DNA of 64,000 nucleotides from Bacteroides sp. (GTDB taxonomy: Bacteria; Bacteroidota; Bacteroidia; Bacteroidales; Muribaculaceae). Under the pieces are notes generated by a model. It did not search any database and was not told where the DNA came from. It saw nothing but the letters and a program-made list of their open reading frames with translations. This document shows, piece by piece, positions 1-64,000 of the stretch. The first letter of the stretch is position 1. Each line of letters opens with the position of its first letter. A program made the translations under genes and the position numbers. The DNA lies in assembly GCA_014801585.1 (NCBI GenBank), contig JAAVDX010000024.1, positions 1-64,000 of the forward strand. The letters run 5' to 3'.

Positions 1-32
1 ACCAAAATGCGCAAAAATCGGACATTTTGACC

Positions 33-62
33 AATAAAAAACGCCCCTGAAAAGAGGCGTTT
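33..62 (-). terminator. Intrinsic terminator after mnmE
   Basis: A 7-bp stem (39-45 pairing with 56-62) with a loop of about ten bases. Read on the minus strand, the stem ends in a run of T. It lies about 40 bases past the mnmE stop codon. Confidence 0.7.
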
Positions 63-104
63 CGTGTTATTTATTAGCTAATTATATGATTTTCAGTCTG
101 TTAT

Positions 105-1562
105 CTACTTGCCGATGCAGAAGCGGGAGAAGATGGTCTGGAGGAGGTCGGCGGGGGTTATGGCGCCGGTGATGGTGCCGAGGTGGTGGATGGCTTCGCG
201 GAGGTCTTGGGCTGTTAGATCGGCCGGAAGACCTTCGGTCAGACTTTGCTCTACTCGCTTTAGGGATTCTATGGCTCGCATCAGTGATTCGTAGTGACGA
301 GCGTTGGTCACTATCAGTTCCGTCGTTGTATCGGTGCCGGATTCTGCGATCTCAGTCAGACGCTTTAATAGGATCGGAAATCCGAAACCGGTTTTTGCTG
401 AAATTTTGATTATCTCCAGGTGCTTTTCCGGATTGGAAGAAGAGGTAGGTATGGATGCCTCGACTGACTTTGCTTGCTTGGATGCCTTGACTGACTTTGC
501 TTGCATAGCTGCCTCAACTGACTTTGCTTGCTCGGATGCCCCAGCTGACTTTGCTTGCACGGCTGGCTCGTTGCAGTCGGCTTTGGTTTCGAGGATTAGG
601 GTCGGTAGTCCTTCAGGGATGTCAGTGGGTAGTTCCGCAGGATCGTTGGGGTCTGTGAGCCAGAGAAGAATATCGGCTTTCGTCAGGGCTTGACGTGCTC
701 TGTCTACGCCTATGCGTTCGATATGATCGTCGGATTCTCGGATGCCGGCCGTGTCGATGAATCGGAATAGAATACCATTGATTTCTGTCGTGTCTTCAAT
801 TATGTCGCGAGTCGTGCCGGCAATGTCGCTTACGATTGCTTTATCATCTTGCAGAAGATGGTTTAGCAGGGTTGATTTTCCGGCATTCGGTTTGCCGGCA
901 ATTACTACGGCTACCCCTTCTTTCAAGGCTCTCCCGGCATGGAATGAATCAGCAAGTCGGGCTATTTCGTCGCGGGTCGAGCGGGTCATCTCGAGTAGCC
1001 GACTACGGTCGGCAAACTCAACATCTTCCTCTGAAAAATCGAGTTCAAGTTCCAGCAATGATGCAATGTCGATCATGCTGTCGCGGAGCTGATTCAGCCT
1101 GCGGGAAAAGTTACCCTTCATCTGGGTCGCTGCCAAGCGTTGGGATGCTTTCGATGAGGCGGCAATCATATCGGCTACGGCTTCAGCCTGTGCCAGATCG
1201 AGTCGGCCGTTAAGGAAGGCCCGCTGAGTGAACTCTCCCGCACCCGCTGCCGACGCACCGGCCTCTATCAGACGCTCAACTACTCGCCGCTGAATCCATC
1301 TCGAACCGTGGACGGAAAATTCAACGGTCGGTTCGCCGGTGAAGCTGCGATTCTCAGCAAATACGGTGGCTACTGCCTGGTCGAGCATATCTCCATCGGA
1401 GTCAGTGATGATTCCCAAATGAGCGGTATGGGATGAAGCATTGGAAAGGGGAGTTCCTTGCCAGATTTTATCGGCAATGGCAAAAGCATCCGGTCCTGAG
1501 AGGCGGACTACTGCAATTCCTCCCACTCCGGGAGGGGTAGATATGGCGACGATTGTATTCAC
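105..1562 (-). CDS. mnmE: tRNA uridine-5-carboxymethylaminomethyl modification GTPase MnmE
   Basis: MnmE works with MnmG in the cytoplasm to place the (carboxymethyl)aminomethyl group on wobble U34 of certain tRNAs. The N-terminal folate-binding domain (about residues 1-120) is followed by a helical domain and an inserted G domain. That domain shows G1 at 223-230 (GKPNAGKS), G2 TTRD at 250-253 and G3 DTAG at 270-273. The G4 position reads TKAD (326-329) instead of the usual NKxD. The family's C-terminal FCIGK, with its catalytic Cys, is intact at 481-485. Directly after G4 lies a nine-residue unit repeated four times (336-371), which is not part of the family core. A small GC-rich hairpin (1573-1588) sits just upstream of the start codon. 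Identification is secure; the repeat insertion is the odd feature. Confidence 0.97.
   Translation of the reverse strand: MNTIVAISTPPGVGGIAVVRLSGPDAFAIADKIWQGTPLSNASSHTAHLGIITDSDGDMLDQAVATVFAENRSFTGEPTVEFSVHGSRWIQRRVVERLIEAGASAAGAGEFTQRAFLNGRLDLAQAEAVADMIAASSKASQRLAATQMKGNFSRRLNQLRDSMIDIASLLELELDFSEEDVEFADRSRLLEMTRSTRDEIARLADSFHAGRALKEGVAVVIAGKPNAGKSTLLNHLLQDDKAIVSDIAGTTRDIIEDTTEINGILFRFIDTAGIRESDDHIERIGVDRARQALTKADILLWLTDPNDPAELPTDIPEGLPTLILETKADCNEPAVQAKSAGASEQAKSVEAAMQAKSVKASKQAKSVEASIPTSSSNPEKHLEIIKISAKTGFGFPILLKRLTEIAESGTDTTTELIVTNARHYESLMRAIESLKRVEQSLTEGLPADLTAQDLREAIHHLGTITGAITPADLLQTIFSRFCIGK
450..561 (-). repeat. Four tandem 27-bp repeats inside mnmE
   Basis: Units at 454-480, 481-507, 508-534 and 535-561 on the plus strand share the core ctgactttgcttgc and differ at a few other positions. 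On the coding strand each unit gives nine residues of the form QAKSxxAxx. The unit length is a multiple of three, so copy-number change would keep the reading frame. Confidence 0.9.
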
Positions 1563-1682
1563 TTTACGGGGGGCGGCACGGCTGCCGCAAAGAGGGGGTT
1601 AAGATCTGCGTTGTAAAGTTTAAGCCCCAGTTGGCTTGATGTTATTATGACCAAAGCGGGGTTAAACGTAAGAAATAATAAT

Positions 1683-2570
1683 TTAACGTGCATTCCATAC
1701 ACGGAAGTCGGCAGAAGCCTCAACTTTATTTTCCAGATCATCCGGTAGAGATGAGAAGAAGTCAAGTCCGGTGAGTTCTTCCACCTTGTCAACGCTCATG
1801 GAATAATTCTGCATATTGCCGGGAGCCTTCATATTGGGATATACAAACCCGATTGCACGCGGCTCATCTACGTAGGGTGCAAGCAGTACTTTGAAAAACG
1901 CCGATGGCACTCTCACACCATCACCGATCGTCTTCCTGTCGTTAGCTTCATATATCGGTCCGGCCACGATTACGAGAGCTGAATCACGCTGCGCCCATAG
2001 ACGCTCCTTCTCTTCAAGAGTTTTCCATGCTCCTGCATTAAGGGCATGTTCCTGAGGCGTCATATTTGACATTACGAAGCAATCGGTCATGGCCTCCGAG
2101 CTCCATTTCTGATCAGCGGCAGGACAGAGGTGGCCTTTGTCGTAGCCTGAATTACGGTAATCATTAGGCGACGGACAACCATCAAGTTCCGAATCCTGCC
2201 AGAATTTATTGCTACGGCTCTCCTCTCCATTAGTTTCTGACCCGAGCAGTTCCCAGCCTACCCAGTCGGGAGTGTGATTCGAGGGATTAAAGCATACGGT
2301 GAAGCCTTCATACCGCTTGATGATAGTACGGCCTACAGCACCCTCCGTCATCTCCAGATCCGGATAATGACGAACTCCGGCTGCGACATCCTTCCCCCGG
2401 GCCGAATGACTGTGGGAGCGACGATATGCACTGATTGCTACGACCAGCGTCACGGCAAGAATTATAATCACTACTATGGGCCAGCGCGGACGGCCATAAG
2501 TGCGCGGAGAGCGCCGACTTCGGGAAGCATTACCTCTCCCCGAATTATATCGAGAATTGCGATTAGCCAT
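1683..2570 (-). CDS. DNA/RNA non-specific endonuclease, membrane-tethered
   Basis: Member of the NUC1/EndA beta-beta-alpha-metal nuclease family, which cuts single- and double-stranded nucleic acid with a catalytic His and a metal. The signature is seen as DKGHLCP around residue 145, followed by a MSNMTPQ segment typical of the family. The N-terminus is rich in Arg/Ser/Asn, followed by one hydrophobic span (about residues 30-48, IVVIIILAVTLVVAI). The catalytic domain is therefore predicted to face the periplasm on an anchor rather than be freely secreted. The start is supported by a -7-like element 20 bases upstream. A role in nucleic-acid scavenging is inferred. The gene is divergent from pepT. 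Confidence 0.9.
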   Translation of the reverse strand: MANRNSRYNSGRGNASRSRRSPRTYGRPRWPIVVIIILAVTLVVAISAYRRSHSHSARGKDVAAGVRHYPDLEMTEGAVGRTIIKRYEGFTVCFNPSNHTPDWVGWELLGSETNGEESRSNKFWQDSELDGCPSPNDYRNSGYDKGHLCPAADQKWSSEAMTDCFVMSNMTPQEHALNAGAWKTLEEKERLWAQRDSALVIVAGPIYEANDRKTIGDGVRVPSAFFKVLLAPYVDEPRAIGFVYPNMKAPGNMQNYSMSVDKVEELTGLDFFSSLPDDLENKVEASADFRVWNAR

Positions 2571-2589
2571 TATTTGGAAAAATTTTATA

Positions 2590-2597
2590 CAAAGATA
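2590..2597 (-). promoter_or_regulatory. Candidate -7 promoter element for the nuclease gene
   Basis: Minus-strand TATCTTTG matches the Bacteroidota -7 consensus TAnnTTTG. No clear TTG is seen at the -33 position. The implied leader is only about 13 bases. Confidence 0.4.
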
Positions 2598-2620
2598 ACG
2601 AAAGTATTCCTAAAAATTAT

Positions 2621-2628
2621 TAACTTTG
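2621..2628 (+). promoter_or_regulatory. Candidate -7 promoter element for pepT
   Basis: TAACTTTG matches TAnnTTTG and lies about 100 bases upstream of pepT, back to back with the nuclease promoter. A -33 TTG at the right spacing is not evident. Confidence 0.4.
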
Positions 2629-2725
2629 GGGAAATTTCTTTGACATCTTTGAGAGTCAGAGCAGGACGGCCCTCATCAGACTGTCCGGAATATCATGAAA
2701 ATACAAAAAACGAAATAAAGAAAAT

Positions 2726-3973
2726 ATGACACTTACCGATCGCTTTCTTCGCTTTGTGAAGTTTGACACTCAGAGCGATGATCTTACGAATATGACTCCC
2801 TCCACTCCGGGTCAGATGGAATTCGCAGTCTACCTAAAGGGTGAACTCGAGGCAATGGGATTGGAGGATATAACTCTTGATACCAACGGATATCTCATGG
2901 CTACACTCCCCGCCAATTGCGAAGAGGCGGCCGACGTGCCCGTAGTAGGATTCATTGCGCATCTCGACACTGCTCCCGACATGTCGGGCAAGCATGTCAA
3001 TCCCCGTATTGTAAAAGACTATCCCGGCGGTGACATCATCCTCAATCAGGATCAGCAGATTATCCTTTCTCCGAGCGAGTTCCCCGAGATGCTCAACTAT
3101 ATCGGTCAGGATCTGATCGTGACCGACGGTACGACTCTTCTCGGCGCTGATGACAAAGCCGGTATCGCAGAGATCATCTCAGCAGTGGCCTATCTTCAGG
3201 AGCATCCGGAAATCAAACATGGCAAAGTACGCATTGCCTTCAATCCCGACGAAGAGATTGGAAAGGGTGCGCATAAATTCGATGTGGAGCAGTTCGGTGC
3301 TGAATTCGCCTACACAATGGATGGCGGAGCTGTCGGCGAACTGGAGTTTGAAAACTTCAATGCAGCCGGTGCGAAAGTTATCATCAAAGGCCGGAATGTA
3401 CATCCCGGCACTGCCAAGCACAAGATGGTCAACTCTATCCGCGTTGCCAATCAGTTTGCGCAGATGCTTCCCCGTTGGGAAACACCCGAGCATACCGAAG
3501 GCTATGAAGGTTTCTATCATCTCGTAGGCATCAACGGCACAGTAGAGGAAACAACTCTTACATATATTATCCGCGACCACGATCGCGCTCGCTTCGAAAG
3601 CCGCAAGAAAGAACTCGAACACCTTGTCCGCAAGACCAACGAAGAATATCCCGGTTGCTGCTCACTCGAAATGGCCGATCAGTACTACAACATGCGTGAG
3701 AAGATCGAGCCGGTGATGCATATCATCTCCCTCGCCGAAGAAGCCATGCGAGAAGCAGGCATCGAACCCAAAGTGCAGCCCATACGCGGCGGTACTGACG
3801 GCGCTCAACTCAGTTTCAAAGGTCTTCCGTGTCCCAATATCTTTGCAGGCGGCGAGAACTTCCACGGCCGCTACGAATACGTACCCGTGCAATCGATGGA
3901 AAAGGCAAAGGATGTAATTGTCAATATCATCCGTCTGCTCGCTGCAAAGAAAGATGCAAAGATCAGCTTTTGA
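2726..3973 (+). CDS. pepT: Peptidase T (tripeptide aminopeptidase)
   Basis: Cytoplasmic M20B zinc aminopeptidase that removes the N-terminal residue from tripeptides. Metal-site segments typical of PepT are visible: AHLDTAPD with His79 and Asp81, LLGADDKAG around residue 140, and NPDEEIGKG with its Glu pair. The 415-residue length is usual for PepT. The start codon is followed by the family-like [15 protein letters not shown]. miaA follows after 51 bases on the same strand, so the two may be co-transcribed. No terminator is seen between them. Confidence 0.97.
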
Positions 3974-4024
3974 TAGCGTCTGAGGCTGCATTCTAACAAT
4001 CGATAAGTATCCCTTACCTTATTA

Positions 4025-4870
4025 ATGAAAGGCAAAGTCATAGTAATAACAGGGCCGACTGCCTCCGGCAAGTCGGCCCTTGCCATTGAGCTGGCACTTC
4101 AGCGAGGATTGGAGATAATCTCTGCCGACTCGCGGCAGATCTATCACGGCATCCCTATTTCCACTGCCATGCCCTCGGAAGAGGAACTCAGGGCCGTACC
4201 CCATCATCTGATCGACATTTTACCGCTTGATGCCTATTACTCAGCGGCAATGTTTGAAGAGCAGGCTCTTGAGATTGCGCGCAAGCAGATCGACGAGAGG
4301 GGAGAGGTCATCGTGTGTGGCGGGTCGATGCTCTACATTGATGCCTTCTGCCGCGGAATCGACGATATCCCGACTGTCAGTGACTCAATCCGACGTGCTA
4401 CCTTCGAAGAATATGCCGAACGGGGTGATGAATGGGCTCTGAAAGAATTACAACGCCTTGATCCGGAATACTTTGCTATCGTTGATAGGAAAAATATGAA
4501 GCGTGTGATTCATGCGATAGAGATTGTACGCCAGTCCGGGCAGACATTTACCTCGCTACGCAAGGGTACACGTAAGGAGCGAGAATTTGAGATTGATTTC
4601 CGGTATATAGATATGCCCCGTGAAGTACTTTTCGATCGGATTAACCGCAGGGTGGATAAAATGGTGGCTGAGGGGCTTATTGAAGAAGCCGAAAGAGTAT
4701 GGCCGCTTCGCCATCTCAACTCCCTCAATACCGTCGGACTTAAAGAACTCTTTGCGTGGAAAGCCGGAGAGATGGATCTTCCGACTGCTATCGAAAGAAT
4801 AAAAAAAAATACGCGCGTATATGCCAAAAAACAGATGACGTGGCATACCCGACGAAAAAAACAGGAGTGA
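4025..4870 (+). CDS. miaA: tRNA dimethylallyltransferase
   Basis: Transfers a dimethylallyl group from DMAPP to N6 of A37 in tRNAs that read UNN codons. The P-loop GPTASGKS is at residues 10-17, followed by SADSRQIY, the conserved segment after the P-loop. Other family segments include VCGGSMLYIDAFCRGID and the C-terminal KKQMTWHTRR. At 281 residues it is slightly short for MiaA (usually about 300) but both ends look complete. It follows pepT closely on the same strand. Identification is firm. Confidence 0.97.
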   Translation: MKGKVIVITGPTASGKSALAIELALQRGLEIISADSRQIYHGIPISTAMPSEEELRAVPHHLIDILPLDAYYSAAMFEEQALEIARKQIDERGEVIVCGGSMLYIDAFCRGIDDIPTVSDSIRRATFEEYAERGDEWALKELQRLDPEYFAIVDRKNMKRVIHAIEIVRQSGQTFTSLRKGTRKEREFEIDFRYIDMPREVLFDRINRRVDKMVAEGLIEEAERVWPLRHLNSLNTVGLKELFAWKAGEMDLPTAIERIKKNTRVYAKKQMTWHTRRKKQE

Positions 4871-4897
4871 TTGGCATGGAATTAAGAAAATATATCT

Positions 4898-4905
4898 TAA
4901 TTTTG
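4898..4905 (+). promoter_or_regulatory. Candidate -7 element upstream of the beta-barrel gene
   Basis: TAATTTTG matches TAnnTTTG. The nearest upstream TTG (4871-4873) is 24 bases away, longer than the usual 19-20, so the assignment is tentative. Confidence 0.35.
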
Positions 4906-4986
4906 CATTGAAGTTTCACCCCTAATCGCTTACGATCGTTAATAACCTTTGCAAGTGGTTGAAAAATAATAAAATTACCAACTGTA

Positions 4987-5697
4987 ATGAAGCAACTCTT
5001 TACTTCAATAGTGTGCGCGCTTGTGATGCTCGTAGCAAGCGTTCCCGCCAAAGCGGAATTTTTTGATACCTCCATGCCTGAGGATCTGATGACTCTTGGA
5101 GTGCGCCTCGGAGTCAATACCTCCAACCGCAACCTCAACAAGGACGTATTTGACGTCTGGAACTGTAATTCCTGGGGAACCGGCATCGATGTCGGTGTCG
5201 TAGCCGAACTCAATTTCAGAGACTGGTTTTCTATACAGCCCGGAATCTTTTTCGAATCGCGCAGTGGCAAATACAACTATATCAACGTGTATGGATACTC
5301 GGCCGACGACCAATCGAGAATTCTCATGACTCAATTCGGTCGCGACCGCAGTTATAGTTTCCTGATTCCTATCATGGCAGCAGCCCACTTCAACGTGAGC
5401 GACGACATCCGCTGGAATTTGGAGTTCGGTCCGTATCTTCAGATAGTGCTGAAAAACACTGTCAACGGTGAATTTGAAGTACCCGTATATAATACTCCTG
5501 ACGGATTGCCCGTAGGATATGCCGGAGTTAACTCTACAAAATGCGACTTTGGCTTCAAGATGGGATCTTCTCTCCGCATTCTCGACCATTACGTTGTAGG
5601 AGTACATTACGAGGCCGGAGTGCTGAAACCCTGGCAGGACGGCTCGCTCGGCGGGCGTCGCAAGGCTTGGGTCTTCTCTGTAGGTTATGACTTTTGA
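4987..5697 (+). CDS. Outer-membrane beta-barrel protein, PorT-like
   Basis: A 236-residue protein with a clear Sec signal peptide (MKQLFTSIV... ending VPAKA at about residue 23). The mature region has alternating aromatic/glycine strand patterns such as FSIQPGIFFESRSGKYNY and ends in a terminal Phe (SVGYDF), as outer-membrane barrels do. The size fits the small PorT/OmpW-like eight-stranded barrels common in Bacteroidota. Its ligand or function cannot be read from the sequence. It stands alone between miaA and a YitT-family gene, with a possible promoter about 80 bases upstream. Confidence 0.75.
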   Translation: MKQLFTSIVCALVMLVASVPAKAEFFDTSMPEDLMTLGVRLGVNTSNRNLNKDVFDVWNCNSWGTGIDVGVVAELNFRDWFSIQPGIFFESRSGKYNYINVYGYSADDQSRILMTQFGRDRSYSFLIPIMAAAHFNVSDDIRWNLEFGPYLQIVLKNTVNGEFEVPVYNTPDGLPVGYAGVNSTKCDFGFKMGSSLRILDHYVVGVHYEAGVLKPWQDGSLGGRRKAWVFSVGYDF

Positions 5698-5769
5698 GGA
5701 TTGTCTGCGCAATATAACAGCGTAGACGTGATTTGACAGATTTATAATAAATTTCTAAAATATTCTGCA

Positions 5770-6735
5770 GTGGCACCTACTAAGCCTAATTCATTAATGA
5801 CCAACCTTCAGGATTATGTCCTGATTGTGTTCGGACTGCTATTGTATTCCGTAGGGTTTACGGCGTTTATCCTGCCTCATGAGATTGTCATCGGAGGTCT
5901 GTCGGGTGTCGGTACGCTCGTATATTTTGCAACCCACGGATTCATTCCTGTTGCAGTGACGCAATACGCCTGCAATCTGCTTTTACTCGGATTTGCCTTT
6001 AAAATAGTCGGTCGCACTTTCGTCACCCGTACTATCTTCGGCGCTACCGTCATCTCGCTCTTCATCGGAGTGTTCGAGAGTTTCTTTATGGGACTCGGCC
6101 ATCCGATCATTCAAGATATTACGATGAGCGCAATACTTGGAGCGATCCTCTGTGGCATGGGCGTAGGCACGGTCTTCATCCACAATGGTTCATCCGGCGG
6201 CACGGATATAGTAGCTGCAATGGTGTCAAAACTTTCCAACGTATCCATCGGCCGCACGATGATTGTGACCGACATGTTGATCGTGTCGTGCAGTTTCTTC
6301 CTTCCGTTTGATGGTAATATTCAGGAACGTCTGGAAGCGAGAGTCCCTTTGATTGTCTATGGTTGGGTAGTCACATTTATTATTGCATATTGTACTGATA
6401 TGATTATCAACACCAACCGTCAGGCTACCCAATTCGTGATTTTCTCACCTCGCTGGGAAGAGATCGCCGATAGGGTCAACAAGGAGGCTCGTCGCGGCGT
6501 TACAGTAATGGACGGACTCGGATGGTATTCCAAAAAGGAGGTAAAGATTCTCATGGTGTGGTGTAGAAAGATCGAATCGGTCACAATCTTCCGCATAGTG
6601 AAATCTATAGATCCGGAGGCATTCATCACGCAGGCCAACGTCAATGGAGTCTACGGCAAGGGTTTTGATACGATGAAGGTGAAAATCAAGCAGAAAAAGG
6701 CTGATGCTCCCTATCGTGAACATCAGGCCAAATAG
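5770..6735 (+). CDS. YitT family membrane protein (DUF161/DUF2179)
   Basis: Integral inner-membrane protein of the YitT family, whose function is not established. Five or six hydrophobic segments fill residues about 12-210, with the family-like ILPHEIVIGGLSG and HNGSSGGTDIVA loops. The C-terminal soluble DUF2179 domain carries GVTVMDGLGWYSKKE and ends in a GVYGKGFD segment. The longest frame starts at a GTG (5770). An in-frame ATG at 5797, nine codons later, precedes the first hydrophobic segment and is an equally likely start. It lies 72 bases after the beta-barrel gene. Confidence 0.88.
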   Translation: MAPTKPNSLMTNLQDYVLIVFGLLLYSVGFTAFILPHEIVIGGLSGVGTLVYFATHGFIPVAVTQYACNLLLLGFAFKIVGRTFVTRTIFGATVISLFIGVFESFFMGLGHPIIQDITMSAILGAILCGMGVGTVFIHNGSSGGTDIVAAMVSKLSNVSIGRTMIVTDMLIVSCSFFLPFDGNIQERLEARVPLIVYGWVVTFIIAYCTDMIINTNRQATQFVIFSPRWEEIADRVNKEARRGVTVMDGLGWYSKKEVKILMVWCRKIESVTIFRIVKSIDPEAFITQANVNGVYGKGFDTMKVKIKQKKADAPYREHQAK

Positions 6736-6829
6736 AATCCGATTTATCTTCCATCTTGACGGGATGAATTTCAAAAATATTCGCAATTTAGATAATTAAG
6801 CTTAATTTAATCACGAAAACATATTTGTA

Positions 6830-7519
6830 ATGATAAGAATAGAATCGAATAAGATAGGATTGACGCGCCGCCTTATCTGCATGATGATGCTGATAATTGC
6901 AGGTGTGTCGGCAATGGCGGAAAAGCCTGTGGCAAAGAAGTTGTTTGTGTTCGGCGACTCAATGACCGGATGGATGGCTGAGCGGTTGCAGGCTTATGGT
7001 GAGAAGAATGGTTTTGAGGTGTCGACCTTGATTTGGGATGGAGCTACGATCAAAAAATATGGCAATAATTCCGAAAAACTGAAGAAATACATATCTTCGA
7101 ATGATCCGGATGCAGTCATCGTCTGTCTCGGTATGAACGAGATGGCTTCTCCGAATCCGGAGGTTCAGTTGGGAGGCTCACTCGCCAAGATAAAGAGTGC
7201 TGCCGGCAACGTGCCGATCCTATGGGTAGGACCTTGCGCGTGGCCCGGTAAACCTCAGTGGGGTCCGGCTCTCGACTCATGGCTGAAGAAAGCTATGGGC
7301 GATGGCCATTACTATTCAAGTCAGAAACTGACGTTGCCCCGTCAGAGTAACACCAACCCGCATCCCACGCGCGAAGGAATGAACACCTGGACCGACCATA
7401 TTGTCGACTGGATAGAGTCTGGCGATGCTGCCATAGCCCTGCCCGGGTATGCGGCTCCGGCTAAGGCCTTCTCACGCCCCAAAAATTATACATATCTCAA
7501 GATGAAATCTCCACTCTGA
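6830..7519 (+). CDS. Secreted SGNH/GDSL hydrolase-like protein
   Basis: A 229-residue protein with a signal peptide ending near AMAEK (residue 31). The SGNH blocks are recognisable: GDSM (block I, nucleophile Ser), a GMNE segment where block III normally has GxND, and NPHPTREGM with the block V His. The class includes esterases, lipases and carbohydrate deacetylases; the substrate cannot be told here. Its stop codon overlaps the start of the following ABC ATPase gene (TGATG), so the two are probably translationally coupled, which is unexpected for these functions. Confidence 0.8.
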   Translation: MIRIESNKIGLTRRLICMMMLIIAGVSAMAEKPVAKKLFVFGDSMTGWMAERLQAYGEKNGFEVSTLIWDGATIKKYGNNSEKLKKYISSNDPDAVIVCLGMNEMASPNPEVQLGGSLAKIKSAAGNVPILWVGPCAWPGKPQWGPALDSWLKKAMGDGHYYSSQKLTLPRQSNTNPHPTREGMNTWTDHIVDWIESGDAAIALPGYAAPAKAFSRPKNYTYLKMKSPL

Positions 7520-8175
7520 TGGATGATATACTCCGCTTGTCGGGGATAGGAATGAATTTTGATGGGAAATGGGTTCTTCGCGACATTGACTTCAGCGTGC
7601 GAAGAGGCGAATTTGTGATCCTTTCCGGACCGAACGGTTCGGGAAAGACCACACTTTTGCGTATTATGTTGCGCCTGATGAAACCTACTGTCGGTAAAGT
7701 AGAATATTTCAATCGTGAAGGTTGCCCTACCGGCAGATTGCCGATCGGCTACCTTCCACAGAAGAACAAGATTGACACCCGCTTCCCCATCACTGCTGAA
7801 GAGACCATCCTATCCGGATTACGTCGTGGCATCTTCGGACATCTTCCCGAAGATTGGAGAGAGAAACTGGATAAAGTAGTAGAACTTTGTGGCACTCGAT
7901 CATTTATGCAGCAGCCGATAGGCACACTATCCGGAGGCCAGCTTCAGCGTACTCTTCTGGCGCGGGCGATTATCAGCGAGCCGGAATTACTCGTGCTTGA
8001 CGAACCCCTTTCCTATGTCGATAAGCAATTCGAACATCGTATATATGAAATGCTCCGAGCATTGGCAAAGCGTATGACAATTCTCCTCGTCAGTCACGAA
8101 CTGACCGGACTCCTCCCATTGGCTGATCGCACAATCTCAATTGCTGAAATGGAGCATGTAAAAAGTAATAAGTAA
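7519..8175 (+). CDS. ABC transporter ATP-binding protein, metal-type (ZnuC/MntB-like)
   Basis: Single nucleotide-binding domain of 218 residues. It has Walker A GPNGSGKT (37-44), Q-loop YLPQKNK, signature LSGGQLQR, Walker B LLVLDEP and an H-loop His in VSHE. Sequence style (IGYLPQKNKIDTRFP) is closest to metal-chelate ATPases such as ZnuC. No permease or binding-protein gene lies beside it, so it either pairs with a distant permease or serves another role. It overlaps the upstream SGNH hydrolase gene by one base. Confidence 0.88.
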   Translation: MDDILRLSGIGMNFDGKWVLRDIDFSVRRGEFVILSGPNGSGKTTLLRIMLRLMKPTVGKVEYFNREGCPTGRLPIGYLPQKNKIDTRFPITAEETILSGLRRGIFGHLPEDWREKLDKVVELCGTRSFMQQPIGTLSGGQLQRTLLARAIISEPELLVLDEPLSYVDKQFEHRIYEMLRALAKRMTILLVSHELTGLLPLADRTISIAEMEHVKSNK

Positions 8176-8272
8176 TAAGTTAAGTCTGATAAGTTGATCT
8201 TTGAAACTTCAGTAGGCAGATCCTTTTATCTTTAAAAGATACTTAATCTATCATATCAAAATTCCCGACATC

Positions 8273-9502
8273 GTGATTCTCAACTATATCTGGATCGCTT
8301 TCTTCCTTATCGCCTTTCTTATGGCCTGCGGACAGAGCCTTTTCTATGGCAATGTTTCCATCTGGTCAGAGATAATGAATGCGTCGTTCACTCAGGCGGC
8401 ATTCGCATTTGAGGTCAGCCTGGGTCTGACGGGAGTTCTGGCCCTGTGGATGGGAATTATGCGTATCGGCGAAAAAGCCGGAGCAATCTCAGCTATGTCC
8501 CGGCTGATATCCCCACTGTTCTCCCGACTTTTTCCGGGTATACCCAAAGATCATCCGGCAATGGGAGCTATTTTTATGAATATCTCTGCCAATATGCTCG
8601 GTCTTGACAACGCTGCGACGCCAATGGGGCTGAGAGCAATGCAGGAGATGCAGTCGCTGAATCCTGAGAAAGACCGCGCTACGGATGCCATGATCATGTT
8701 CCTTGTGCTAAATAGCAGCGGACTATGTCTGATTCCGGTAAGCATTATGATGTATCGTGCGCAAGGCGGAGCCGCAAATCCATCCGATATATTTCTTCCC
8801 ATTCTTATAGCCACGGCCATTGCTACCCTCGTCGGACTCTTCGCTCTATGCCTGAAACAGCGGATACGCATAGATCGTGTTATCCTCTCATGGATGGCAG
8901 GGATAGCAATAGTGGTAGGAGGAGTCGCATGGATATTTTCAGGCATGAACTCCGAAGACGCGCAGAAATGGAGTACTTTCATCGCCAACTTTATATTGTT
9001 CAGCGTCATAATCGGATTTATAGCGGCCGGTATGAGGAAGCATCTACGCGTATATGATATCTTCATTGAAGGAGCAAAAGAGGGGTTCAAGACCGCAGTG
9101 AGTATTATCCCATATCTTGTAGCCATCCTTGTGGCGATAGGGATGTTCCGTGCCTCCGGTGCTTTGGATATATTTACAGGATGGGTGGAAAGTCTTGTGG
9201 GGAGCATGGGATTCGACACGCGCTGGGTGGGAGCGTTGCCAACGATGCTGATGAAACCTCTGAGTGGGTCAGGGTCGTGCGCCATGATGCTCGATGTCAT
9301 GCAGGCCAACGGTCCCGATGCGTTCGTAAGCAAGCTGGCCGCCGCAGTACGTGGCAGCACGGATACGACTTTCTACATTCTTGCCGTCTACTTTGGATCG
9401 GTCGGCATAAGCCGCACGAGATATGCAGCAGGATATGCTTTGCTTGCAGACATTACCGGAGCGGTAGCAGCAGTAGCGGTAGCTTATCTTTTTTTTGGAT
9501 AA
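8273..9502 (+). CDS. Nucleoside-recognition domain membrane protein (fused SpmA/SpmB-like)
   Basis: A 409-residue polytopic membrane protein. The first half matches the spore maturation protein A type (NMLGLDNAATPMGLRAM) and the second half the SpmB type (MKPLSGSGSCAMML... TDTTFYILAVYFGSVGI), so it is the fused form seen in many non-sporulating bacteria. It carries Gate-type nucleoside-recognition domains. Transport of a small metabolite is suspected but not proven for the family. The start is GTG, directly ahead of the first membrane segment. The 3' end overlaps the valS promoter. Confidence 0.87.
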   Translation: MILNYIWIAFFLIAFLMACGQSLFYGNVSIWSEIMNASFTQAAFAFEVSLGLTGVLALWMGIMRIGEKAGAISAMSRLISPLFSRLFPGIPKDHPAMGAIFMNISANMLGLDNAATPMGLRAMQEMQSLNPEKDRATDAMIMFLVLNSSGLCLIPVSIMMYRAQGGAANPSDIFLPILIATAIATLVGLFALCLKQRIRIDRVILSWMAGIAIVVGGVAWIFSGMNSEDAQKWSTFIANFILFSVIIGFIAAGMRKHLRVYDIFIEGAKEGFKTAVSIIPYLVAILVAIGMFRASGALDIFTGWVESLVGSMGFDTRWVGALPTMLMKPLSGSGSCAMMLDVMQANGPDAFVSKLAAAVRGSTDTTFYILAVYFGSVGISRTRYAAGYALLADITGAVAAVAVAYLFFG

Positions 9503-9525
9503 ATGATTGGAATGTATTAATTTTG
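9495..9525 (+). promoter_or_regulatory. valS promoter (TTG-N20-TAATTTTG)
   Basis: TTG at 9495-9497 and TAATTTTG at 9518-9525 are 20 bases apart, a good Bacteroidota housekeeping promoter. It overlaps the end of the preceding gene and gives a leader of about 120 bases. The leader contains a small hairpin (cctcgat / atcgagg). Confidence 0.65.
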
Positions 9526-9654
9526 CATTAGGATAGAGGGAGAAGAAAGTGGGCAGGTAGCAAAGTTGCGTGTCTATGTTCAATCCTCGATGTCAGTATA
9601 ATCGAGGCAAGGGAAAGATAAATAATCGAAAAAACTACATTACAACTTGATAGC

Positions 9655-12294
9655 GTGAAAGAATTAGAAGCAAAATACGACCCGAAGTCGGTAGAAGACA
9701 AATGGTATGGCTATTGGATGGAGCAAGGGCTGTTTCATTCAGAGCCAGATGAACGCGAACCATATTGCATCGTAATCCCGCCGCCGAATGTGACGGGTGT
9801 GCTCCACATGGGCCACATGCTCAATAATACTATACAGGATATCCTCGTGCGTCGTGCGCGTATGCAGGGTAAGAATGCACTCTGGGTGCCCGGCACTGAC
9901 CACGCTGCTATTGCTACAGAGACAAAAGTAATAGCCAAACTCGCTGAACAGGGAATCAAGAAGACCGACCTTTCGCGTGAGGAATTCCTCGAACATGCCT
10001 GGGACTGGACCCGCAATCACGGCGGCATTATCCTCTCGCAGTTGCGCAAACTCGGTGCGTCATGCGATTGGGAACGTACGGCATTCACACTTGACGAACT
10101 CCGCTCAAAGTCGGTGATCAAGGTATTCTGCGATCTCTATAATAAAGGGCTCATTTATCGTGGGCTCCGAATGGTCAATTGGGATCCGAAGAATCGCACT
10201 GCCATATCCGACGATGAGGTCTACTATGAGCAGGAACATTCCAAGCTCTACTATCTTCGCTATTATGTAAAAGATGATCCCGAAGGCCGCTATGCTATCG
10301 TAGCAACCACGCGTCCGGAAACAATCATGGGCGACACTGCAATGTGTATAAATCCAAAAGACCCGAAGAATGAATGGCTGAAGGGAAAGACCGTGATTGT
10401 CCCCCTCGTAGGTCGAGAGATTCCCGTGATTGAAGACCGTTATGTAGATATAGAGTTTGGCACGGGTTGTCTCAAGGTCACTCCGGCCCACGACAAGAAC
10501 GACAACATGCTCGGCAAGACCCACAATCTTGACTCAATCGATATCTTCAACGAGGATGGTACACTCAACGACCTCGGCGGTGCATATGCCGGAATGGATC
10601 GTTTTGACTGCCGCAAAGTTATCGCCAAAGATCTCAAAGAGGCAGGGCTGATGGAGAAGGAAGAGGATTACGTCAACAACGTAGGCTATTCCGAACGTAC
10701 AAAAGTAGCTATCGAACCACGTCTGTCGCTTCAGTGGTTTATCAAGATGAAGCACTTTGCCGACATTGCTCTTTCCCCGGTGATGGACGATGATATACGA
10801 TTTGTACCCGAAAAGTATAAAAACACATATCGTATCTGGCTTGAAAATATTCAGGACTGGTGTATCAGCCGCCAACTCTGGTGGGGACATCGCATCCCGG
10901 CTTATTACTACGCCGGTGCGGACGGACAGGAGCATATCGTAGTAGCCGAGACAAAGGAAGAGGCCCTTGAAAAGGCATGTGCAGAAAGCGGTCTGCCGCT
11001 TACTCCTGACTCTCTGCGTCAGGATGAAGGTGCACTCGACACGTGGTTTAGCTCGTGGCTTTGGCCCATTACTCTATTCAATGGAATTCTCGATCCGGGC
11101 AACAAGGAAATATCTTACTACTATCCTACGGCTACGCTCGTGACCGGACCGGATATTATCTTCTTCTGGGTGGCCCGCATGATTATGGCCGGCTACGAAT
11201 ATGTAGGCAACAAGCCCTTCGATAATGTGTATTTTACCGGTATTGTTCGTGATAAGATCGGCCGCAAAATGTCGAAATCCCTCGGCAACTCACCCGACCC
11301 GCTTGAACTCATCGATAAGTTCGGTGCCGATGGTGTGCGTATGGGTCTGATGCTCGCTGCTCCAGCCGGAAATGACATTATGTATGATGATTCCCTCTGC
11401 GAACAGGGGCGTAATTTCTGCAATAAAATCTGGAATGCCTTCCGCCTTGTCAAAGGTTGGGAGCAGTCTGATATCGAGCAGCCTGAAGCCTCACGTCTCG
11501 GATTGGAGTGGATGGAGGCCAAACTTCAGGCTACCGTCAACGAGGTCAACGACCTTATGGGTAAATTCCGTATCTCGGAAGCCCTGATGGCCCTCTACAA
11601 ACTCTTCTGGGATGAGTTCTCCTCATGGTTGCTTGAGGTAGTTAAGCCGGCCTATGGTCAGCCGATTGATAAGAAGACCTACGACGGTGTGCTCTCAGTG
11701 TTTGACAATCTGCTGAAACTCCTCCATCCCTTCATGCCCTTCATCACGGAGGAACTCTGGCAGCATCTCTATGAGCGCAAGGAGGGCGAAAGCATCATGA
11801 ATGCCCGACAGTCCGAAGATGCAGCCCAGACAGAGTCGCAGAAATCCCTTATCGATAAATTCGAGACTCTGAAAGAACTCATAGCAGGTGTTCGCACCGT
11901 GAGAAAGCAGCGTCAGCTCCCGCAGCGTGAACCCCTGAAATTGCAGGTAAAAGGCTCGCATGACGCCACTCTGGACGCCATTCTTGTTAAGATGGGTAAT
12001 CTTGAGGCGATCGAAGCAGTTGAAGAGAAGGCCGGCATGTCGCAGAGTTTCCTCGTAGGAGCCACGGAATACATTATTCCGCTTGCCGGAAATGTAGATG
12101 TTGAAGCCGAGCGTAAGAAACTTGAAGCTGATCTTGAATATCAGAAGAAATTCCTTGCCGGAGTAGAGAAGAAGCTATCCAACGAACGCTTCGTAAATTC
12201 GGCTCCCGAGAAGGTCGTGGCGCTTGAACGTAAGAAACGTGAAGACGCACTGACAAAGATAGCGGCTATTGAGGCGGCGCTCGCAAGTCTTTAA
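9655..12294 (+). CDS. valS: Valyl-tRNA synthetase
   Basis: Class I synthetase that charges tRNA-Val and edits misactivated threonine. The HIGH-type motif is HMGH at 51-54 and KMSKS is at 538-542. The editing domain lies between them and includes [12 protein letters not shown]. An anticodon-binding helical domain follows, and the charged C-terminal coiled coil (about 810-879) is typical of ValRS. The 879-residue length is usual. The start is a GTG, since [17 protein letters not shown] is the common N-terminus of the family. It has its own promoter and ends at a strong bidirectional terminator. Confidence 0.98.
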
Positions 12295-12311
12295 ACGACG
12301 CCAATCATATT

Positions 12312-12370
12312 ATTCCTACAAAATAAAGACAGGCCTGAATCTTTCAGGCCTGTCTTTATTTTGTAGGAAT
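12312..12370. terminator. Bidirectional terminator, perfect 27-bp stem
   Basis: Arms 12312-12338 and 12344-12370 are exact inverted copies around a 5-base loop. It lies between the convergent ends of valS and the GHL10 glycosidase and carries T-rich tracts on both strands, so it can serve both genes. Confidence 0.85.
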
Positions 12371-12384
12371 ATAAGTTGCTGATA

Positions 12385-13944
12385 TTATCGTCGGAGTGTG
12401 ACAGGGCGTGATTCGCGGTTGAGGCGATCAAGAGATGTCACTGCGAAACGCAGACCCTCAATTGACATTGGATCCATATCATCGCTGATTTTGACACGTG
12501 TCATTCCGGTAAGAGCCACGATTGTCTCCGGATCATCGAGATTCTGCATGTTTTCATCCGGCAGGAAACTATAGACCACAAATTTTACAGCATCATCCTC
12601 ACGATCATGTTTCTTCGGAGCTTCCCATTCGAGGAAAGTCTTTCCGTCATAGCGCTCGATGCGCAGATTAGAAGGAGCTTGCGGACGTTTGTCATCACCT
12701 TTGACGGCAAGGTTATCCCATGTAGGAGGTAGGGCAATCGTACGTTGGAAATGATTCTGGAGAGAATCACGCACACCTTTATAATTTTCGGTCACCCAAT
12801 AGCCATGCCACCATACATTGCCTTCGACATTCTTAAGCCTGCGGGAAAGCTCAATCTTTGAAGCGAGTTCATTCTTTGCTTTTGTGCGGGCATCCGCTAC
12901 ATCCATTGTGCGTTTGGTATCCTGTCCGATATAGAGCTGCGTAGGAGCCTTTACATTCTTGTCCCACCACTCTGCGAGATGGCGCGATGGAGCCACTTGC
13001 AGGTCAAGATTCCAATAGAGCTGAGGAGCGAGATAGTCAATCCAGCCATTGTTGCTCCAGAGAAGCACGTCGGCATAAAGATCATCATAGTTTTGAAGAC
13101 CATTCGAGTTGGATCCGCGCGGATCATTTTTCTTATTACGCCATATCCCGAAAGGGGATACTCCGAAGCGTACCCAAGGTTTCGTAGCTCGCATTGTGTC
13201 GTGAAGCTGCTTGATGAGAAGGTCCACATTGTGACGCCGCCAATCTGCCTTATTCATTCCCTTCCCGAATTTAGCGTATGAGGCAGCATCTGCATTGAAT
13301 GGATTGCCCGCGGCAGGGTATGGATAAAAATAGTCGTCAATATGGATAGCGTCGACATCGTAGCGGCTCATGATATCCTCTACGACTTTGCAAATAAAAT
13401 CGCGATTTTCCTGATAGGCCGGATCGAAGAATAGTTTGCCGTCATATTTAAAATAGCGCTCAGGATGCTTCTTCGAGTCGTGATCAGCAGGAATATTATC
13501 TGTGGATAGATTAGAGGATACCCGATAGGGATTCAGCCACGCATGAAACTCCATGCCACGATTATGGGCCTCCTGAATTGTGAATTCCATTGGATCCCAC
13601 ATAGGGTCGGGAGCTTTCCCTCGTCGGCCCGTAAGCCAGCTTGTCCAGGGTTCGAGATCGGATTTATAGGCGGCATCGGCCGTCGGGCGTACCTGAAAAA
13701 TAACGGCATTACAACCTGCGGCCTGAAGTTTGTCGAGCTGATCCTGAATATACGCCTTTGCTTTATTAGTTGGCATTTTCATCCATTGGGTCTGACCGAT
13801 AAGATGAAGCCATGCTCCGCGGAATTCGCGTTTCTGAGCTTCCTGCTCGGCAGCAGAAAGATTTATAGCGAAGCAAGCCGAGAAACAAGCAATGAAAAAG
13901 GCAGCAAAGAGCCTTTTGAAGAGATAAGATTTAAGCTTTGTCAT
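12385..13944 (-). CDS. Glycosyl hydrolase-like 10 (GHL10/DUF187) secreted enzyme
   Basis: A 519-residue protein with a signal peptide (to about residue 30, NLSAAEQ). The GHL10 TIM-barrel begins at REFRGAWLH. Family segments include GCNAVIFQVRPTADA, EFHAWLNPYRV and DAIHIDDYFYPYP, the last with acidic residues of the putative active site. The C-terminal part (from about 415) looks like a fibronectin III-type beta domain (PQAPSNLRIERYDGKTFLEW). Relatives such as YngK are poorly characterised; a few cleave peptidoglycan-derived or other glycans. The start codon lies in one arm of an 18-bp inverted repeat (13934-13983). Confidence 0.88.
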   Translation of the reverse strand: MTKLKSYLFKRLFAAFFIACFSACFAINLSAAEQEAQKREFRGAWLHLIGQTQWMKMPTNKAKAYIQDQLDKLQAAGCNAVIFQVRPTADAAYKSDLEPWTSWLTGRRGKAPDPMWDPMEFTIQEAHNRGMEFHAWLNPYRVSSNLSTDNIPADHDSKKHPERYFKYDGKLFFDPAYQENRDFICKVVEDIMSRYDVDAIHIDDYFYPYPAAGNPFNADAASYAKFGKGMNKADWRRHNVDLLIKQLHDTMRATKPWVRFGVSPFGIWRNKKNDPRGSNSNGLQNYDDLYADVLLWSNNGWIDYLAPQLYWNLDLQVAPSRHLAEWWDKNVKAPTQLYIGQDTKRTMDVADARTKAKNELASKIELSRRLKNVEGNVWWHGYWVTENYKGVRDSLQNHFQRTIALPPTWDNLAVKGDDKRPQAPSNLRIERYDGKTFLEWEAPKKHDREDDAVKFVVYSFLPDENMQNLDDPETIVALTGMTRVKISDDMDPMSIEGLRFAVTSLDRLNRESRPVTLRR

Positions 13945-13983
13945 ATTGCAAATTTACAAAAAAAATTGCAATATGACAAAGCT
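13934..13983 (-). promoter_or_regulatory. Hairpin covering the GHL10 start codon
   Basis: Arms 13934-13951 and 13966-13983 are exact 18-bp inverted copies around a 14-base A/T loop. In the minus-strand transcript the downstream arm contains the ATG and the next two codons, so the folded form would hide the ribosome start region. It also occupies most of the 79 bases after ald and could slow read-through from ald. Confidence 0.6.
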
Positions 13984-14023
13984 ATAAAGAATCAAATTAA
14001 AAGCTTCGGAGAGTCAGACTCAA

Positions 14024-15130
14024 TCAGAGGGAGAGGGGAGTGTAGGGCAGATCAAAGGCTTCGGCTACTGCTTTGAAGGTGACTTTTCCATCCTCTACGT
14101 TGACACCTTCTGCAAGTCCGGGATCCTGACGGCAAGCTTCTTTCCAGCCGAGGTCAGCCAGGCGGAGAGCATAGGGAAGAGTCGCATTCGTAAGAGCAAG
14201 GGTAGAAGTGTAAGGGACGGCACCCGGAATATTGGCTACTGCATATTGAATCACTCCGTCTACTTCGAAGGTCGGTTCGCTATGAGTAGTCGGATGAGAT
14301 GTCTCGAAGCATCCTCCCTGATCAATAGCGACGTCTACCATTACCGAGCCCGGGCGCATAAGACTGATCATATCTCGAGTGATGAGATGCGGAGCTTTCG
14401 CACCCGGAATCAATACGGAGCCGATTACAAGGTCGGTTGTCGGAAGTTCCTGCTCTATGTTATGCTGCGAACTGTAAAGAGTCTTGACATTCTTTGGCAT
14501 TACTTCCGCACAGTGTCTTAGGGTCGGGAGAGAAATATCGGTGATCGTGACGTCTGCGCCCAGACCGGCTGCCATAAGCGCTGCATTGCGTCCTACTACG
14601 CCCGCACCCAGCACGAGTACCTTGGCCGGACGCACACCCGGTACGCCTCCGAGAAGCACCCCTCGGCCTCCCTGAGGTTTTTCGAGAAATCGCGCTCCTT
14701 CCTGAATTGACATACGCCCGGCCACTTCTGACATCGGAATGAGCAGAGGGAGAGTTCCCTGACGATCGCGCACAGTCTCATAGGCAATGCAGACAGCCCC
14801 CGACTTTATCATAGCCTCGGTGAGGGGAAGATCGGATGCGAAATGGAAATAAGTGAAGAGCACCTGCCCCTTACGGACGAGGGAATATTCAGGTTCTATC
14901 GGTTCTTTAACCTTGATTATCATCTCTGCAGTAGCATAGACATCTTCGATAGTCGGGAGAATGGTAGCTCCGGCTGCTGCATATTCTTCATCGGAGAATC
15001 CGGATCCTTCTCCGGCCGTGTGCTGCACGTAGAGGTCATGACCATGCTTAATAAGTTCTTTCACACCTGCCGGGGTAGCACCTACGCGGTTTTCATTGTT
15101 TTTGATCTCTTTGGGAATTCCGATTTTCAT
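14024..15130 (-). CDS. ald: Alanine dehydrogenase
   Basis: Catalyses NAD-dependent interconversion of L-alanine with pyruvate and ammonia. The N-terminus MKIGIPKEIKNNENRVG is diagnostic. Lys75 (KVK) and His96 (FTYFHFASD) occupy the positions of the family's catalytic residues. The Rossmann glycine motif is VLGAGVVGRNAA. The 368-residue length is normal. A well-spaced promoter (15222-15251) lies upstream. The GHL10 gene follows after 79 bases. Confidence 0.98.
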   Translation of the reverse strand: MKIGIPKEIKNNENRVGATPAGVKELIKHGHDLYVQHTAGEGSGFSDEEYAAAGATILPTIEDVYATAEMIIKVKEPIEPEYSLVRKGQVLFTYFHFASDLPLTEAMIKSGAVCIAYETVRDRQGTLPLLIPMSEVAGRMSIQEGARFLEKPQGGRGVLLGGVPGVRPAKVLVLGAGVVGRNAALMAAGLGADVTITDISLPTLRHCAEVMPKNVKTLYSSQHNIEQELPTTDLVIGSVLIPGAKAPHLITRDMISLMRPGSVMVDVAIDQGGCFETSHPTTHSEPTFEVDGVIQYAVANIPGAVPYTSTLALTNATLPYALRLADLGWKEACRQDPGLAEGVNVEDGKVTFKAVAEAFDLPYTPLSL

Positions 15131-15221
15131 GGTATTCTTTAGTTTGGGTTAATAGATAGGTTTGCTCCCGACGATTCAATATCAGGAATGTTTGGGAGTT
15201 ATAATTGATTTTAAGGTAATG

Positions 15222-15251
15222 CAAACTTAAAGAAAAATTTTGAAAAAGCAA
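15222..15251 (-). promoter_or_regulatory. ald promoter (TTG-N19-TAAGTTTG, minus strand)
   Basis: Minus-strand TAAGTTTG (15222-15229) and TTG (15249-15251) are 19 bases apart, the consensus spacing. The -33 element sits inside the left arm of the terminator of the preceding gene. Confidence 0.65.
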
Positions 15252-15289
15252 AGGAATCACCGAAAAAATCAGCGATTCCTTTGCTTTTT
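15243..15289 (-). terminator. Terminator after the small lipoprotein gene
   Basis: Exact 16-bp arms at 15243-15258 and 15274-15289, loop 15 bases, ending in T-rich sequence on both strands. It lies about 50 bases past the lipoprotein stop and overlaps the ald promoter. Confidence 0.7.
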
Positions 15290-15339
15290 TGTTATTTACT
15301 ATGCAGGCCGTTAACCTATAAAAAAGAAGGATAGCGGAA

Positions 15340-15657
15340 TTATTGGAGCTGCCGCGCCAGATCGGGGCGTGTAGCGCGTATTGTGGAGATGAATGCAGAG
15401 TCGAAGGCTGCCGCTGATTCCGGACGTTCAGCTATGTGGAAGCGTGATTTCTCCGCATTCGCATCAAGGATTGCTCCGTGGAATTCCATTGAATCTTTAA
15501 ATTCGCGGGTGATGATTTTACGCGCTGCTTCGCGCCCAGCATTGCGCGCCTCTTCGAGTTGCGCATCCGTCTCGTGAGAGTCAGCTGAGGAAGATCCCGA
15601 TTTTCCTCCACACCCTGCCAACCCGAATATAAGGATTGCTATTATAAAATATTTCAT
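15340..15657 (-). CDS. Small lipoprotein of unknown function
   Basis: A 105-residue protein with a short hydrophobic signal and a lipobox LAGC (Cys at residue 16), followed by a Gly/Ser-rich linker. The rest is a charged, mostly helical segment (EEARNAGREAARKIITREFKD) of no family I recognise. A lipid anchor in the inner or outer membrane is predicted. It has its own terminator downstream. It lies 113 bases past the S9 peptidase start on the same strand, so it may be read in the same transcript order. Confidence 0.75.
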   Translation of the reverse strand: MKYFIIAILIFGLAGCGGKSGSSSADSHETDAQLEEARNAGREAARKIITREFKDSMEFHGAILDANAEKSRFHIAERPESAAAFDSAFISTIRATRPDLARQLQ

Positions 15658-15770
15658 TGGATTTGATTTCTGAATTAAGTGATAGAGTGAGGATTTATAC
15701 AGGGCGGAAGTCGTAAAGACTTCGAGACTCTTGTTTATAGTCAGATATTGGCTTTCGCCGAATCCGCAAT

Positions 15771-18395
15771 TTACTTATAGATGCTGTTCCACCAACGGGG
15801 ATCATCTTTCAGCCAGCGTTCAAACCAAGCCATGATTGTCGCATGCCATTCTTTGCGCTGCTGAAAATCGTAGACTACGTGGTCAGAACCATCGACGGTA
15901 ATGAACTCAACTTCGCGTCCGAGGAGTTTCAGAGCGTTGAAGAGCTGTATGGATTCTCCGATCGGCACATTGGTGTCGCGATTACCGTGAAGAAGCAGAA
16001 GCGGTGTATGAATCTTATCTGCTGCGAAAAGCGGAGAGTTCTCCGTGAAGAGTGTCGGATTATTCCAGGGATAACTACGGGCGGCCGCAACTGAATTATA
16101 GCTGTAACCCCAGAATCCTTCGCCCCAATATGAGGTGATGTTGGAAATGCCGGCATGACTCACGGCTGCCGCAAAGATATCTGTCTTGGTCTGAAGCAGG
16201 TCGGTCATAAATCCGCCATAACTTGCTCCGATGCAACCGATCTTCTTACGGTCGATATAAGGGTGTTCATCACAGAATTTTCCGACGCCATAGATAATCT
16301 CATCAGCTGTGCGGTCGCCCCAAGCGTTGACATGGCGTGCGGAAAATTCCTGACCATATCCGGTTGTACCCGATGGGTTGAGAGTGAGCACCACATAGCC
16401 GCGCGAAGCAAACAGATTCGGTGTATAAGGGGAATGACTTGTATGAGTAGTGGGGACTGTGCCGCTATAATAATACACGATCATTGGGTATTTCTTCGAC
16501 GGATCGAAATCCGGAGGAAGCGTCATCGTACACTCTACGGTAGTCGGCAACTGTGCTATTGAATCCGGTTTAGTGTATGCCTCAGCCGGACAGGTGAAAC
16601 TCCACATTTCCGATTCGCCGGCTTTAAGATTTGAAGTATATGCCAGATTGGGGTCAGCTATAAGAGCAGATTTCCCGGAACGTGTATTGAGGTTATAAGC
16701 TTTGCCGATATAATTATATCCCATACCGGTGTAGGCTGCAAATTCCGGCCGATTACGACTGACGGTCCATGTCGATACGTAGTCTACTTCAGTAGGCAAC
16801 TCTATAATCTCATCTGTCTTAGGATTCAGGCGATATAGCTTCCGATCATAGCCCTTAGTTGCCATGAAATATAGATTCCCGTTGGTAGGATTCCATTTCA
16901 TTCCGCTTTCAACTGCGGGGTCAAAATTGCGTGTCATCGGACGTATATCAGCAAGCTCGCCTTTACCGATACGAGCCATATATAACTGAATATCGAAATC
17001 ATTTCCCCACGTGAAATTTCCGGCGTTCAGCCCGATTCCGTTGAAAGCATTCGGGCCGGCTGCGATCATCAGACTCTTGCCGTCGGGAGAGTAGATCGCA
17101 TCCGTAATTGAAGAATCAATACCGCGGATTGTATCAGTGTGAAGAGTAGCAAGATCGAGCTCTACGAGAGTTGCCTCATAGAAAGGAAATTGCTCCGGAG
17201 TCTCACGAGTTGAGGAGTAGAGAATTTTTTTAGAATCCGGCGCGATATCAAGAAGATATGTGGACGGGCCTCCTGAGGTAATAGGTTGCTGAGCTTTCTC
17301 GGCGAATCTATAGATAGAGAGATAGCGCGAAGTGCGGTTGGAGGGCTGGCGATCGTCGGGCGACTGCAGTCGGCGCATTATCCCTTCATCCTTTTTACCG
17401 TCGACCTTAGTAGAATATATCATATAAGAGCCGTCAGGTGCAAGCATCCCTCCTACGACGTCTTCAGGAAGTCCGGAAGCTTTCACCCTGCGTTTCATCG
17501 ATGGAATATCCAGTTCCACGAGTGAGTTACCCATCTTGCGCGACGACTCACTGAAAAGTAAAGTTGCATCTTTCGACTGAATCCATTCCGCATCAGCCGA
17601 CAGATCTTCCGCTATGGTTTTACCCGTTCGTCGGTCAGTTACACTGACATGATTATCGGTGTTGACACCATTTTCACAGAATGTTGTGCGCAACATAAGA
17701 TAATTGCCGTCGGGAGAGATGCTGACATCGCTGATTCTTTCGCCGTCGACGACGGTATAAATATTATAACGGGTATCCAGTTCAGGACCTTGGGCGATAT
17801 TGACAGAGCGGGAATCCTTGTCGGCAACTATAGAAATTTCCGGGGCATCGACACCTCCCGACGAAAGGAGATGAAACTCCAAGAGCACATCCCGATCAGG
17901 TTCGACAGTAAGACGACCGGAGGTCGGTTTGGCTATTGAATCCTCCTGCGACTTTTCCATAAATTCCTTACCATCAAGATATGCCTTCATCATAGCCGGA
18001 GTTACTACCGTCAATTCTCCTTTGAAGAATGCATCCGGGCGGATTCGGGTTACGAATCTACGTAATTCAAGCTGTCGGTCAGAACTATTCTGATCATTTG
18101 CTTTAAAATTCTTAAAATCTGCTATTGCAGAAGAGGCTTTAAGAGGAGAGATAGGAGTGAGTGCATCAAGCAGTTTGTCTTTAGCAAAAGGATTTCTTGA
18201 TGCGACGAGAGAATCAGGAGTCGTCGGAATCGGAAACGCCAGAGTCTCTCCGACAGCAAGATTCGTAATGCGGATAGTATCGGATTCAGCAGTTTTAACC
18301 GCCTCGGCCCGAGGGGCCTGATCTGCGAAAGCGCCGACAGCCGTCGCGGTTATGAATGCGACGGCTGTCGGAATAATATGCTTCTGTCTAATCAT
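15771..18395 (-). CDS. Secreted S9 family (prolyl-oligopeptidase-type) serine peptidase
   Basis: An 874-residue peptidase with an N-terminal signal peptide (to about AFADQAP). A beta-propeller-like region follows, with PDG/SPDGNYL repeats (ISPDGNYL, LAPDGSYM, YSPDGKSL), then a C-terminal alpha/beta hydrolase domain. The catalytic triad can be placed at Ser725 (GASYGG), Asp807 (HGNRDTNVP) and His839 (GSDHVVYD). The architecture matches dipeptidyl or acylaminoacyl peptidases that trim peptides in the periplasm. A second, distant S9 peptidase lies at 30977-33865. Exact cleavage preference cannot be told. Confidence 0.93.
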   Translation of the reverse strand: MIRQKHIIPTAVAFITATAVGAFADQAPRAEAVKTAESDTIRITNLAVGETLAFPIPTTPDSLVASRNPFAKDKLLDALTPISPLKASSAIADFKNFKANDQNSSDRQLELRRFVTRIRPDAFFKGELTVVTPAMMKAYLDGKEFMEKSQEDSIAKPTSGRLTVEPDRDVLLEFHLLSSGGVDAPEISIVADKDSRSVNIAQGPELDTRYNIYTVVDGERISDVSISPDGNYLMLRTTFCENGVNTDNHVSVTDRRTGKTIAEDLSADAEWIQSKDATLLFSESSRKMGNSLVELDIPSMKRRVKASGLPEDVVGGMLAPDGSYMIYSTKVDGKKDEGIMRRLQSPDDRQPSNRTSRYLSIYRFAEKAQQPITSGGPSTYLLDIAPDSKKILYSSTRETPEQFPFYEATLVELDLATLHTDTIRGIDSSITDAIYSPDGKSLMIAAGPNAFNGIGLNAGNFTWGNDFDIQLYMARIGKGELADIRPMTRNFDPAVESGMKWNPTNGNLYFMATKGYDRKLYRLNPKTDEIIELPTEVDYVSTWTVSRNRPEFAAYTGMGYNYIGKAYNLNTRSGKSALIADPNLAYTSNLKAGESEMWSFTCPAEAYTKPDSIAQLPTTVECTMTLPPDFDPSKKYPMIVYYYSGTVPTTHTSHSPYTPNLFASRGYVVLTLNPSGTTGYGQEFSARHVNAWGDRTADEIIYGVGKFCDEHPYIDRKKIGCIGASYGGFMTDLLQTKTDIFAAAVSHAGISNITSYWGEGFWGYSYNSVAAARSYPWNNPTLFTENSPLFAADKIHTPLLLLHGNRDTNVPIGESIQLFNALKLLGREVEFITVDGSDHVVYDFQQRKEWHATIMAWFERWLKDDPRWWNSIYK

Positions 18396-18464
18396 AAGAG
18401 ATTTTATGAAGAAAATTCTGATTATTGTTAAGACGTGCTAATGACTTACTACGCTCCATTCGTG

Positions 18465-19013
18465 CTATTGAAGCGGCAGTTCGTAGGCCGGAATAGAAAC
18501 GAGTTTAATGTGATAGACAAGGGTTGAGTAGGGTTTGATTGTTCCGTTGCCGGTCGACCCATAAGCGCTCATGTAAGGCATTATACAGGTGACGGAGTCT
18601 CCTACATGCATGTTAGTCACACAATTCCAGAATCCCGTAATATTCTGATTCGGACGAGTCTGATATATTGAATCTCCGTAGGTGGTGGAAGAATACGAGT
18701 CGCTTATTCGCGTGCCATCTATAGATTCGAGGTCATATTTCACTCTCACTACGGAATTCGACATCGGCCGAAGATTTTTCTCAGTCAGAGAGCGATCATT
18801 CTCCCACTTCACGAGAGTGAACGCATTCGGAGCCCAATCCGGGCTAAGACGCGTATATTTAAGAGTGCCGTCAGAGTTGCGCTCGTTCGCGGCATCGGCC
18901 ACAAACTTGGTGTTCTCTTGTTCCCAATCGGCATAACTGACTGTATCGTCATTGATACAGGAGGTTATGAAAAGAGTTGGGAGAGCCAGAAGAAGGAGGG
19001 ATGAATATCTCAT
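18465..19013 (-). CDS. FKBP-like peptidyl-prolyl isomerase lipoprotein
   Basis: A 182-residue lipoprotein with lipobox ITSC (Cys near residue 19). The C-terminal half has the FKBP pattern: VRVKYDLESIDGTRISDS, a central NMHVGDSVTCIMP and a closing YSTLVYHIKLVSI strand. It likely assists folding of extracytoplasmic proteins, but several active-site aromatics of FKBP enzymes are not obvious, so it may be a non-catalytic member. It lies downstream of lemA and upstream of the S9 peptidase on the same strand, with short gaps on each side. Confidence 0.78.
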   Translation of the reverse strand: MRYSSLLLLALPTLFITSCINDDTVSYADWEQENTKFVADAANERNSDGTLKYTRLSPDWAPNAFTLVKWENDRSLTEKNLRPMSNSVVRVKYDLESIDGTRISDSYSSTTYGDSIYQTRPNQNITGFWNCVTNMHVGDSVTCIMPYMSAYGSTGNGTIKPYSTLVYHIKLVSIPAYELPLQ

Positions 19014-19056
19014 TGAGCGTGGGGAGTAATAGGGGGGTAATAAGTTGGAATAGTAA

Positions 19057-19638
19057 TCAGAATTCTACGGTCGGAGCCTTTTCTGCGCCCTGTTCAGCTT
19101 TAAACTGTGGTTTAGGGTCGAAATTAAACCATCCGGCATATATATTTGTAGGGAATTTCTTAATCGCCGTGTTGTAAGCCATTACTTTTTCGGTATAGTT
19201 GCGACGTGCGATAGTGATTCGGTTTTCAGTCCCTTCAAGTTGAGCCTGGAGATTCATGAAATTTTCGTTAGCTTTCAGGTCAGGATAAGCCTCAGTCACA
19301 GCAAGGAGCGACTTAAGAGCCGACGAAAGGTCATTCTGCGCCTGCTGATATTTCTGAAGATTCTCTTCCGTAAGGTCATTGGCATCGATAGTGATTGAAG
19401 TAGCTTTGGCGCGGGCCTCTGTCACTTTCACCAGAGTCTGCTCCTCATGGTTGGAATAGCCTTTTACAGTATTGACCAGATTGGGAATCAGATCGGCGCG
19501 GCGTTGATATTGGTTTTCAACTTCCGCCCAGGCCTGATCAACCCCCTGCTGCTCCTCAACGAGAGAATTATAATTGCAGGAAGAGAGCGAGCCCATAGCA
19601 ATAATGGCTACGAAGGCATAAAGAAATTTCTTAAGCAT
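19057..19638 (-). CDS. lemA: LemA family protein
   Basis: A 193-residue protein with an N-terminal hydrophobic segment that also reads as a lipobox (LSSC, Cys20). The family core is WAEVENQYQRRADLIPNLVNTVKGY, followed by long amphipathic helices and the conserved closing NIYAGWFNF. LemA proteins are membrane-anchored helical proteins of unclear function, often next to TPM-domain genes. No TPM gene is next to this one. It begins 72 bases past the glyS stop codon, separated by a terminator. Confidence 0.93.
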   Translation of the reverse strand: MLKKFLYAFVAIIAMGSLSSCNYNSLVEEQQGVDQAWAEVENQYQRRADLIPNLVNTVKGYSNHEEQTLVKVTEARAKATSITIDANDLTEENLQKYQQAQNDLSSALKSLLAVTEAYPDLKANENFMNLQAQLEGTENRITIARRNYTEKVMAYNTAIKKFPTNIYAGWFNFDPKPQFKAEQGAEKAPTVEF

Positions 19639-19656
19639 GGCGTTACAAGTATTTGT

Positions 19657-19699
19657 TTTGTACCATTCATCCCGTCATCAACGGGATGAATGGTACAAA
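19657..19699 (-). terminator. Terminator after glyS
   Basis: Exact 19-bp arms (19657-19675 and 19681-19699) around a 5-base loop, placed just past the glyS stop codon. Confidence 0.75.
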
Positions 19700-19709
19700 G
19701 ATGTGTCTG

Positions 19710-21254
19710 TTAGAGAAGTTTCTTGAGCAGATTATTGAGATTGACCTTCTCTGCGAGAAGTTTCTCAAGGTCGGCGACTGCCACGCGCTCCTGCTCCATA
19801 GAGTCGCGATGACGAAGAGTTACCGTGTCATCTTCAAGAGTCTGATGGTCAACGGTGATACAATAGGGAGTACCGATTGCATCCTGACGGCGGTAGCGCT
19901 TGCCAATAGAGTCTTTTTCGTCGACCTGGCAGGTGAAGTCAAAGCGGAGCTTATGCTGAATTTCGCGAGCCTTTTCGGGCAGACCATCCTTCTTTACAAG
20001 AGGAAGTACTGCACACTTCACCGGAGCCAGAGCTGCAGGGAAGTGAAGCACAACGCGATGGTCGCCGTTGCCGAGATCCTGATCCTCATAGCAGGAGCAG
20101 AAGATGGAAAGGAACATGCGGTCCACGCCGATTGAGGTCTCAATCACGTAGGGAACATAACTCTGATTCAGTTCCGGATCAAAATACTGAATCTTCTTAC
20201 CCGAGAATTTCTCATGTTGAGAGAGATCGAAGTTGGTGCGGGAGTGGATACCCTCCACCTCCTTAAATCCGAAAGGCATAAGGAACTCGATATCCGTAGC
20301 AGCATTTGCGTAGTGTGCGAGTTTCTCATGGTCGTGGAAACGATACTTCTCATTGCCGAGTCCGAGAGCTTCGTGCCATTTCAGACGCGTCTGACGCCAG
20401 AAATCAAACCATTTAAGTTCCTCTCCGGGTCGAACGAAGAATTGCATCTCCATCTGCTCAAACTCACGCATACGGAAGATAAACTGGCGGGCCACAATTT
20501 CATTACGGAAAGCCTTACCGATCTGGGCAATACCGAAAGGAAGGCGCATCCGGCCGGTCTTCTGCACGTTAAGATAATTTACGAAGATACCCTGAGCCGT
20601 CTCCGGACGAAGGTAGACATCCATTGCACCATCGGCTGTCGAACCCATTTCAGTCTTAAACATGAGATTGAACTGGCGCACGTCAGTCCAGTTGCGAGTG
20701 CCGGAAATGGGGTCTACGATTTCATAATCGAGAATGATCTGCTTCAGGTCAGCGAGGTCGTTGGCATTCATAGCCTCAGAGAAACGCTCGTGAAGTTCAT
20801 TGCGTTTTTTGAGGTTTTCGAGCACACGCGGATTCGTCTGGCGGAACATCTCCTCATCGAAAGACTCGCCGAAACGCTTCTTAGCCTTCGCTACCTCCTT
20901 ATTGATTTTATCATCGAATTTCGCGATCTCATCCTCAATAAGGACGTCAGCGCGATAGCGCTTCTTGGAATCCTTATTGTCGATCAAAGGATCGTTAAAC
21001 GCATCTACGTGGCCCGAAGCCTTCCATATGGTGGGATGCATGAAGATAGCGGAGTCGATTCCGACTATGTTATCGTGAAGCATTGTCATCGCCTCCCACC
21101 AATAACGCTTGATGTTGTTCTTGAGTTCTACGCCGTTCTGCCCGTAATCATAGACTGCAGAGAGACCATCATAGATTTCAGAGGATTGGAACACAAACCC
21201 ATACTCTTTTGCATGAGCGATTATTGTCTTGAAGATATCTTCTTGCTTTGCCAT
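19710..21254 (-). CDS. glyS: Glycyl-tRNA synthetase, single-chain dimer type
   Basis: Class II synthetase that charges tRNA-Gly. This is the alpha2 form of about 500 residues, not the alpha2beta2 form. Family segments include GFVFQSSEIYDGL near the N-terminus, LRPETAQGIFVNY (motif 2 region), FRNEIVARQFIFRMREFEQMEM and PYVIETSIGVDRMFL (motif 3). The C-terminal anticodon-binding domain contains PLVKKDGLPEKAREI. A promoter with consensus spacing lies about 25 bases upstream of the ATG. Confidence 0.97.
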   Translation of the reverse strand: MAKQEDIFKTIIAHAKEYGFVFQSSEIYDGLSAVYDYGQNGVELKNNIKRYWWEAMTMLHDNIVGIDSAIFMHPTIWKASGHVDAFNDPLIDNKDSKKRYRADVLIEDEIAKFDDKINKEVAKAKKRFGESFDEEMFRQTNPRVLENLKKRNELHERFSEAMNANDLADLKQIILDYEIVDPISGTRNWTDVRQFNLMFKTEMGSTADGAMDVYLRPETAQGIFVNYLNVQKTGRMRLPFGIAQIGKAFRNEIVARQFIFRMREFEQMEMQFFVRPGEELKWFDFWRQTRLKWHEALGLGNEKYRFHDHEKLAHYANAATDIEFLMPFGFKEVEGIHSRTNFDLSQHEKFSGKKIQYFDPELNQSYVPYVIETSIGVDRMFLSIFCSCYEDQDLGNGDHRVVLHFPAALAPVKCAVLPLVKKDGLPEKAREIQHKLRFDFTCQVDEKDSIGKRYRRQDAIGTPYCITVDHQTLEDDTVTLRHRDSMEQERVAVADLEKLLAEKVNLNNLLKKLL

Positions 21255-21278
21255 TTTTATTTAAGATTTATTAGATGG

Positions 21279-21309
21279 CAAAGTTACTCAATTTGCGCGA
21301 AACAGGCAA
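21279..21309 (-). promoter_or_regulatory. glyS promoter (TTG-N20-TAACTTTG, minus strand)
   Basis: Minus-strand TAACTTTG at 21279-21286 and TTG at 21307-21309, spaced by 20 bases, just upstream of the glyS start. Confidence 0.65.
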
Positions 21310-21325
21310 ATCTATGGTTAATTTT

Positions 21326-21862
21326 TTAGAGATTGAAATAGTAGGTGCCTGTTGAGAGGACGGTATAAAAGTCGTAGGTATTGCCGCGGAGATAGTAGGA
21401 CGTATTATAGGCCGGTTGGTCAACGCCTCGGTTCCAGAAGTCGGTCCATGGGTTCCAGGCATTGATGACAGTCACGTTATATTGGCCGCCCATCCAGTTA
21501 TAGGCCACGGTCATAGGAATAGTTCGCCAGATGCCCTGTGCGTCATAGCCCACTCCGACTACGTTCGTAGTGCCGGAATTACTCCAACCCGGCGAATACG
21601 GGCTGACATTGACGATAATTGAGGGGGAAGACTGCCAGCCTCCACCCCAGGGACCGCCCCAACCCGCTCCGGGACCCGGACCGTAATTGGGTTGATAACC
21701 GCCTCCCGAGCCCGGAGCAGGTGCTGACGTCCCTCCGAACCCTCCGCCACCTCCGGGTCGAAATCCCCCTCCCGAACCCGGAGCGGGTGCCGACGACTGG
21801 GCCAGAGCGGAAGCGCCGGCAAAAAGAATTGATAAGGCAAGAGTCCATATACGCGATTTCAT
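21326..21862 (-). CDS. Secreted Gly/Pro-rich protein with repeats
   Basis: A 178-residue protein with a signal peptide (to about ALAQS, residue 22). Residues about 23-75 are a low-complexity region in which the unit SAPAPGSGGG occurs twice, joined by runs of Gly, Pro, Trp and Tyr. The C-terminal half (IIVNVSPYSPGWS to the end) is a compact, aromatic-rich segment with no family I recognise. The Gly/Pro stretch suggests a flexible surface or periplasmic spacer. It lies between a TonB-dependent receptor and glyS on the same strand, behind the receptor's terminator. Confidence 0.7.
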   Translation of the reverse strand: MKSRIWTLALSILFAGASALAQSSAPAPGSGGGFRPGGGGGFGGTSAPAPGSGGGYQPNYGPGPGAGWGGPWGGGWQSSPSIIVNVSPYSPGWSNSGTTNVVGVGYDAQGIWRTIPMTVAYNWMGGQYNVTVINAWNPWTDFWNRGVDQPAYNTSYYLRGNTYDFYTVLSTGTYYFNL

Positions 21863-21901
21863 AACATTCAGATTTTAATTATACTTACTATTTATTAAAC
21901 A

Positions 21902-21936
21902 CAAATCGCAGACGATGGTTTATCGCCTGCGATTTG
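21902..21936 (-). terminator. Terminator after the TonB-dependent receptor
   Basis: Arms 21902-21916 and 21922-21936 pair over 15 positions with one A/C mismatch. A second, outer pair (attcagatt near 21868, aatctgaat near 21939) flanks it. Confidence 0.6.
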
Positions 21937-21979
21937 GAATCTGAATGCTTCAACTTACTTTTGGGGCTAACTTTGGATA

Positions 21980-24436
21980 TTACATATCCATGTCGCCGTA
22001 GCCCGACTGATCCATCGGCTCTGCATCCTGACGATTGCGGTCGCCTCCCTTAGATCGCATATTGCCGAAGGAGTATTTAATAGTCAGCTGAACGGTGCGT
22101 CCACCGCGCCAGCGTTTATTCTCCTGAGTATATCCGATACCGTCAACCGTATTACGGAATTTACGAGAATCGAAGAGGTCTCTACAGTTGAGCGAGAAAC
22201 TCCAGTTGCCAAGATTCTTCCTCAGACCCGCATCAACATTCCAGGCACCCTGACGCGAACCCTGTGCTGTCAGCATCGACGATCCATATCGGCCTGAAGC
22301 CTGAAACGACATGCTCCAGGGGAGTTTAACGCTTGCCATGATTCGAGCATCCCAGGCAAATGAATTACGAGCCTTTCCACTGAGCGGGAAGGAGACACCC
22401 TCTTCATTTACAAAGTTAAGATTCCAGGCTGAGATATGGTTATTGTAGAGATTTACGGTAGTGGTAAGATCAAGTATACGGAAGAGATTGTTCTTAGCCA
22501 CGATTTCCACACCTGAATTCATGTTATGAGTGACATTATCCCATGAGGAATACATCACGTTGCCGTCGAGATAAGAGATGCGATCCATCACGTTGCTGTT
22601 CTGTCGAAGATAGGCAGAGATGGAGATCATATGCTGAGTCCACGACTTAATATAATTCAGCTCGAAAGAGTTGGAATATTCCGGTTCGAGTTCGGGATTA
22701 CCATAAGAAATGTTTGCCGGGTCAGATATGTCGCGGAATGAGTTGAGCTGGCCTCCCCATGGCCGACGGATACGACGGGTATAATTGATCTGCACCTCAT
22801 TGTCGTGGGGGAGTGAATAGCTCAGGAAGGCAGAGGGAAAGAGCGCAAAGTTGTTTTTCTTATACCAGTCGGTCTGATCCGGCAGCTGGCCATAGGCAAG
22901 TGATTTAGTGGAAATCTGCCAGGCCTCCCCGCGCAGTCCGGCCGAGAAACTGAATTTCTTGACTCTTCCGCCCAGAGTGAAGTAAAGGGCGGAGACGTTG
23001 TTGTTGTAGATGAATCGGTTGTATAGTTCCGGCGTGATAGCCTGAGTCTCGTTGGTCTCTCCCTGATAGGTAGTGACGGGGGTATTCTCATGGCTGTATT
23101 GACCCTGATAACCGGCTTCGAGCTTCAGCCAGTCTACCAATTGCTTAGAATAATCGACCTTTGCCTCCCATGAGTTGGAATTGATGCTTTGATACTGGGT
23201 GCGGAAGAGGTCATAGGGATTGACCAAAGGATCGTCAAAAGTATGATTCTCGTGATACCATCTATGGTTAGGACCTCCCCAACGGTTAAACGCTACCATC
23301 ATATCGAGCGTATGATTCTTACTCCATTCGCGTTTGTAGCCCCATTCTACGTGTGCTCCGCGTGTGTCTGACTTATTGGTGGAAAGGTCAGAGTTAGTAG
23401 CCCATTGATTGGGAAGGTTGCTGATATATTCCGTGTCGGAATTGCCCCAGCGATGCCCCAGCATTCCGAATGCGTTCAGATAGAACTGGTCTTTATCCGT
23501 GAGATGATAAGTGGCGCCGGCCCGTAGGAATAGATTGTTGCCGTGGTTGTGGCTGATACCGTCAGAATTCAGGAAAGTCCCGTCGTCGTAGGAGCGTTTG
23601 CTTTCCGAACCTCCCTGATTATGACGCATGCGGAATCCGATACTTCCGTAGGCTTCCCATTTGGAAGAGTTATAGTTGATGCTGAATCCTGCATTTCCAC
23701 CTCCGCGGGAATTTGCACCCAATTCTGCCGAACCGAAATATCCGCCGCGACGATCCTTCTTCAAAACGATATTGATGATGCCTGAAGTTCCTTCGGGGCT
23801 ATATTTTGCAGAAGGGTTGGTGATGACCTCGATACTCTCGATAGTTTCACCGGGAATCTGCTCGAGAATCTGAGCGCGATTGTCGGCTGTCAGACCGGAA
23901 TCTTTGCCATTGATCCAGATTGTGACGGATGAGTTGCCTCGCAGCGATACTTCTCCATCCTGGTCAACCTCTACGGAAGGGATCGATTCCAGCAGTTCGG
24001 AAGCCGACTGACCGGCTGCCGCAATGTTAGAATCGACCTGAAAGACCTTCTTGTCCAATTCGAAACGCATCTGCGAACGAACGCCCTCTACGACCACCTC
24101 CTGAAGCACCTTTGTGTCGTCGGCGAGTTTAATCGCTCCGACGCTTACATTGCTGCCTGCAATCTTTACCGGACGCTCCTGATCGATACATCCTACTGAC
24201 GATACTTTAAGAATATAACTGCCATCCTTTACTTTGGGAAGCGTAAATTTACCGTCGAGATCGGATTCAGTGCCGATTCCGAGAGATTTGCCTTTAGAGT
24301 CGAGGAGAACGACAGTTGCGAAATCCAGGGGAGAGCCATCGGTCTTGTTGACGACCTGACCTGAAATTACTCCGTCGGCCAATGCGGCCAAGGGAGAGAT
24401 CATGGCTAATACTGCCAATAGATTTTTTGCCTGCAC
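21980..24436 (-). CDS. TonB-dependent outer-membrane receptor with CarboxypepD-like domain
   Basis: An 818-residue protein with a signal peptide (PLAALADG near residue 22) and an N-terminal carboxypeptidase-regulatory-like beta domain (ISGQVVNKTDGSPLDFATV). A plug domain around residues 115-225 contains IPSVEVDQDGEVSLRGN and IEVITNPSAKYSPEGTSGIINI. The rest is a large beta-barrel of the OMP_b-brl_3 kind. No SusD partner lies nearby, so it is probably not a classic glycan-uptake SusC. The barrel ends near IKYSFGN, after which a Gly/Asp/Met-rich tail of about 25 residues extends past the usual terminal strand. The transported substrate is unknown. Confidence 0.9.
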   Translation of the reverse strand: MQAKNLLAVLAMISPLAALADGVISGQVVNKTDGSPLDFATVVLLDSKGKSLGIGTESDLDGKFTLPKVKDGSYILKVSSVGCIDQERPVKIAGSNVSVGAIKLADDTKVLQEVVVEGVRSQMRFELDKKVFQVDSNIAAAGQSASELLESIPSVEVDQDGEVSLRGNSSVTIWINGKDSGLTADNRAQILEQIPGETIESIEVITNPSAKYSPEGTSGIINIVLKKDRRGGYFGSAELGANSRGGGNAGFSINYNSSKWEAYGSIGFRMRHNQGGSESKRSYDDGTFLNSDGISHNHGNNLFLRAGATYHLTDKDQFYLNAFGMLGHRWGNSDTEYISNLPNQWATNSDLSTNKSDTRGAHVEWGYKREWSKNHTLDMMVAFNRWGGPNHRWYHENHTFDDPLVNPYDLFRTQYQSINSNSWEAKVDYSKQLVDWLKLEAGYQGQYSHENTPVTTYQGETNETQAITPELYNRFIYNNNVSALYFTLGGRVKKFSFSAGLRGEAWQISTKSLAYGQLPDQTDWYKKNNFALFPSAFLSYSLPHDNEVQINYTRRIRRPWGGQLNSFRDISDPANISYGNPELEPEYSNSFELNYIKSWTQHMISISAYLRQNSNVMDRISYLDGNVMYSSWDNVTHNMNSGVEIVAKNNLFRILDLTTTVNLYNNHISAWNLNFVNEEGVSFPLSGKARNSFAWDARIMASVKLPWSMSFQASGRYGSSMLTAQGSRQGAWNVDAGLRKNLGNWSFSLNCRDLFDSRKFRNTVDGIGYTQENKRWRGGRTVQLTIKYSFGNMRSKGGDRNRQDAEPMDQSGYGDMDM

Positions 24437-24544
24437 GATGTTTTGTTGTTATAATGGAATGTAAAATATTGGTGAAAACCAAAGATTATGATAGGTGGAA
24501 TCTTAAAAGGTTTAAGGTTTGAAAGAGAAATTTTACCAAAAAAT

Positions 24545-24574
24545 TTGACAAAATCTAAAAAAGTATTAAATTCG
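24545..24574 (+). promoter_or_regulatory. Candidate promoter of the OPT transporter gene
   Basis: TTG at 24545-24547 and TAAATTCG (one mismatch to TAnnTTTG) at 24567-24574, spaced by 19. The leader to the ATG is about 95 bases. Confidence 0.45.
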
Positions 24575-24675
24575 CATAGTTTCCCGAAGTAGTTACTATT
24601 CGGGCAACCCCGGAATCTCATAAGCCGGGATTCTGTGTTGAGAGAGAAATTTAAAAACTAATCTAACTTATAAAA

Positions 24676-26637
24676 ATGAAAGAACAAGAAGAAATCATGA
24701 CTCCTACGGGCTTGCCGGAAAATGCCTTCCGCGAACTCGGAAAGGACGAGGAATATCGTCCCGTCATGGAGCCGGCCCACGACCAGAAGGAGGTGACTCC
24801 CTATAGCGTCACGATGGGCCTTGTGATGGCGATTATCTTCTCGGCCGCGGCAGCTTACCTCGGCCTGAAGGTAGGTCAGGTGTTTGAGGCGGCGATTCCG
24901 ATTGCGATTATCGCTGTAGGTCTTTCCGGGGCTCTCGGCAAGAAGAACGCTCTCGGTCAGAATGTAATAATTCAGTCGATCGGTTCGTGTTCGGGCGTGA
25001 TTGTCGCAGGTGCGATTTTCACACTCCCCGCGCTCTTTATCCTCCAGGATACGTATCCCGATATCGTAGTGAATTTCTATCAGATATTCCTCAGCTCTTT
25101 GCTTGGCGGTATTCTCGGTATTCTTTTCTTTATCCCTTTCCGTAAATATTTCGTAAAGGATATGCATGGCAAATATCCCTTCCCGGAGGCCACGGCTACT
25201 ACGCAGGTGCTTGTATCGTCGGTCAATCAGGGAAAAGAGGGGGATGGTCAGGCAAAGACTCTTATCGCAGCTTCACTTATCGGCGGTATCTACGACTACA
25301 TTGTGGCAACCTTCGGCTGGTGGGCTGAGACGGTGACATCCACAGCTTCTTCCGTGGGAACTGCAGTAGTGGAAAAGACTAAACTCGTTCTCAGCTGCAA
25401 CACCGGTGCGGCTCTTCTCGGTCTCGGCTACATTGTAGGCCTTAAATATGCTTTTGTGATCTTTGCCGGCTCCATCTTCGTATGGTGGATAATTATTCCC
25501 CTCATGGGTACATACGGATCGCCTGAAATGCTTGCAATGGATCCCGACCTTATCTTCAAGGATTATGCGCGAATGATAGGTATCGGTGGTATAGCAATGG
25601 CAGGCGTAATCGGTATCATCAAATCATGGCCCATCATCGTGCAGGCCGTCGGTCTTGCAGGTCGCGAACTGAAGGGTAAATCCACTACTGCGAAGGAAGT
25701 ACGCTGGCAGATGGATATCTCCATGAAGCACATCGTATTCTTCACGGCTATTGCCTTGGTTGCCGTGTTGCTTTTCTTCTGGTTTGGAGTAATCAGCACT
25801 CTCTGGCAGGCTATCGTAGCATGGCTGGTGGTAGTGGTAATCGCATTCCTCTTCACTACTGTTGCAGCGAATGCCATTGCAATTGTCGGTTCCAACCCCG
25901 TATCGGGCATGACTCTGATGACTCTTATCATTGCCTCTGCAATCTTCGTCGGCATCGGTCTGAAGGGCACGAGCGGTATTGTCGCTTCGATGGTGATCGG
26001 TGGAGTTGTCTGCACAGCTCTTTCAATGGCCGGCGGCTTTGTTACTGACCTAAAGATTGGTTACTGGCTTGGTTCGACTCCTAAAAAGCAGGAATCCTGG
26101 AAATTCCTCGGCACACTCGTATCGGCTGCTACGGTTGGTGGTGTGATCATGGTGCTCAATCAGGTCTATGGTTTCTCGGGAGAGAACGCTCTTGTAGCTC
26201 CGCAGGCCAATGCTATGGCTAAAGTTATCGAACCCTTAATGATGGGTGGTGACACTCCCTGGATTCTCTACATGGTAGGAGCGATTCTGGCAGCTATCCT
26301 CAACTGGCTCGGGGTCCCCGCCCTCGCTTTCTGCCTGGGTATGTTCATCCCCCTGTCGTTGAATACTCCGATGCTCGTAGGTGGAGCGGTAGCCTACTTC
26401 GTAAGCAACTCTTCAAAGGATAAGGCACTCTGCGACAAGCGTCGCGACCGTGGTACGCTTATCTCCTCCGGACTTATCGCCGGCGGTGCGCTCTTCGGAG
26501 TGTTCGCAGCCATCACCCGTTTCGCAGGCTACGAATATGTAAATCCCCTCAGCGAAGGCACAACACAGATTCTCGGTTGCGCAGCCTATGCACTCCTCAT
26601 CTGCTACCTCATCTGGGATTCCAAACGCGCAAAATAA
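24676..26637 (+). CDS. OPT family oligopeptide transporter
   Basis: A 653-residue inner-membrane carrier with about 14 hydrophobic segments, the size of bacterial OPT proteins that import small peptides or metal chelates by proton symport. Visible family features are SVTMGLVMAIIFSAAAAYLGLKVGQ in the first membrane segment, KYPFPEATATTQVLVS, and an ALAFCLGMFIPLSLNTPMLVG segment near the C-terminus. The ATG chosen precedes a short polar N-terminus. A long non-coding stretch of about 400 bases follows. Confidence 0.95.
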   Translation: MKEQEEIMTPTGLPENAFRELGKDEEYRPVMEPAHDQKEVTPYSVTMGLVMAIIFSAAAAYLGLKVGQVFEAAIPIAIIAVGLSGALGKKNALGQNVIIQSIGSCSGVIVAGAIFTLPALFILQDTYPDIVVNFYQIFLSSLLGGILGILFFIPFRKYFVKDMHGKYPFPEATATTQVLVSSVNQGKEGDGQAKTLIAASLIGGIYDYIVATFGWWAETVTSTASSVGTAVVEKTKLVLSCNTGAALLGLGYIVGLKYAFVIFAGSIFVWWIIIPLMGTYGSPEMLAMDPDLIFKDYARMIGIGGIAMAGVIGIIKSWPIIVQAVGLAGRELKGKSTTAKEVRWQMDISMKHIVFFTAIALVAVLLFFWFGVISTLWQAIVAWLVVVVIAFLFTTVAANAIAIVGSNPVSGMTLMTLIIASAIFVGIGLKGTSGIVASMVIGGVVCTALSMAGGFVTDLKIGYWLGSTPKKQESWKFLGTLVSAATVGGVIMVLNQVYGFSGENALVAPQANAMAKVIEPLMMGGDTPWILYMVGAILAAILNWLGVPALAFCLGMFIPLSLNTPMLVGGAVAYFVSNSSKDKALCDKRRDRGTLISSGLIAGGALFGVFAAITRFAGYEYVNPLSEGTTQILGCAAYALLICYLIWDSKRAK

Positions 26638-26644
26638 ACTGAGA

Positions 26645-26681
26645 CAATCGACGATCACTCCCAAGAAGATATCGACGATTG
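26645..26681 (+). terminator. Possible terminator after the OPT transporter
   Basis: CAATCGaCGAT (26645-26655) pairs with 26671-26681 with one A/A mismatch, eight bases past the stop codon. No T-run follows, so the role is uncertain. Confidence 0.35.
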
Positions 26682-26959
26682 CAGCGACATATATATAAGG
26701 ACGTGCCTTTGACACGTGCAAAAGTGTGAGCCAAGACAACAGACTCCGCGTGCACGTTTCAAAGGCGCGTACTATATAGAGGGATCACTATACTCTTGAA
26801 AAAATTTTTAGGATGAATGAACCTTCCTCCTGAAGAAGCGTTATAAATACAGAAAGATGATAAGAACGGCTGCTGAAAAGAAGTAGCATTCGTTAATCAG
26901 AGCCGTTCAATGATTCATGATGTTAGGTTAGTTAGAAATGTATTTATGGAAAACAGAAA

Positions 26960-26997
26960 CTATCGGTTCCTTGTGAAAGGAATCGATAGCTTTTTTT
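26960..26997 (+). terminator. Strong intrinsic terminator
   Basis: A 13-bp stem (26960-26972 / 26977-26989, one G-T wobble) with a 4-base loop is followed by seven T. It is about 320 bases past the OPT stop, which suggests a long 3' UTR or a separate small RNA. Confidence 0.8.
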
Positions 26998-27040
26998 ATT
27001 AATTCGTTAAAAGATAGTGTTTGGATTATTAGAGAGAGGC

Positions 27041-28654
27041 TCACATGTTATAGGTGAGCATAATTTTCAGGCCGATCTGGTCGCTGGTAAATATTGGTCC
27101 TCCTACGGCCGCAAAACCATGCGGGTAACCGGTCGGATCATTTTCGGGGATGCGTAGTGTAATCTCCGGATAATGGGAATAGCGGCGATACCAATCAAGA
27201 CTTATAGTGGCATAAAGATTACGGATCAGCCGATAGTTAAAGTAATAGTTAAGATTTAGGAAACTGGCGTTACTCCGGTCGCCCTGCACGTTCGGTTCGA
27301 GATATTCCGGGCGGTCGTCTTCATCGAATTTGTAGCCCTTGAGTGTATATATCCGATAGAAACGTACGTCGATACCGGTCTGAAAGCGTATACTTGGATA
27401 GTTGATGCTTACTCCTCCCTTAAGAGCGAAGCCGGATCCCCAGTTGTAATTGCGATGATAGCGACGATAAAAGTCGCTCAGTATGCCGGCCAAGAATACG
27501 GCATTGACATGGGCGTAACCCTCCAATTGCCATTTACGGTTGGGAGAATAACGAGCAAGCATACCTCCTCCCAGACTTGCCGGAGTGCCAAGCTTGTAGG
27601 GCACAAGACATGCATCCAACACGGAATTCGGTTTGCCGTTGGAGATAGTATCGGAATCAAAGAAATCAAAATGCTGATACATACCTAAGGATATGTCAGC
27701 CGTTTTCGATTCATATACCACCTTAGAGAGCAGGCGACCCATAATCTCCACTCGACTGAGAATAGGCTGGGTAGGCATTACGTCGGCATCAAGAAGAAAC
27801 GTGAAGTAATCGAAAGGATAGCGGGTTGATTCCTCAAACTTATTGCCATATTCTATAAATACGCGTCCTGTCAGGCCGGCCTTGTTGTATGTACGCTCAT
27901 CATGGAAAAGTAGCATTCGCGAACCTAATGAGAAGGATACTCCGACAGGCGGTATTCCGAAGCGGCGTCCCGTAGTAGGACGCCGATGCCATGCGCGGCC
28001 GGTCACGATGCGTGTAAAGCCCTTCATCGGAGAGATCAGAAAACCTGCTATCTCGCGTCCTGCACGCTCCCAACCTCCAGTCCTGTCGTCAATGACAAGA
28101 TCAGAAGTGCGGTAAAGCACTTCGCCAAGTGCCGCGCCACCGATTGGTGTAGCGATAATATCGTTGGTAGAAGGATATTCCTTTTCCATAAACATCTCCC
28201 ACATAGCGCTTCCTCCGATAGCAAACAGAGCGGATTGCCAATAGTTGTAGCCATTGCTTCGCCCGGCGTTATAGAAAAGCGATCCATTGTAGGGATGTGC
28301 GAACATATTGGTGCTCAGATGGTCATTATCCCATTCAAAGCCATGCTTGAAATTCTCTTTGATAGAATTCCAGGAAATGTAAGCAAACTGCCCATGCTGA
28401 ATATAGCGGTCAAAAGCCCAGAGGCCGAGATTCATCCCAACCACTTCGGCCGAAGCTCTCCAAAAAGCCTTATGTTCGAGGCGGCGCACGTCGGCGCTGT
28501 CCGGCAGAACAGGGCTGACTACCGGCTGGAGAAAAGACAGCGCGGAATCCGGACGCTCCCATCGCTCGATCTGTTCGGCGGCGAGATCCGGATTCTGCGC
28601 TGATATGGATAGCATGCTGACTAATGTCAGTAAGATTGGCAGCATGAACTTCAT
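27041..28654 (-). CDS. DUF3943 domain-containing outer-membrane protein
   Basis: A 537-residue protein with a signal peptide (MLSISAQN, about residue 20). The DUF3943 region covers about residues 60-215 and contains the conserved HGFEWDNDHLSTNMFAHPY and ATPIGGAALGEVLYR. The C-terminal part has alternating strands (LEGYAHVNAVFLAG, SINYPSIRFQTGIDVRFY), consistent with a barrel in the outer membrane. The function of the family is unknown. It starts 37 bases after asd and is probably co-transcribed with it. Confidence 0.85.
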   Translation of the reverse strand: MKFMLPILLTLVSMLSISAQNPDLAAEQIERWERPDSALSFLQPVVSPVLPDSADVRRLEHKAFWRASAEVVGMNLGLWAFDRYIQHGQFAYISWNSIKENFKHGFEWDNDHLSTNMFAHPYNGSLFYNAGRSNGYNYWQSALFAIGGSAMWEMFMEKEYPSTNDIIATPIGGAALGEVLYRTSDLVIDDRTGGWERAGREIAGFLISPMKGFTRIVTGRAWHRRPTTGRRFGIPPVGVSFSLGSRMLLFHDERTYNKAGLTGRVFIEYGNKFEESTRYPFDYFTFLLDADVMPTQPILSRVEIMGRLLSKVVYESKTADISLGMYQHFDFFDSDTISNGKPNSVLDACLVPYKLGTPASLGGGMLARYSPNRKWQLEGYAHVNAVFLAGILSDFYRRYHRNYNWGSGFALKGGVSINYPSIRFQTGIDVRFYRIYTLKGYKFDEDDRPEYLEPNVQGDRSNASFLNLNYYFNYRLIRNLYATISLDWYRRYSHYPEITLRIPENDPTGYPHGFAAVGGPIFTSDQIGLKIMLTYNM

Positions 28655-28691
28655 AGGCTCTTGCGGAGGAAAGAGAAGAGTAAAGATAGAT

Positions 28692-29711
28692 TTATTTCTT
28701 CAGGCGCGGATCGTTGGCGATAAGCCACTGAGCGATCTGCACTGCGTTCAGAGCCGCACCCTTCTTAATCTGGTCGCCTGAGATCCAGAAGTTAAGGCTG
28801 CAGTCGTCGGCGATGTCCCGACGAAGTCGTCCTACGTATACCGGGTCCTGACCGGCTGCGTGGAGAGGCATCGGATATCTCTTGTTCTCGGGGTCGTCTA
28901 CCACCACAAGTCCCGGAGCCTTCTCAAAGGCTTCGCGCACTGTCTCGAGTGCCAGAGGTTCTTCGGTCTCTACCCAGAGAGCCTCGCTGTGGGCACGAAG
29001 CACCGGCACGCGGACACAGGTAGTCGAAACCTTGATATCGTCGGAGTGCATGATCTTGCGGGTCTCGTAGAAGGTCTTCATCTCCTCTTTCGTGTAGTCA
29101 TTATCCATGAATACATCGATATGAGGAATGACGTTGTAGGCGAGCTGATGAGCGAATTTCTCAACTGTCGGCTCTTTACCCTCCGCAATCTCGGCATACT
29201 GGTTGATGAGCTCATCCATAGCTACTGCTCCCGCGCCGGATGCAGCCTGATATGTGGCTACGCGCACGCGACGGATGGGGGAGAGGTCCTGAATCGGTTT
29301 GAGAGCTACCACCATGAGGATAGTGGTGCAGTTGGGGTTGCCTATTATATTGCGCGGACGATTGAGGGCATCTTCCGGATTCACTTCGGGCACGACCAAA
29401 GGCACATCCTCATCCATGCGGAAGGCAGAGGAATTGTCGATCATCACTGCGCCATGGCGGGTGATAACATCAGCATATTTTTTAGACGTAGAAGCTCCCG
29501 CAGAGGTGAACGCGATGTCGACACCCGAGAAGTCAGAATCTTCCGACAGAAGTTCTACCGTATAGTCCTTATCTTTAAAACGGATTACAGAACCCGCCGA
29601 ACGCGGCGAACCGAAAAGACGAAGTGAAGTAATAGGGAAATTCTGCTCTGCCAGAACGCGAAGAAACTCATGACCTACGGCGCCTGAAGCACCAACTATG
29701 GCAATATTCAT
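28692..29711 (-). CDS. asd: Aspartate-semialdehyde dehydrogenase
   Basis: Reduces aspartyl phosphate to aspartate semialdehyde with NADPH, the branch point to lysine/diaminopimelate, threonine and methionine. The N-terminus [20 protein letters not shown] is the nucleotide-binding motif. The active-site Cys is Cys128 in GNPNCTT. The 339-residue length is typical. It lies downstream of fabD, separated from it by a long hairpin, and upstream of the DUF3943 gene. Confidence 0.98.
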
Positions 29712-29809
29712 AATTTTTTATTAGACTTATTAAGTTAAACGGGGTAGTGGTGAATGATAACCTGATAATTTATAATAATCAGATAGAGGAGTAATAGAAT
29801 AGTATATGT

Positions 29810-29853
29810 TAAGATAAGCCCTCTGAATCATAATATTCAGAGGGCTTATCTTA
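29810..29853 (-). terminator. Terminator after fabD
   Basis: Exact 19-bp arms (29810-29828 / 29835-29853) around a 6-base loop, 25 bases past the fabD stop. There is no strong T-run, but the position and stem length fit the other terminators here. Confidence 0.6.
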
Positions 29854-29877
29854 TGATTCTTAGTTCGTAACTTGCTA

Positions 29878-30756
29878 TTATTGTTTACCGGAAGTCGCCA
29901 CTCCTTTGGCAATCTTCTTTACAAGACCCTGAAGCACTACGCCCGGACCGAGTTCGATAAATTCGTCGGCACCATCGGCCACCATAGCTTCAACATCCTG
30001 AGTCCAGCGTACGGGAGCTGTCAGCTGCTTGATGAGGTTAGCCTTGATTTCTGCGGGATCAGTATGGGGTTTGCCGTCAACGTTCTGATAGATCGGGCAG
30101 ATCGGCTGATGGAAATCAGCAGCTTCGATAGCCTCTGCGAGTTCCTCCTGAGCCGGAGCCATAAGGGGAGAATGGAACGCACCTCCTACTTTGAGTTTCA
30201 GAGCGCGTTTCGCACCATTGGCCAACATCTTCTCACATGCGGCGTCGATACCCTCGATTGTGCCTGAGATTACGACCTGACCGGGACAATTATAGTTGGC
30301 AGGAGCTACGATATCATCTACCTCTGCGCAGAGAGCCTCCACCTTTTCATCGGGGAGAGCGAGCACGGCTGCCATAGTCGACGGACGCAGTTCGCAAGCC
30401 TTCTGCATAGCCTGAGCGCGTGCGCTTACAAGCTTAAGACCCTCTTCGAATGAAAGTGCGCCCGATGCTACGAGAGCAGAGAACTCTCCGAGGCTATGAC
30501 CTGCTACCATGTCGGGTTTGAATTCATCACCAAGAGATTTGGCGAGAATCACGCTGTGAAGGAAGATTGCCGGCTGAGTCACCTTTGTCTGCTTGAGATC
30601 CTCCTCAGTGCCGTTAAACATGAGGTCGGTGATGCGGAAACCGAGCACTTCGTTAGCCTTTTCAAACATCTCACGAGCCTGCGGATCGTTGTCGTAAAGA
30701 TCCTTGCCCATGCCCACAAACTGGGCACCCTGACCGGGGAAAACGTAAGCCTTCAT
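29878..30756 (-). CDS. fabD: Malonyl-CoA:ACP transacylase
   Basis: Moves the malonyl group from CoA to acyl carrier protein for fatty-acid synthesis. It has FPGQGAQFVGMGKDL at the N-terminus and the nucleophile Ser88 in GHSLGE. The catalytic His lies in GGAFHSPLM. The 292-residue length is typical. No other fab gene lies beside it. Confidence 0.97.
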   Translation of the reverse strand: MKAYVFPGQGAQFVGMGKDLYDNDPQAREMFEKANEVLGFRITDLMFNGTEEDLKQTKVTQPAIFLHSVILAKSLGDEFKPDMVAGHSLGEFSALVASGALSFEEGLKLVSARAQAMQKACELRPSTMAAVLALPDEKVEALCAEVDDIVAPANYNCPGQVVISGTIEGIDAACEKMLANGAKRALKLKVGGAFHSPLMAPAQEELAEAIEAADFHQPICPIYQNVDGKPHTDPAEIKANLIKQLTAPVRWTQDVEAMVADGADEFIELGPGVVLQGLVKKIAKGVATSGKQ

Positions 30757-30869
30757 TGCTGTTATTTTAGTTATTGTTATTGATTGTCAAAATTCCTGTG
30801 AATATAGAATTCTCTTTTCAAGCGGATAATTTCCGCATGGAAACTCGGCCAATTCTACGCTTCACACCA

Positions 30870-30877
30870 CAAAATTA
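30870..30877 (-). promoter_or_regulatory. Candidate -7 element of fabD
   Basis: Minus-strand TAATTTTG about 115 bases upstream of the fabD start. No well-placed -33 TTG is seen. Confidence 0.35.
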
Positions 30878-30894
30878 CAAAAATAAATTGATAT

Positions 30895-30934
30895 AGGCGC
30901 ATGAATATGGAAATTTTTCCGTATTCATGCGCCT
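30895..30934 (-). terminator. Terminator after the second S9 peptidase
   Basis: 18-bp arms (30895-30912 / 30917-30934) with one G-T wobble and a 4-base loop, about 40 bases past the peptidase stop codon. Confidence 0.7.
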
Positions 30935-30976
30935 GTCCATTGTTATTTCCGATAGGCCGGAAGCTAAGTTCTGAAG

Positions 30977-33865
30977 TTAGAAACCCATATCCTGACCTTT
31001 GCGGAGAGGTGATATACCTTCCCTCATCCAGCGAGGCATAGGTTCGCCTTTGAGGTAATGATCGAAGAATTGCTGCAGACGCTTGGTGATGTCTTTGCGG
31101 TTCTTGCGGGCACGTATGTTATGAGCCTCATTATTATATTGCAGCAACCATACCGGCTTGTTGAGTCGACGAAGAGCCATGAACATCTCGATCCCCTGAT
31201 ACCAGGGCACTGCACCATCGGCGTCATTGTGCATGATAAGCAGAGGTGTAGTCACCCGGTTCGCTCGGAATACAGGTGAATTTGCGATATACAGTTCGGG
31301 AGCATCCCAAAGGTTGCGGCCGATTCGGCTCTGACCCATCTCATACTGAGCCATACGTGAGTCGCCCGTTCCCCAACGGATTCCTCCGAAGGCTGAGGTC
31401 ATATTTGCTACCGGCGCACCGCTGCCTGCGCAGGCAAACATGTCGGTACGTGTCACGAGGTAAGCCGTCTGATATCCTCCCCATGACTGGCCGTCGATTC
31501 CAAGGCGCTTCTTATCGATAGCCGGATAACGACGACACATCTCCTCAACACCGGAACATACATAGTTATAGCAGGATTCACCCGGGACGCCGGCCGCATA
31601 ATGTATATCCGGAACAAATACCACATAACCGCGGCTCACATAGAATGGGTAGTTAACCCAGCTCCAGGAGGGCTGCATAGTATAATGAGTATAAAGCTCC
31701 TCCGCACCCGTCTCATAGAATACGCTCAGCATGGGATAAGCCGCCTCGGCATCGGGATCAAAATCTTCGGGAAGATAGAGCACACCTTCAACCGGACTTC
31801 CGTCATAGGCATTCCATTTCACGAGCTGAGCCGTTCCCCACGAGATATCCTTAAGCTGCGGATTAATGTGAGTCAATTGCTTGCCCCGTGCGAAGTCAGT
31901 GGAATTACTCGTATAAAGATCGGGCATAGTCGAGAAATTGCCCTTCTCCCACATAAAGACATCGGCATCCTTAGCCTTAGTCAGTTGAGAGATGCGATAT
32001 TCATCAAGAGTTTTTACTGTAGGTTTCACGGGCGACCCTGCATAATTCAGAGTGGCGAGACCGCGCTTTTTACTGCCGAAATCAAATATATCAGCTACCA
32101 TAAGATCCCCCTTTTTCAAGGCTTTCTTCTCAGGATCGAGTTCATGATAACGTATTTCGAGATTCTGACGCCGTCCCTCGCCCGAAGTCAGGCAGAAAGG
32201 TTTGGAGGCTCCCGTCATATCGAGGCTCCATATGTCATATTTATCGTAGACGAGCACTCGGTTGTCGCCGTCGCCCCAGCCTGCAATGCCGTAAGCCTCT
32301 GAGGGCATCGGATGATCATCATCAACGTTCCAGAGAGGTTGCTCCACATTTTCGGAGATGCAGATCGTCTTACCATTTTCTACATCGTAGGCATAATATT
32401 GGCGATCGACATACCATACGGTAAAGCGGCCGTCAGGAGAAAGTTCAGCCTCATTGCTTCCCCATCCTATATGGCGTGTCTGGCCTGTAGCCACATTGAC
32501 CATCGACAGATCTTCCGGTGCGAAATAATCCCACTGCTTGGATATCACCTTCTCGCCGGGGTCCGAAATCAGAGCCCAGTCGGCATCAAGATTAAATGCC
32601 GGGCGCACTTCTGCCAGCATATTCTTAGTCAGCAGATGATAATTGCAGTCATTCTCAATATCTATTACTACCGGCACCCCCTTCTTACGAAGTTTGCTCA
32701 GACCCGCCTTCTCCTGCGGGGGAGTATAAGGCGCATCCCAGCGCCAGATATCGAGTTCAGCCTGCTCGAAATCTACGATAGTCGTATCATTCGGCAGAAT
32801 TATGGGAGCGACATCCACGTAGAGATAGCGACCCGACTTGGAGAATTTAGGCGTAGAATATTGATTCAGGCGCAACGTATCTCCGGCCGACCGACGCAAT
32901 TCTTCGGCGCGTTCCTTCTCCAACTTGGCCTGTACTTCCGGATCATCGGAATGGGCGGGCTGCAGATTAATCGGTTCGCGGGAAAGGAAGTTCAGATCGA
33001 ATTCCTTCGGATTAGGCATGACGAGAGTCGGAGTTTTCGACAATTCCACGAGATAGAGTTTCGCATGGCGCGTCCCGGAATCTATAGAGTCATCAGCCGC
33101 AGTGAAAGCCAGCATAGAGGCATCCTCATTAAATTGCGGCAGAGTATAGAATTTCCGGTCGCGGTCAATGAGTGTCAGCGACGTATCGGGAAGATTGACG
33201 AGTGCCACTCCGGCCGTTGATAGCGTATCCTTCTCCGGAGGTGTGATCTGTAAGGCAAGCCGATGCCCGTCCTTGGAGAATCCGTAATCGCTTACCCATT
33301 TCACACTCTTCTGAGTCGGCGAAGTGAGTGACCGGATAATCAGCGGTTTGCCCGCATCTTTATTCTTGAGGTCAGCCGGTTTGATGTGAAGCGTGTCGCA
33401 ACTCTGATAAGCAATGAAGTTACCGCCTTTCTCACCGATTTTATAGCTTATTACGTTCGGAATCTTCTCAATTCTACCCGTAGTGAGATCCACTATAGCA
33501 AGAGAGTCCTGCGGCAGGTCAAAATCTTTCTTCTTGTCGATTTTTCCCTGACGCGTTACGGCGTAAGGCGGTTTGATGCGAAGGACAGCCCATTTCCCGT
33601 CGGCCGAAAAAGCTGCATTATAGCCTCGGGGAATGTTGATTACTGATCCTTTTTTATTATTACGCAGAGAGAGAGTTCCGTCGCCCTCCTGCTTGATGAC
33701 GCGATAGGCACTCCATGCTCCATTGCGGGAAATGGCGTCGGCGCGAGCCGACTCCCAGGCGTCAAAATCTTCGTGGTTGAGAGGGCGCTTCGCATCAAGC
33801 GAGATTATCGGGAGTATCCCGAGTAGCAATGACGCTCCCAGCGCCGCAATCGCATGTCGTTTCAT
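30977..33865 (-). CDS. Secreted S9 family serine peptidase
   Basis: A 962-residue peptidase with an N-terminal signal peptide (LLLGILPIISLDAKR). A long propeller-like region is followed by an alpha/beta hydrolase domain. The catalytic triad is placed at Ser794 (GQSWGGYQ), Asp883 (HNDADGAVPW) and His915 (NEAHNIR). It differs strongly from the S9 peptidase at 15771-18395, in both size and active-site context (QSWGG against ASYGG). It starts 17 bases after ribBA on the same strand, so it probably shares a transcript with the rsmD-ribBA group. Substrate is not predictable beyond oligopeptides. Confidence 0.93.
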   Translation of the reverse strand: MKRHAIAALGASLLLGILPIISLDAKRPLNHEDFDAWESARADAISRNGAWSAYRVIKQEGDGTLSLRNNKKGSVINIPRGYNAAFSADGKWAVLRIKPPYAVTRQGKIDKKKDFDLPQDSLAIVDLTTGRIEKIPNVISYKIGEKGGNFIAYQSCDTLHIKPADLKNKDAGKPLIIRSLTSPTQKSVKWVSDYGFSKDGHRLALQITPPEKDTLSTAGVALVNLPDTSLTLIDRDRKFYTLPQFNEDASMLAFTAADDSIDSGTRHAKLYLVELSKTPTLVMPNPKEFDLNFLSREPINLQPAHSDDPEVQAKLEKERAEELRRSAGDTLRLNQYSTPKFSKSGRYLYVDVAPIILPNDTTIVDFEQAELDIWRWDAPYTPPQEKAGLSKLRKKGVPVVIDIENDCNYHLLTKNMLAEVRPAFNLDADWALISDPGEKVISKQWDYFAPEDLSMVNVATGQTRHIGWGSNEAELSPDGRFTVWYVDRQYYAYDVENGKTICISENVEQPLWNVDDDHPMPSEAYGIAGWGDGDNRVLVYDKYDIWSLDMTGASKPFCLTSGEGRRQNLEIRYHELDPEKKALKKGDLMVADIFDFGSKKRGLATLNYAGSPVKPTVKTLDEYRISQLTKAKDADVFMWEKGNFSTMPDLYTSNSTDFARGKQLTHINPQLKDISWGTAQLVKWNAYDGSPVEGVLYLPEDFDPDAEAAYPMLSVFYETGAEELYTHYTMQPSWSWVNYPFYVSRGYVVFVPDIHYAAGVPGESCYNYVCSGVEEMCRRYPAIDKKRLGIDGQSWGGYQTAYLVTRTDMFACAGSGAPVANMTSAFGGIRWGTGDSRMAQYEMGQSRIGRNLWDAPELYIANSPVFRANRVTTPLLIMHNDADGAVPWYQGIEMFMALRRLNKPVWLLQYNNEAHNIRARKNRKDITKRLQQFFDHYLKGEPMPRWMREGISPLRKGQDMGF

Positions 33866-33882
33866 GATATAAGGATGTGGGG

Positions 33883-35103
33883 TTAATTGACTTTATGAAG
33901 ATTGTGGCCCATCCGGGTCTTTTTAGTGTGCATATAATTGCGGTTGTAGTCGTTGGGAGTCACTTCCAGCGGCACGTTCTCCACGATTTCCAATCCGTAG
34001 CCTTCCAGTCCTATGCGTTTCATGGGATTATTAGTCATAAGTCGCATCTTGGTGATACCGAGAGAGTTCAGAATCCCTGCTCCGACACCGTAGTCGCGCT
34101 CGTCAGCCTTGTGGCCGAGGTGCAGATTTGCGTCTACCGTGTCAAGTCCTCCCTCCTGGAGTTTGTAGGCCTTGATTTTATCCATCAGGCCGATCCCGCG
34201 ACCTTCCTGATTAAGATAGATGATTGCTCCGCGACCCTCCTTCTCGATCATCTTCATGGCAAGATGAAGTTGCTCGCCACATTCGCAGCGCTGTGATCCA
34301 AATATATCTCCGGTCATGCAGGAGGAGTGTACTCTGACGAGCATCGGCTCCGGGCTTGTAGGGTCTCCCTTCACAAGAGCGATGTGTTCCAGCCCGTTAT
34401 CTTTTTGGCGGAATGGGATTAGATGAAAATGACCATATTCAGTGGGCATGTCTACCTCTTCTCCGCGTTCAAGAAGATTGTCGTTCTTTAGTCGGTAGGC
34501 TATGAGGTCGCGGATAGAGATAAGTTTCAGTCCCCACTCATCGGCACGCTTGCGGAGTTCCGGCAGACGCGCCATCGAACCGTCGTCGCTCATAATCTCC
34601 ATCAGTGCCGCGCATGGCTGAAGTCCTGCAAGGCGTGCAAGGTCTACGGCAGCCTCAGTGTGGCCCGCGCGCTGAAGCACTCCGCGGTCCTGAGCGTAAA
34701 GCGGATTGATATGACCGGGCCTTCCGAAGTCTTCCGGTTTAGCCTCAGGATCAGCCAAATGGCGGATAGTGGCCGCACGGTCATTTATACTCACACCGGT
34801 GGAGCAGCCTTCAAGTTTATCGACAGTGACGGTGAAGGGAGTGCCGAGCACGGATGTGTTGTCGCCTACCTGATGAGGGAGCTGAAGTCGCTCACAAGCT
34901 GCATTGGTGATCGGCACGCATAACACACCTCGTGCATTCTTCAACATGAAATTTACATCCTCAGGTGTGATTTTTTCAGCAGCGATTATCAGATCGCCCT
35001 CATTCTCACGGTCCTCGTCGTCGACGACCACGAGGAATTTACCATTTCTGAAATCCTCGAGTGCTTCCTCGATGGAGTCAAGTTTAATATCTTGATTGCT
35101 CAT
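33883..35103 (-). CDS. ribBA: Bifunctional DHBP synthase / GTP cyclohydrolase II
   Basis: Two steps of riboflavin synthesis in one chain. The N-terminal domain (about 1-205) makes 3,4-dihydroxy-2-butanone 4-phosphate and shows [11 protein letters not shown] and [12 protein letters not shown]. The C-terminal domain (about 210-406) opens GTP and shows its zinc ligands Cys262, Cys273 and Cys275 ([15 protein letters not shown]) plus [14 protein letters not shown]. The length of 406 is normal for the fusion. rsmD lies upstream and the S9 peptidase downstream. No FMN riboswitch-like leader is evident. Confidence 0.97.
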
Positions 35104-35160
35104 AATCTGTTAATAATTTAGTCCGCCGGGTGGCATAGTGGCGCTAAAGGCGCATGAGAT

Positions 35161-35730
35161 TTATTCGGGATTAACTTCGGTTTCTTCCTCTTCTCCGGCC
35201 ACCCGGAAAAGCGAAAAGTTGACGCTGCCATATTCGCGGCGTTCGAAAAATCCGGGAAGAGAAGAGAAGTCGCGTGTGCCGGAGTGTTCCATTATGAATA
35301 GAGTGCCGGGTTTTACCAGCTCGGAACTCAGCACGAGGTCCGGAATCTCTTCAAATCGCGGATGGTCGTAAGGTGGATCGGCGAAGATGATATCATAGGC
35401 CTTGCGTGTCCCGGTGATGAATTTAAATACGTCGCCTTTGATGATTCGGAGATCTTCATCGCCGAGTTTCTCCTTCACCTGCCGGATGAAGTTGACTTGC
35501 GTCATAGCCATCTCTACAGCCGTCACTTCTTTCGCTCCACGGGAGAGAAACTCAAAGGCCATTGCGCCCGTGCCGGCAAAAAGATCACACACTGTGGAAT
35601 CTTCGATATCCTCAAGATTCTCTATCACGTTAAAGATATTCTCACGTGCAAAATCCGTAGTAGGACGGGCTGTTATGTTCCTGGGCGGGTCAAAACGGCG
35701 TCGCCCGTATTTTCCTCTTATAATTCGCAT
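35161..35730 (-). CDS. rsmD: 16S rRNA (guanine-N2)-methyltransferase RsmD
   Basis: Methylates G966 of 16S rRNA using SAM. Motif I is DLFAGTGAMAFE and the catalytic motif IV is FADPPYDHP. The longest frame opens at 35805, but its first 25 residues are unlike the family and overlap the end of the upstream gene. The ATG at 35730 begins MRIIRGKYGRRRF, the usual RsmD N-terminus, giving 189 residues. The DUF3822 gene ends 28 bases upstream, an arrangement common in Bacteroidota. Confidence 0.93.
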   Translation of the reverse strand: MRIIRGKYGRRRFDPPRNITARPTTDFARENIFNVIENLEDIEDSTVCDLFAGTGAMAFEFLSRGAKEVTAVEMAMTQVNFIRQVKEKLGDEDLRIIKGDVFKFITGTRKAYDIIFADPPYDHPRFEEIPDLVLSSELVKPGTLFIMEHSGTRDFSSLPGFFERREYGSVNFSLFRVAGEEEETEVNPE

Positions 35731-35758
35731 GATTGGATTGTTGTTGCTTGGTTGGAGC

Positions 35759-36583
35759 CTATCGGAATGCCTGAAGCAGCGCTGCCAGGGGCAATGCCGC
35801 ATCATCTCCGAGACTTACGGGAAGAGTCGTAGGAATTACGTCTTGACAGAAGTTCTGCAGAATCTTCGTCAGAGTTTCGCATGTCGTCCGGTCGCCCGAT
35901 AGATTCACCTGCGTATCGGCCGGCTGGCGGTCATAGGCGGTAAGCAGATTGAAGATTCGGTAAGCAATATCCTCAGGGGTCCGCCATCTCTGCACGCTTG
36001 CAGAGAGGAGTGTTTCGTCATTAAAAGCGAGAATGTCAGCTTCTCCATCGCGGATATCGACATAGACCCGCGGTCCGGTGGCCTTCTGCCGGCGGAATCT
36101 TTCGGCCATTACCGCCAGATGCGAGCGTATTCTCGAGCCCGGGATAGTGCGCGATACGAATCCCTCCAGGCCGCGCGTCAGAGTGAAAAGGGCAGTGCAA
36201 TCCGGAAGTCTGTCTGTAAGCACCTCCTGATCCTCACCGGGAAAGAGCGCATTGAAAATCTCATCTTCCGAAGCTTCTGCCGAGTCAAGAATCTCATTGG
36301 GGGCGAAACATATCCGTGGAGTCTCAAGGATTATCTCAGTGGCGTAATCATCCAGCAGTCCCGGATGGTCGTAAACGGCATTTTCGATATTTCGCAGCAA
36401 TGAGGCCGGATCGCTGTCGGTCCAGACTGTGGAAAGCATCTCCGCTAAGGGGCGCGCCGGGTCAGCGGTATGTTTAAGAAAGGCTTTCATCCCTCTGCCG
36501 CTGATGTAGATTATCAGGCGCCATTGCCCGGTGTCGGCAAAATCGGCCGGCGAAATTACCATTCTTGGGTTTAAATCCGACAT
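35759..36583 (-). CDS. DUF3822 family protein
   Basis: A 274-residue soluble protein without signal peptide or membrane segment. The family is restricted largely to Bacteroidota and often precedes rsmD, as here. The fold is thought to resemble the actin-like ATPase group, based on family knowledge; I see segments such as VYVDIRDGEADILAFN and VNLSGDR that fit this. Function is unknown. A promoter with good spacing (36643-36673) lies upstream, overlapping the divergent MATE promoter. Confidence 0.82.
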   Translation of the reverse strand: MSDLNPRMVISPADFADTGQWRLIIYISGRGMKAFLKHTADPARPLAEMLSTVWTDSDPASLLRNIENAVYDHPGLLDDYATEIILETPRICFAPNEILDSAEASEDEIFNALFPGEDQEVLTDRLPDCTALFTLTRGLEGFVSRTIPGSRIRSHLAVMAERFRRQKATGPRVYVDIRDGEADILAFNDETLLSASVQRWRTPEDIAYRIFNLLTAYDRQPADTQVNLSGDRTTCETLTKILQNFCQDVIPTTLPVSLGDDAALPLAALLQAFR

Positions 36584-36634
36584 TTCTCTTTAGGTCTGTG
36601 AGGCCGCTACGGTCTCTATGTTCTAAAAATTGCT

Positions 36635-36642
36635 TATCTTTG
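36635..36642 (+). promoter_or_regulatory. -7 element of the MATE exporter gene
   Basis: TATCTTTG, directly abutting its own inverted copy (36643-36650), lies 24 bases before the chosen ATG. A -33 TTG is not evident. Confidence 0.5.
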
Positions 36643-36673
36643 CAAAGATAATAAATAAATTCTTAATGAGCAA
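36643..36673 (-). promoter_or_regulatory. DUF3822-rsmD promoter (TTG-N20-TATCTTTG, minus strand)
   Basis: Minus-strand TATCTTTG at 36643-36650 and TTG at 36671-36673, spaced by 20. The -33 element lies within the first codons of the MATE gene. Confidence 0.6.
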
Positions 36674-38030
36674 AACTGATAGCGAGGGTAGATTTGGGTT
36701 GAAGCGAATGATGGCTATGACGGGAGCTCTTGCCGGTCCGGCTATCATCAGCAATGTGACTGTCCCGCTGTTGGGGCTGAGCGATACTTTTATCACGGGT
36801 CATCTCGGAGCCGAACGATTTATTGCAGCTATAGCCGTAGGCACTATGATGGTCAATGCGCTCTATTGGCTATGCGGTTTTCTGCGCATGGGCACGTCGG
36901 GTCTTACGGCCGAGGCTTTCGGTATGGGCGATGCCGACCGAAGGCGTCGTATTCTTACTGTCTCGTTATTGCTGGCCGTAGGGCTTGGAGTCGTAATGAT
37001 TCTTTTATCTCCGTTGCTGGGTAATTTGATGATTATGCTTATGCAACCTCCGGCCGCTACTTCCCAACTTGCCAAAGAATATTTCCTTATCAGCGTATTG
37101 GGAGCGCCCGCAATACTCTCGACTATGGCTTTGAGCGGATGGATGGTGGGAAGCCAGAATACTGTCTATCCTATGGCGGTAGCCATCACGGTGAATATTA
37201 TAAATATAGCCGTCAGCTTCTCTCTTGTTTTCTGGCTAAAAATGGGATTTTTAGGCGTCGCTTACGGCACATTGATTGCAAACTGGATTGGCTTCATTCT
37301 TTCGTTAATCTTCTCTAAGCGTCTGATCGAAGGGCGATTGTTGAGTAGGTTGAAAGGTATTACCGAGGGTTTGGAGATTGGCCGGTTCTTTAAGGTCAAT
37401 GGTAATCTCTTTGTAAGATCTGCCTGTCTGATGTCGGTGTCGTTTGCGCTTACCTCTTTTACCGGACAATTGGGAGATACGGCTCTTGCCGTCAATGCGA
37501 TTCTCATGCAATTCTTCATGTTCTTCAGTTATTTCATGGATGGATTTGCATTTGGCGGCGAGGCTTTATGCGGTCGGTTTGCCGGTGCCGGCGACTCGTA
37601 TGCCCTAAGAATGTCAGTGAAGGCTTTGTCGGTGTGGTCGCTGGTAGTGACGCTTGTATTTACAGCTATTTATCTCTTGTTTACTCCCGAGATTGCAGCA
37701 CTGCTGACCGACGTCGCGACCGTGAAGTCCGGAGTCGCAAGCCTGCAATGGGTAGCGTGTCTGATACCGATAATTTCAGTAGCTGCCTTCATGTTCGATG
37801 GTGTATATATCGGCCTGACCGATACGTCGCGGATGATGATTGCCACGATGATCGGCGCGGTGGCTTTTTTTGCGTTGCATTATCTCCTCCCGGCTCCGGC
37901 ATCGGATTCTGAGATTACGTCTGCCGGAGAATTATGGATTTGCTTCCTCTCGTTCCTCTTTCTACGGGGTGCTGTGCTCGGATTAAGTCTGAAAGGAGCG
38001 ATTATAAAAAGAATGGATAAATCGAAATAG
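36666..38030 (+). CDS. MATE family efflux transporter
   Basis: Multidrug/toxic-compound exporter with 12 hydrophobic segments. Family features are GPAIISNVTVPLLGLSDTFITGHLG in the first segments and ILMQFFMFFSYFMDGFAFGGEALCGR in the second half. The longest frame begins with a TTG at 36630, but that lies within the -7 promoter element. The ATG at 36666 (MSKTDSEGRFG) is the better start and gives 454 residues. Substrate unknown. It is divergent from the DUF3822-rsmD group. Confidence 0.92.
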   Translation: MSKTDSEGRFGLKRMMAMTGALAGPAIISNVTVPLLGLSDTFITGHLGAERFIAAIAVGTMMVNALYWLCGFLRMGTSGLTAEAFGMGDADRRRRILTVSLLLAVGLGVVMILLSPLLGNLMIMLMQPPAATSQLAKEYFLISVLGAPAILSTMALSGWMVGSQNTVYPMAVAITVNIINIAVSFSLVFWLKMGFLGVAYGTLIANWIGFILSLIFSKRLIEGRLLSRLKGITEGLEIGRFFKVNGNLFVRSACLMSVSFALTSFTGQLGDTALAVNAILMQFFMFFSYFMDGFAFGGEALCGRFAGAGDSYALRMSVKALSVWSLVVTLVFTAIYLLFTPEIAALLTDVATVKSGVASLQWVACLIPIISVAAFMFDGVYIGLTDTSRMMIATMIGAVAFFALHYLLPAPASDSEITSAGELWICFLSFLFLRGAVLGLSLKGAIIKRMDKSK

Positions 38031-38032
38031 AT

Positions 38033-38185
38033 AAGTAGCTCTTGAAAATAAGAAATACTTTATTTTTAGGAGATTTTGAGATGGATTTAAATTATAGATG
38101 AAGGAGTTTAGCGAGCTAAACGACTGATTTCTATAATTTAAAGACGCTCAAAAGATTCAAAAAGAAAGTGTTTCTTAGAGCACTT
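38033..38185. repeat. Foldback (imperfect palindrome) element between MATE gene and ispE
   Basis: Nested inverted pairs run through about 150 bases: gctct (38038) with agagc (38177); aagaaatacttt (38050-38061) with aaagtgtttctt (38165-38176); ttttgag (38074) with ctcaaaa (38147); a perfect 13-bp pair 38086-38098 / 38130-38142; and a central gtttagc/gctaaac hairpin (38106-38121). The whole can fold into one long cruciform or RNA hairpin. No ORF lies within it. It could be a terminator complex, a small RNA or a miniature inverted-repeat element. Confidence 0.65.
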
Positions 38186-38216
38186 GATAATATAAACTTA
38201 TTTTAAAGAGATACTT

Positions 38217-39164
38217 ATGATAAAATTCGTAAATGCCAAGATAAATATTGGCCTGAATATAGTAGGCAAGCGAGAGGATGGCTATCATCTTCTGCAGACG
38301 GTGTTCTATCCCGTAGGTCTCTACGCGGGCTCTCCTGCCAATCCTGAACAATTCTGTGACATAGTGGAATTGACCGCTCCCGGCGAATTAGTCGGCAATG
38401 CTTCAGAGGTTGCCGAACATCACTTGCCGGAAGGTCTGTCGGGATGTATTTCCTATTATTTCTCGGGCAATGCGGTCGACTGCCCTTTGGAAAAGAATCT
38501 GCTGGTGAAAGGAGCGGAGTCTGTTTTGAAGTGGGCGGCTGAAAAAGATTCAAGTGTAATGGAGAAGATGCATGGCTATCATATGCGCCTCGACAAGCAC
38601 CTCCCCGACGGAGCAGGAATGGGAGGCGGAAGTGCTGATGCAGTCTTCGCAATGCGTCTCCTGACTGATGAATTGGCAAAACGCGGACTCCCTTCCCCCG
38701 ATGATGACGAAATGCGACGACTGGCCGTCGGTCTTGGAGCGGATTGTCCGGTATTTGTAGCAAATCGTCCGGCCTATGCTGAAGGAATAGGGGAGAGGCT
38801 GGAGATAATTCCGGAAGTTCTGAAGGGAAAAAGGCTCGTAGTTGTTAAGCCTGATCTGCACATCTCTACTCGTGAGGCTTTCTCAGGAGTCATACCCAAG
38901 CGCCCCGTTGCCGACCTGAAAGATCTCATTCTGCTCCCCGTAGAAGAATGGCGCGACAGCATCCATAATGATTTCGAGGATTCTCTTTTCCCTCTTTATC
39001 CCGAACTTGTCCGGCTGAAAAGGGCTCTCTATCAGGCCGGCGCTCTATACGCCTCTCTTACCGGTAGCGGTGCGGCACTCTACGGAGTGTTCCACTCAAG
39101 GGAGTGTGCGGAAAAGTGCATGCTTGCTGTCGATGCTCCTTACAAAACCTTACTCCTTCTCTAA
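38217..39164 (+). CDS. ispE: 4-diphosphocytidyl-2-C-methyl-D-erythritol kinase
   Basis: GHMP kinase of the MEP isoprenoid pathway that phosphorylates CDP-methylerythritol. The N-terminus KFVNAKINIGLNIVGKREDGYH and the ATP-binding DGAGMGGGSADAVFA are diagnostic, and LTGSGAALYGVF is the third GHMP motif. At 315 residues it is longer than the common 270-290 form, with extra loop sequence around residues 75-120. It stands alone; the foldback element lies directly upstream. Confidence 0.96.
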   Translation: MIKFVNAKINIGLNIVGKREDGYHLLQTVFYPVGLYAGSPANPEQFCDIVELTAPGELVGNASEVAEHHLPEGLSGCISYYFSGNAVDCPLEKNLLVKGAESVLKWAAEKDSSVMEKMHGYHMRLDKHLPDGAGMGGGSADAVFAMRLLTDELAKRGLPSPDDDEMRRLAVGLGADCPVFVANRPAYAEGIGERLEIIPEVLKGKRLVVVKPDLHISTREAFSGVIPKRPVADLKDLILLPVEEWRDSIHNDFEDSLFPLYPELVRLKRALYQAGALYASLTGSGAALYGVFHSRECAEKCMLAVDAPYKTLLLL

Positions 39165-39382
39165 CCCCCGTCTTACAAAATATGAAAATGTCTAAACTCA
39201 TAGCCGACACGTGGCGTTATAGTAATGTAATATTAAGGAGATAAAACCGATTTTTAGGTTTTAACATTTTCTGGCTTAATATTTGCTATGCTTATCCCGG
39301 GGCAACTGATATTGTCCGTCGGATTTCGAAAGAAATACTGCTGAGTAATTCAACTTTGAAAATATAAAAAAGACTAGATATT

Positions 39383-39973
39383 ATGAGTAAAGACAAGAAT
39401 AAATTCAATCAGGCAGAAGATCCCGAAGTGGTGAATCCCGAAAATGTTGAGATCAGTGATGATTTCGCTGCTGAAGAGGGTGATGCCGTGGCCGAAGAAT
39501 CCGCCGAACCTGTTGAGGAGAAAAGCGAAGTGGAGCAACTTCGTGAAGATCTTGCAAAGGAGAAGAAGGAATATCTTTTCCTCATGGCCGAGTTCGACAA
39601 TTTCCGCAAACGTACTCTCAAGGAAAAATCTGAAATTATCCGTAATGCCGGTGAGAATGTCCTGAAGGGGTTGCTTCCGATTGTCGATGATTTTGAACGC
39701 GGTCTGAAAGCTGCTGCCAATGCTGAGAATGTTCAGGTGGTTGATGAAGGTATGCAGCTTATCTACAATAAACTCGTAAAATATCTCAATGCCAACGGTG
39801 TGAAGGAATTTGATCCGGCCGACGACGTCTACGATGCTGATAAGCATGAGGCGATTTCTGTTGTGCCCGTGCCCGATGAAGATAAGAAAGGAAAGATCCT
39901 TGACACAGTGGAAAAGGGTTATATGATCAACGATAAGGTGCTTCGTCACGCAAAGGTCGTAGTAGGTCAGTAA
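39383..39973 (+). CDS. grpE: Nucleotide exchange factor GrpE
   Basis: Cytoplasmic co-chaperone that speeds ADP release from DnaK. An acidic, disordered N-terminus (about 1-50) is followed by a coiled coil (EQLREDLAKEKKEYLFLMAEFDNFRKR) and the beta domain near DAVYDADKHEAISVVP. 196 residues is normal. dnaJ follows after 60 bases. The 218 bases upstream hold only a weak AT-rich hairpin (39243-39262), and no recognisable heat-shock operator was seen. dnaK is not in this window. Confidence 0.96.
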   Translation: MSKDKNKFNQAEDPEVVNPENVEISDDFAAEEGDAVAEESAEPVEEKSEVEQLREDLAKEKKEYLFLMAEFDNFRKRTLKEKSEIIRNAGENVLKGLLPIVDDFERGLKAAANAENVQVVDEGMQLIYNKLVKYLNANGVKEFDPADDVYDADKHEAISVVPVPDEDKKGKILDTVEKGYMINDKVLRHAKVVVGQ

Positions 39974-40033
39974 TCCTGCCGCTCCTTATTATTATATATA
40001 AATCAGTTTTCAAACGTATAGGAGATTCCACGT

Positions 40034-41257
40034 ATGGCAGAAAAGAGAGATTATTATGAAGTGCTGGGCGTAAGTAAAGACGCTTCGGCCGATGAGATAA
40101 AGAAGGCCTATCGTAAGATGGCCGTAAAATACCACCCCGACCGTAATCCTGATGATAAGGAGGCCGAGGAAAAGTTTAAGGAGGCTGCTGAGGCCTACGA
40201 CGTGCTGAGTGATGCCGATAAGCGTGCGAAGTATGATCGCTTCGGCCACTCTATGGGTCCGCAGGGCTTCGGTGGCGGTGCCGGCGGTGGCGGAGGCTAT
40301 TATTCCGGTGGCATGAGCATGGAGGATATCTTTGCCAATTTCGGAGATATCTTCGGCGACGTCTTCGGTGGCGGAGGCGGTGGCCGCTACAGCAGCCATT
40401 TCGGCGGTTTCAGTGGAGCGGCCGGCGGTGGCGCACCGCGTAAACGTGTCAACAAGGGGTCCGACCTTCGCATCACGGTTAAGGTCACTCTCAAAGATAT
40501 AATGAACGGAGTCGAGAAGAAACTCAAGATTCCGCGCATGGTGGCATGTGAGCATTGTAAAGGCACCGGTGCCAAGGATGGCACTGCCTTCAAGACGTGT
40601 GAGCGTTGCCACGGCACGGGTTATGTTACCGGTGTGCAGCAGACGATGTTCGGTCCGCAACAGACTCAGCGTGTCTGCCCCGACTGCAACGGTGAGGGTA
40701 AGATCATTTCCGAACCTTGTACGTTCTGCCACGGCACGGGCGTAGAGAAGAAGGATGAGATCGTAAGCTTCAAGATTCCGGCCGGCGTAAGCGACGGCGA
40801 TGTTCTGACGCTTCGCGGTCAGGGTAATGCTCCCCGTCATGGCGGAGTCAATGGCGATCTGCTCATTGTGATCCAGGAAGAGAAGAATGCCGAGCTTATT
40901 CGCGATGGAATAGATCTTATCTATAACCTCATGCTTGACTTCCCGACAGCTGCTTTGGGTGGCTCCGCTGAGGTGCCGACTGTTGAAGGTCGCGCCAAAC
41001 TGAAGATCACTCCCGGAACTCAGCCCGGTAAGGTGCTTCGCCTGCGTGGCAAGGGATTGCCGAAGATGAATTCTTCCGTTAAGGGCGATCTGCTCGTCAA
41101 CGTGATGGTCTACGTACCTGAGAATCTTACCGACGCAGAAAAGAGCGCTGTTGAAAGTCTGAAGGATCAGCCCAATATCGTCCCGACAGAGTCTACTTCA
41201 AAGCGAATCTTCTCCCGCCTTCGTCATATCTTCAACAAGGAGAACCGAGGCGAATAA
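40034..41257 (+). CDS. dnaJ: Chaperone protein DnaJ
   Basis: Hsp40 co-chaperone that delivers substrates to DnaK and stimulates its ATPase. The J domain (1-70) has the HPD motif ([10 protein letters not shown]), then a Gly/Phe-rich linker with long Gly runs (about 78-130). The zinc domain has four CxxCxGxG motifs: [24 protein letters not shown] and CTFCHGTG. The C-terminal substrate-binding domains follow. At 407 residues it is somewhat longer than E. coli DnaJ, mainly through the Gly-rich linker and a C-terminal extension. Forms an operon with grpE. Confidence 0.98.
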
Positions 41258-41265
41258 GCCCCAAT

Positions 41266-41331
41266 AATAATAAATCCCTACAAAAAATCCCGAACCGATC
41301 GGTTCGGGATTTTTTGTAGGGATTTATTATT
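41266..41331. terminator. Bidirectional terminator, perfect 66-bp palindrome
   Basis: Arms 41266-41298 and 41299-41331 are exact 33-bp inverted copies with no spacer, between the convergent ends of dnaJ and the sigma-protease gene. The arms include a T6 run on each strand after a GC-rich inner stem. Confidence 0.85.
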
Positions 41332-41345
41332 CCGAAGTCAGCGAC

Positions 41346-43559
41346 TTATCGATTAAGTATCTTTTGCGTCATTTCTCCGCAACGGGCTATATAAGCTCCC
41401 GTCGGGAGAGTGATGGATTCACCCGGTCGTAGATCTGCTACCTTTACTCCGGAAAGAGAATAAATCTCTGCATCAAGATCCGAAGAGTTATTTTTTAATT
41501 GTCCGTCGACGGCTGCGACAATTGTAGCATCATCCGTAATTGAAACTACGCCTGAGGTCGACATCTCTGTATCAAAAGAGATCAGACTATTCTCCTCCTT
41601 AATATTATAAATCTTCTCAACTTCTAATTTCTTATCGGCCCACGACCGGAGCGCCGGTTTGGTGTCATAGCCGAAGGTCGTGATAGTGCTTTTTCCGGGG
41701 AAGGGATCGCCGTTGCGATTGATATCTGTCAGGCTGTAATCGGCTTCTACAAGGTCGATACACTGATGCGTACGCTGATTATTCAGAATGTTGTTGTCCC
41801 ACATCCGCTGATCATAATCGATATGCCATACGAGCATCCCCTTGCCGGGAAGATAGAGATCCCAGCCTGACGGCTGACGGTTTTCGAGAAGGAAGAACTC
41901 GTCGGGACGCTCGGTTGAGATTCGATATCCGAAGTTGGATTTATCAATGGCCTCAAGAGAGTAAGCGCCTGCCGCAGTAATTTCTTCCGGGGTAGCCCAT
42001 CCGAGACACATACGCTCAAAGATAGAGTAGTAGGGTGGGGTGCGGCTGTTGTTGTTATAAGAACCGGTATCCATTGTGTCAAACCGCCCCGGAGTATAGG
42101 CTCCCGTGTAGGCCGTGGCATAAAAGTCAGGCAGACCGAGAACGTGGCCGAACTCATGAACAAACGTGCCGATACCATCCGGAGTCGTCGTATTAGCCTT
42201 GAGTTCGTTGCTCATTGCATATCGATTGAGCAGAACCCCGTCGAAATAATAATCCTCTTCAAGATTATAATCCAATATATCCGCAGAGTGAGGCCATATT
42301 AACGAGGATGTGCTTGCATCCTGCTCTCCATAGCCCGCATAAAATACGTACACATTGTCGATCATTCCGTCACCGTCAGTATCATATTGAGAGAAGTCCA
42401 CGGTCTTGTCAAGTGCCTGCAGAGCTTCAATCACCATCTCGTGGGGATACATGTCGTAGCCCTGACGGTCGTTCTGGCCGTAATAGCTCCAGCCGTTTTT
42501 CATCACGACAGGTCCATAGACGTCAAATTGGGGCGTGAAGCGTCCCAATGAATTATCGGAAAAGAAGTCGAGCGCCGACCCGGTCGCACCATTGTCGGAA
42601 AAGCCACGCTCATTGAGCATTCGTGTGTAATAATCATTAGGATCCTCCATAGAGAAGAATTTGTCGCGGAATTTCACAAGAATGACAAGCGCCTTCGGAC
42701 TACCCGATGACGGGAATGAAGCCCCGGAGATAAGATATTTCGGAGCTGTTACTTCAGGCTGACTGTCGGCATCACCGGAACCATTAATAGAGATCGGTCT
42801 GACTACCGGACGCATCCACCCGTCGGCATCTACCTGCAGTTCCTGACTTCCGTCGGGAGTAGTGATGCGATGCGAGTTCTCATTACCCTTAATCCGGAAT
42901 TCGATTATCGTGCCGTCCGGCTGAGTGTGCTGCAGTATATCCGGGTAGGCCGGAATTGCCATTGCGGATAGAGATGTGAGTGTGATTGCTCCGATTGCCG
43001 CCATCAGACCAAACGCCTTGGTCAGCTTCTTCACGGCGTGATGATAGGAGGCTTTGAGCGCACCTACCGACGTGCCGAGAATATCGGAAATTTCTTCGTA
43101 TTTCATTTCGTCAAAGTATTTCATGTTGAATACGAGGCGCTGCTTTTCCGGGAGTTTCGCAATCTCTTTCATCAGGTTCTCCTGAAGTTCTTCCCCGTCG
43201 AAATATTCGTCGGCTTCGAGTCGGTCAAGAAGGAAAGAAGTGTCGTCAGTATCAGCAGAGATATTCTGACGGCTTTTCTCCCGATTGATGAAATTGATCG
43301 CTTCATTGACTGCTATCTTATATAGCCAGGTCGATAGTTTGGCATCGCCTCTGAAATTATGGATATTATTCCAGGCTTTAAGAAAGACGTTCTGCAAAAG
43401 ATCATTGGCATCATCGTGGTCGTAGACCATTTTTCGAATCTGCCAGTAGAGGGGTTCGGAAAAGGTGCGCATCAGTAACTCGAAGGCCTTGTTGGCCGTC
43501 GATTCCCGCTGCAGGTCTTCGATGAGTTTCTTTTCGTCGATAGCTGTAGAGAACGCCAT
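41346..43559 (-). CDS. ECF sigma factor fused to secreted M6-family metalloprotease
   Basis: One open frame of 737 codons. Residues 1 to about 178 are a complete ECF-type sigma factor: region 2 around 22-90 (DDANDLLQNVFLKAWNNI, STWLYKIAVNEAINFI) and region 4 around 125-178 (LPEKQRLVFNMKYFDEM, EEISDILGTSVGALKASYHH). Residues 176-201 read exactly like a signal peptide, with KKLTK, a hydrophobic core and an AMA cleavage site at 199-201. The rest is an M6 (immune-inhibitor-A-like) protease with a calcium-loop-like DTDGDGMIDN and zinc motif HEFGH at 468-472, followed by GLPD. The last 50 residues (IYSLSGVKV ... QKILNR) resemble a type IX sorting domain. Val176 is encoded by GTG, a possible internal start for the protease. 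The fusion may be real or may reflect a lost stop codon. Confidence 0.9.
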   Translation of the reverse strand: MAFSTAIDEKKLIEDLQRESTANKAFELLMRTFSEPLYWQIRKMVYDHDDANDLLQNVFLKAWNNIHNFRGDAKLSTWLYKIAVNEAINFINREKSRQNISADTDDTSFLLDRLEADEYFDGEELQENLMKEIAKLPEKQRLVFNMKYFDEMKYEEISDILGTSVGALKASYHHAVKKLTKAFGLMAAIGAITLTSLSAMAIPAYPDILQHTQPDGTIIEFRIKGNENSHRITTPDGSQELQVDADGWMRPVVRPISINGSGDADSQPEVTAPKYLISGASFPSSGSPKALVILVKFRDKFFSMEDPNDYYTRMLNERGFSDNGATGSALDFFSDNSLGRFTPQFDVYGPVVMKNGWSYYGQNDRQGYDMYPHEMVIEALQALDKTVDFSQYDTDGDGMIDNVYVFYAGYGEQDASTSSLIWPHSADILDYNLEEDYYFDGVLLNRYAMSNELKANTTTPDGIGTFVHEFGHVLGLPDFYATAYTGAYTPGRFDTMDTGSYNNNSRTPPYYSIFERMCLGWATPEEITAAGAYSLEAIDKSNFGYRISTERPDEFFLLENRQPSGWDLYLPGKGMLVWHIDYDQRMWDNNILNNQRTHQCIDLVEADYSLTDINRNGDPFPGKSTITTFGYDTKPALRSWADKKLEVEKIYNIKEENSLISFDTEMSTSGVVSITDDATIVAAVDGQLKNNSSDLDAEIYSLSGVKVADLRPGESITLPTGAYIARCGEMTQKILNR

Positions 43560-43610
43560 GTCGCTTTATGATGTTGATTAAATAAGCGTAAAGTTAATAA
43601 AAAAACGCGA

Positions 43611-43619
43611 TATGACCCT
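43611..43619 (-). promoter_or_regulatory. AGGGTCATA element upstream of the sigma-protease gene
   Basis: Minus-strand AGGGTCATA lies about 52 bases before the sigma-protease start. A matching AGGGTCAATAT lies on the plus strand before the divergent membrane-protein gene. No TAnnTTTG motif is present on either side. The pair may be the promoter recognised by the encoded sigma factor. Confidence 0.4.
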
Positions 43620-43706
43620 CCTTAATTATTATCGAAAACTTCAAAAATGTTAAAATTGTAAAAGAATCAATATTTTCATAGGCTGTTTAAACTTTTCCTC
43701 TCTTCA

Positions 43707-43717
43707 AGGGTCAATAT
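43707..43717 (+). promoter_or_regulatory. AGGGTCAATAT element upstream of the membrane-protein gene
   Basis: Plus-strand partner of the element at 43611-43619, about 66 bases before the 43783 start codon. The two face outward, as expected for a divergent, jointly controlled promoter pair. Confidence 0.4.
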
Positions 43718-43782
43718 GATATCAATAAAATGTAACTGACTCAAAAAGTCTTAAAATTACGGAGTTATATCCCTTCACTATT

Positions 43783-44235
43783 ATGGGAAAAGAAGATAAA
43801 CTTTTGCGTCATGCCGGCCGTCACACCGGCATGAAGGTCCCCGAAGGATATTTCGAGGACTTTGTCGGACAGATGATGGATCGCCTGCCCGAATATCCGG
43901 AGCGTCCAGTCCCGCAGCAGTTGTCGCGTTGGCAGCGCATCAAGCCGTATGTCTATATGGCTGCTATGTTCGCCGGCATCTGGTGTATGATGAAGATGTT
44001 CCATATAGCTTCGCAGAATGCTCAGTCGGCTGATCTCGACAATCCCCCCCAGAGTGTAGTACTCGCGATGGATGATTCCGACACGTTCGACTATTTCTAC
44101 GAAGCCTCGGATCCTTCAGATGATATCAGCGATTTCGAGATTGAAGAGGCTGTAAGCAACGACTATTCCGATATGCGGGATTTCGAAAAAGACTTCGGCT
44201 TCGAGATCCGCCCGGAATATCAGTCGCTCATTTAA
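43783..44235 (+). CDS. Small single-span membrane protein, putative anti-sigma partner
   Basis: A 150-residue protein with a cytoplasmic-looking N-terminus (MKVPEGYFEDF), one membrane segment (about 53-70, IKPYVYMAAMFAGIWCMM) and a very acidic C-terminal half. No named domain is recognised. Proteins of this plan, with the VPEGYFE motif, commonly sit next to ECF sigma genes in Bacteroidales, so a role in holding the sigma factor at the membrane is inferred. Here it is divergent from the sigma-protease gene, with a shared promoter region. It precedes the toxin-antitoxin pair by 29 bases. Confidence 0.7.
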   Translation: MGKEDKLLRHAGRHTGMKVPEGYFEDFVGQMMDRLPEYPERPVPQQLSRWQRIKPYVYMAAMFAGIWCMMKMFHIASQNAQSADLDNPPQSVVLAMDDSDTFDYFYEASDPSDDISDFEIEEAVSNDYSDMRDFEKDFGFEIRPEYQSLI

Positions 44236-44264
44236 TTCCTGCTCCTTGGCTTTATTAATGCGTT

Positions 44265-44690
44265 ATGGATGAAGATGTAAGATGGTTACAACGCCTGTCG
44301 AATTATCGCAAGGCTCTTCGAAAACTCGAAGAAGGTTTGAATCAGCTATCGCTCTTACAGAGTAATAACCTCTTGGATATTGTCAGGGAGGGAGTTATCC
44401 AGAGATTTGAGTTCACCCATGAATTGGCATGGAAGGTAATGAAGGATTATCTGGAATATCAGGGTGTCAAGGTTATGGGATCTCGCGATGCGATACGAAA
44501 TGCTCTTAATTACAATCTGATATCCGATAAAGTGTGGCTAAAGAGTGTAGATGCTCGAAATCTTACATCTCATACTTATGATGAAGAAATAGCAGATGAA
44601 GTATTTGAATCGATTACGAACATCTATTTCCCACTTTTTCAAGAATTCATGATCAGAATGGAGGAGATTGAACATGAGAGTGAAAGCTGA
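44265..44690 (+). CDS. hepT: HepT-type HEPN toxin (HI0074 family)
   Basis: A 141-residue helical protein of the nucleotidyltransferase substrate-binding (HEPN) family. It carries the toxin's RNase motif RX4HXY exactly as RNLTSHTY. In characterised HepT-MntA pairs HepT is the RNA-cleaving toxin and its motif Tyr is AMPylated by MntA. The mntA gene overlaps its 3' end, as expected for the module. Base composition looks more AT-rich than the neighbouring genes, consistent with separate acquisition. Confidence 0.9.
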   Translation: MDEDVRWLQRLSNYRKALRKLEEGLNQLSLLQSNNLLDIVREGVIQRFEFTHELAWKVMKDYLEYQGVKVMGSRDAIRNALNYNLISDKVWLKSVDARNLTSHTYDEEIADEVFESITNIYFPLFQEFMIRMEEIEHESES

Positions 44691-44997
44691 TGTTATAGGG
44701 TTAGAGGAGTCGGAATTGGATGAGTTGATAGAAATTTTATCATCCGATCCTTACATTTCCGGCGCTATTCTCTATGGTTCGAGAGCGAAGGGAACTTATA
44801 AGCCGTTTTCGGATCTTGACATTACTCTTAAAGGTGATAAGCTTTCAATTGATACCCTTGCGGAGCTTCAAAATAAATTTTATTATTCCTCTCTTCCTTA
44901 CCTTGTTGATCTCTCGATTTTCGACCGATTGAAAAATGATGAGTTGATTGATCATATCCGACGTCGGGGAATCACGCTTTATTCGCGTAACTCTTGA
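44674..44997 (+). CDS. mntA: MntA-type minimal nucleotidyltransferase antitoxin
   Basis: A small nucleotidyltransferase with the full family motif GSX10DXD (GSRAKGTYKPFSDLD). In known systems it neutralises HepT by adding AMP units to the HEPN tyrosine. The open frame extends to a TTG at 44668, but the ATG at 44674 is preceded by GAGGAG at a proper 7-base distance, so that start is chosen, giving 107 residues. It overlaps hepT by 17 bases. Confidence 0.9.
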   Translation: MRVKADVIGLEESELDELIEILSSDPYISGAILYGSRAKGTYKPFSDLDITLKGDKLSIDTLAELQNKFYYSSLPYLVDLSIFDRLKNDELIDHIRRRGITLYSRNS

Positions 44998-45030
44998 AGG
45001 TGGATAACTAATATTGAAATTTATCTAATT

Positions 45031-45495
45031 ATGAAAAAATATCTACTTTTGTTATTGGTTTTTCTGGGTATGGCCGTCTCCGTGCAGGCTCAGCGACGAT
45101 GTGGGCAGCCGGATGCTGAGAAACTCAAGGAAATCAATGAGTATCGACTCAAGTATCTCGCGCAGGAGATGGAACTTACTGATGAGCAGAAACCAAAGTT
45201 CGTCGAACTCTACAATCAGATGACTGCCGAACGTAAGGCTAATTTCGATAAGCTTCGCGCGGCCGAAAAGAAACTTAAAGGAAATCTTTCCGATGCCGAG
45301 TATAAGGCTCAGGTTAATGTGGTCTCCGATTGTAAAGTGCACGATGCGCAGATTGTCAAGGATTATGATGCAAAATTCGAAAAGTTTCTTTCTGCCAAAC
45401 AGATATATAAGATGAAGGAGGCCGAAGAAAAATTCCGAAAACGATTGAGGGAGATGCATCAGCAACGAAAGCATGATAAAAAGAAAACTAACTGA
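45031..45495 (+). CDS. Spy/CpxP-like periplasmic protein
   Basis: A 154-residue protein with a signal peptide (MKKYLLLLLVFLGMAVSVQAQ, cleavage near 21) and a long, charged, all-helical mature part. The LTDEQKPKFVELYNQM segment matches the LTxxQ-type repeat of Spy/CpxP chaperones and their Bacteroidota relatives. Such proteins often lie in ECF sigma operons and buffer periplasmic folding stress. It ends 14 bases before the alpha-2-macroglobulin gene, so the two are almost certainly co-transcribed. Confidence 0.78.
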   Translation: MKKYLLLLLVFLGMAVSVQAQRRCGQPDAEKLKEINEYRLKYLAQEMELTDEQKPKFVELYNQMTAERKANFDKLRAAEKKLKGNLSDAEYKAQVNVVSDCKVHDAQIVKDYDAKFEKFLSAKQIYKMKEAEEKFRKRLREMHQQRKHDKKKTN

Positions 45496-45509
45496 TAATC
45501 TCAGTCAGT

Positions 45510-48500
45510 ATGAACCAACAATTTACCATATTTAACCAACGAGGGGGAAGGGCTTTATCCCTTCTCCTTTGTTTTTTCCTGAGTGCGCTATTCTGCCCCT
45601 CAGGCATGGCGGGGTTGCTCGCGTCTTCGGCAACCTCTGCTATGACAGCGTCTAAAACAGTGACGAAAACAGCCGGAAGTAAATCGGCTAAAGGAAAGTC
45701 TTCCGGCGGGAAAGCTGTTTCTACTACTCCAAAGTCAACTTTCCTTAATCCGGATTTCGCTTTTCCCGATGATGTTCGTCGCGATGCTTCCCCGGCTTTC
45801 ACTAAGGGTCTTAAAACGAATGACCCGGTGATGGCTCTTAATGCTGCTATGCAACTCGCAGTGGCTGATAGGTTGACAAGCCGCGACAGCATCGGATCTG
45901 TAATCAGTCGTTACGACCGGGTTGCGGCTGCATTTGGCCAGCCTTGGCGTTCGCTCGCATTGATTCTGAAGGCTCGTCAGCTCAATGATGTCTACAGATC
46001 TTCTGCATGGCAGTTCAATCAGAGAGTTTTGCCGCTTGATTCCCTGAGCGATGAACCGATGCTTTGGAGCGGTGCGCAGTTCCGCCAATGCATAGGTCAG
46101 ACGGTTAGAGAAGTCATGAGTGCGCAAAATTCTCTCCAGTCCATGTCGCTCTCTACTATTTCGGCTTTGCTGACCGACAGTGAGGACGCTGAAAAGGCGG
46201 GGTTCTCAGTTTTTGATTTCGCTACATATCAGTGTATAGGGTTGGCTTCGACTGAATCCGTTAATCAATCGATTCCCTTCCGCAGGATTGATGGCTCGGG
46301 CGAAGGTGGTTCTAATGAATCTGAGGATGTTGTTGAAGCCGGTCTTAGTAATATGGCATTGATAGATGCTCTCATCCTCTCTGATCAGCAGAGGGGCGAT
46401 TCAGCCGCGCTTGCACTCCTGCAGGCTCGCTTGAAAAAGGCGTCGATGATGTCGGATGATTACTCTGAATCTGATAAGGATGGTTTTGTCAGCGGTTATG
46501 CCAAGCATCTGCTCGATATTTATCCTGAAGGCTCTGTACTCCGCCCCATATTGATCAGCCGTCTTTATCAGATGGGTAAGTTCCGGACTGATAATCTGTC
46601 AAACCGCCGCGCGCTCTATGCTCTTCTCGGAACAACAGTGGCTTCGACATCCGATGAATCGCAGCGCAAACTTCTGGAGGGTATTCGTGCCCAACTGATG
46701 ATCCCTTCTTACACACTCTCCACTCCTTATCAGTGGCTGACCTCCCGGAAGGGTGAAGTGGCAATGAATCTGAAGAATGTAAAAAACGGTTATCTTTTGC
46801 TCATGCCTATCTCTCCCTCTCAGGCGGAGGGTGAGGCCGGTGATAAACTGATGATTTCTACTTTGCGTCCGAGCGGACCGATAAAGATTCTTGCAAGCTG
46901 GCTCAATACTCTTCCTCAGCCGACGGAAGTCTTGGATACCGTCGCCGTAGGTCCGCTTCCGGCCGGATACTACGCTTTAGTATTGTCGGAAACTCAGGCT
47001 CTCAGCGGTGTTAGCCCGGCTATCAGTAAGTCGCGACCCGATATAATTTTGGTGAGCGATCTTAATGCATTTTCATCCGACGCCTCCTCCCGAAGCGATG
47101 ACAAGAAGGAGGTTGCCAAGTATCTTTATGTGACCGAAGCCACCAACAATGCTCCGGTCACCGGAGCGAAAGTCAATTTTACCTCTACCGTTTATCGTCA
47201 GACCGGTAAGACATCTTCTGCCGTCACTGATAAGGATGGTAAGGTATTGTTGCCGTTTGAATCGTGTCGCGCTGTCATCACTCGTGGCTCCGACCGCCTG
47301 ACGTGGAATGGTGCTCGCGGTTATGTCCCTTCGTTGGAGAAAGGGCAGACTCAGGCTTCAATACTTACCGACTTGGCTCTCTACCATCCGGGAGATTCCA
47401 TTCAGGCAGTCGTAGTCTTGAGCAGATGTGAGGATAATCTTCTGTCGGTTGCCCCGGATAGAAAGTTCTCGCTGCTTCTGCGGGATGCCAATTATCAGCA
47501 GGTCGACAGTGTGGCTCTTTGTAGCGATCGTCTCGGGCGCGCTGTCGGAGCGTTGCATATCCCCGCTGACGGCCTGACCGGGCAGTTTACTCTGCAGGCT
47601 ATATCTGAGGATAAGTATCTTGGTAATGCCTGGGTCAATGTGGCCGATTATAAAGCCCCTTCTTTCCGCGTCTCCCTCGATTCCCCCGAAGTTGTCGCCA
47701 ACGATTCTGCCGGCGAAGGGGATATTATTCGTCTCTCGGGTCTTGTAGGATCTTACTCGGGTGTGCCCCTGGCTAATGCCACGGTTGATCTGTCGATCGA
47801 TTATCAGCCGTGGTGGCGCCCTTGGATGTGGAGCGGAAGTAATGCCTCCGGTTCTTATGCCACTTCAGCTGTGACTGATTCTAAAGGCTGTTTCAGTGTC
47901 GAACTCTCCCTCCCCGTCGAGGATGTGGAGCGTTATCGTTTCGGCATATTCTCTGCGAAAGCGACAGCTACCGCTGAATCCGGTGAGACTCAGACCTCCG
48001 AACCCCGGCGGTTTGCGATAGGGGAGGGCTACTCTTTGGAATATGCCGGTCCGGCAGATATCGAAGTCGTCGGTAAGGAGGTTAAGCTGCCGGCTCGTGT
48101 AATGGATATTACCGGTCAAAGTGTAGAGCGTAAGGTAAGTTATGCTCTCGCACGTATCTCAACTTCGACCCAACAGCCGGATTTCTCACGTTCTGACTTG
48201 AAGGGTGAGGCAACTCTGCCCGGCATCTCCGTCCCGGCTTCCCGACTCCCGTCCGGAATGTATATGCTGCGTGTCGTTCTCGATAAGGCGGCTAAAATAT
48301 CCGGTGAAGGTGAGACTGCCGTGTGGCGCCCGGATACACTTGTTCAGCAGATTATCGTGACGAGAGCCGATGATGTCCGTCCCCCGATGGAGACTGCGCT
48401 ATGGGTGCCTCAATCCTCCTGTTATGCCCGTCCCGGTGAGTCGAAAGTTGACATTACCGTCGGTACTTCTTACTCCGACAATTACATATATTGTCAGGTC

Positions 48501-51500
48501 GTAGGTAAAGATGGCACGCTGCGTCGGGAGTGGTTACGCCCCGAGGGTAAGAATATGGTAGTAAAGGTCGACGCTCCTAAAGATGGTGAGATTGTTCGTC
48601 TTTATTTTGAAGGTTGTCACGACCTCGAATGTTCTCGTCAGACAGTCACTGTCTATCCTCCTTCTCAGAGTCGGTCGACTCTCTTCAGGGTTGATACCTT
48701 CCGCGACCGCATAGCTCCGGGAGAGACGGAAACGTGGCGTTTCCGTCTGATGTCAGGCTGGTCTGATAAGTCGGTTAAGAGCAGCAATTCCCCGGAAAGT
48801 AATGCCTTGGATAATCTTCCCGCTTCATCTTTCGTGGCCGACGGAGCTGTAATAGCCGTTCTCTCCAATCAGGCTCTGGATGCTATCGCCCCGTTCAGTT
48901 GGGATTTCAATCCGCGCTCTCTGATAAATTATTCTACTGTCGGAGGTATTGAATCCCCCTGGACACGCAATATTTATTCAGGTAATAATCTTGCAGCCGG
49001 AGTTAAGCTCAATTGGTCTGCAGTCCGTTTTACCTACCCTCAGTTCCGTTATGATGATCCTATGTCCAATGGTCGGATTTACATCCGCGGCCGCGGCGCT
49101 ACCTATCGTTCGCTGGCTACTGCCACTCCCGGTGTGGCAGTCTCGGAAGTCAGGGATCAGGTGGCTTATAAAATGGCGTCCCCCGATAGAGTGTATGAAG
49201 AAAGTGCGGAAGTAGCATTGACCGGTGGGGTAGTAAATATGGTTATGAAGAAGGAATCGGCTGATGATATGGTCCTTGAGGAAAGTGGTGTCACTGCCGA
49301 CTCCGGCTCGGGTGTAGCGGATGACTCCTCTTCGGATGCTATTGATATGCGGTCGATGGAGATGCCGTTGGCTTTCTTTAAGCCGCTGCTTTCAACTGAT
49401 AGTGAGGGTTATGTAAATATTGATTTTACTGTTCCCAACTTCAATACCACTTGGAATCTGCAGCTTCTGGGTTACGATAAAAATCTTAATTCCGCCCTGC
49501 TGCGTGAGTCCGCTGTGGCGTCCAAACCGGTAATGATTTCAACCGCAATGCCGCGATTCCTCGCAACAGATGATAAGGCTACAATATCGGCTACTGTATT
49601 CAACAATACGGATTCTGACCTTGATATCGACGCGCAGATAGATATCCTCAATCTCGCTACCGGTGAATCCATTGCCTTTGAATCTACCGGCAATCGCCGC
49701 TTGGCTGCCAATTCCTCTGCTGTGGCTACGATTAGTTTCTTAGTGCCTTCCGATATGTCGCAGATAGGTGTCCGTGCAGTCGCCCGTTCTGAAAAGGGTA
49801 GCGATGGCGAGCAGGGGGCAGTCCTCATTCTTCCGTCGTCAACTCCCGTGACCGATGCCACTACTTTCTATCTTCGCCCCGGATGTGAGGAACAGACGGT
49901 ACGTCTTCCGAAGATGAATCCTGCGGCAAAACTGACTCTGAATTTCTGTAATAATCCGGAGTGGTTTGTTCTGACTTCGCTCTCCGGACTTCTCCAACCT
50001 GATTCTGAATCGGCTCTGGTGCAGGCCGTGGCGCTATATTCGAATTCTATAGCTTCGGGTCTGCTCAGAAGCAATGACCGACTGAAAGAGGGTCTTCGTA
50101 AAATGTTGGAATCCGACTCTGAAGCACTCACGTCGCCTCTTAAGCAGAATGAATATCTGAAACTCGCTGCTCTCGGGTCGACTCCTTGGGTTAACAATGC
50201 AGAGTCTGAGACTGCGCGTCTGCAAAGCCTCTCCTCGCTGCTTGATAATAAGTCGATCGACGAATCTCTGCAAAAACGGATCTCAGGATTGGAAAAGACC
50301 CGTAATGCTGATGGCTCATGGAGCTGGATGAAAGGTATGCCGGGTTCGGAGTGGATCACGCGTCAGGTAGTATCCTGTCTCGGTCAGTTGCGAATGTCCG
50401 GTTATCTCCCCTCCGACAAGCGTCTCAGATCTATGCTGTCCGGCGGTGTGAAATACATGGATTCGGAAGAATCGAAGTCATATAATGAGATTGTGAGGAA
50501 GCAAAAGGGTGAGTATCCTCTTTCTTCCGAGATCTCATATCTCTTCGATCGCTCTAATGCCTCCGACTCCAAGCCCTCCGGAACGATAGCGGAGATGGAA
50601 CGCGATATGCTTCGTCGTCTCCCCGAAGAATGGCGCGGTCTTTCTCTGATGGATAAAGCTACTGCGGCAATCTTGCTCAATCGTATAGGTCGCGATGCCG
50701 ACAAGGCTCTTGCCCGGATGATTCTCGAATCTGTACGCCAGTTTGCGACATACACTCCCGATAAGGGAATGTGGTTCGACAATGCCGGTGGTGCGTATAG
50801 CCGGATATCTCCTTCTCCGCTGATGCTCACATCACGTTGTCTTGACGCATTCCGCGAAGTAGAACCTGAAAATAATTCGATTTCCGGATTGGAACAGTAT
50901 CTTATCCTTTCTCGACAGACGCAGGATTGGAATCTCGAACTCGGGCAGGCGGGAGTCGCTACTGTTGTCAATTCCATCCTTTCCAGTGAAAAATCTCTCG
51001 GTTCTGAGAGCAGTTCTGCATCCGATGCAGCCTTCGGAAATGATGTCGATAATAGTCTTACGATAACCCTTGACGGTCGGGAACTCCGTCTGCCGGATGA
51101 TCCCGCCAATCTCCCCGGCAACTTCTATGTAAATATCGATCCGGTCAATGGGGAGGAGTCGGTTCTGACGATCCATCGCCACGGCCGTACTCCGGCCTGG
51201 GGTGGGGTAGTCAGTCAGTATGTTGCTCCGATTCAGGATGTGAGAGCTCATGAAGTCCCGCAGCTGAAGGTTGAGAAAGCGTTGCTCCCGGTCGCAGTCG
51301 GTGAGGGTGGTAAGACGGCTTCAAAAGATGCGACAACGTTTAAGAAAGGTGATCGCGTAAGAGTCACTTTGACTCTTACTGCCGATCGTGAACTCGATTA
51401 TCTCCTGCTTACCGATCGCCTCGGTGCGTGGATGCAACCTGCCGACCAACTTACCGAATATATTTCGCAAGATGGATTGTGGATGCTTCGCGAGACTCGT

Positions 51501-51674
51501 ACGGCTGACGTCAATTTCTATATCACCCGTCTTCCGAAAGGCAAATATGTTATCTCCTATGAGGTAAATGCTGCCCGCGACGGGGAGTATTCTAATGGAA
51601 TAGCCGCTGCTCAAAGTCAATATTATCCGTTGATTACTGCCCACTCTGCCGGACGGATAATCAACGTACGGTAA
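45510..51674 (+). CDS. Alpha-2-macroglobulin family protein
   Basis: A 2054-residue secreted or periplasmic protein with a signal peptide (SALFCPSGMAG) and a Ser/Lys-rich linker. It then shows macroglobulin domains (ATNNAPVTGAKVNFTSTVY; MG2-like DLALYHPGDSIQAVVVL at about 620), the A2M core near 1285-1345 (FFKPLLSTDSEGYVNIDFTVP, STAMPRFLATDDKATI), and a helical toroid-like domain with NADGSWSWMKGMPGSEWITR. Family members trap or block proteases. The usual thioester position at the toroid start (after FVLTSLSGLLQP) reads DSESALVQAVALYSN, with no CxEQ. A CEEQ occurs about 35 residues upstream (Cys1459). No lipobox is seen. It directly follows the Spy-like gene. Confidence 0.93.
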   Translation: MNQQFTIFNQRGGRALSLLLCFFLSALFCPSGMAGLLASSATSAMTASKTVTKTAGSKSAKGKSSGGKAVSTTPKSTFLNPDFAFPDDVRRDASPAFTKGLKTNDPVMALNAAMQLAVADRLTSRDSIGSVISRYDRVAAAFGQPWRSLALILKARQLNDVYRSSAWQFNQRVLPLDSLSDEPMLWSGAQFRQCIGQTVREVMSAQNSLQSMSLSTISALLTDSEDAEKAGFSVFDFATYQCIGLASTESVNQSIPFRRIDGSGEGGSNESEDVVEAGLSNMALIDALILSDQQRGDSAALALLQARLKKASMMSDDYSESDKDGFVSGYAKHLLDIYPEGSVLRPILISRLYQMGKFRTDNLSNRRALYALLGTTVASTSDESQRKLLEGIRAQLMIPSYTLSTPYQWLTSRKGEVAMNLKNVKNGYLLLMPISPSQAEGEAGDKLMISTLRPSGPIKILASWLNTLPQPTEVLDTVAVGPLPAGYYALVLSETQALSGVSPAISKSRPDIILVSDLNAFSSDASSRSDDKKEVAKYLYVTEATNNAPVTGAKVNFTSTVYRQTGKTSSAVTDKDGKVLLPFESCRAVITRGSDRLTWNGARGYVPSLEKGQTQASILTDLALYHPGDSIQAVVVLSRCEDNLLSVAPDRKFSLLLRDANYQQVDSVALCSDRLGRAVGALHIPADGLTGQFTLQAISEDKYLGNAWVNVADYKAPSFRVSLDSPEVVANDSAGEGDIIRLSGLVGSYSGVPLANATVDLSIDYQPWWRPWMWSGSNASGSYATSAVTDSKGCFSVELSLPVEDVERYRFGIFSAKATATAESGETQTSEPRRFAIGEGYSLEYAGPADIEVVGKEVKLPARVMDITGQSVERKVSYALARISTSTQQPDFSRSDLKGEATLPGISVPASRLPSGMYMLRVVLDKAAKISGEGETAVWRPDTLVQQIIVTRADDVRPPMETALWVPQSSCYARPGESKVDITVGTSYSDNYIYCQVVGKDGTLRREWLRPEGKNMVVKVDAPKDGEIVRLYFEGCHDLECSRQTVTVYPPSQSRSTLFRVDTFRDRIAPGETETWRFRLMSGWSDKSVKSSNSPESNALDNLPASSFVADGAVIAVLSNQALDAIAPFSWDFNPRSLINYSTVGGIESPWTRNIYSGNNLAAGVKLNWSAVRFTYPQFRYDDPMSNGRIYIRGRGATYRSLATATPGVAVSEVRDQVAYKMASPDRVYEESAEVALTGGVVNMVMKKESADDMVLEESGVTADSGSGVADDSSSDAIDMRSMEMPLAFFKPLLSTDSEGYVNIDFTVPNFNTTWNLQLLGYDKNLNSALLRESAVASKPVMISTAMPRFLATDDKATISATVFNNTDSDLDIDAQIDILNLATGESIAFESTGNRRLAANSSAVATISFLVPSDMSQIGVRAVARSEKGSDGEQGAVLILPSSTPVTDATTFYLRPGCEEQTVRLPKMNPAAKLTLNFCNNPEWFVLTSLSGLLQPDSESALVQAVALYSNSIASGLLRSNDRLKEGLRKMLESDSEALTSPLKQNEYLKLAALGSTPWVNNAESETARLQSLSSLLDNKSIDESLQKRISGLEKTRNADGSWSWMKGMPGSEWITRQVVSCLGQLRMSGYLPSDKRLRSMLSGGVKYMDSEESKSYNEIVRKQKGEYPLSSEISYLFDRSNASDSKPSGTIAEMERDMLRRLPEEWRGLSLMDKATAAILLNRIGRDADKALARMILESVRQFATYTPDKGMWFDNAGGAYSRISPSPLMLTSRCLDAFREVEPENNSISGLEQYLILSRQTQDWNLELGQAGVATVVNSILSSEKSLGSESSSASDAAFGNDVDNSLTITLDGRELRLPDDPANLPGNFYVNIDPVNGEESVLTIHRHGRTPAWGGVVSQYVAPIQDVRAHEVPQLKVEKALLPVAVGEGGKTASKDATTFKKGDRVRVTLTLTADRELDYLLLTDRLGAWMQPADQLTEYISQDGLWMLRETRTADVNFYITRLPKGKYVISYEVNAARDGEYSNGIAAAQSQYYPLITAHSAGRIINVR

Positions 51675-51786
51675 ACTTCGTTATCCCGATAATCTCTCCG
51701 CAGGTTGCCGCCTCGGTGAGAATTATCATCTGTCAATATCAAAAAATTGCCGCTTTATTTGGGAAAATGAAAAATTTTAATTTATT

Positions 51787-51815
51787 TTGCCGAATAGAGC
51801 GGCAGTTTATATTTG
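51787..51815 (+). promoter_or_regulatory. Promoter of the Omp28-domain gene (TTG-N18-TATATTTG)
   Basis: TTG at 51787-51789 and TATATTTG at 51808-51815, 18 bases apart. The leader to the ATG is about 75 bases. It lies next to a hairpin-forming tgccgct/agcggca pair that may end the A2M transcript. Confidence 0.6.
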
Positions 51816-51898
51816 TTAATTGTTGGCTTGAAACCTCCTGATTCGAAAATCACTTCGATAAATTTTATAAACAACCATATTTTACTTAATTCAACCAA

Positions 51899-53959
51899 AT
51901 GAAAAAGATTCTACTCACTCTGGCTGTAGCCTCAATGTCGCTTGCGGCATCGGCTTACACTCTGGAGGCTCCCGATTTCTTTGAGGAGAATTTCGTCAAC
52001 ATGGGTGACGCCGGTCTCTATCCTTCTGACGGATGGCTCACTCTCGGTAATGGCGCGGTTCCTGCCGGTGTTACTGCCAACATGTTTGATCAAGAAGGAA
52101 AAGGTCCCTACTATACTTTCTTCGACGTAGGCACTCAGACAGTTCCAATGGCCAACACTAACTTCGTAGGTGGGGCGCAGGCTGATGAGTGGCTCATCTC
52201 TCCTGAAGTTGAGGTACCTTATGATGCTACTACTCTTTTCTTTACCGTATACGGTTGGAATTATGCCGATAATACTCTCGGCACCGGCAGCTCCACTACT
52301 CATAACTTTAAAGTTATGGTGTCGGAAGGTGGTACTGATCGTGAGGATTTCACTCAGATTGCTGTCGGTTCTACTGCTGTCTCCATGCAGGCTGACCCTA
52401 AGGGTGATAATAAGATTGTCGCTATCAATGGTTATCAGGGTAAGAAAGTCCGTTTCGCTTTCGTAGCTACCGGCTCTAACCAAGGCCTGACCGGCTTTAC
52501 TAATATCAGTTGGGGACAATACTCTCTCGTTGTAGATTCTAACCTTACTGCTGAATTGGCTGAGGTAGGCAAACCGATTTCTATCGACTATAATCTCAAG
52601 ATGAGAGCGCCTGAGACTTGCCCGGCTCTTCATGTTGATCTCTATATCAATGGTGAAAAAGTTAAGGAGAACGACTATAAAAAGGCTTTCGGTTCCGCCA
52701 CTTCTCTCACTTCCGCTATCCAGCGCGTTCAGTTCAAGAATGTCTACACTCCCACGACTGAGGAGCCGATCAACTATAAACTCGTGTTCTCTCCCGCTTT
52801 CGAAGGTGCTGTAGAGACTATCCTTGAAGGTGGCATCGGTTTCCCGAAAGTGCAGTATAAGAATAATGTGGTAATTGAGGAAATGACCGGTACGGGTTGT
52901 GGATGGTGTCCGCGTGGTATCGCCGCTCTCAATTACTACCACGATACGTATCCCGGCTCAGAGACTCAGGGTAAGGTCATCAATATCGGTGTCCACAATA
53001 CCAACTTCGGCAATGACCCGATGGCAATCGGCAACGAGCGTTACAACGTATCTATCGGTGAAGTCAACGGCTCTACCTCCATGCCCGGTTGTACTATGAA
53101 TCGTGTGACTCGTGGCCTTGACCCGACAAATGCACTCTCAGTTGAGGAACTCCTCGGTCAGACCTCTCACAACGAGGCTAAAATCGTAGAGGTGGCAATC
53201 CCCGAAGGTGATGAGACCTATGATCTCTACGATCAGACTGCTACCGTGACTTTTGAAGTTAAGAACGGTTATGATTCTTCAATGCGTAATCTCAGCGCTG
53301 CAGTTGTTCTCATCGAGAATGATGTGAAGGGTATCAACCGCGAGTATAACCAGTCAAACTATCTCGCGTCTAACTATACCAATGGTGACGCGGCATATAG
53401 AGCTTTTGTTTCGCTCGGTGCTGTCCCGGGTATGACAAAATATCTCAATGAGTTCACCGGTGCCGGCGAACTTGGTCAGGCTACAGTATCTTTCCAGAAG
53501 ATGGTTTATCAGCACGTTTCTCGCGGCATCTTCCCCTCTTTCGAAGGCGTGGCTATCGGCAAGGATTGGGTATCGGATGTTCCCCAGCGTTTCTCTATCG
53601 ATTTCACAATCCCCTCTACTGTCCTCGATATTAAGAACACAGAGGTAGCTGTTCTCATTATCAATGATATCGATCGTACAATTGTAGCTTCTGACGTCTT
53701 CCCCGCTTCGCAGTTTGAGGTCAATGGTATAGAAGAGGTCAATACAGATTCTGCTATCCTCATCTCCAAGCAGGGACAGAACCTCGAAGTAAGCGCAATC
53801 GACGGCAGCAAGGTAGAAGTCTACGCACTCGACGGAGTCAAGCTCGCTACATATGACGTGACCAACGGTCGCCTCAACACTCCGGCCAACTGGAACGGTC
53901 CGGTAGTAGTAAAAGTGACAAACGCAGCAGCCGTGAAGTCAGCAAAACTCCTCTTCTAA
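51899..53959 (+). CDS. Secreted Omp28-like protein with adhesin-type and C-terminal sorting-like domains
   Basis: A 686-residue protein with a signal peptide (SLAASAYTL). The first third (FFEENFVN ... ADEWLISPEVEV) matches the choice-of-anchor J/cleaved-adhesin fold. From about 320 an Omp28-related thioredoxin-like domain carries Cys334-Gly-Trp-Cys337 in EEMTGTGCGWCPRGI. The last 60 residues (VEVYALDGVKLATYDV ... KSAKLLF) resemble a type IX secretion sorting domain, so surface exposure is inferred. Whether CGWC is redox-active is unknown. It has its own promoter and ends at a strong terminator shared with rnz. Confidence 0.85.
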   Translation: MKKILLTLAVASMSLAASAYTLEAPDFFEENFVNMGDAGLYPSDGWLTLGNGAVPAGVTANMFDQEGKGPYYTFFDVGTQTVPMANTNFVGGAQADEWLISPEVEVPYDATTLFFTVYGWNYADNTLGTGSSTTHNFKVMVSEGGTDREDFTQIAVGSTAVSMQADPKGDNKIVAINGYQGKKVRFAFVATGSNQGLTGFTNISWGQYSLVVDSNLTAELAEVGKPISIDYNLKMRAPETCPALHVDLYINGEKVKENDYKKAFGSATSLTSAIQRVQFKNVYTPTTEEPINYKLVFSPAFEGAVETILEGGIGFPKVQYKNNVVIEEMTGTGCGWCPRGIAALNYYHDTYPGSETQGKVINIGVHNTNFGNDPMAIGNERYNVSIGEVNGSTSMPGCTMNRVTRGLDPTNALSVEELLGQTSHNEAKIVEVAIPEGDETYDLYDQTATVTFEVKNGYDSSMRNLSAAVVLIENDVKGINREYNQSNYLASNYTNGDAAYRAFVSLGAVPGMTKYLNEFTGAGELGQATVSFQKMVYQHVSRGIFPSFEGVAIGKDWVSDVPQRFSIDFTIPSTVLDIKNTEVAVLIINDIDRTIVASDVFPASQFEVNGIEEVNTDSAILISKQGQNLEVSAIDGSKVEVYALDGVKLATYDVTNGRLNTPANWNGPVVVKVTNAAAVKSAKLLF

Positions 53960-54016
53960 AACAAAGAATCCCCTTCTCTAAAGAAGAAAACTCCAATCTC
54001 AAATAAGAGAATACCC

Positions 54017-54058
54017 AAAAAGGGAGGCATGATTCAATCGAATCATGCCTCCCTTTTT
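54017..54058. terminator. Bidirectional terminator between the Omp28 gene and rnz
   Basis: Exact 19-bp arms (54017-54035 / 54040-54058), 4-base loop, with A5/T5 ends. It lies between two convergent genes. Confidence 0.85.
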
Positions 54059-54090
54059 CCCTAAAAAACTTCTGTGTTATTCTGAAAATT

Positions 54091-55011
54091 CTACAATTTC
54101 GTCAGATCCGTCACCAATCCCTCCCTATTGAGAATTACATTCGGAAACACCTCACGGGCTTCATCCCGGAACCCTTCATCCGAAGGATAACGCGATGAAT
54201 AATGCCCTGTCAGCAACCATTTCGCACCGCATAGCTTAGCCATCTCGGCAGCCTGGCGTGCAGTAGAATGTCCACGTGGAGCTGCCAAGGGCAGATCCTG
54301 CTCCAGATATGTAGTCTCATGAAACAGCAGATCAACCGGTCCGATCTCCTCAGCAAGCGATGGCTTGAAGGACGTATCAGAGATATGAGCGTATGACAGA
54401 GCCGGTGTGGCATCAGAAGTGAGTACGGAATTAGGAATAATCGCACCATCCGGTTTTACGAAGTCCATTCCCGCCTTTATATTATTAAACTGCGATGTAG
54501 GTACCCCATGAAAGTCACACATATCGCGTAGAAGATGACGCGGTCGCGGTGACTCCTCAAATATATATCCGAGTGTAGGCACACGATGACGCAGCTTGAC
54601 AGTACGCACTTTCAGAGCATGATTCTCAAACGCAGTCTCTCCTCCTGTAGAGGATAGCAGATTGAAATTCACCTTAAAATCAGTATAGCCTGCAAAGGCC
54701 TTCAGGATAGGGGAGAGAATCTGCTCTCCCTCCGCAGTAGTATGTATGGTAATCTCACCTCCGGTCCCGTGAAGGTCGAGCGTACTGATCAATCCCGGCA
54801 ACCCGAGAACGTGGTCGCCGTGGAGATGAGTAAGAAATATATGGCGCAGTCGCTGAAACTTAAGTCGCTGACGCATCATAGCCAACTGAGTGCCCTCACC
54901 GCAATCCACCATAAACAGATTATTACGGAAATCCACAACAGTAGAAGATGGCTGATGCCACAGCGTCGGTTTAGCCGACCCGCATCCAAGTGTATGTATC
55001 GCGAAATCCAA
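54091..55011 (-). CDS. rnz: Ribonuclease Z
   Basis: Endonuclease that trims the 3' trailer of tRNA precursors. The metallo-beta-lactamase fold shows THLHGDH, with His62, His64, Asp66 and His67 as zinc ligands. Other family segments are GSAKPT near the N-terminus, a HRVPTLGYIFEE exosite-like region and the closing TGHYSSRY. The 306-residue length is normal for the short bacterial form. A TACTTTTG on the minus strand (55050-55057) is a possible -7 element. Confidence 0.97.
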   Translation of the reverse strand: MDFAIHTLGCGSAKPTLWHQPSSTVVDFRNNLFMVDCGEGTQLAMMRQRLKFQRLRHIFLTHLHGDHVLGLPGLISTLDLHGTGGEITIHTTAEGEQILSPILKAFAGYTDFKVNFNLLSSTGGETAFENHALKVRTVKLRHRVPTLGYIFEESPRPRHLLRDMCDFHGVPTSQFNNIKAGMDFVKPDGAIIPNSVLTSDATPALSYAHISDTSFKPSLAEEIGPVDLLFHETTYLEQDLPLAAPRGHSTARQAAEMAKLCGAKWLLTGHYSSRYPSDEGFRDEAREVFPNVILNREGLVTDLTKL

Positions 55012-55090
55012 TTTTTATCAGAATTCAATCAGTAATAAGCGGCCAACCCCAAAAGTAGCACCCTTATTACTTATTACTTATAATTTATTA

Positions 55091-55160
55091 CTTGCAAAAG
55101 ACTACACGCAAATGTAATTGGCCTTTGGGCCAATTACATTTGCGTGTAGTCTTTTGCAAG
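55091..55160 (-). terminator. Perfect 33-bp inverted repeat overlapping the end of sdaA
   Basis: Arms 55091-55123 and 55128-55160 are exact inverted copies around a 4-base loop. The upstream arm (on the minus strand) contains the last codons and stop codon of sdaA; the downstream arm lies in the gap before rnz. Confidence 0.7.
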
Positions 55161-56342
55161 CCCTCCGGTAGAGGTCTCCTTATAGAGCGAAGGCAAATCA
55201 TGACCTGTCTCTTTCATCACCTTCACCAGTTTGTCAAACGACACCCGATGACTTCCATCCGTAAAACTTGCGTAAATATTGGCATCCAGAGCGCGGGCCG
55301 CAGCATAGGCATTACGTTCGATGCAAGGTATCTGCACGAGTCCACATACCGGGTCACACGTCATGCCAAGATGATGTTCAAGTCCCATCTCCGCTGCATA
55401 TTCTATCTGAGCCGGACTGCCTCCGAAGAGCTGACTGGCGGCCGCTGCTGCCATCGCACATGCTACTCCTACCTCTCCCTGACAACCAACCTCTGCACCG
55501 GAAATTGACGCATTCTGTTTCACGACGTTGCCGAACAGACCGGCGGTGGCGAGCGCATGTAGCATCTGCATCTCGGGAAATTCGCGGCTCTTCCAAAGAT
55601 GATACAGAACTCCCGGAACAACTCCGCATGAGCCGCACGTCGGTGCTGTCACGATGACTCCGCCCGAGGCATTCTCTTCGCTGACTGCGAGAGCATACGC
55701 GAATACCCGGCCGCGCGATTTGAGATTATCGCGATACCCTCCGGCTTTCACGTAATATGAATTGGCTTTTCGCTGAAGATTGAGCGGACCGGGAAGTCGG
55801 CCTTCATGAGCGAGTCCGCGCTCTACTGCCGTTTTCATGGCTTCCCAGACTTCCCGGAGATATTCCCAGATCTGTGGTCCTTCACATTGTTCGACATATT
55901 CCCAGTAGGAGCGCCCCGTGCGTTCGCAATATTGCATAATCTCTGTCAGCGAATCGAGATTGTAGAGTTCCGGTGTACCTTCGTGCAGTTTCCCTTCCTC
56001 TTCGATCGCTCCGCCTCCTACGCTGTAATACGTCTTCTCATCTGTAGGAAATCCGATGCCGTCAAGCGATCGGATTGTCATCGCGTTGGGATGATAGGGG
56101 AGAAACACTTCCGGCTTCCATATGAATTTTACCGGCATGTCTGATTGTGACAGCACATCGTAGATGGCGGTGTCTGTCATGTGACCCTTGCCGGTAGCTG
56201 CCAACGATCCATATAGGGTCACTTCAAATCCTGCGGCTCCTTTATGAGTGGCTAAAAACATCTCGGCTGCCTTCCGTGGTCCCATTGTGTGCGACGAGGA
56301 TGGTCCGGTGCCGATACGGAATATTTCGCGTATAGATTTCAT
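55134..56342 (-). CDS. sdaA: L-serine ammonia-lyase, iron-sulfur type
   Basis: Single-chain L-serine dehydratase converting serine to pyruvate and ammonia with a [4Fe-4S] cluster. The N-terminus SIREIFRIGTGPSSSHTMGP is diagnostic. Cluster-type cysteines appear in APTCGSCGVVPG and MTCDPVCGLVQIPCIERNA. The 402 residues cover both the beta and alpha regions. A well-spaced promoter lies upstream (56441-56471), divergent from the TonB-dependent receptor. The stop codon is inside a long inverted repeat. Confidence 0.97.
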   Translation of the reverse strand: MKSIREIFRIGTGPSSSHTMGPRKAAEMFLATHKGAAGFEVTLYGSLAATGKGHMTDTAIYDVLSQSDMPVKFIWKPEVFLPYHPNAMTIRSLDGIGFPTDEKTYYSVGGGAIEEEGKLHEGTPELYNLDSLTEIMQYCERTGRSYWEYVEQCEGPQIWEYLREVWEAMKTAVERGLAHEGRLPGPLNLQRKANSYYVKAGGYRDNLKSRGRVFAYALAVSEENASGGVIVTAPTCGSCGVVPGVLYHLWKSREFPEMQMLHALATAGLFGNVVKQNASISGAEVGCQGEVGVACAMAAAAASQLFGGSPAQIEYAAEMGLEHHLGMTCDPVCGLVQIPCIERNAYAAARALDANIYASFTDGSHRVSFDKLVKVMKETGHDLPSLYKETSTGGLAKDYTQM

Positions 56343-56440
56343 AAGGTATTCTGATTCTTATATTTTGAGGAGATAAGATGTTTAATTCTAGCTTATTTTT
56401 AGCCTGAGCTGCTGACTTCTCGCAGATTTCGGGCCAAATG

Positions 56441-56471
56441 CAAAATTACAAAATTAATTCTAATCGTGCAA
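56441..56471 (-). promoter_or_regulatory. sdaA promoter (TTG-N20-TAATTTTG, minus strand)
   Basis: Minus-strand TAATTTTG at 56441-56448 and TTG at 56469-56471, spaced by 20. A second TAATTTTG copy directly follows (56449-56456). The leader is about 90 bases. Confidence 0.6.
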
Positions 56472-56499
56472 CCTTGCTTTCAACCGGGCGCCATTCGTT

Positions 56500-56529
56500 T
56501 TGTCGGCTCAGGAAATTTTAGTAATTTTG
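56500..56529 (+). promoter_or_regulatory. Promoter of the TonB-dependent receptor gene (TTG-N19-TAATTTTG)
   Basis: TTG at 56500-56502 and TAATTTTG at 56522-56529, exactly 19 bases apart, divergent from the sdaA promoter. Confidence 0.65.
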
Positions 56530-56559
56530 TAGCAATTATCCTCGCTGCTCAGCTTCTGA

Positions 56560-59031
56560 ATGTTGTGCAGTTCTGTGGATTATTCTCTCCCCCTTCTCTC
56601 TTCTTTATCTTTGTTTCTTCCCGATACTTATCGTTTCTTAACCTCTCTTCAACTTAAACTGTCTGAAGTCTTGAAACATCTTGGATTTCATATATTGCCC
56701 TTTTCGGCAAAGATTATGGCGTTGACTCTCTCTCTGACCTTTGTCACGGAGGTGATGGCAAAAGTAACGCTTAATGTCAATCCCGAACATATAGAGGGGG
56801 TTGAAGCACTTGCCGAATCCGAACAATTGGAACAGCGTGATTCTGTCCCAACCGTTTCTGAAACGCTGCTTGATGAATTGGATGTAGTAGCCGTCAAAGG
56901 TCATACCAATTATCGTCAGCGCTCAATGTCGGGTAATCATCTTTCCCTTGCCAGAGCGGAAAACCTCGGTGTTGTCGGGATTAAGGGGATGAGTGATGTC
57001 GTCCCTAATTTCTATATGCCCGATTATGGTTCGCGTATTACGTCCTCTATCTATGTCCGCGGAATAGGTGCGCGAATGGATCAGCCTGCCGTGGGTCTGA
57101 CGGTCGACAACGTGGGTATTATGAATAAGAATGCCTATGATTTCGACGTGGCGGATGTGGCCTATGTTGAGATGGTACGCGGTCCGCAATCTTCGCTTTT
57201 CGGTCGTAATACGATGACCGGTATGATCAATATCCGTTCGATTTCTCCATGGGATTATCAGGGATGGCGATCTACTGTGATGATCGGTCTTCGTTCTCTT
57301 TTCAAATTCAATATCGGTTGGTATCATCAGTTTAACGATAAGGCCGCTATGTCCGCTTCCGGAAATTTCTATCGCTACGGAGGCAAATTTATCAATGAAT
57401 ATGATGATAAGACAGTGGACAAGGAGGTATATGGTGGTATGCGTATTAAGAATTATTACAATCCTTCTGATGCCGTAAAGATTGCCAATTCGTTCTCGTT
57501 CTCTCTATTGCGTCAGGGTGGCTACCCCTATGAGTCTGTGGCTACCGGTAAGATTTCATATAATGACACGTGTTTCTATCGCCGGTTTATGCTTACGGAT
57601 GGCCTGACTGTCAATGCTCGGTTGCCCAAGAATCTGACCCTTATGTCGGTCACTACCTTGCAACATCTTAATGATAATATGACGCTCGACCAGGACTTCC
57701 TGCCGGAGTCGTATTTTACTCTGACGCAGAAGACTCGTGAAACGGCTATTACACAAGATATAATGCTGCGCGGTTTGGCCCTCGGAGATACGTATCACTG
57801 GATGGTTGGTGCGTATGGGTTTTATCGCCATCAGCGGATGATGGCGCCGGTGACGTTTAAGGAGGAGGGGATTGAGCGTCTTATCGTGCGCCATCGCAAT
57901 GAGGCAAATCCCTTTTATCCGATTAAATGGGATACCGATGAAATGCCTCTCGACAGCTATTTTTCGCTCCCTTCCGGTGGCTTCGCCATATATCATGAAT
58001 CTCGATATGACCTCGGTCGTTGGAATTTTGCTGCCGCTCTCCGTCTCGATTATGAGCGTATCAGTCTTAACTATGACAATTATTGTGACTCGGGTTATGA
58101 GATGTATAATAATCCTTCCGGCCTGCTTCCGATTCCTGAGAGTGCCCAACCTTATCGTCATGTCCCGGTAGATATTTCAATGCATGGTAGCCTTAAAAAT
58201 GATTATCTTCAGTTTTCTCCCAAGGTGAGTGCAATCTATAATCTTCCTGATGTGACTCTTGGTAATCTTTATGCCTCGATTGGTAAAGGTTTCAAAGCCG
58301 GTGGTTTCAACACGCAGATGTTCTCGGATGTCCTTCAGCAGAAAGTTATGGAGTTTATGGGGCTTTCTGCTCAATATTCGGTGGAGGATATTGTCAGCTA
58401 TAAGCCTGAGAAGAGTTGGAGTTTTGAAATCGGTTCTCACCTGAATTTCCTTAATTCGAATATGCGTGTCGATCTGTCGGTATTTTATATCGATTGCCGC
58501 GATCAGCAGCTGACAGTATTCCCTCCGGGTGAGACTACGGGCCGAATGATGACCAATGCCGGTAAGACTCGGAGTGTAGGCGGTGAGGTGACCGTTGACT
58601 ATAATCCGATGAAGACTCTGAATCTTATGGCTACATATGGTTTTACTGATGCCCGGTTCCTGAATTATGAGAGTGGGGGTGTGAGTTATAAGGGTAAGCG
58701 CGTGCCTTATGCCCCTTCAAATACCCTCTTTCTTCAAGCTACATATCTTCAATCGGTAAGTAGTAAAAATCTCTATTTTATCGAACTCTCGGCCAATTTC
58801 AATGGAGCCGGAAGTATCTATTGGAATGAGTCTAACTCACTCCGCCAGAATTTCTACGGTCTGCTCGGTATTAATATCGCATATAAGGCTCCTAAATGGA
58901 GTCTCGAACTTTGGGGCAATAACCTTACTAATACTAAATATTCCACTTTCTATTTCCTGTCTATGGGTAATGAGTTTTTGCAGCGCGGAAAGGCTACTCA
59001 GATCGGTTTGACTGTCAGAGCCCATTTCTGA
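56560..59031 (+). CDS. TonB-dependent outer-membrane receptor
   Basis: Outer-membrane receptor with a plug domain (about 105-215: LDELDVVAVKGHTNYRQRS, SSIYVRGIGARMDQPAVG, VEMVRGPQSSLFGRNTMTGMINI) and a barrel that ends in a terminal Phe (TVRAHF). There is no CarboxypepD-like N-terminal domain, so it is closer to siderophore/cofactor receptors than to SusC. The start is uncertain: the ATG at 56560 suits the promoter but gives a long odd N-terminus. A TTG at 56671 or the ATG at 56716 would put a signal peptide (MALTLSLTFVTEVMA) at the front. Ligand unknown. A lipoprotein gene follows after about 200 bases. Confidence 0.9.
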   Translation: MLCSSVDYSLPLLSSLSLFLPDTYRFLTSLQLKLSEVLKHLGFHILPFSAKIMALTLSLTFVTEVMAKVTLNVNPEHIEGVEALAESEQLEQRDSVPTVSETLLDELDVVAVKGHTNYRQRSMSGNHLSLARAENLGVVGIKGMSDVVPNFYMPDYGSRITSSIYVRGIGARMDQPAVGLTVDNVGIMNKNAYDFDVADVAYVEMVRGPQSSLFGRNTMTGMINIRSISPWDYQGWRSTVMIGLRSLFKFNIGWYHQFNDKAAMSASGNFYRYGGKFINEYDDKTVDKEVYGGMRIKNYYNPSDAVKIANSFSFSLLRQGGYPYESVATGKISYNDTCFYRRFMLTDGLTVNARLPKNLTLMSVTTLQHLNDNMTLDQDFLPESYFTLTQKTRETAITQDIMLRGLALGDTYHWMVGAYGFYRHQRMMAPVTFKEEGIERLIVRHRNEANPFYPIKWDTDEMPLDSYFSLPSGGFAIYHESRYDLGRWNFAAALRLDYERISLNYDNYCDSGYEMYNNPSGLLPIPESAQPYRHVPVDISMHGSLKNDYLQFSPKVSAIYNLPDVTLGNLYASIGKGFKAGGFNTQMFSDVLQQKVMEFMGLSAQYSVEDIVSYKPEKSWSFEIGSHLNFLNSNMRVDLSVFYIDCRDQQLTVFPPGETTGRMMTNAGKTRSVGGEVTVDYNPMKTLNLMATYGFTDARFLNYESGGVSYKGKRVPYAPSNTLFLQATYLQSVSSKNLYFIELSANFNGAGSIYWNESNSLRQNFYGLLGINIAYKAPKWSLELWGNNLTNTKYSTFYFLSMGNEFLQRGKATQIGLTVRAHF

Positions 59032-59155
59032 GATAACCCTTTTTCTACATGCGTGGATTATGAAGATGTTGGTAAGGGGTGAATATTCGGAATTAGTAAG
59101 GAATAAGAAAGTTATTATAAAGAAAGTTAAGAGAGGGGAGCGGTAACCTTCGGAT

Positions 59156-59186
59156 TTGGAGAATTCACAAAAAGTTAGTAACTTTG
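59156..59186 (+). promoter_or_regulatory. Lipoprotein gene promoter (TTG-N20-TAACTTTG)
   Basis: TTG at 59156-59158 and TAACTTTG at 59179-59186, spaced by 20, about 44 bases before the ATG. This shows the lipoprotein has its own transcript start after the receptor. Confidence 0.65.
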
Positions 59187-59229
59187 ACGAATCAAATTTT
59201 TAGAAATTTTTCTGAACTAATCTAACGAT

Positions 59230-60147
59230 ATGACTATTAAGAATATAACACTAGGTTTGCTCCTTGGCGCGATGTCAATGGGGCTTTCATCATGTCTGGG
59301 CGATCCGGAAAACAAATCTTCCTTCTCTGTCAACGTAAGTAATATGATCTTCCCGGATAATCCGGCGGAAGAAGTGTCCGTAGATCAGAATTGTACTTAT
59401 AATATTGCCCTTGACGGCGTTAATAACACGATCACAATCGGCACAAGTACCCTTTCGCTCGATGGAAAGAATAATGTCTCGTTCACTACTAATGAGATGA
59501 AAGGATTGGTCGCTTCGGTCAGCTCTATGGGATATCAGAGCGGTTCGTTTGCCAATGGGCAGGCTCACCTCAGCAATGGTGAGGAGATTACGCGGCTTGG
59601 CGGTTATTTTACTACTGTCGTAGCTTCTTATGCTGTAGCCGGCGATCCGTTCCCTATCACTACTTCCGTGCCGATGCTCGTCATGAGCTATCGTACGAAT
59701 AATGCGCTTATACGCACTTTCAGTACCGACGCTTTCTTTCAGGGTCAGACTAAGACTACCTATGCTTTCGGAGGTCAGGAGCAATCTTTCGTTACTGATG
59801 AAGCCGTCTATCGTGTGAAGTTCTCAAGCGATATGAAGAAGGCTAATGTAGTACTTTATAATATCCGTTTCGCATCGCAGATGCCGCGTCCGTTGCAGGC
59901 TGTGGTGCTTAAGGATGTCCCCGTGACTCTCTCTCGTGCCGGTTATACTCTGGAAATATCCGATTGTATTCCGGAAATGCTCGAGTCGGGTGCGCTTACT
60001 CCTTATCCCTCTTATACTTTTGACTCTTTCAAGTTGATGTCCGTTTCCGACGATCTTACTCAGATCTCTTGCGAGTATGTAGTCAACGGATCCTTCAAGG
60101 GTTCTTTTTCCGGTCGTAGCTGCGCTGCCTTCAGCGCTCAGCAGTAA
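59230..60147 (+). CDS. Lipoprotein of unknown function
   Basis: A 305-residue protein with a lipobox LSSC (Cys near residue 22). The mature part is rich in Ser/Thr and short beta strands, without a family I recognise. It seems to hold two similar-sized beta-rich halves, roughly 30-130 and 150-300. Placement after a TonB-dependent receptor hints at an outer-membrane partner, but the separate promoter argues against strict co-expression. No terminator is seen before nuoA, which has its own promoter. Confidence 0.75.
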   Translation: MTIKNITLGLLLGAMSMGLSSCLGDPENKSSFSVNVSNMIFPDNPAEEVSVDQNCTYNIALDGVNNTITIGTSTLSLDGKNNVSFTTNEMKGLVASVSSMGYQSGSFANGQAHLSNGEEITRLGGYFTTVVASYAVAGDPFPITTSVPMLVMSYRTNNALIRTFSTDAFFQGQTKTTYAFGGQEQSFVTDEAVYRVKFSSDMKKANVVLYNIRFASQMPRPLQAVVLKDVPVTLSRAGYTLEISDCIPEMLESGALTPYPSYTFDSFKLMSVSDDLTQISCEYVVNGSFKGSFSGRSCAAFSAQQ

Positions 60148-60245
60148 ATGCCAGTGCCTTCAGGATGCATTGCCGCTGAGTTATCAGCAGCTTTATCCTG
60201 TGCGATTTTCTTCTCGGGAAAATCCGAAGTCGGGGGCTTAAAATT

Positions 60246-60275
60246 TTGATATTTAAGATTTTTTAAATATCTTTG
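60246..60275 (+). promoter_or_regulatory. nuo operon promoter (TTG-N19-TATCTTTG)
   Basis: TTG at 60246-60248 and TATCTTTG at 60268-60275, exactly 19 bases apart, with a leader of about 68 bases to nuoA. Confidence 0.7.
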
Positions 60276-60349
60276 TGAATAATTTTACGTAGCGAGCTAA
60301 GGCCCGAATCGTATAATAGAAAGTAATTACCTAACTATCAATCGATAAA

Positions 60350-60721
60350 ATGAGTTTATTATTGGAGATTGGCAATGGCACACTGGCTATCACAGCCGTG
60401 CTGACGGGTATTCTTCTCGTCGTTGCCGCCACAGTGATAGCAAAATTGATTTCGCCGAAGTCATATACTGCGAAAAAAGTTGAGACTTTCGAGTGTGGTA
60501 TCCCCACTCGAGGCGAATCTATGATTCAGTTTAAGACCGGCTATTACATCTTCGCGATTCTGTTCCTGATCTTCGATGTTGAGACTGTATTCCTTTATCC
60601 CTGGGCTGTAGTGGCTCGTGATCTCGGAGTGCAGAGCCTTCTTTGCATCGGAATCTTTATGGTTATTCTTATCTTAGGTCTGGCTTATGCCTGGAAGAAA
60701 GGAGCGCTGAAATGGAAGTGA
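60350..60721 (+). CDS. nuoA: NADH-quinone oxidoreductase subunit A
   Basis: Membrane subunit of respiratory complex I, 123 residues with three hydrophobic segments. The conserved loop [10 protein letters not shown] and the following [26 protein letters not shown] are diagnostic, including the acidic FDVE in the second span. First gene of the operon; it overlaps nuoB by ten bases. Confidence 0.97.
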
Positions 60722-61323
60722 AAATCAAGAGCATGAAGCATGAGGACTTCAAAGACAACGAGTATATCGATAAACTCGTAGAAGAACTCAATGCGTCCGG
60801 CGCGAATGTTGCTGTCGGCAATCTCAACCAACTTATCAACTGGGGCATCTCCAACTCGCTCTGGCCTCTCTGCTTCGGCACGTCGTGCTGTGCAATTGAA
60901 TTCATGAGCCTCGGTGCGGCTCGTTACGATATGGCACGCTTCGGTTTCGAGGTGGCACGTAACAGTCCCCGTCAGGCTGACTATATTATGGTGCAGGGCA
61001 CAATCGTGCATCGCATGGCGCCCGCAATGATACGTCTGTATGAGCAGCTTGCCGAGCCGAAGTACGTTATCGCATGCGGCGGCTGCGCAGTTTCCGGCGG
61101 TCCGTTCAAGAATAGCTATTGCGTCGTGCCGGGTGTCGACAAGATTCTTCCCGTTGACGTATATATCCCCGGTTGTCCTCCGCGTCCTGAAGCGTTCTTC
61201 TACGGCCTGATGCAGCTTCAGCGTAAAATCAAAGTTCAGAAGTTCTTCGGCGGAATCAATCGTAAGCAGAAACGCGAGGAATTCTTCGCCGCTCATCCCG
61301 AGGATCGCGGCCTCCTCTCCTGA
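60712..61323 (+). CDS. nuoB: NADH-quinone oxidoreductase subunit B
   Basis: Peripheral complex I subunit that carries the terminal [4Fe-4S] cluster N2, 203 residues. The tandem cysteines are in [11 protein letters not shown], with further ligands in [12 protein letters not shown] and PGCPPRPEA. The open frame extends back to 60643, but those codons lie inside nuoA and do not match the family. The ATG at 60712 ([13 protein letters not shown]) overlaps the nuoA stop and is chosen. Confidence 0.97.
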
Positions 61324-61375
61324 TTCAAATTCATAGAATCCCAATCCCCTTAATCCCCCAGACAATCTCACAATC

Positions 61376-63013
61376 ATGAGCGATATAAAGGAAATTATCA
61401 GCGGTGTGTGCCCGGAAGCAATTTTCGTCGAGGGCGGCGAAGCTCTTCAGGTGAATGTGCCTGCCGAAAAATGGCATGACTTCGCCCTCACACTCCGTGA
61501 TGACCGACGTCTCGGCTTTGACCTTCTGACGGCCGTTGTCGGTATGGACTGGAAAGACAGTCTCGGTGTGATCTACTATCTTACTTCTACTTCCCGCGGT
61601 TGGGATATGCTTGAAGTGAAGGTGGTAGCTCCCGACATGAAGGATCCCTATATTCATACTGTATCCGACATCTGGAAAGTTGCAAATTTCCAGGAACGTG
61701 AAGTCTATGACTTCTTCGGCATTAAATTCATCAATCATCCCGACATGCGTCGCATGTTCCTCCGTAATGATTGGGTTGGTCATCCCCTCCGCAAGGATTA
61801 TGATGCCGATCCTCAAAAGAATCCTATCCGTCTGAATGATGAGGTCAATGAGGATGATACCGTCTCTTACGTACAGGATGAAAAGGGTAAGATTAAGAAG
61901 GTGCCCGGTAAGGTGTTTGAGGAAAATGATTATGTTGTCAATTTCGGTCCTCAACACCCCTCTACCCACGGTGTGATGCGTATGCGCGCCGGTGTCGACG
62001 GTGAGACCATTACTAAGGTCGATATGATGTCCGGTTATATCCATCGTGGTATTGAGAAGCTTTCGGAAGGCCTCGGCTATCCCCAGATTCTCCACTTCAC
62101 TGACCGTATGGACTATATGTCGGCTCATCAGAACCGCCATTGTCTCTGTATGTGTATCGAGAAGGCTCTCGGTCTGGAAGTTCCCCGTCGTGCTCAGGTG
62201 ATCCGTGTGATGATGGATGAACTTATGCGTATCTCAAGCCATCTGCTCGCCTTCGGTTGTACCGCTATGGACCTCGGTGCTACCACTGCCTTCTTCTATG
62301 GCTTCCGCGAGCGTGAAATGGTGCTTGATATCTTTGAAAAGACTTGTGGTGCCCGTATGTCGATGAACTATAACGTTATCGGCGGCGTGATTGCAGATCT
62401 TCATCCCGATTTCGTAAAGGATGTAAAGGAACTTATCCGCATCATGCCTGAGCGTCTGAAGGAGTATCACACTGTCTTCACCGGTAACATCATTGCTCAG
62501 AATCGTCTGAAAGGTGTAGGTCATCTTTCGAAAGAGGACGCTATCAATTATGCAATCACCGGTCCGTCAGGACGTGGCTCCAATTGGAGCAATGACTGCC
62601 GTAAGGTTCGCCCCTATTCTATCTATAGCGAACTCGATTTCGAGGAGTGTCTCGAGACCGGTTGCGATTCTTTCGCACGCTATATGGTGCGTATGCGTGA
62701 AATCGAACAGAGCTGCAAAATTCTTGAACAGCTCGTTGATAATATCCCCGAGGGTGAGATCCGCGCAATGAATGTGCCTAAGGTTGTCAAACTCCCCGTC
62801 GGCCATTGGTATGCTCAGGTTGAGGCTTCGAGAGGCACTTTCGGTGTCTATATCGAGTCTGACGGCACTAAGAATCCTTATCGTGTCCACTTCCAGAGCC
62901 CTTGCTTCAATCTCATCGGAGTTATGGATCTCTGCTGTCAGGGCCATATGATCGCCGACCTTATTACTATCGGTGCAGCTCTCGACTTCGTGATTCCCGA
63001 TATTGACCGCTAA
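61376..63013 (+). CDS. nuoCD: NADH-quinone oxidoreductase subunits C and D, fused
   Basis: Residues 1 to about 150 are the NuoC (30-kDa) domain, with VANFQEREVYDFFGIKFINHPDMRRM. Residues about 180-545 are the NuoD (49-kDa) domain, with VNFGPQHPSTHGVMRM and SGYIHRGIEKLSE; it helps form the quinone site. The two are joined by an acidic, Lys-rich linker (NEDDTVSYVQDEKGKIKK). The C-terminus VIPDIDR is typical of NuoD. The fusion is common in Bacteroidales and Enterobacteria. It follows nuoB after 52 bases. Confidence 0.97.
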   Translation: MSDIKEIISGVCPEAIFVEGGEALQVNVPAEKWHDFALTLRDDRRLGFDLLTAVVGMDWKDSLGVIYYLTSTSRGWDMLEVKVVAPDMKDPYIHTVSDIWKVANFQEREVYDFFGIKFINHPDMRRMFLRNDWVGHPLRKDYDADPQKNPIRLNDEVNEDDTVSYVQDEKGKIKKVPGKVFEENDYVVNFGPQHPSTHGVMRMRAGVDGETITKVDMMSGYIHRGIEKLSEGLGYPQILHFTDRMDYMSAHQNRHCLCMCIEKALGLEVPRRAQVIRVMMDELMRISSHLLAFGCTAMDLGATTAFFYGFREREMVLDIFEKTCGARMSMNYNVIGGVIADLHPDFVKDVKELIRIMPERLKEYHTVFTGNIIAQNRLKGVGHLSKEDAINYAITGPSGRGSNWSNDCRKVRPYSIYSELDFEECLETGCDSFARYMVRMREIEQSCKILEQLVDNIPEGEIRAMNVPKVVKLPVGHWYAQVEASRGTFGVYIESDGTKNPYRVHFQSPCFNLIGVMDLCCQGHMIADLITIGAALDFVIPDIDR

Positions 63014-63054
63014 ACAAGATTTACCCATTAGACATCAAAATATAAATATCCGTT

Positions 63055-64000
63055 ATGTTTGATTTTGGAAAATGGACCTCTGCCTTCAACGACCTGCTGC
63101 TCGGCTGTATGCCTGAGTGGTGTGCCGTATTGATTGAATGTGTTCTGATCGCAGTGGCCATTCTGGGCGCCTATACCGTGCTTGCCCTCTTCTATATCCT
63201 TTATGAACGTAAGTTGTGCGCATGGTTCCAGTGTCGTCTCGGCCCGATGCGTGTGGGTCCCTGGGGTCTGCTCCAGGTGTTCGCCGATATGTTCAAGATC
63301 CTCATTAAGGAGATCATCAGTATCAAGAACACTGATAAGTTCCTCTTCCGTCTGGCTCCCTTTATCGTGATTGTATCCTCTGTCACGATGTTGGCTTGTC
63401 TGCCTTGGGGCAACGGTCTGCAGATCATTAACTTTAATATCGGTATCTTCTTCATTCTCGCTGTCTCTTCTGTCGGTGTGCTCGGTATTCTCCTCGCCGG
63501 TTGGTCGTCCAACAATAAGTACACTCTTATCGGTGCAATCCGAAGCGGCGCTCAGATGGTAAGTTATGAGATCTCTCTTGGTCTGTCGATTATTACTATC
63601 GTCCTCTTCGCAGGCACCATGAATATCAACGAACTCGTAATGGAGCAGGAGAGCGCTTGGTTTCTCTTCCGCGGTCATATCCCGGCAATCATCGCCTTCC
63701 TTATCTATATCGTAGCAGCAACGGCTGAGACCAACCGTGGTCCCTTCGACCTTCCGGAGGCTGAACACGAGCTCGTGGCCGGTTACCACACCGAGTATTC
63801 CGGTATCACTTTTGGCTTCTATTATCTCGCCGAATATCTGAATCTCTTCATCGTGTCGGGTATCGCTTCTCTGATGTTCCTCGGTGGCTGGATGCCTCTC
63901 CACATTCCCGGATGGGAAGCCTTCAACAATATTATGAACTATATCCCTTCTATCGTATGGTTCCTCGGTAAGGCTTTCTTCATCTCGTTTGTCATCATCT
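63055..64000 (+). CDS. nuoH: NADH-quinone oxidoreductase subunit H (partial, runs off the window)
   Basis: The first 315 codons of the membrane subunit that contacts the quinone site of complex I. Conserved segments are ILYERKLCAWFQCRLGPMRVGPWGLLQ and ETNRGPFDLPEAEHELVAGYHTEYSG. Several membrane spans are visible and no stop occurs before the edge. Start ATG at 63055, 41 bases after nuoCD. Confidence 0.97.
   Translation, partial: MFDFGKWTSAFNDLLLGCMPEWCAVLIECVLIAVAILGAYTVLALFYILYERKLCAWFQCRLGPMRVGPWGLLQVFADMFKILIKEIISIKNTDKFLFRLAPFIVIVSSVTMLACLPWGNGLQIINFNIGIFFILAVSSVGVLGILLAGWSSNNKYTLIGAIRSGAQMVSYEISLGLSIITIVLFAGTMNINELVMEQESAWFLFRGHIPAIIAFLIYIVAATAETNRGPFDLPEAEHELVAGYHTEYSGITFGFYYLAEYLNLFIVSGIASLMFLGGWMPLHIPGWEAFNNIMNYIPSIVWFLGKAFFISFVII

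Follow-up and report, generated by a model that had tools for sequence, protein, structure and literature searches.

A sigma factor, a signal-like segment and an M6 metalloprotease encoded in a single reading frame in three Muribaculaceae species

Sigma factors with a C-terminal extension that spans the membrane have been described in IutY and in the groups ECF48, ECF52 and ECF53, and these are reported to have an anti-sigma domain within the same chain (PMC8999054; PMC5826349). IutY of Pseudomonas putida, an ECF243 sigma/anti-sigma hybrid, joins an ECF sigma domain, a membrane passage and an extracytoplasmic C-terminal part. Its sigma domain is reported to be released by the proteases Prc and RseP, the latter being required for the activation of variants in which periplasmic residues are retained (PMC5411451). 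ECF52 (SCO4117), found like its relatives ECF48 and ECF53 in Actinobacteria, is described together with them as a single chain with a sigma domain, a membrane segment and a long C-terminal extension; they carry a zinc-finger domain of the anti-sigma type, and ECF52 has an outer carbohydrate-binding module. In the RsiP and RsiV systems the membrane protein is the anti-sigma factor, and its cleavage, by signal peptidase as the site-1 protease and by RasP at site 2, precedes sigma activation (PMC8844934). RseP is also reported to remove the remnants of signal peptides that cleavage by signal peptidase leaves behind (PMC8144685).

The window analysed here is a stretch of 64,000 nucleotides from the draft genome (about 80% complete) of a Muribaculaceae bacterium (assembly GCA_014801585.1, contig JAAVDX010000024.1). 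At positions 41346..43559 of its minus strand, an ECF sigma factor, a signal or anchor segment and an M6 metalloprotease are encoded in one frame of 737 uninterrupted codons, from an ATG at 43559 to a TAA ending at 41346. Residues 1 to about 178 form a complete ECF sigma factor by Pfam. Region 2 (residues 31-95; 43275..43469, minus strand) matched Sigma70_r2 (PF04542, E 5.8e-14), and region 4 (residues 127-179; 43023..43181, minus strand), which ends in the motif ASYHHAVKK, matched Sigma70_r4_2 (PF08281, E 5.6e-15). Both matches were above cut-off, as was that to the NCBIfam sigma-factor profile TIGR02937. No sigma region beyond 2 and 4 was listed by Pfam up to E 1, except for PF04545, which is region 4 again, so that the sigma part has the composition of an ECF factor, with regions 2 and 4 and none of the larger sigma-70 regions.

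The protease part contains the M6 domain at residues 292-579 (41823..42686, minus strand; TIGR03296, E 1.3e-54, above cut-off), and Peptidase_M6 of Pfam covered residues 313-504, likewise above cut-off. The HExxH zinc site of this family is present as HEFGH at residues 468-472 (42144..42158, minus strand), and H468, E469, F470 and H472 are invariant in the alignment of the three fused proteins described below. The predicted strands of residues 668-737 (41349..41558, minus strand) indicate a C-terminal beta domain, possibly a type IX secretion tail. The scores for TIGR04183 were below its 23-bit cut-off (12.7 bits, E 0.096, for the window; 18.7 bits, E 0.0013, for the relative G035), and the profile was not listed for the relative G019. 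All four genomes tested, including that of the window, encode SprA, a component of type IX secretion.

The two parts are joined by residues 176-201 (VKKLTKAFGLMAAIGAITLTSLSAMA; 42957..43034, minus strand), which resemble a signal peptide or membrane segment: basic residues are followed by a hydrophobic stretch and then by AMA at 199-201. Of all 15-residue windows in the chain, those starting at residues 183, 185 and 188 are the three with the highest hydrophobicity. At the AMA position the three fused species have AMA, VMA and ARA; the AxA type is kept in all of them, and these triplets fit signal peptidase I. Compared with the unfused orthologues, the usual short sigma tail (e.g. KITESISSLE followed by a stop) is replaced at the join by K-L/I-T/S-KAFG and the hydrophobic segment. 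M6 metalloproteases are typically exported through a signal peptide; here the comparable, signal-like segment lies inside the chain. The single sigma-protease frame, the complete sigma part, the hydrophobic core at 183-198 and the positions of HEFGH and AMA had all been pointed out in an earlier note on this DNA, and each was borne out.

A structure was predicted from an alignment of 78 rows, including the three fused ones, drawn from 160 sigma and 34 protease rows that had passed. Over the sigma part, SigW (5wur) is among the solved ECF factors that the model resembles. For the protease part the best fold matches were 4yu5 and 4yu6, two structures of M6 zymogens, the former also being the best sequence match. 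Residues 165-197 were modelled as one unbroken helix, in which the last sigma helix would continue into the membrane segment; pLDDT values were below 50 at residues 186-206. By sequence and predicted model, the chain fits a layout of sigma domain, membrane segment and outer part.

The predicted layout would be shared with IutY and with ECF48, ECF52 and ECF53. The outer part is however different. In IutY this part is an anti-sigma domain; in the fusion a zinc protease follows a segment that looks like a cleavable signal, and a separate divergent gene encodes the anti-sigma-like protein of the locus. Neither the zinc-finger domain of the ECF48, ECF52 and ECF53 proteins nor the carbohydrate-binding module of ECF52 has a counterpart in the fusion, which would carry an enzyme outside. 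As no anti-sigma domain, FecR-like or zinc finger, was present among the 12 Pfam families listed up to E 1, the fusion is not a member of these groups, although it may work similarly. The fusion would share with RsiP and RsiV a membrane protein with a signal-peptidase site, but in the fusion this protein would be the sigma factor itself. The M6 metalloproteases of the immune inhibitor A family that match the protease part (4yu5, 4yu6) have no sigma factor attached. The earlier note knew of no described regulator of this layout. This has to be narrowed, since membrane-extended sigma factors are known, but neither a sigma-protease fusion nor any exported enzyme as a sigma extension was found described in the open-licence literature searched. 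Within that literature, and as far as it was searched, an exported enzyme as the membrane-crossing extension of a sigma factor is new.

A search with the whole protein matched residues 1-737 in one frame in 3 of 101 genomes of the genus, namely that of the window (G000), G035 (71% identity; JAIDYR010000050.1) and G019 (63%; CAMWSV010000094.1), the latter two being public draft records. The three proteins align without gaps from residue 1 through the junction. The presence of the same full-length join in two further species excludes chance or an assembly accident; the fusion is real. In a family-wide search the full-length form was present in 3 of 397 genomes, and in an order-wide search only the window's own genome, among 393, spanned residues 1-737 (two candidates per genome scored in both). 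No relative of the fusion was found in the viral contigs searched. An 838-residue frame in G021 was considered as a further fusion and rejected, as the sigma stop is present.

Orthologues of the sigma part were far more common (97 loci at E<=1e-60, spread over 96 of the 111 genomes of the genus); the 15 genomes without a match at this threshold are uninformative on the fusion. Beyond position 177, 93 of the 97 loci stop within 8-15 residues, three continue for 560-564 residues into the protease, and one (L263), cut by a contig end, was left out of the 93. None of the three fused species has a stop codon at the end of its sigma part. The sigma factor can therefore not be made alone, since the ribosome continues into the hydrophobic segment and the protease.

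Among the three fused species the sigma part showed pS values of 0.67-0.76, at or near saturation, and pN values of 0.03-0.08. This level of synonymous divergence points to a long-lasting fusion; judged by these values, the join is old and maintained and is common to the three species. A recent loss of the sigma stop codon, which the earlier note had offered as an alternative, is rejected in view of this divergence. The identities for G000-G035, G000-G019 and G035-G019 were 97, 86 and 86% for the sigma part, 96, 96 and 95% for DnaJ, and 63, 57 and 60% for the protease part. In G000-G035 the sigma identity keeps pace with DnaJ. In the pairs with G019 it is 86% at a DnaJ identity of 95-96%, slightly below that of four unfused pairs with a similar DnaJ distance (sigma 87-93%, DnaJ 92-97%; G021-G057, G021-G039, G021-G100 and G039-G100), and a slight relaxation of the sigma part is possible there. 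Two positions are peculiar to the fused sigma rows when compared with eight unfused rows of the same clade. Each fused genome, at 80-92% completeness, has a single sigma match at E<=1e-60. By its substitution pattern the sigma part is strongly constrained, and from this constraint it is most likely still a functional sigma factor.

The gene order at the 97 genus loci was varied. The sigma gene is followed by an anti-sigma-like gene in 46 loci, by an outer-membrane-like protein and an M6 gene in 15 and directly by an M6 gene in nine; three are fused and 24 have another order or are cut short. Separate sigma and M6 neighbours (e.g. G017, G021, G039 and G100) are the same orthologues in the same order and on the same strand as in the fusion. 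They differ from it in that the sigma gene has its stop 8-15 residues after position 177 and the protease gene has a start and a signal-like segment of its own. The protease gene of G017 is split between two contigs, and its locus was taken from the whole contig L111 in place of the short piece L078. At the 27 loci with an M6 gene following or fused, the anti-sigma-like gene is divergent in 21, downstream in the same direction in two and absent in one; three are truncated by a contig end. Within the genus, the sigma, anti-sigma-like, outer-membrane-like and M6 genes shift repeatedly in order and direction. G011 has sigma, M6, anti-sigma-like and Spy-like genes in one direction, and G098 has the order sigma, outer-membrane-like, M6, anti-sigma-like and Spy-like. 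The M6 gene may have joined the sigma locus more than once.

A wider survey covered the best 80 matching loci from named genomes. An anti-sigma-like gene was present on the same strand near the sigma gene in 51 of them, 32 of these also with a Spy-like gene. It was on the opposite strand in three and was not recognised in 24, 12 of which had a Spy-like gene on the same strand; the remaining two were the fused relatives. These counts indicate that sigma, anti-sigma-like and Spy-like genes in one direction are the usual order, and in the 21 divergent loci the sigma gene appears as if turned round relative to the anti-sigma-like gene. Locus L185, a candidate for a second independent fusion with a match extending to residue 211, turned out on gene-by-gene reading to be an ordinary same-strand set of this kind.

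In the sigma tree the fused rows formed one group (support 99/78, the SH-aLRT value of 78 being just below the usual 80), and a single change was obtained in 99% of 200 bootstrap trees. This group lies within a clade of 11 rows (100/95) that also holds six sigma-M6 and two sigma-outer-membrane-like-M6 loci. On the evidence of the tree, the fused forms have a common single origin in a clade where sigma factor and protease are otherwise separate neighbours. As the inner branch order of the clade is not resolved, a path from neighbours through loss of the middle gene to the fusion is the simplest reading and not a result.

Upstream of the fusion, and divergent from it, lies the gene of a putative membrane anti-sigma factor (43783..44235, plus strand). 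Its product has one hydrophobic segment by eye and no family match in Pfam or NCBIfam, so that its designation follows from its position; such a neighbour of the sigma gene is kept in the genus and beyond. Promoters for the two genes are presumed in the intergenic region (43560..43782). Of 13 distinct divergent loci, 5 have a T-run or T-rich site with TAnCTTTA upstream of the sigma gene, against 0.1 expected from mononucleotide shuffles; among 67 same-strand loci, 4 have one. The usual -7 element of Bacteroidota, TAnnTTTG, was found in 4 of the 13 divergent loci (2.4 expected) and in 30 of the 67 same-strand loci (8.2 expected). A promoter common to the sigma and anti-sigma-like genes did not emerge, and the sites are not taken to show how the locus is regulated.

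The sigma, anti-sigma-like and Spy-like set is continued on the plus strand by a Spy/LTXXQ-like gene (45031..45495; PF07813, E 6.5e-05, 24.0 bits, just under the 24.3-bit cut-off, and synteny) and the gene of a bacterial alpha-2-macroglobulin of 2054 amino acids (45510..51674; PF17973 and PF00207, above cut-off). The latter two genes suggest an envelope or protease-related response. A likely protease inhibitor, the alpha-2-macroglobulin, and a protease are thus encoded on opposite sides of one regulator. Between the anti-sigma-like and Spy-like genes, at 44265-44997, lies a HepT-like/nucleotidyltransferase pair (PF08780, PF18765), probably a toxin-antitoxin module, which the scripted survey detected at none of the other loci of the 97-locus genus set. 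On the other side, a perfect 33-bp inverted repeat without spacer (41266..41331) separates the convergent fusion and dnaJ genes and resembles a terminator. It is the only long perfect repeat among the longest 25 of 43 inverted-repeat pairs. In none of these 25 does a repeat at the junction pair with a plausible partner, and inverted repeats of a phase-variable switch were rejected there.

The reading preferred here is that the chain is made as one precursor of a cytoplasmic ECF sigma factor, an internal signal peptide and an exported M6 zinc protease, and that it is processed in two steps. Sec would insert the chain with the sigma factor inside and the protease outside, and signal peptidase I would cut after the AxA-type site and release the protease. 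The remaining stub of sigma factor and membrane segment, with almost no periplasmic tail, would then be cut by a site-2 protease of the RseP type, and the freed sigma factor would act under the control of the divergently encoded anti-sigma-like protein. A stub of this kind would be the sort of substrate that RseP takes, in view of the precedents for remnant signal peptides and IutY (PMC8144685; PMC5411451); proteolytic release, described for IutY, is for the fusion a proposal by analogy. A site-2 protease gene is present in the window's genome. Signal peptidase I was found in all six relatives tested, including G035 and G019. In the genome of the window it was not detected; at about 80% completeness this absence is read as a gap in the draft. 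A probability of about 0.5 is assigned to this route.

The chain could instead be inserted and remain uncut, as a type II membrane protein whose sigma part acts or is held back at the membrane and perhaps senses the contacts of the protease. The predicted continuous helix, of low confidence from residue 186, would suit such a protein, and ECF52 is reported to include sigma factors that are bound to the membrane and carry modules outside the cytoplasm. An uncut chain is nevertheless unlikely, since the AxA-type triplet is retained in all three fused species and the signal-peptide-like segments of unfused relatives end in similar junctions, e.g. QAVPAYPG in G021 and G039, as for a released protease. 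The type IX tail of G035, although below cut-off, also hints at release.

Equally improbable is the formation of two products, in which the full frame would serve mainly for the sigma factor and most of the protease would arise from an internal start at the junction. Near the head of the hydrophobic segment the window has the possible starts GTG176 and ATG186, G035 has TTG179, and G019 has GTG176 and GTG193; G019 also has ATG157. However, no start position between residues 153 and 199 is common to the three species. GTG at Val176, proposed in the earlier note as the old start of the protease, cannot be upheld: the codon is GTC, not a start, in G035, and the valine belongs to the sigma motif ASYHHAVKK, present in 79 of 93 unfused orthologues. 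ATG152 is common to all three species but lies deep in region 4, inside the sigma domain. Even with an internal start, the sigma factor could still not be made without the protease frame after it.

For a rare fusion in an incomplete draft it might be supposed that the sigma part is a decaying remnant, or that the join arose by an error of assembly or sequencing. Either is highly improbable given the full-length agreement of three genomes, the strong constraint under which the sigma part stands and the lack of a second close orthologue in the fused genomes, which are themselves incomplete.

If the two-step route is followed, one sigma factor would be delivered per exported protease, and since the join is old and maintained, protease export may also deliver the sigma factor. 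A secretion-coupled sigma factor, in which every protease that is exported and cleaved by signal peptidase would leave behind a single sigma factor for release by the site-2 protease, is put forward tentatively, at somewhat less than even odds. If true, sigma activity would report directly on the success of export, and protease and regulator would be made 1:1. If the processing holds, the leftover of export, a signal-peptide stub, would carry the transcription signal without a separate sensor. The genus holds apparent steps from neighbours (sigma factor, outer-membrane-like protein and protease) through direct neighbours to a single chain, so that each stage of the change is open to test.
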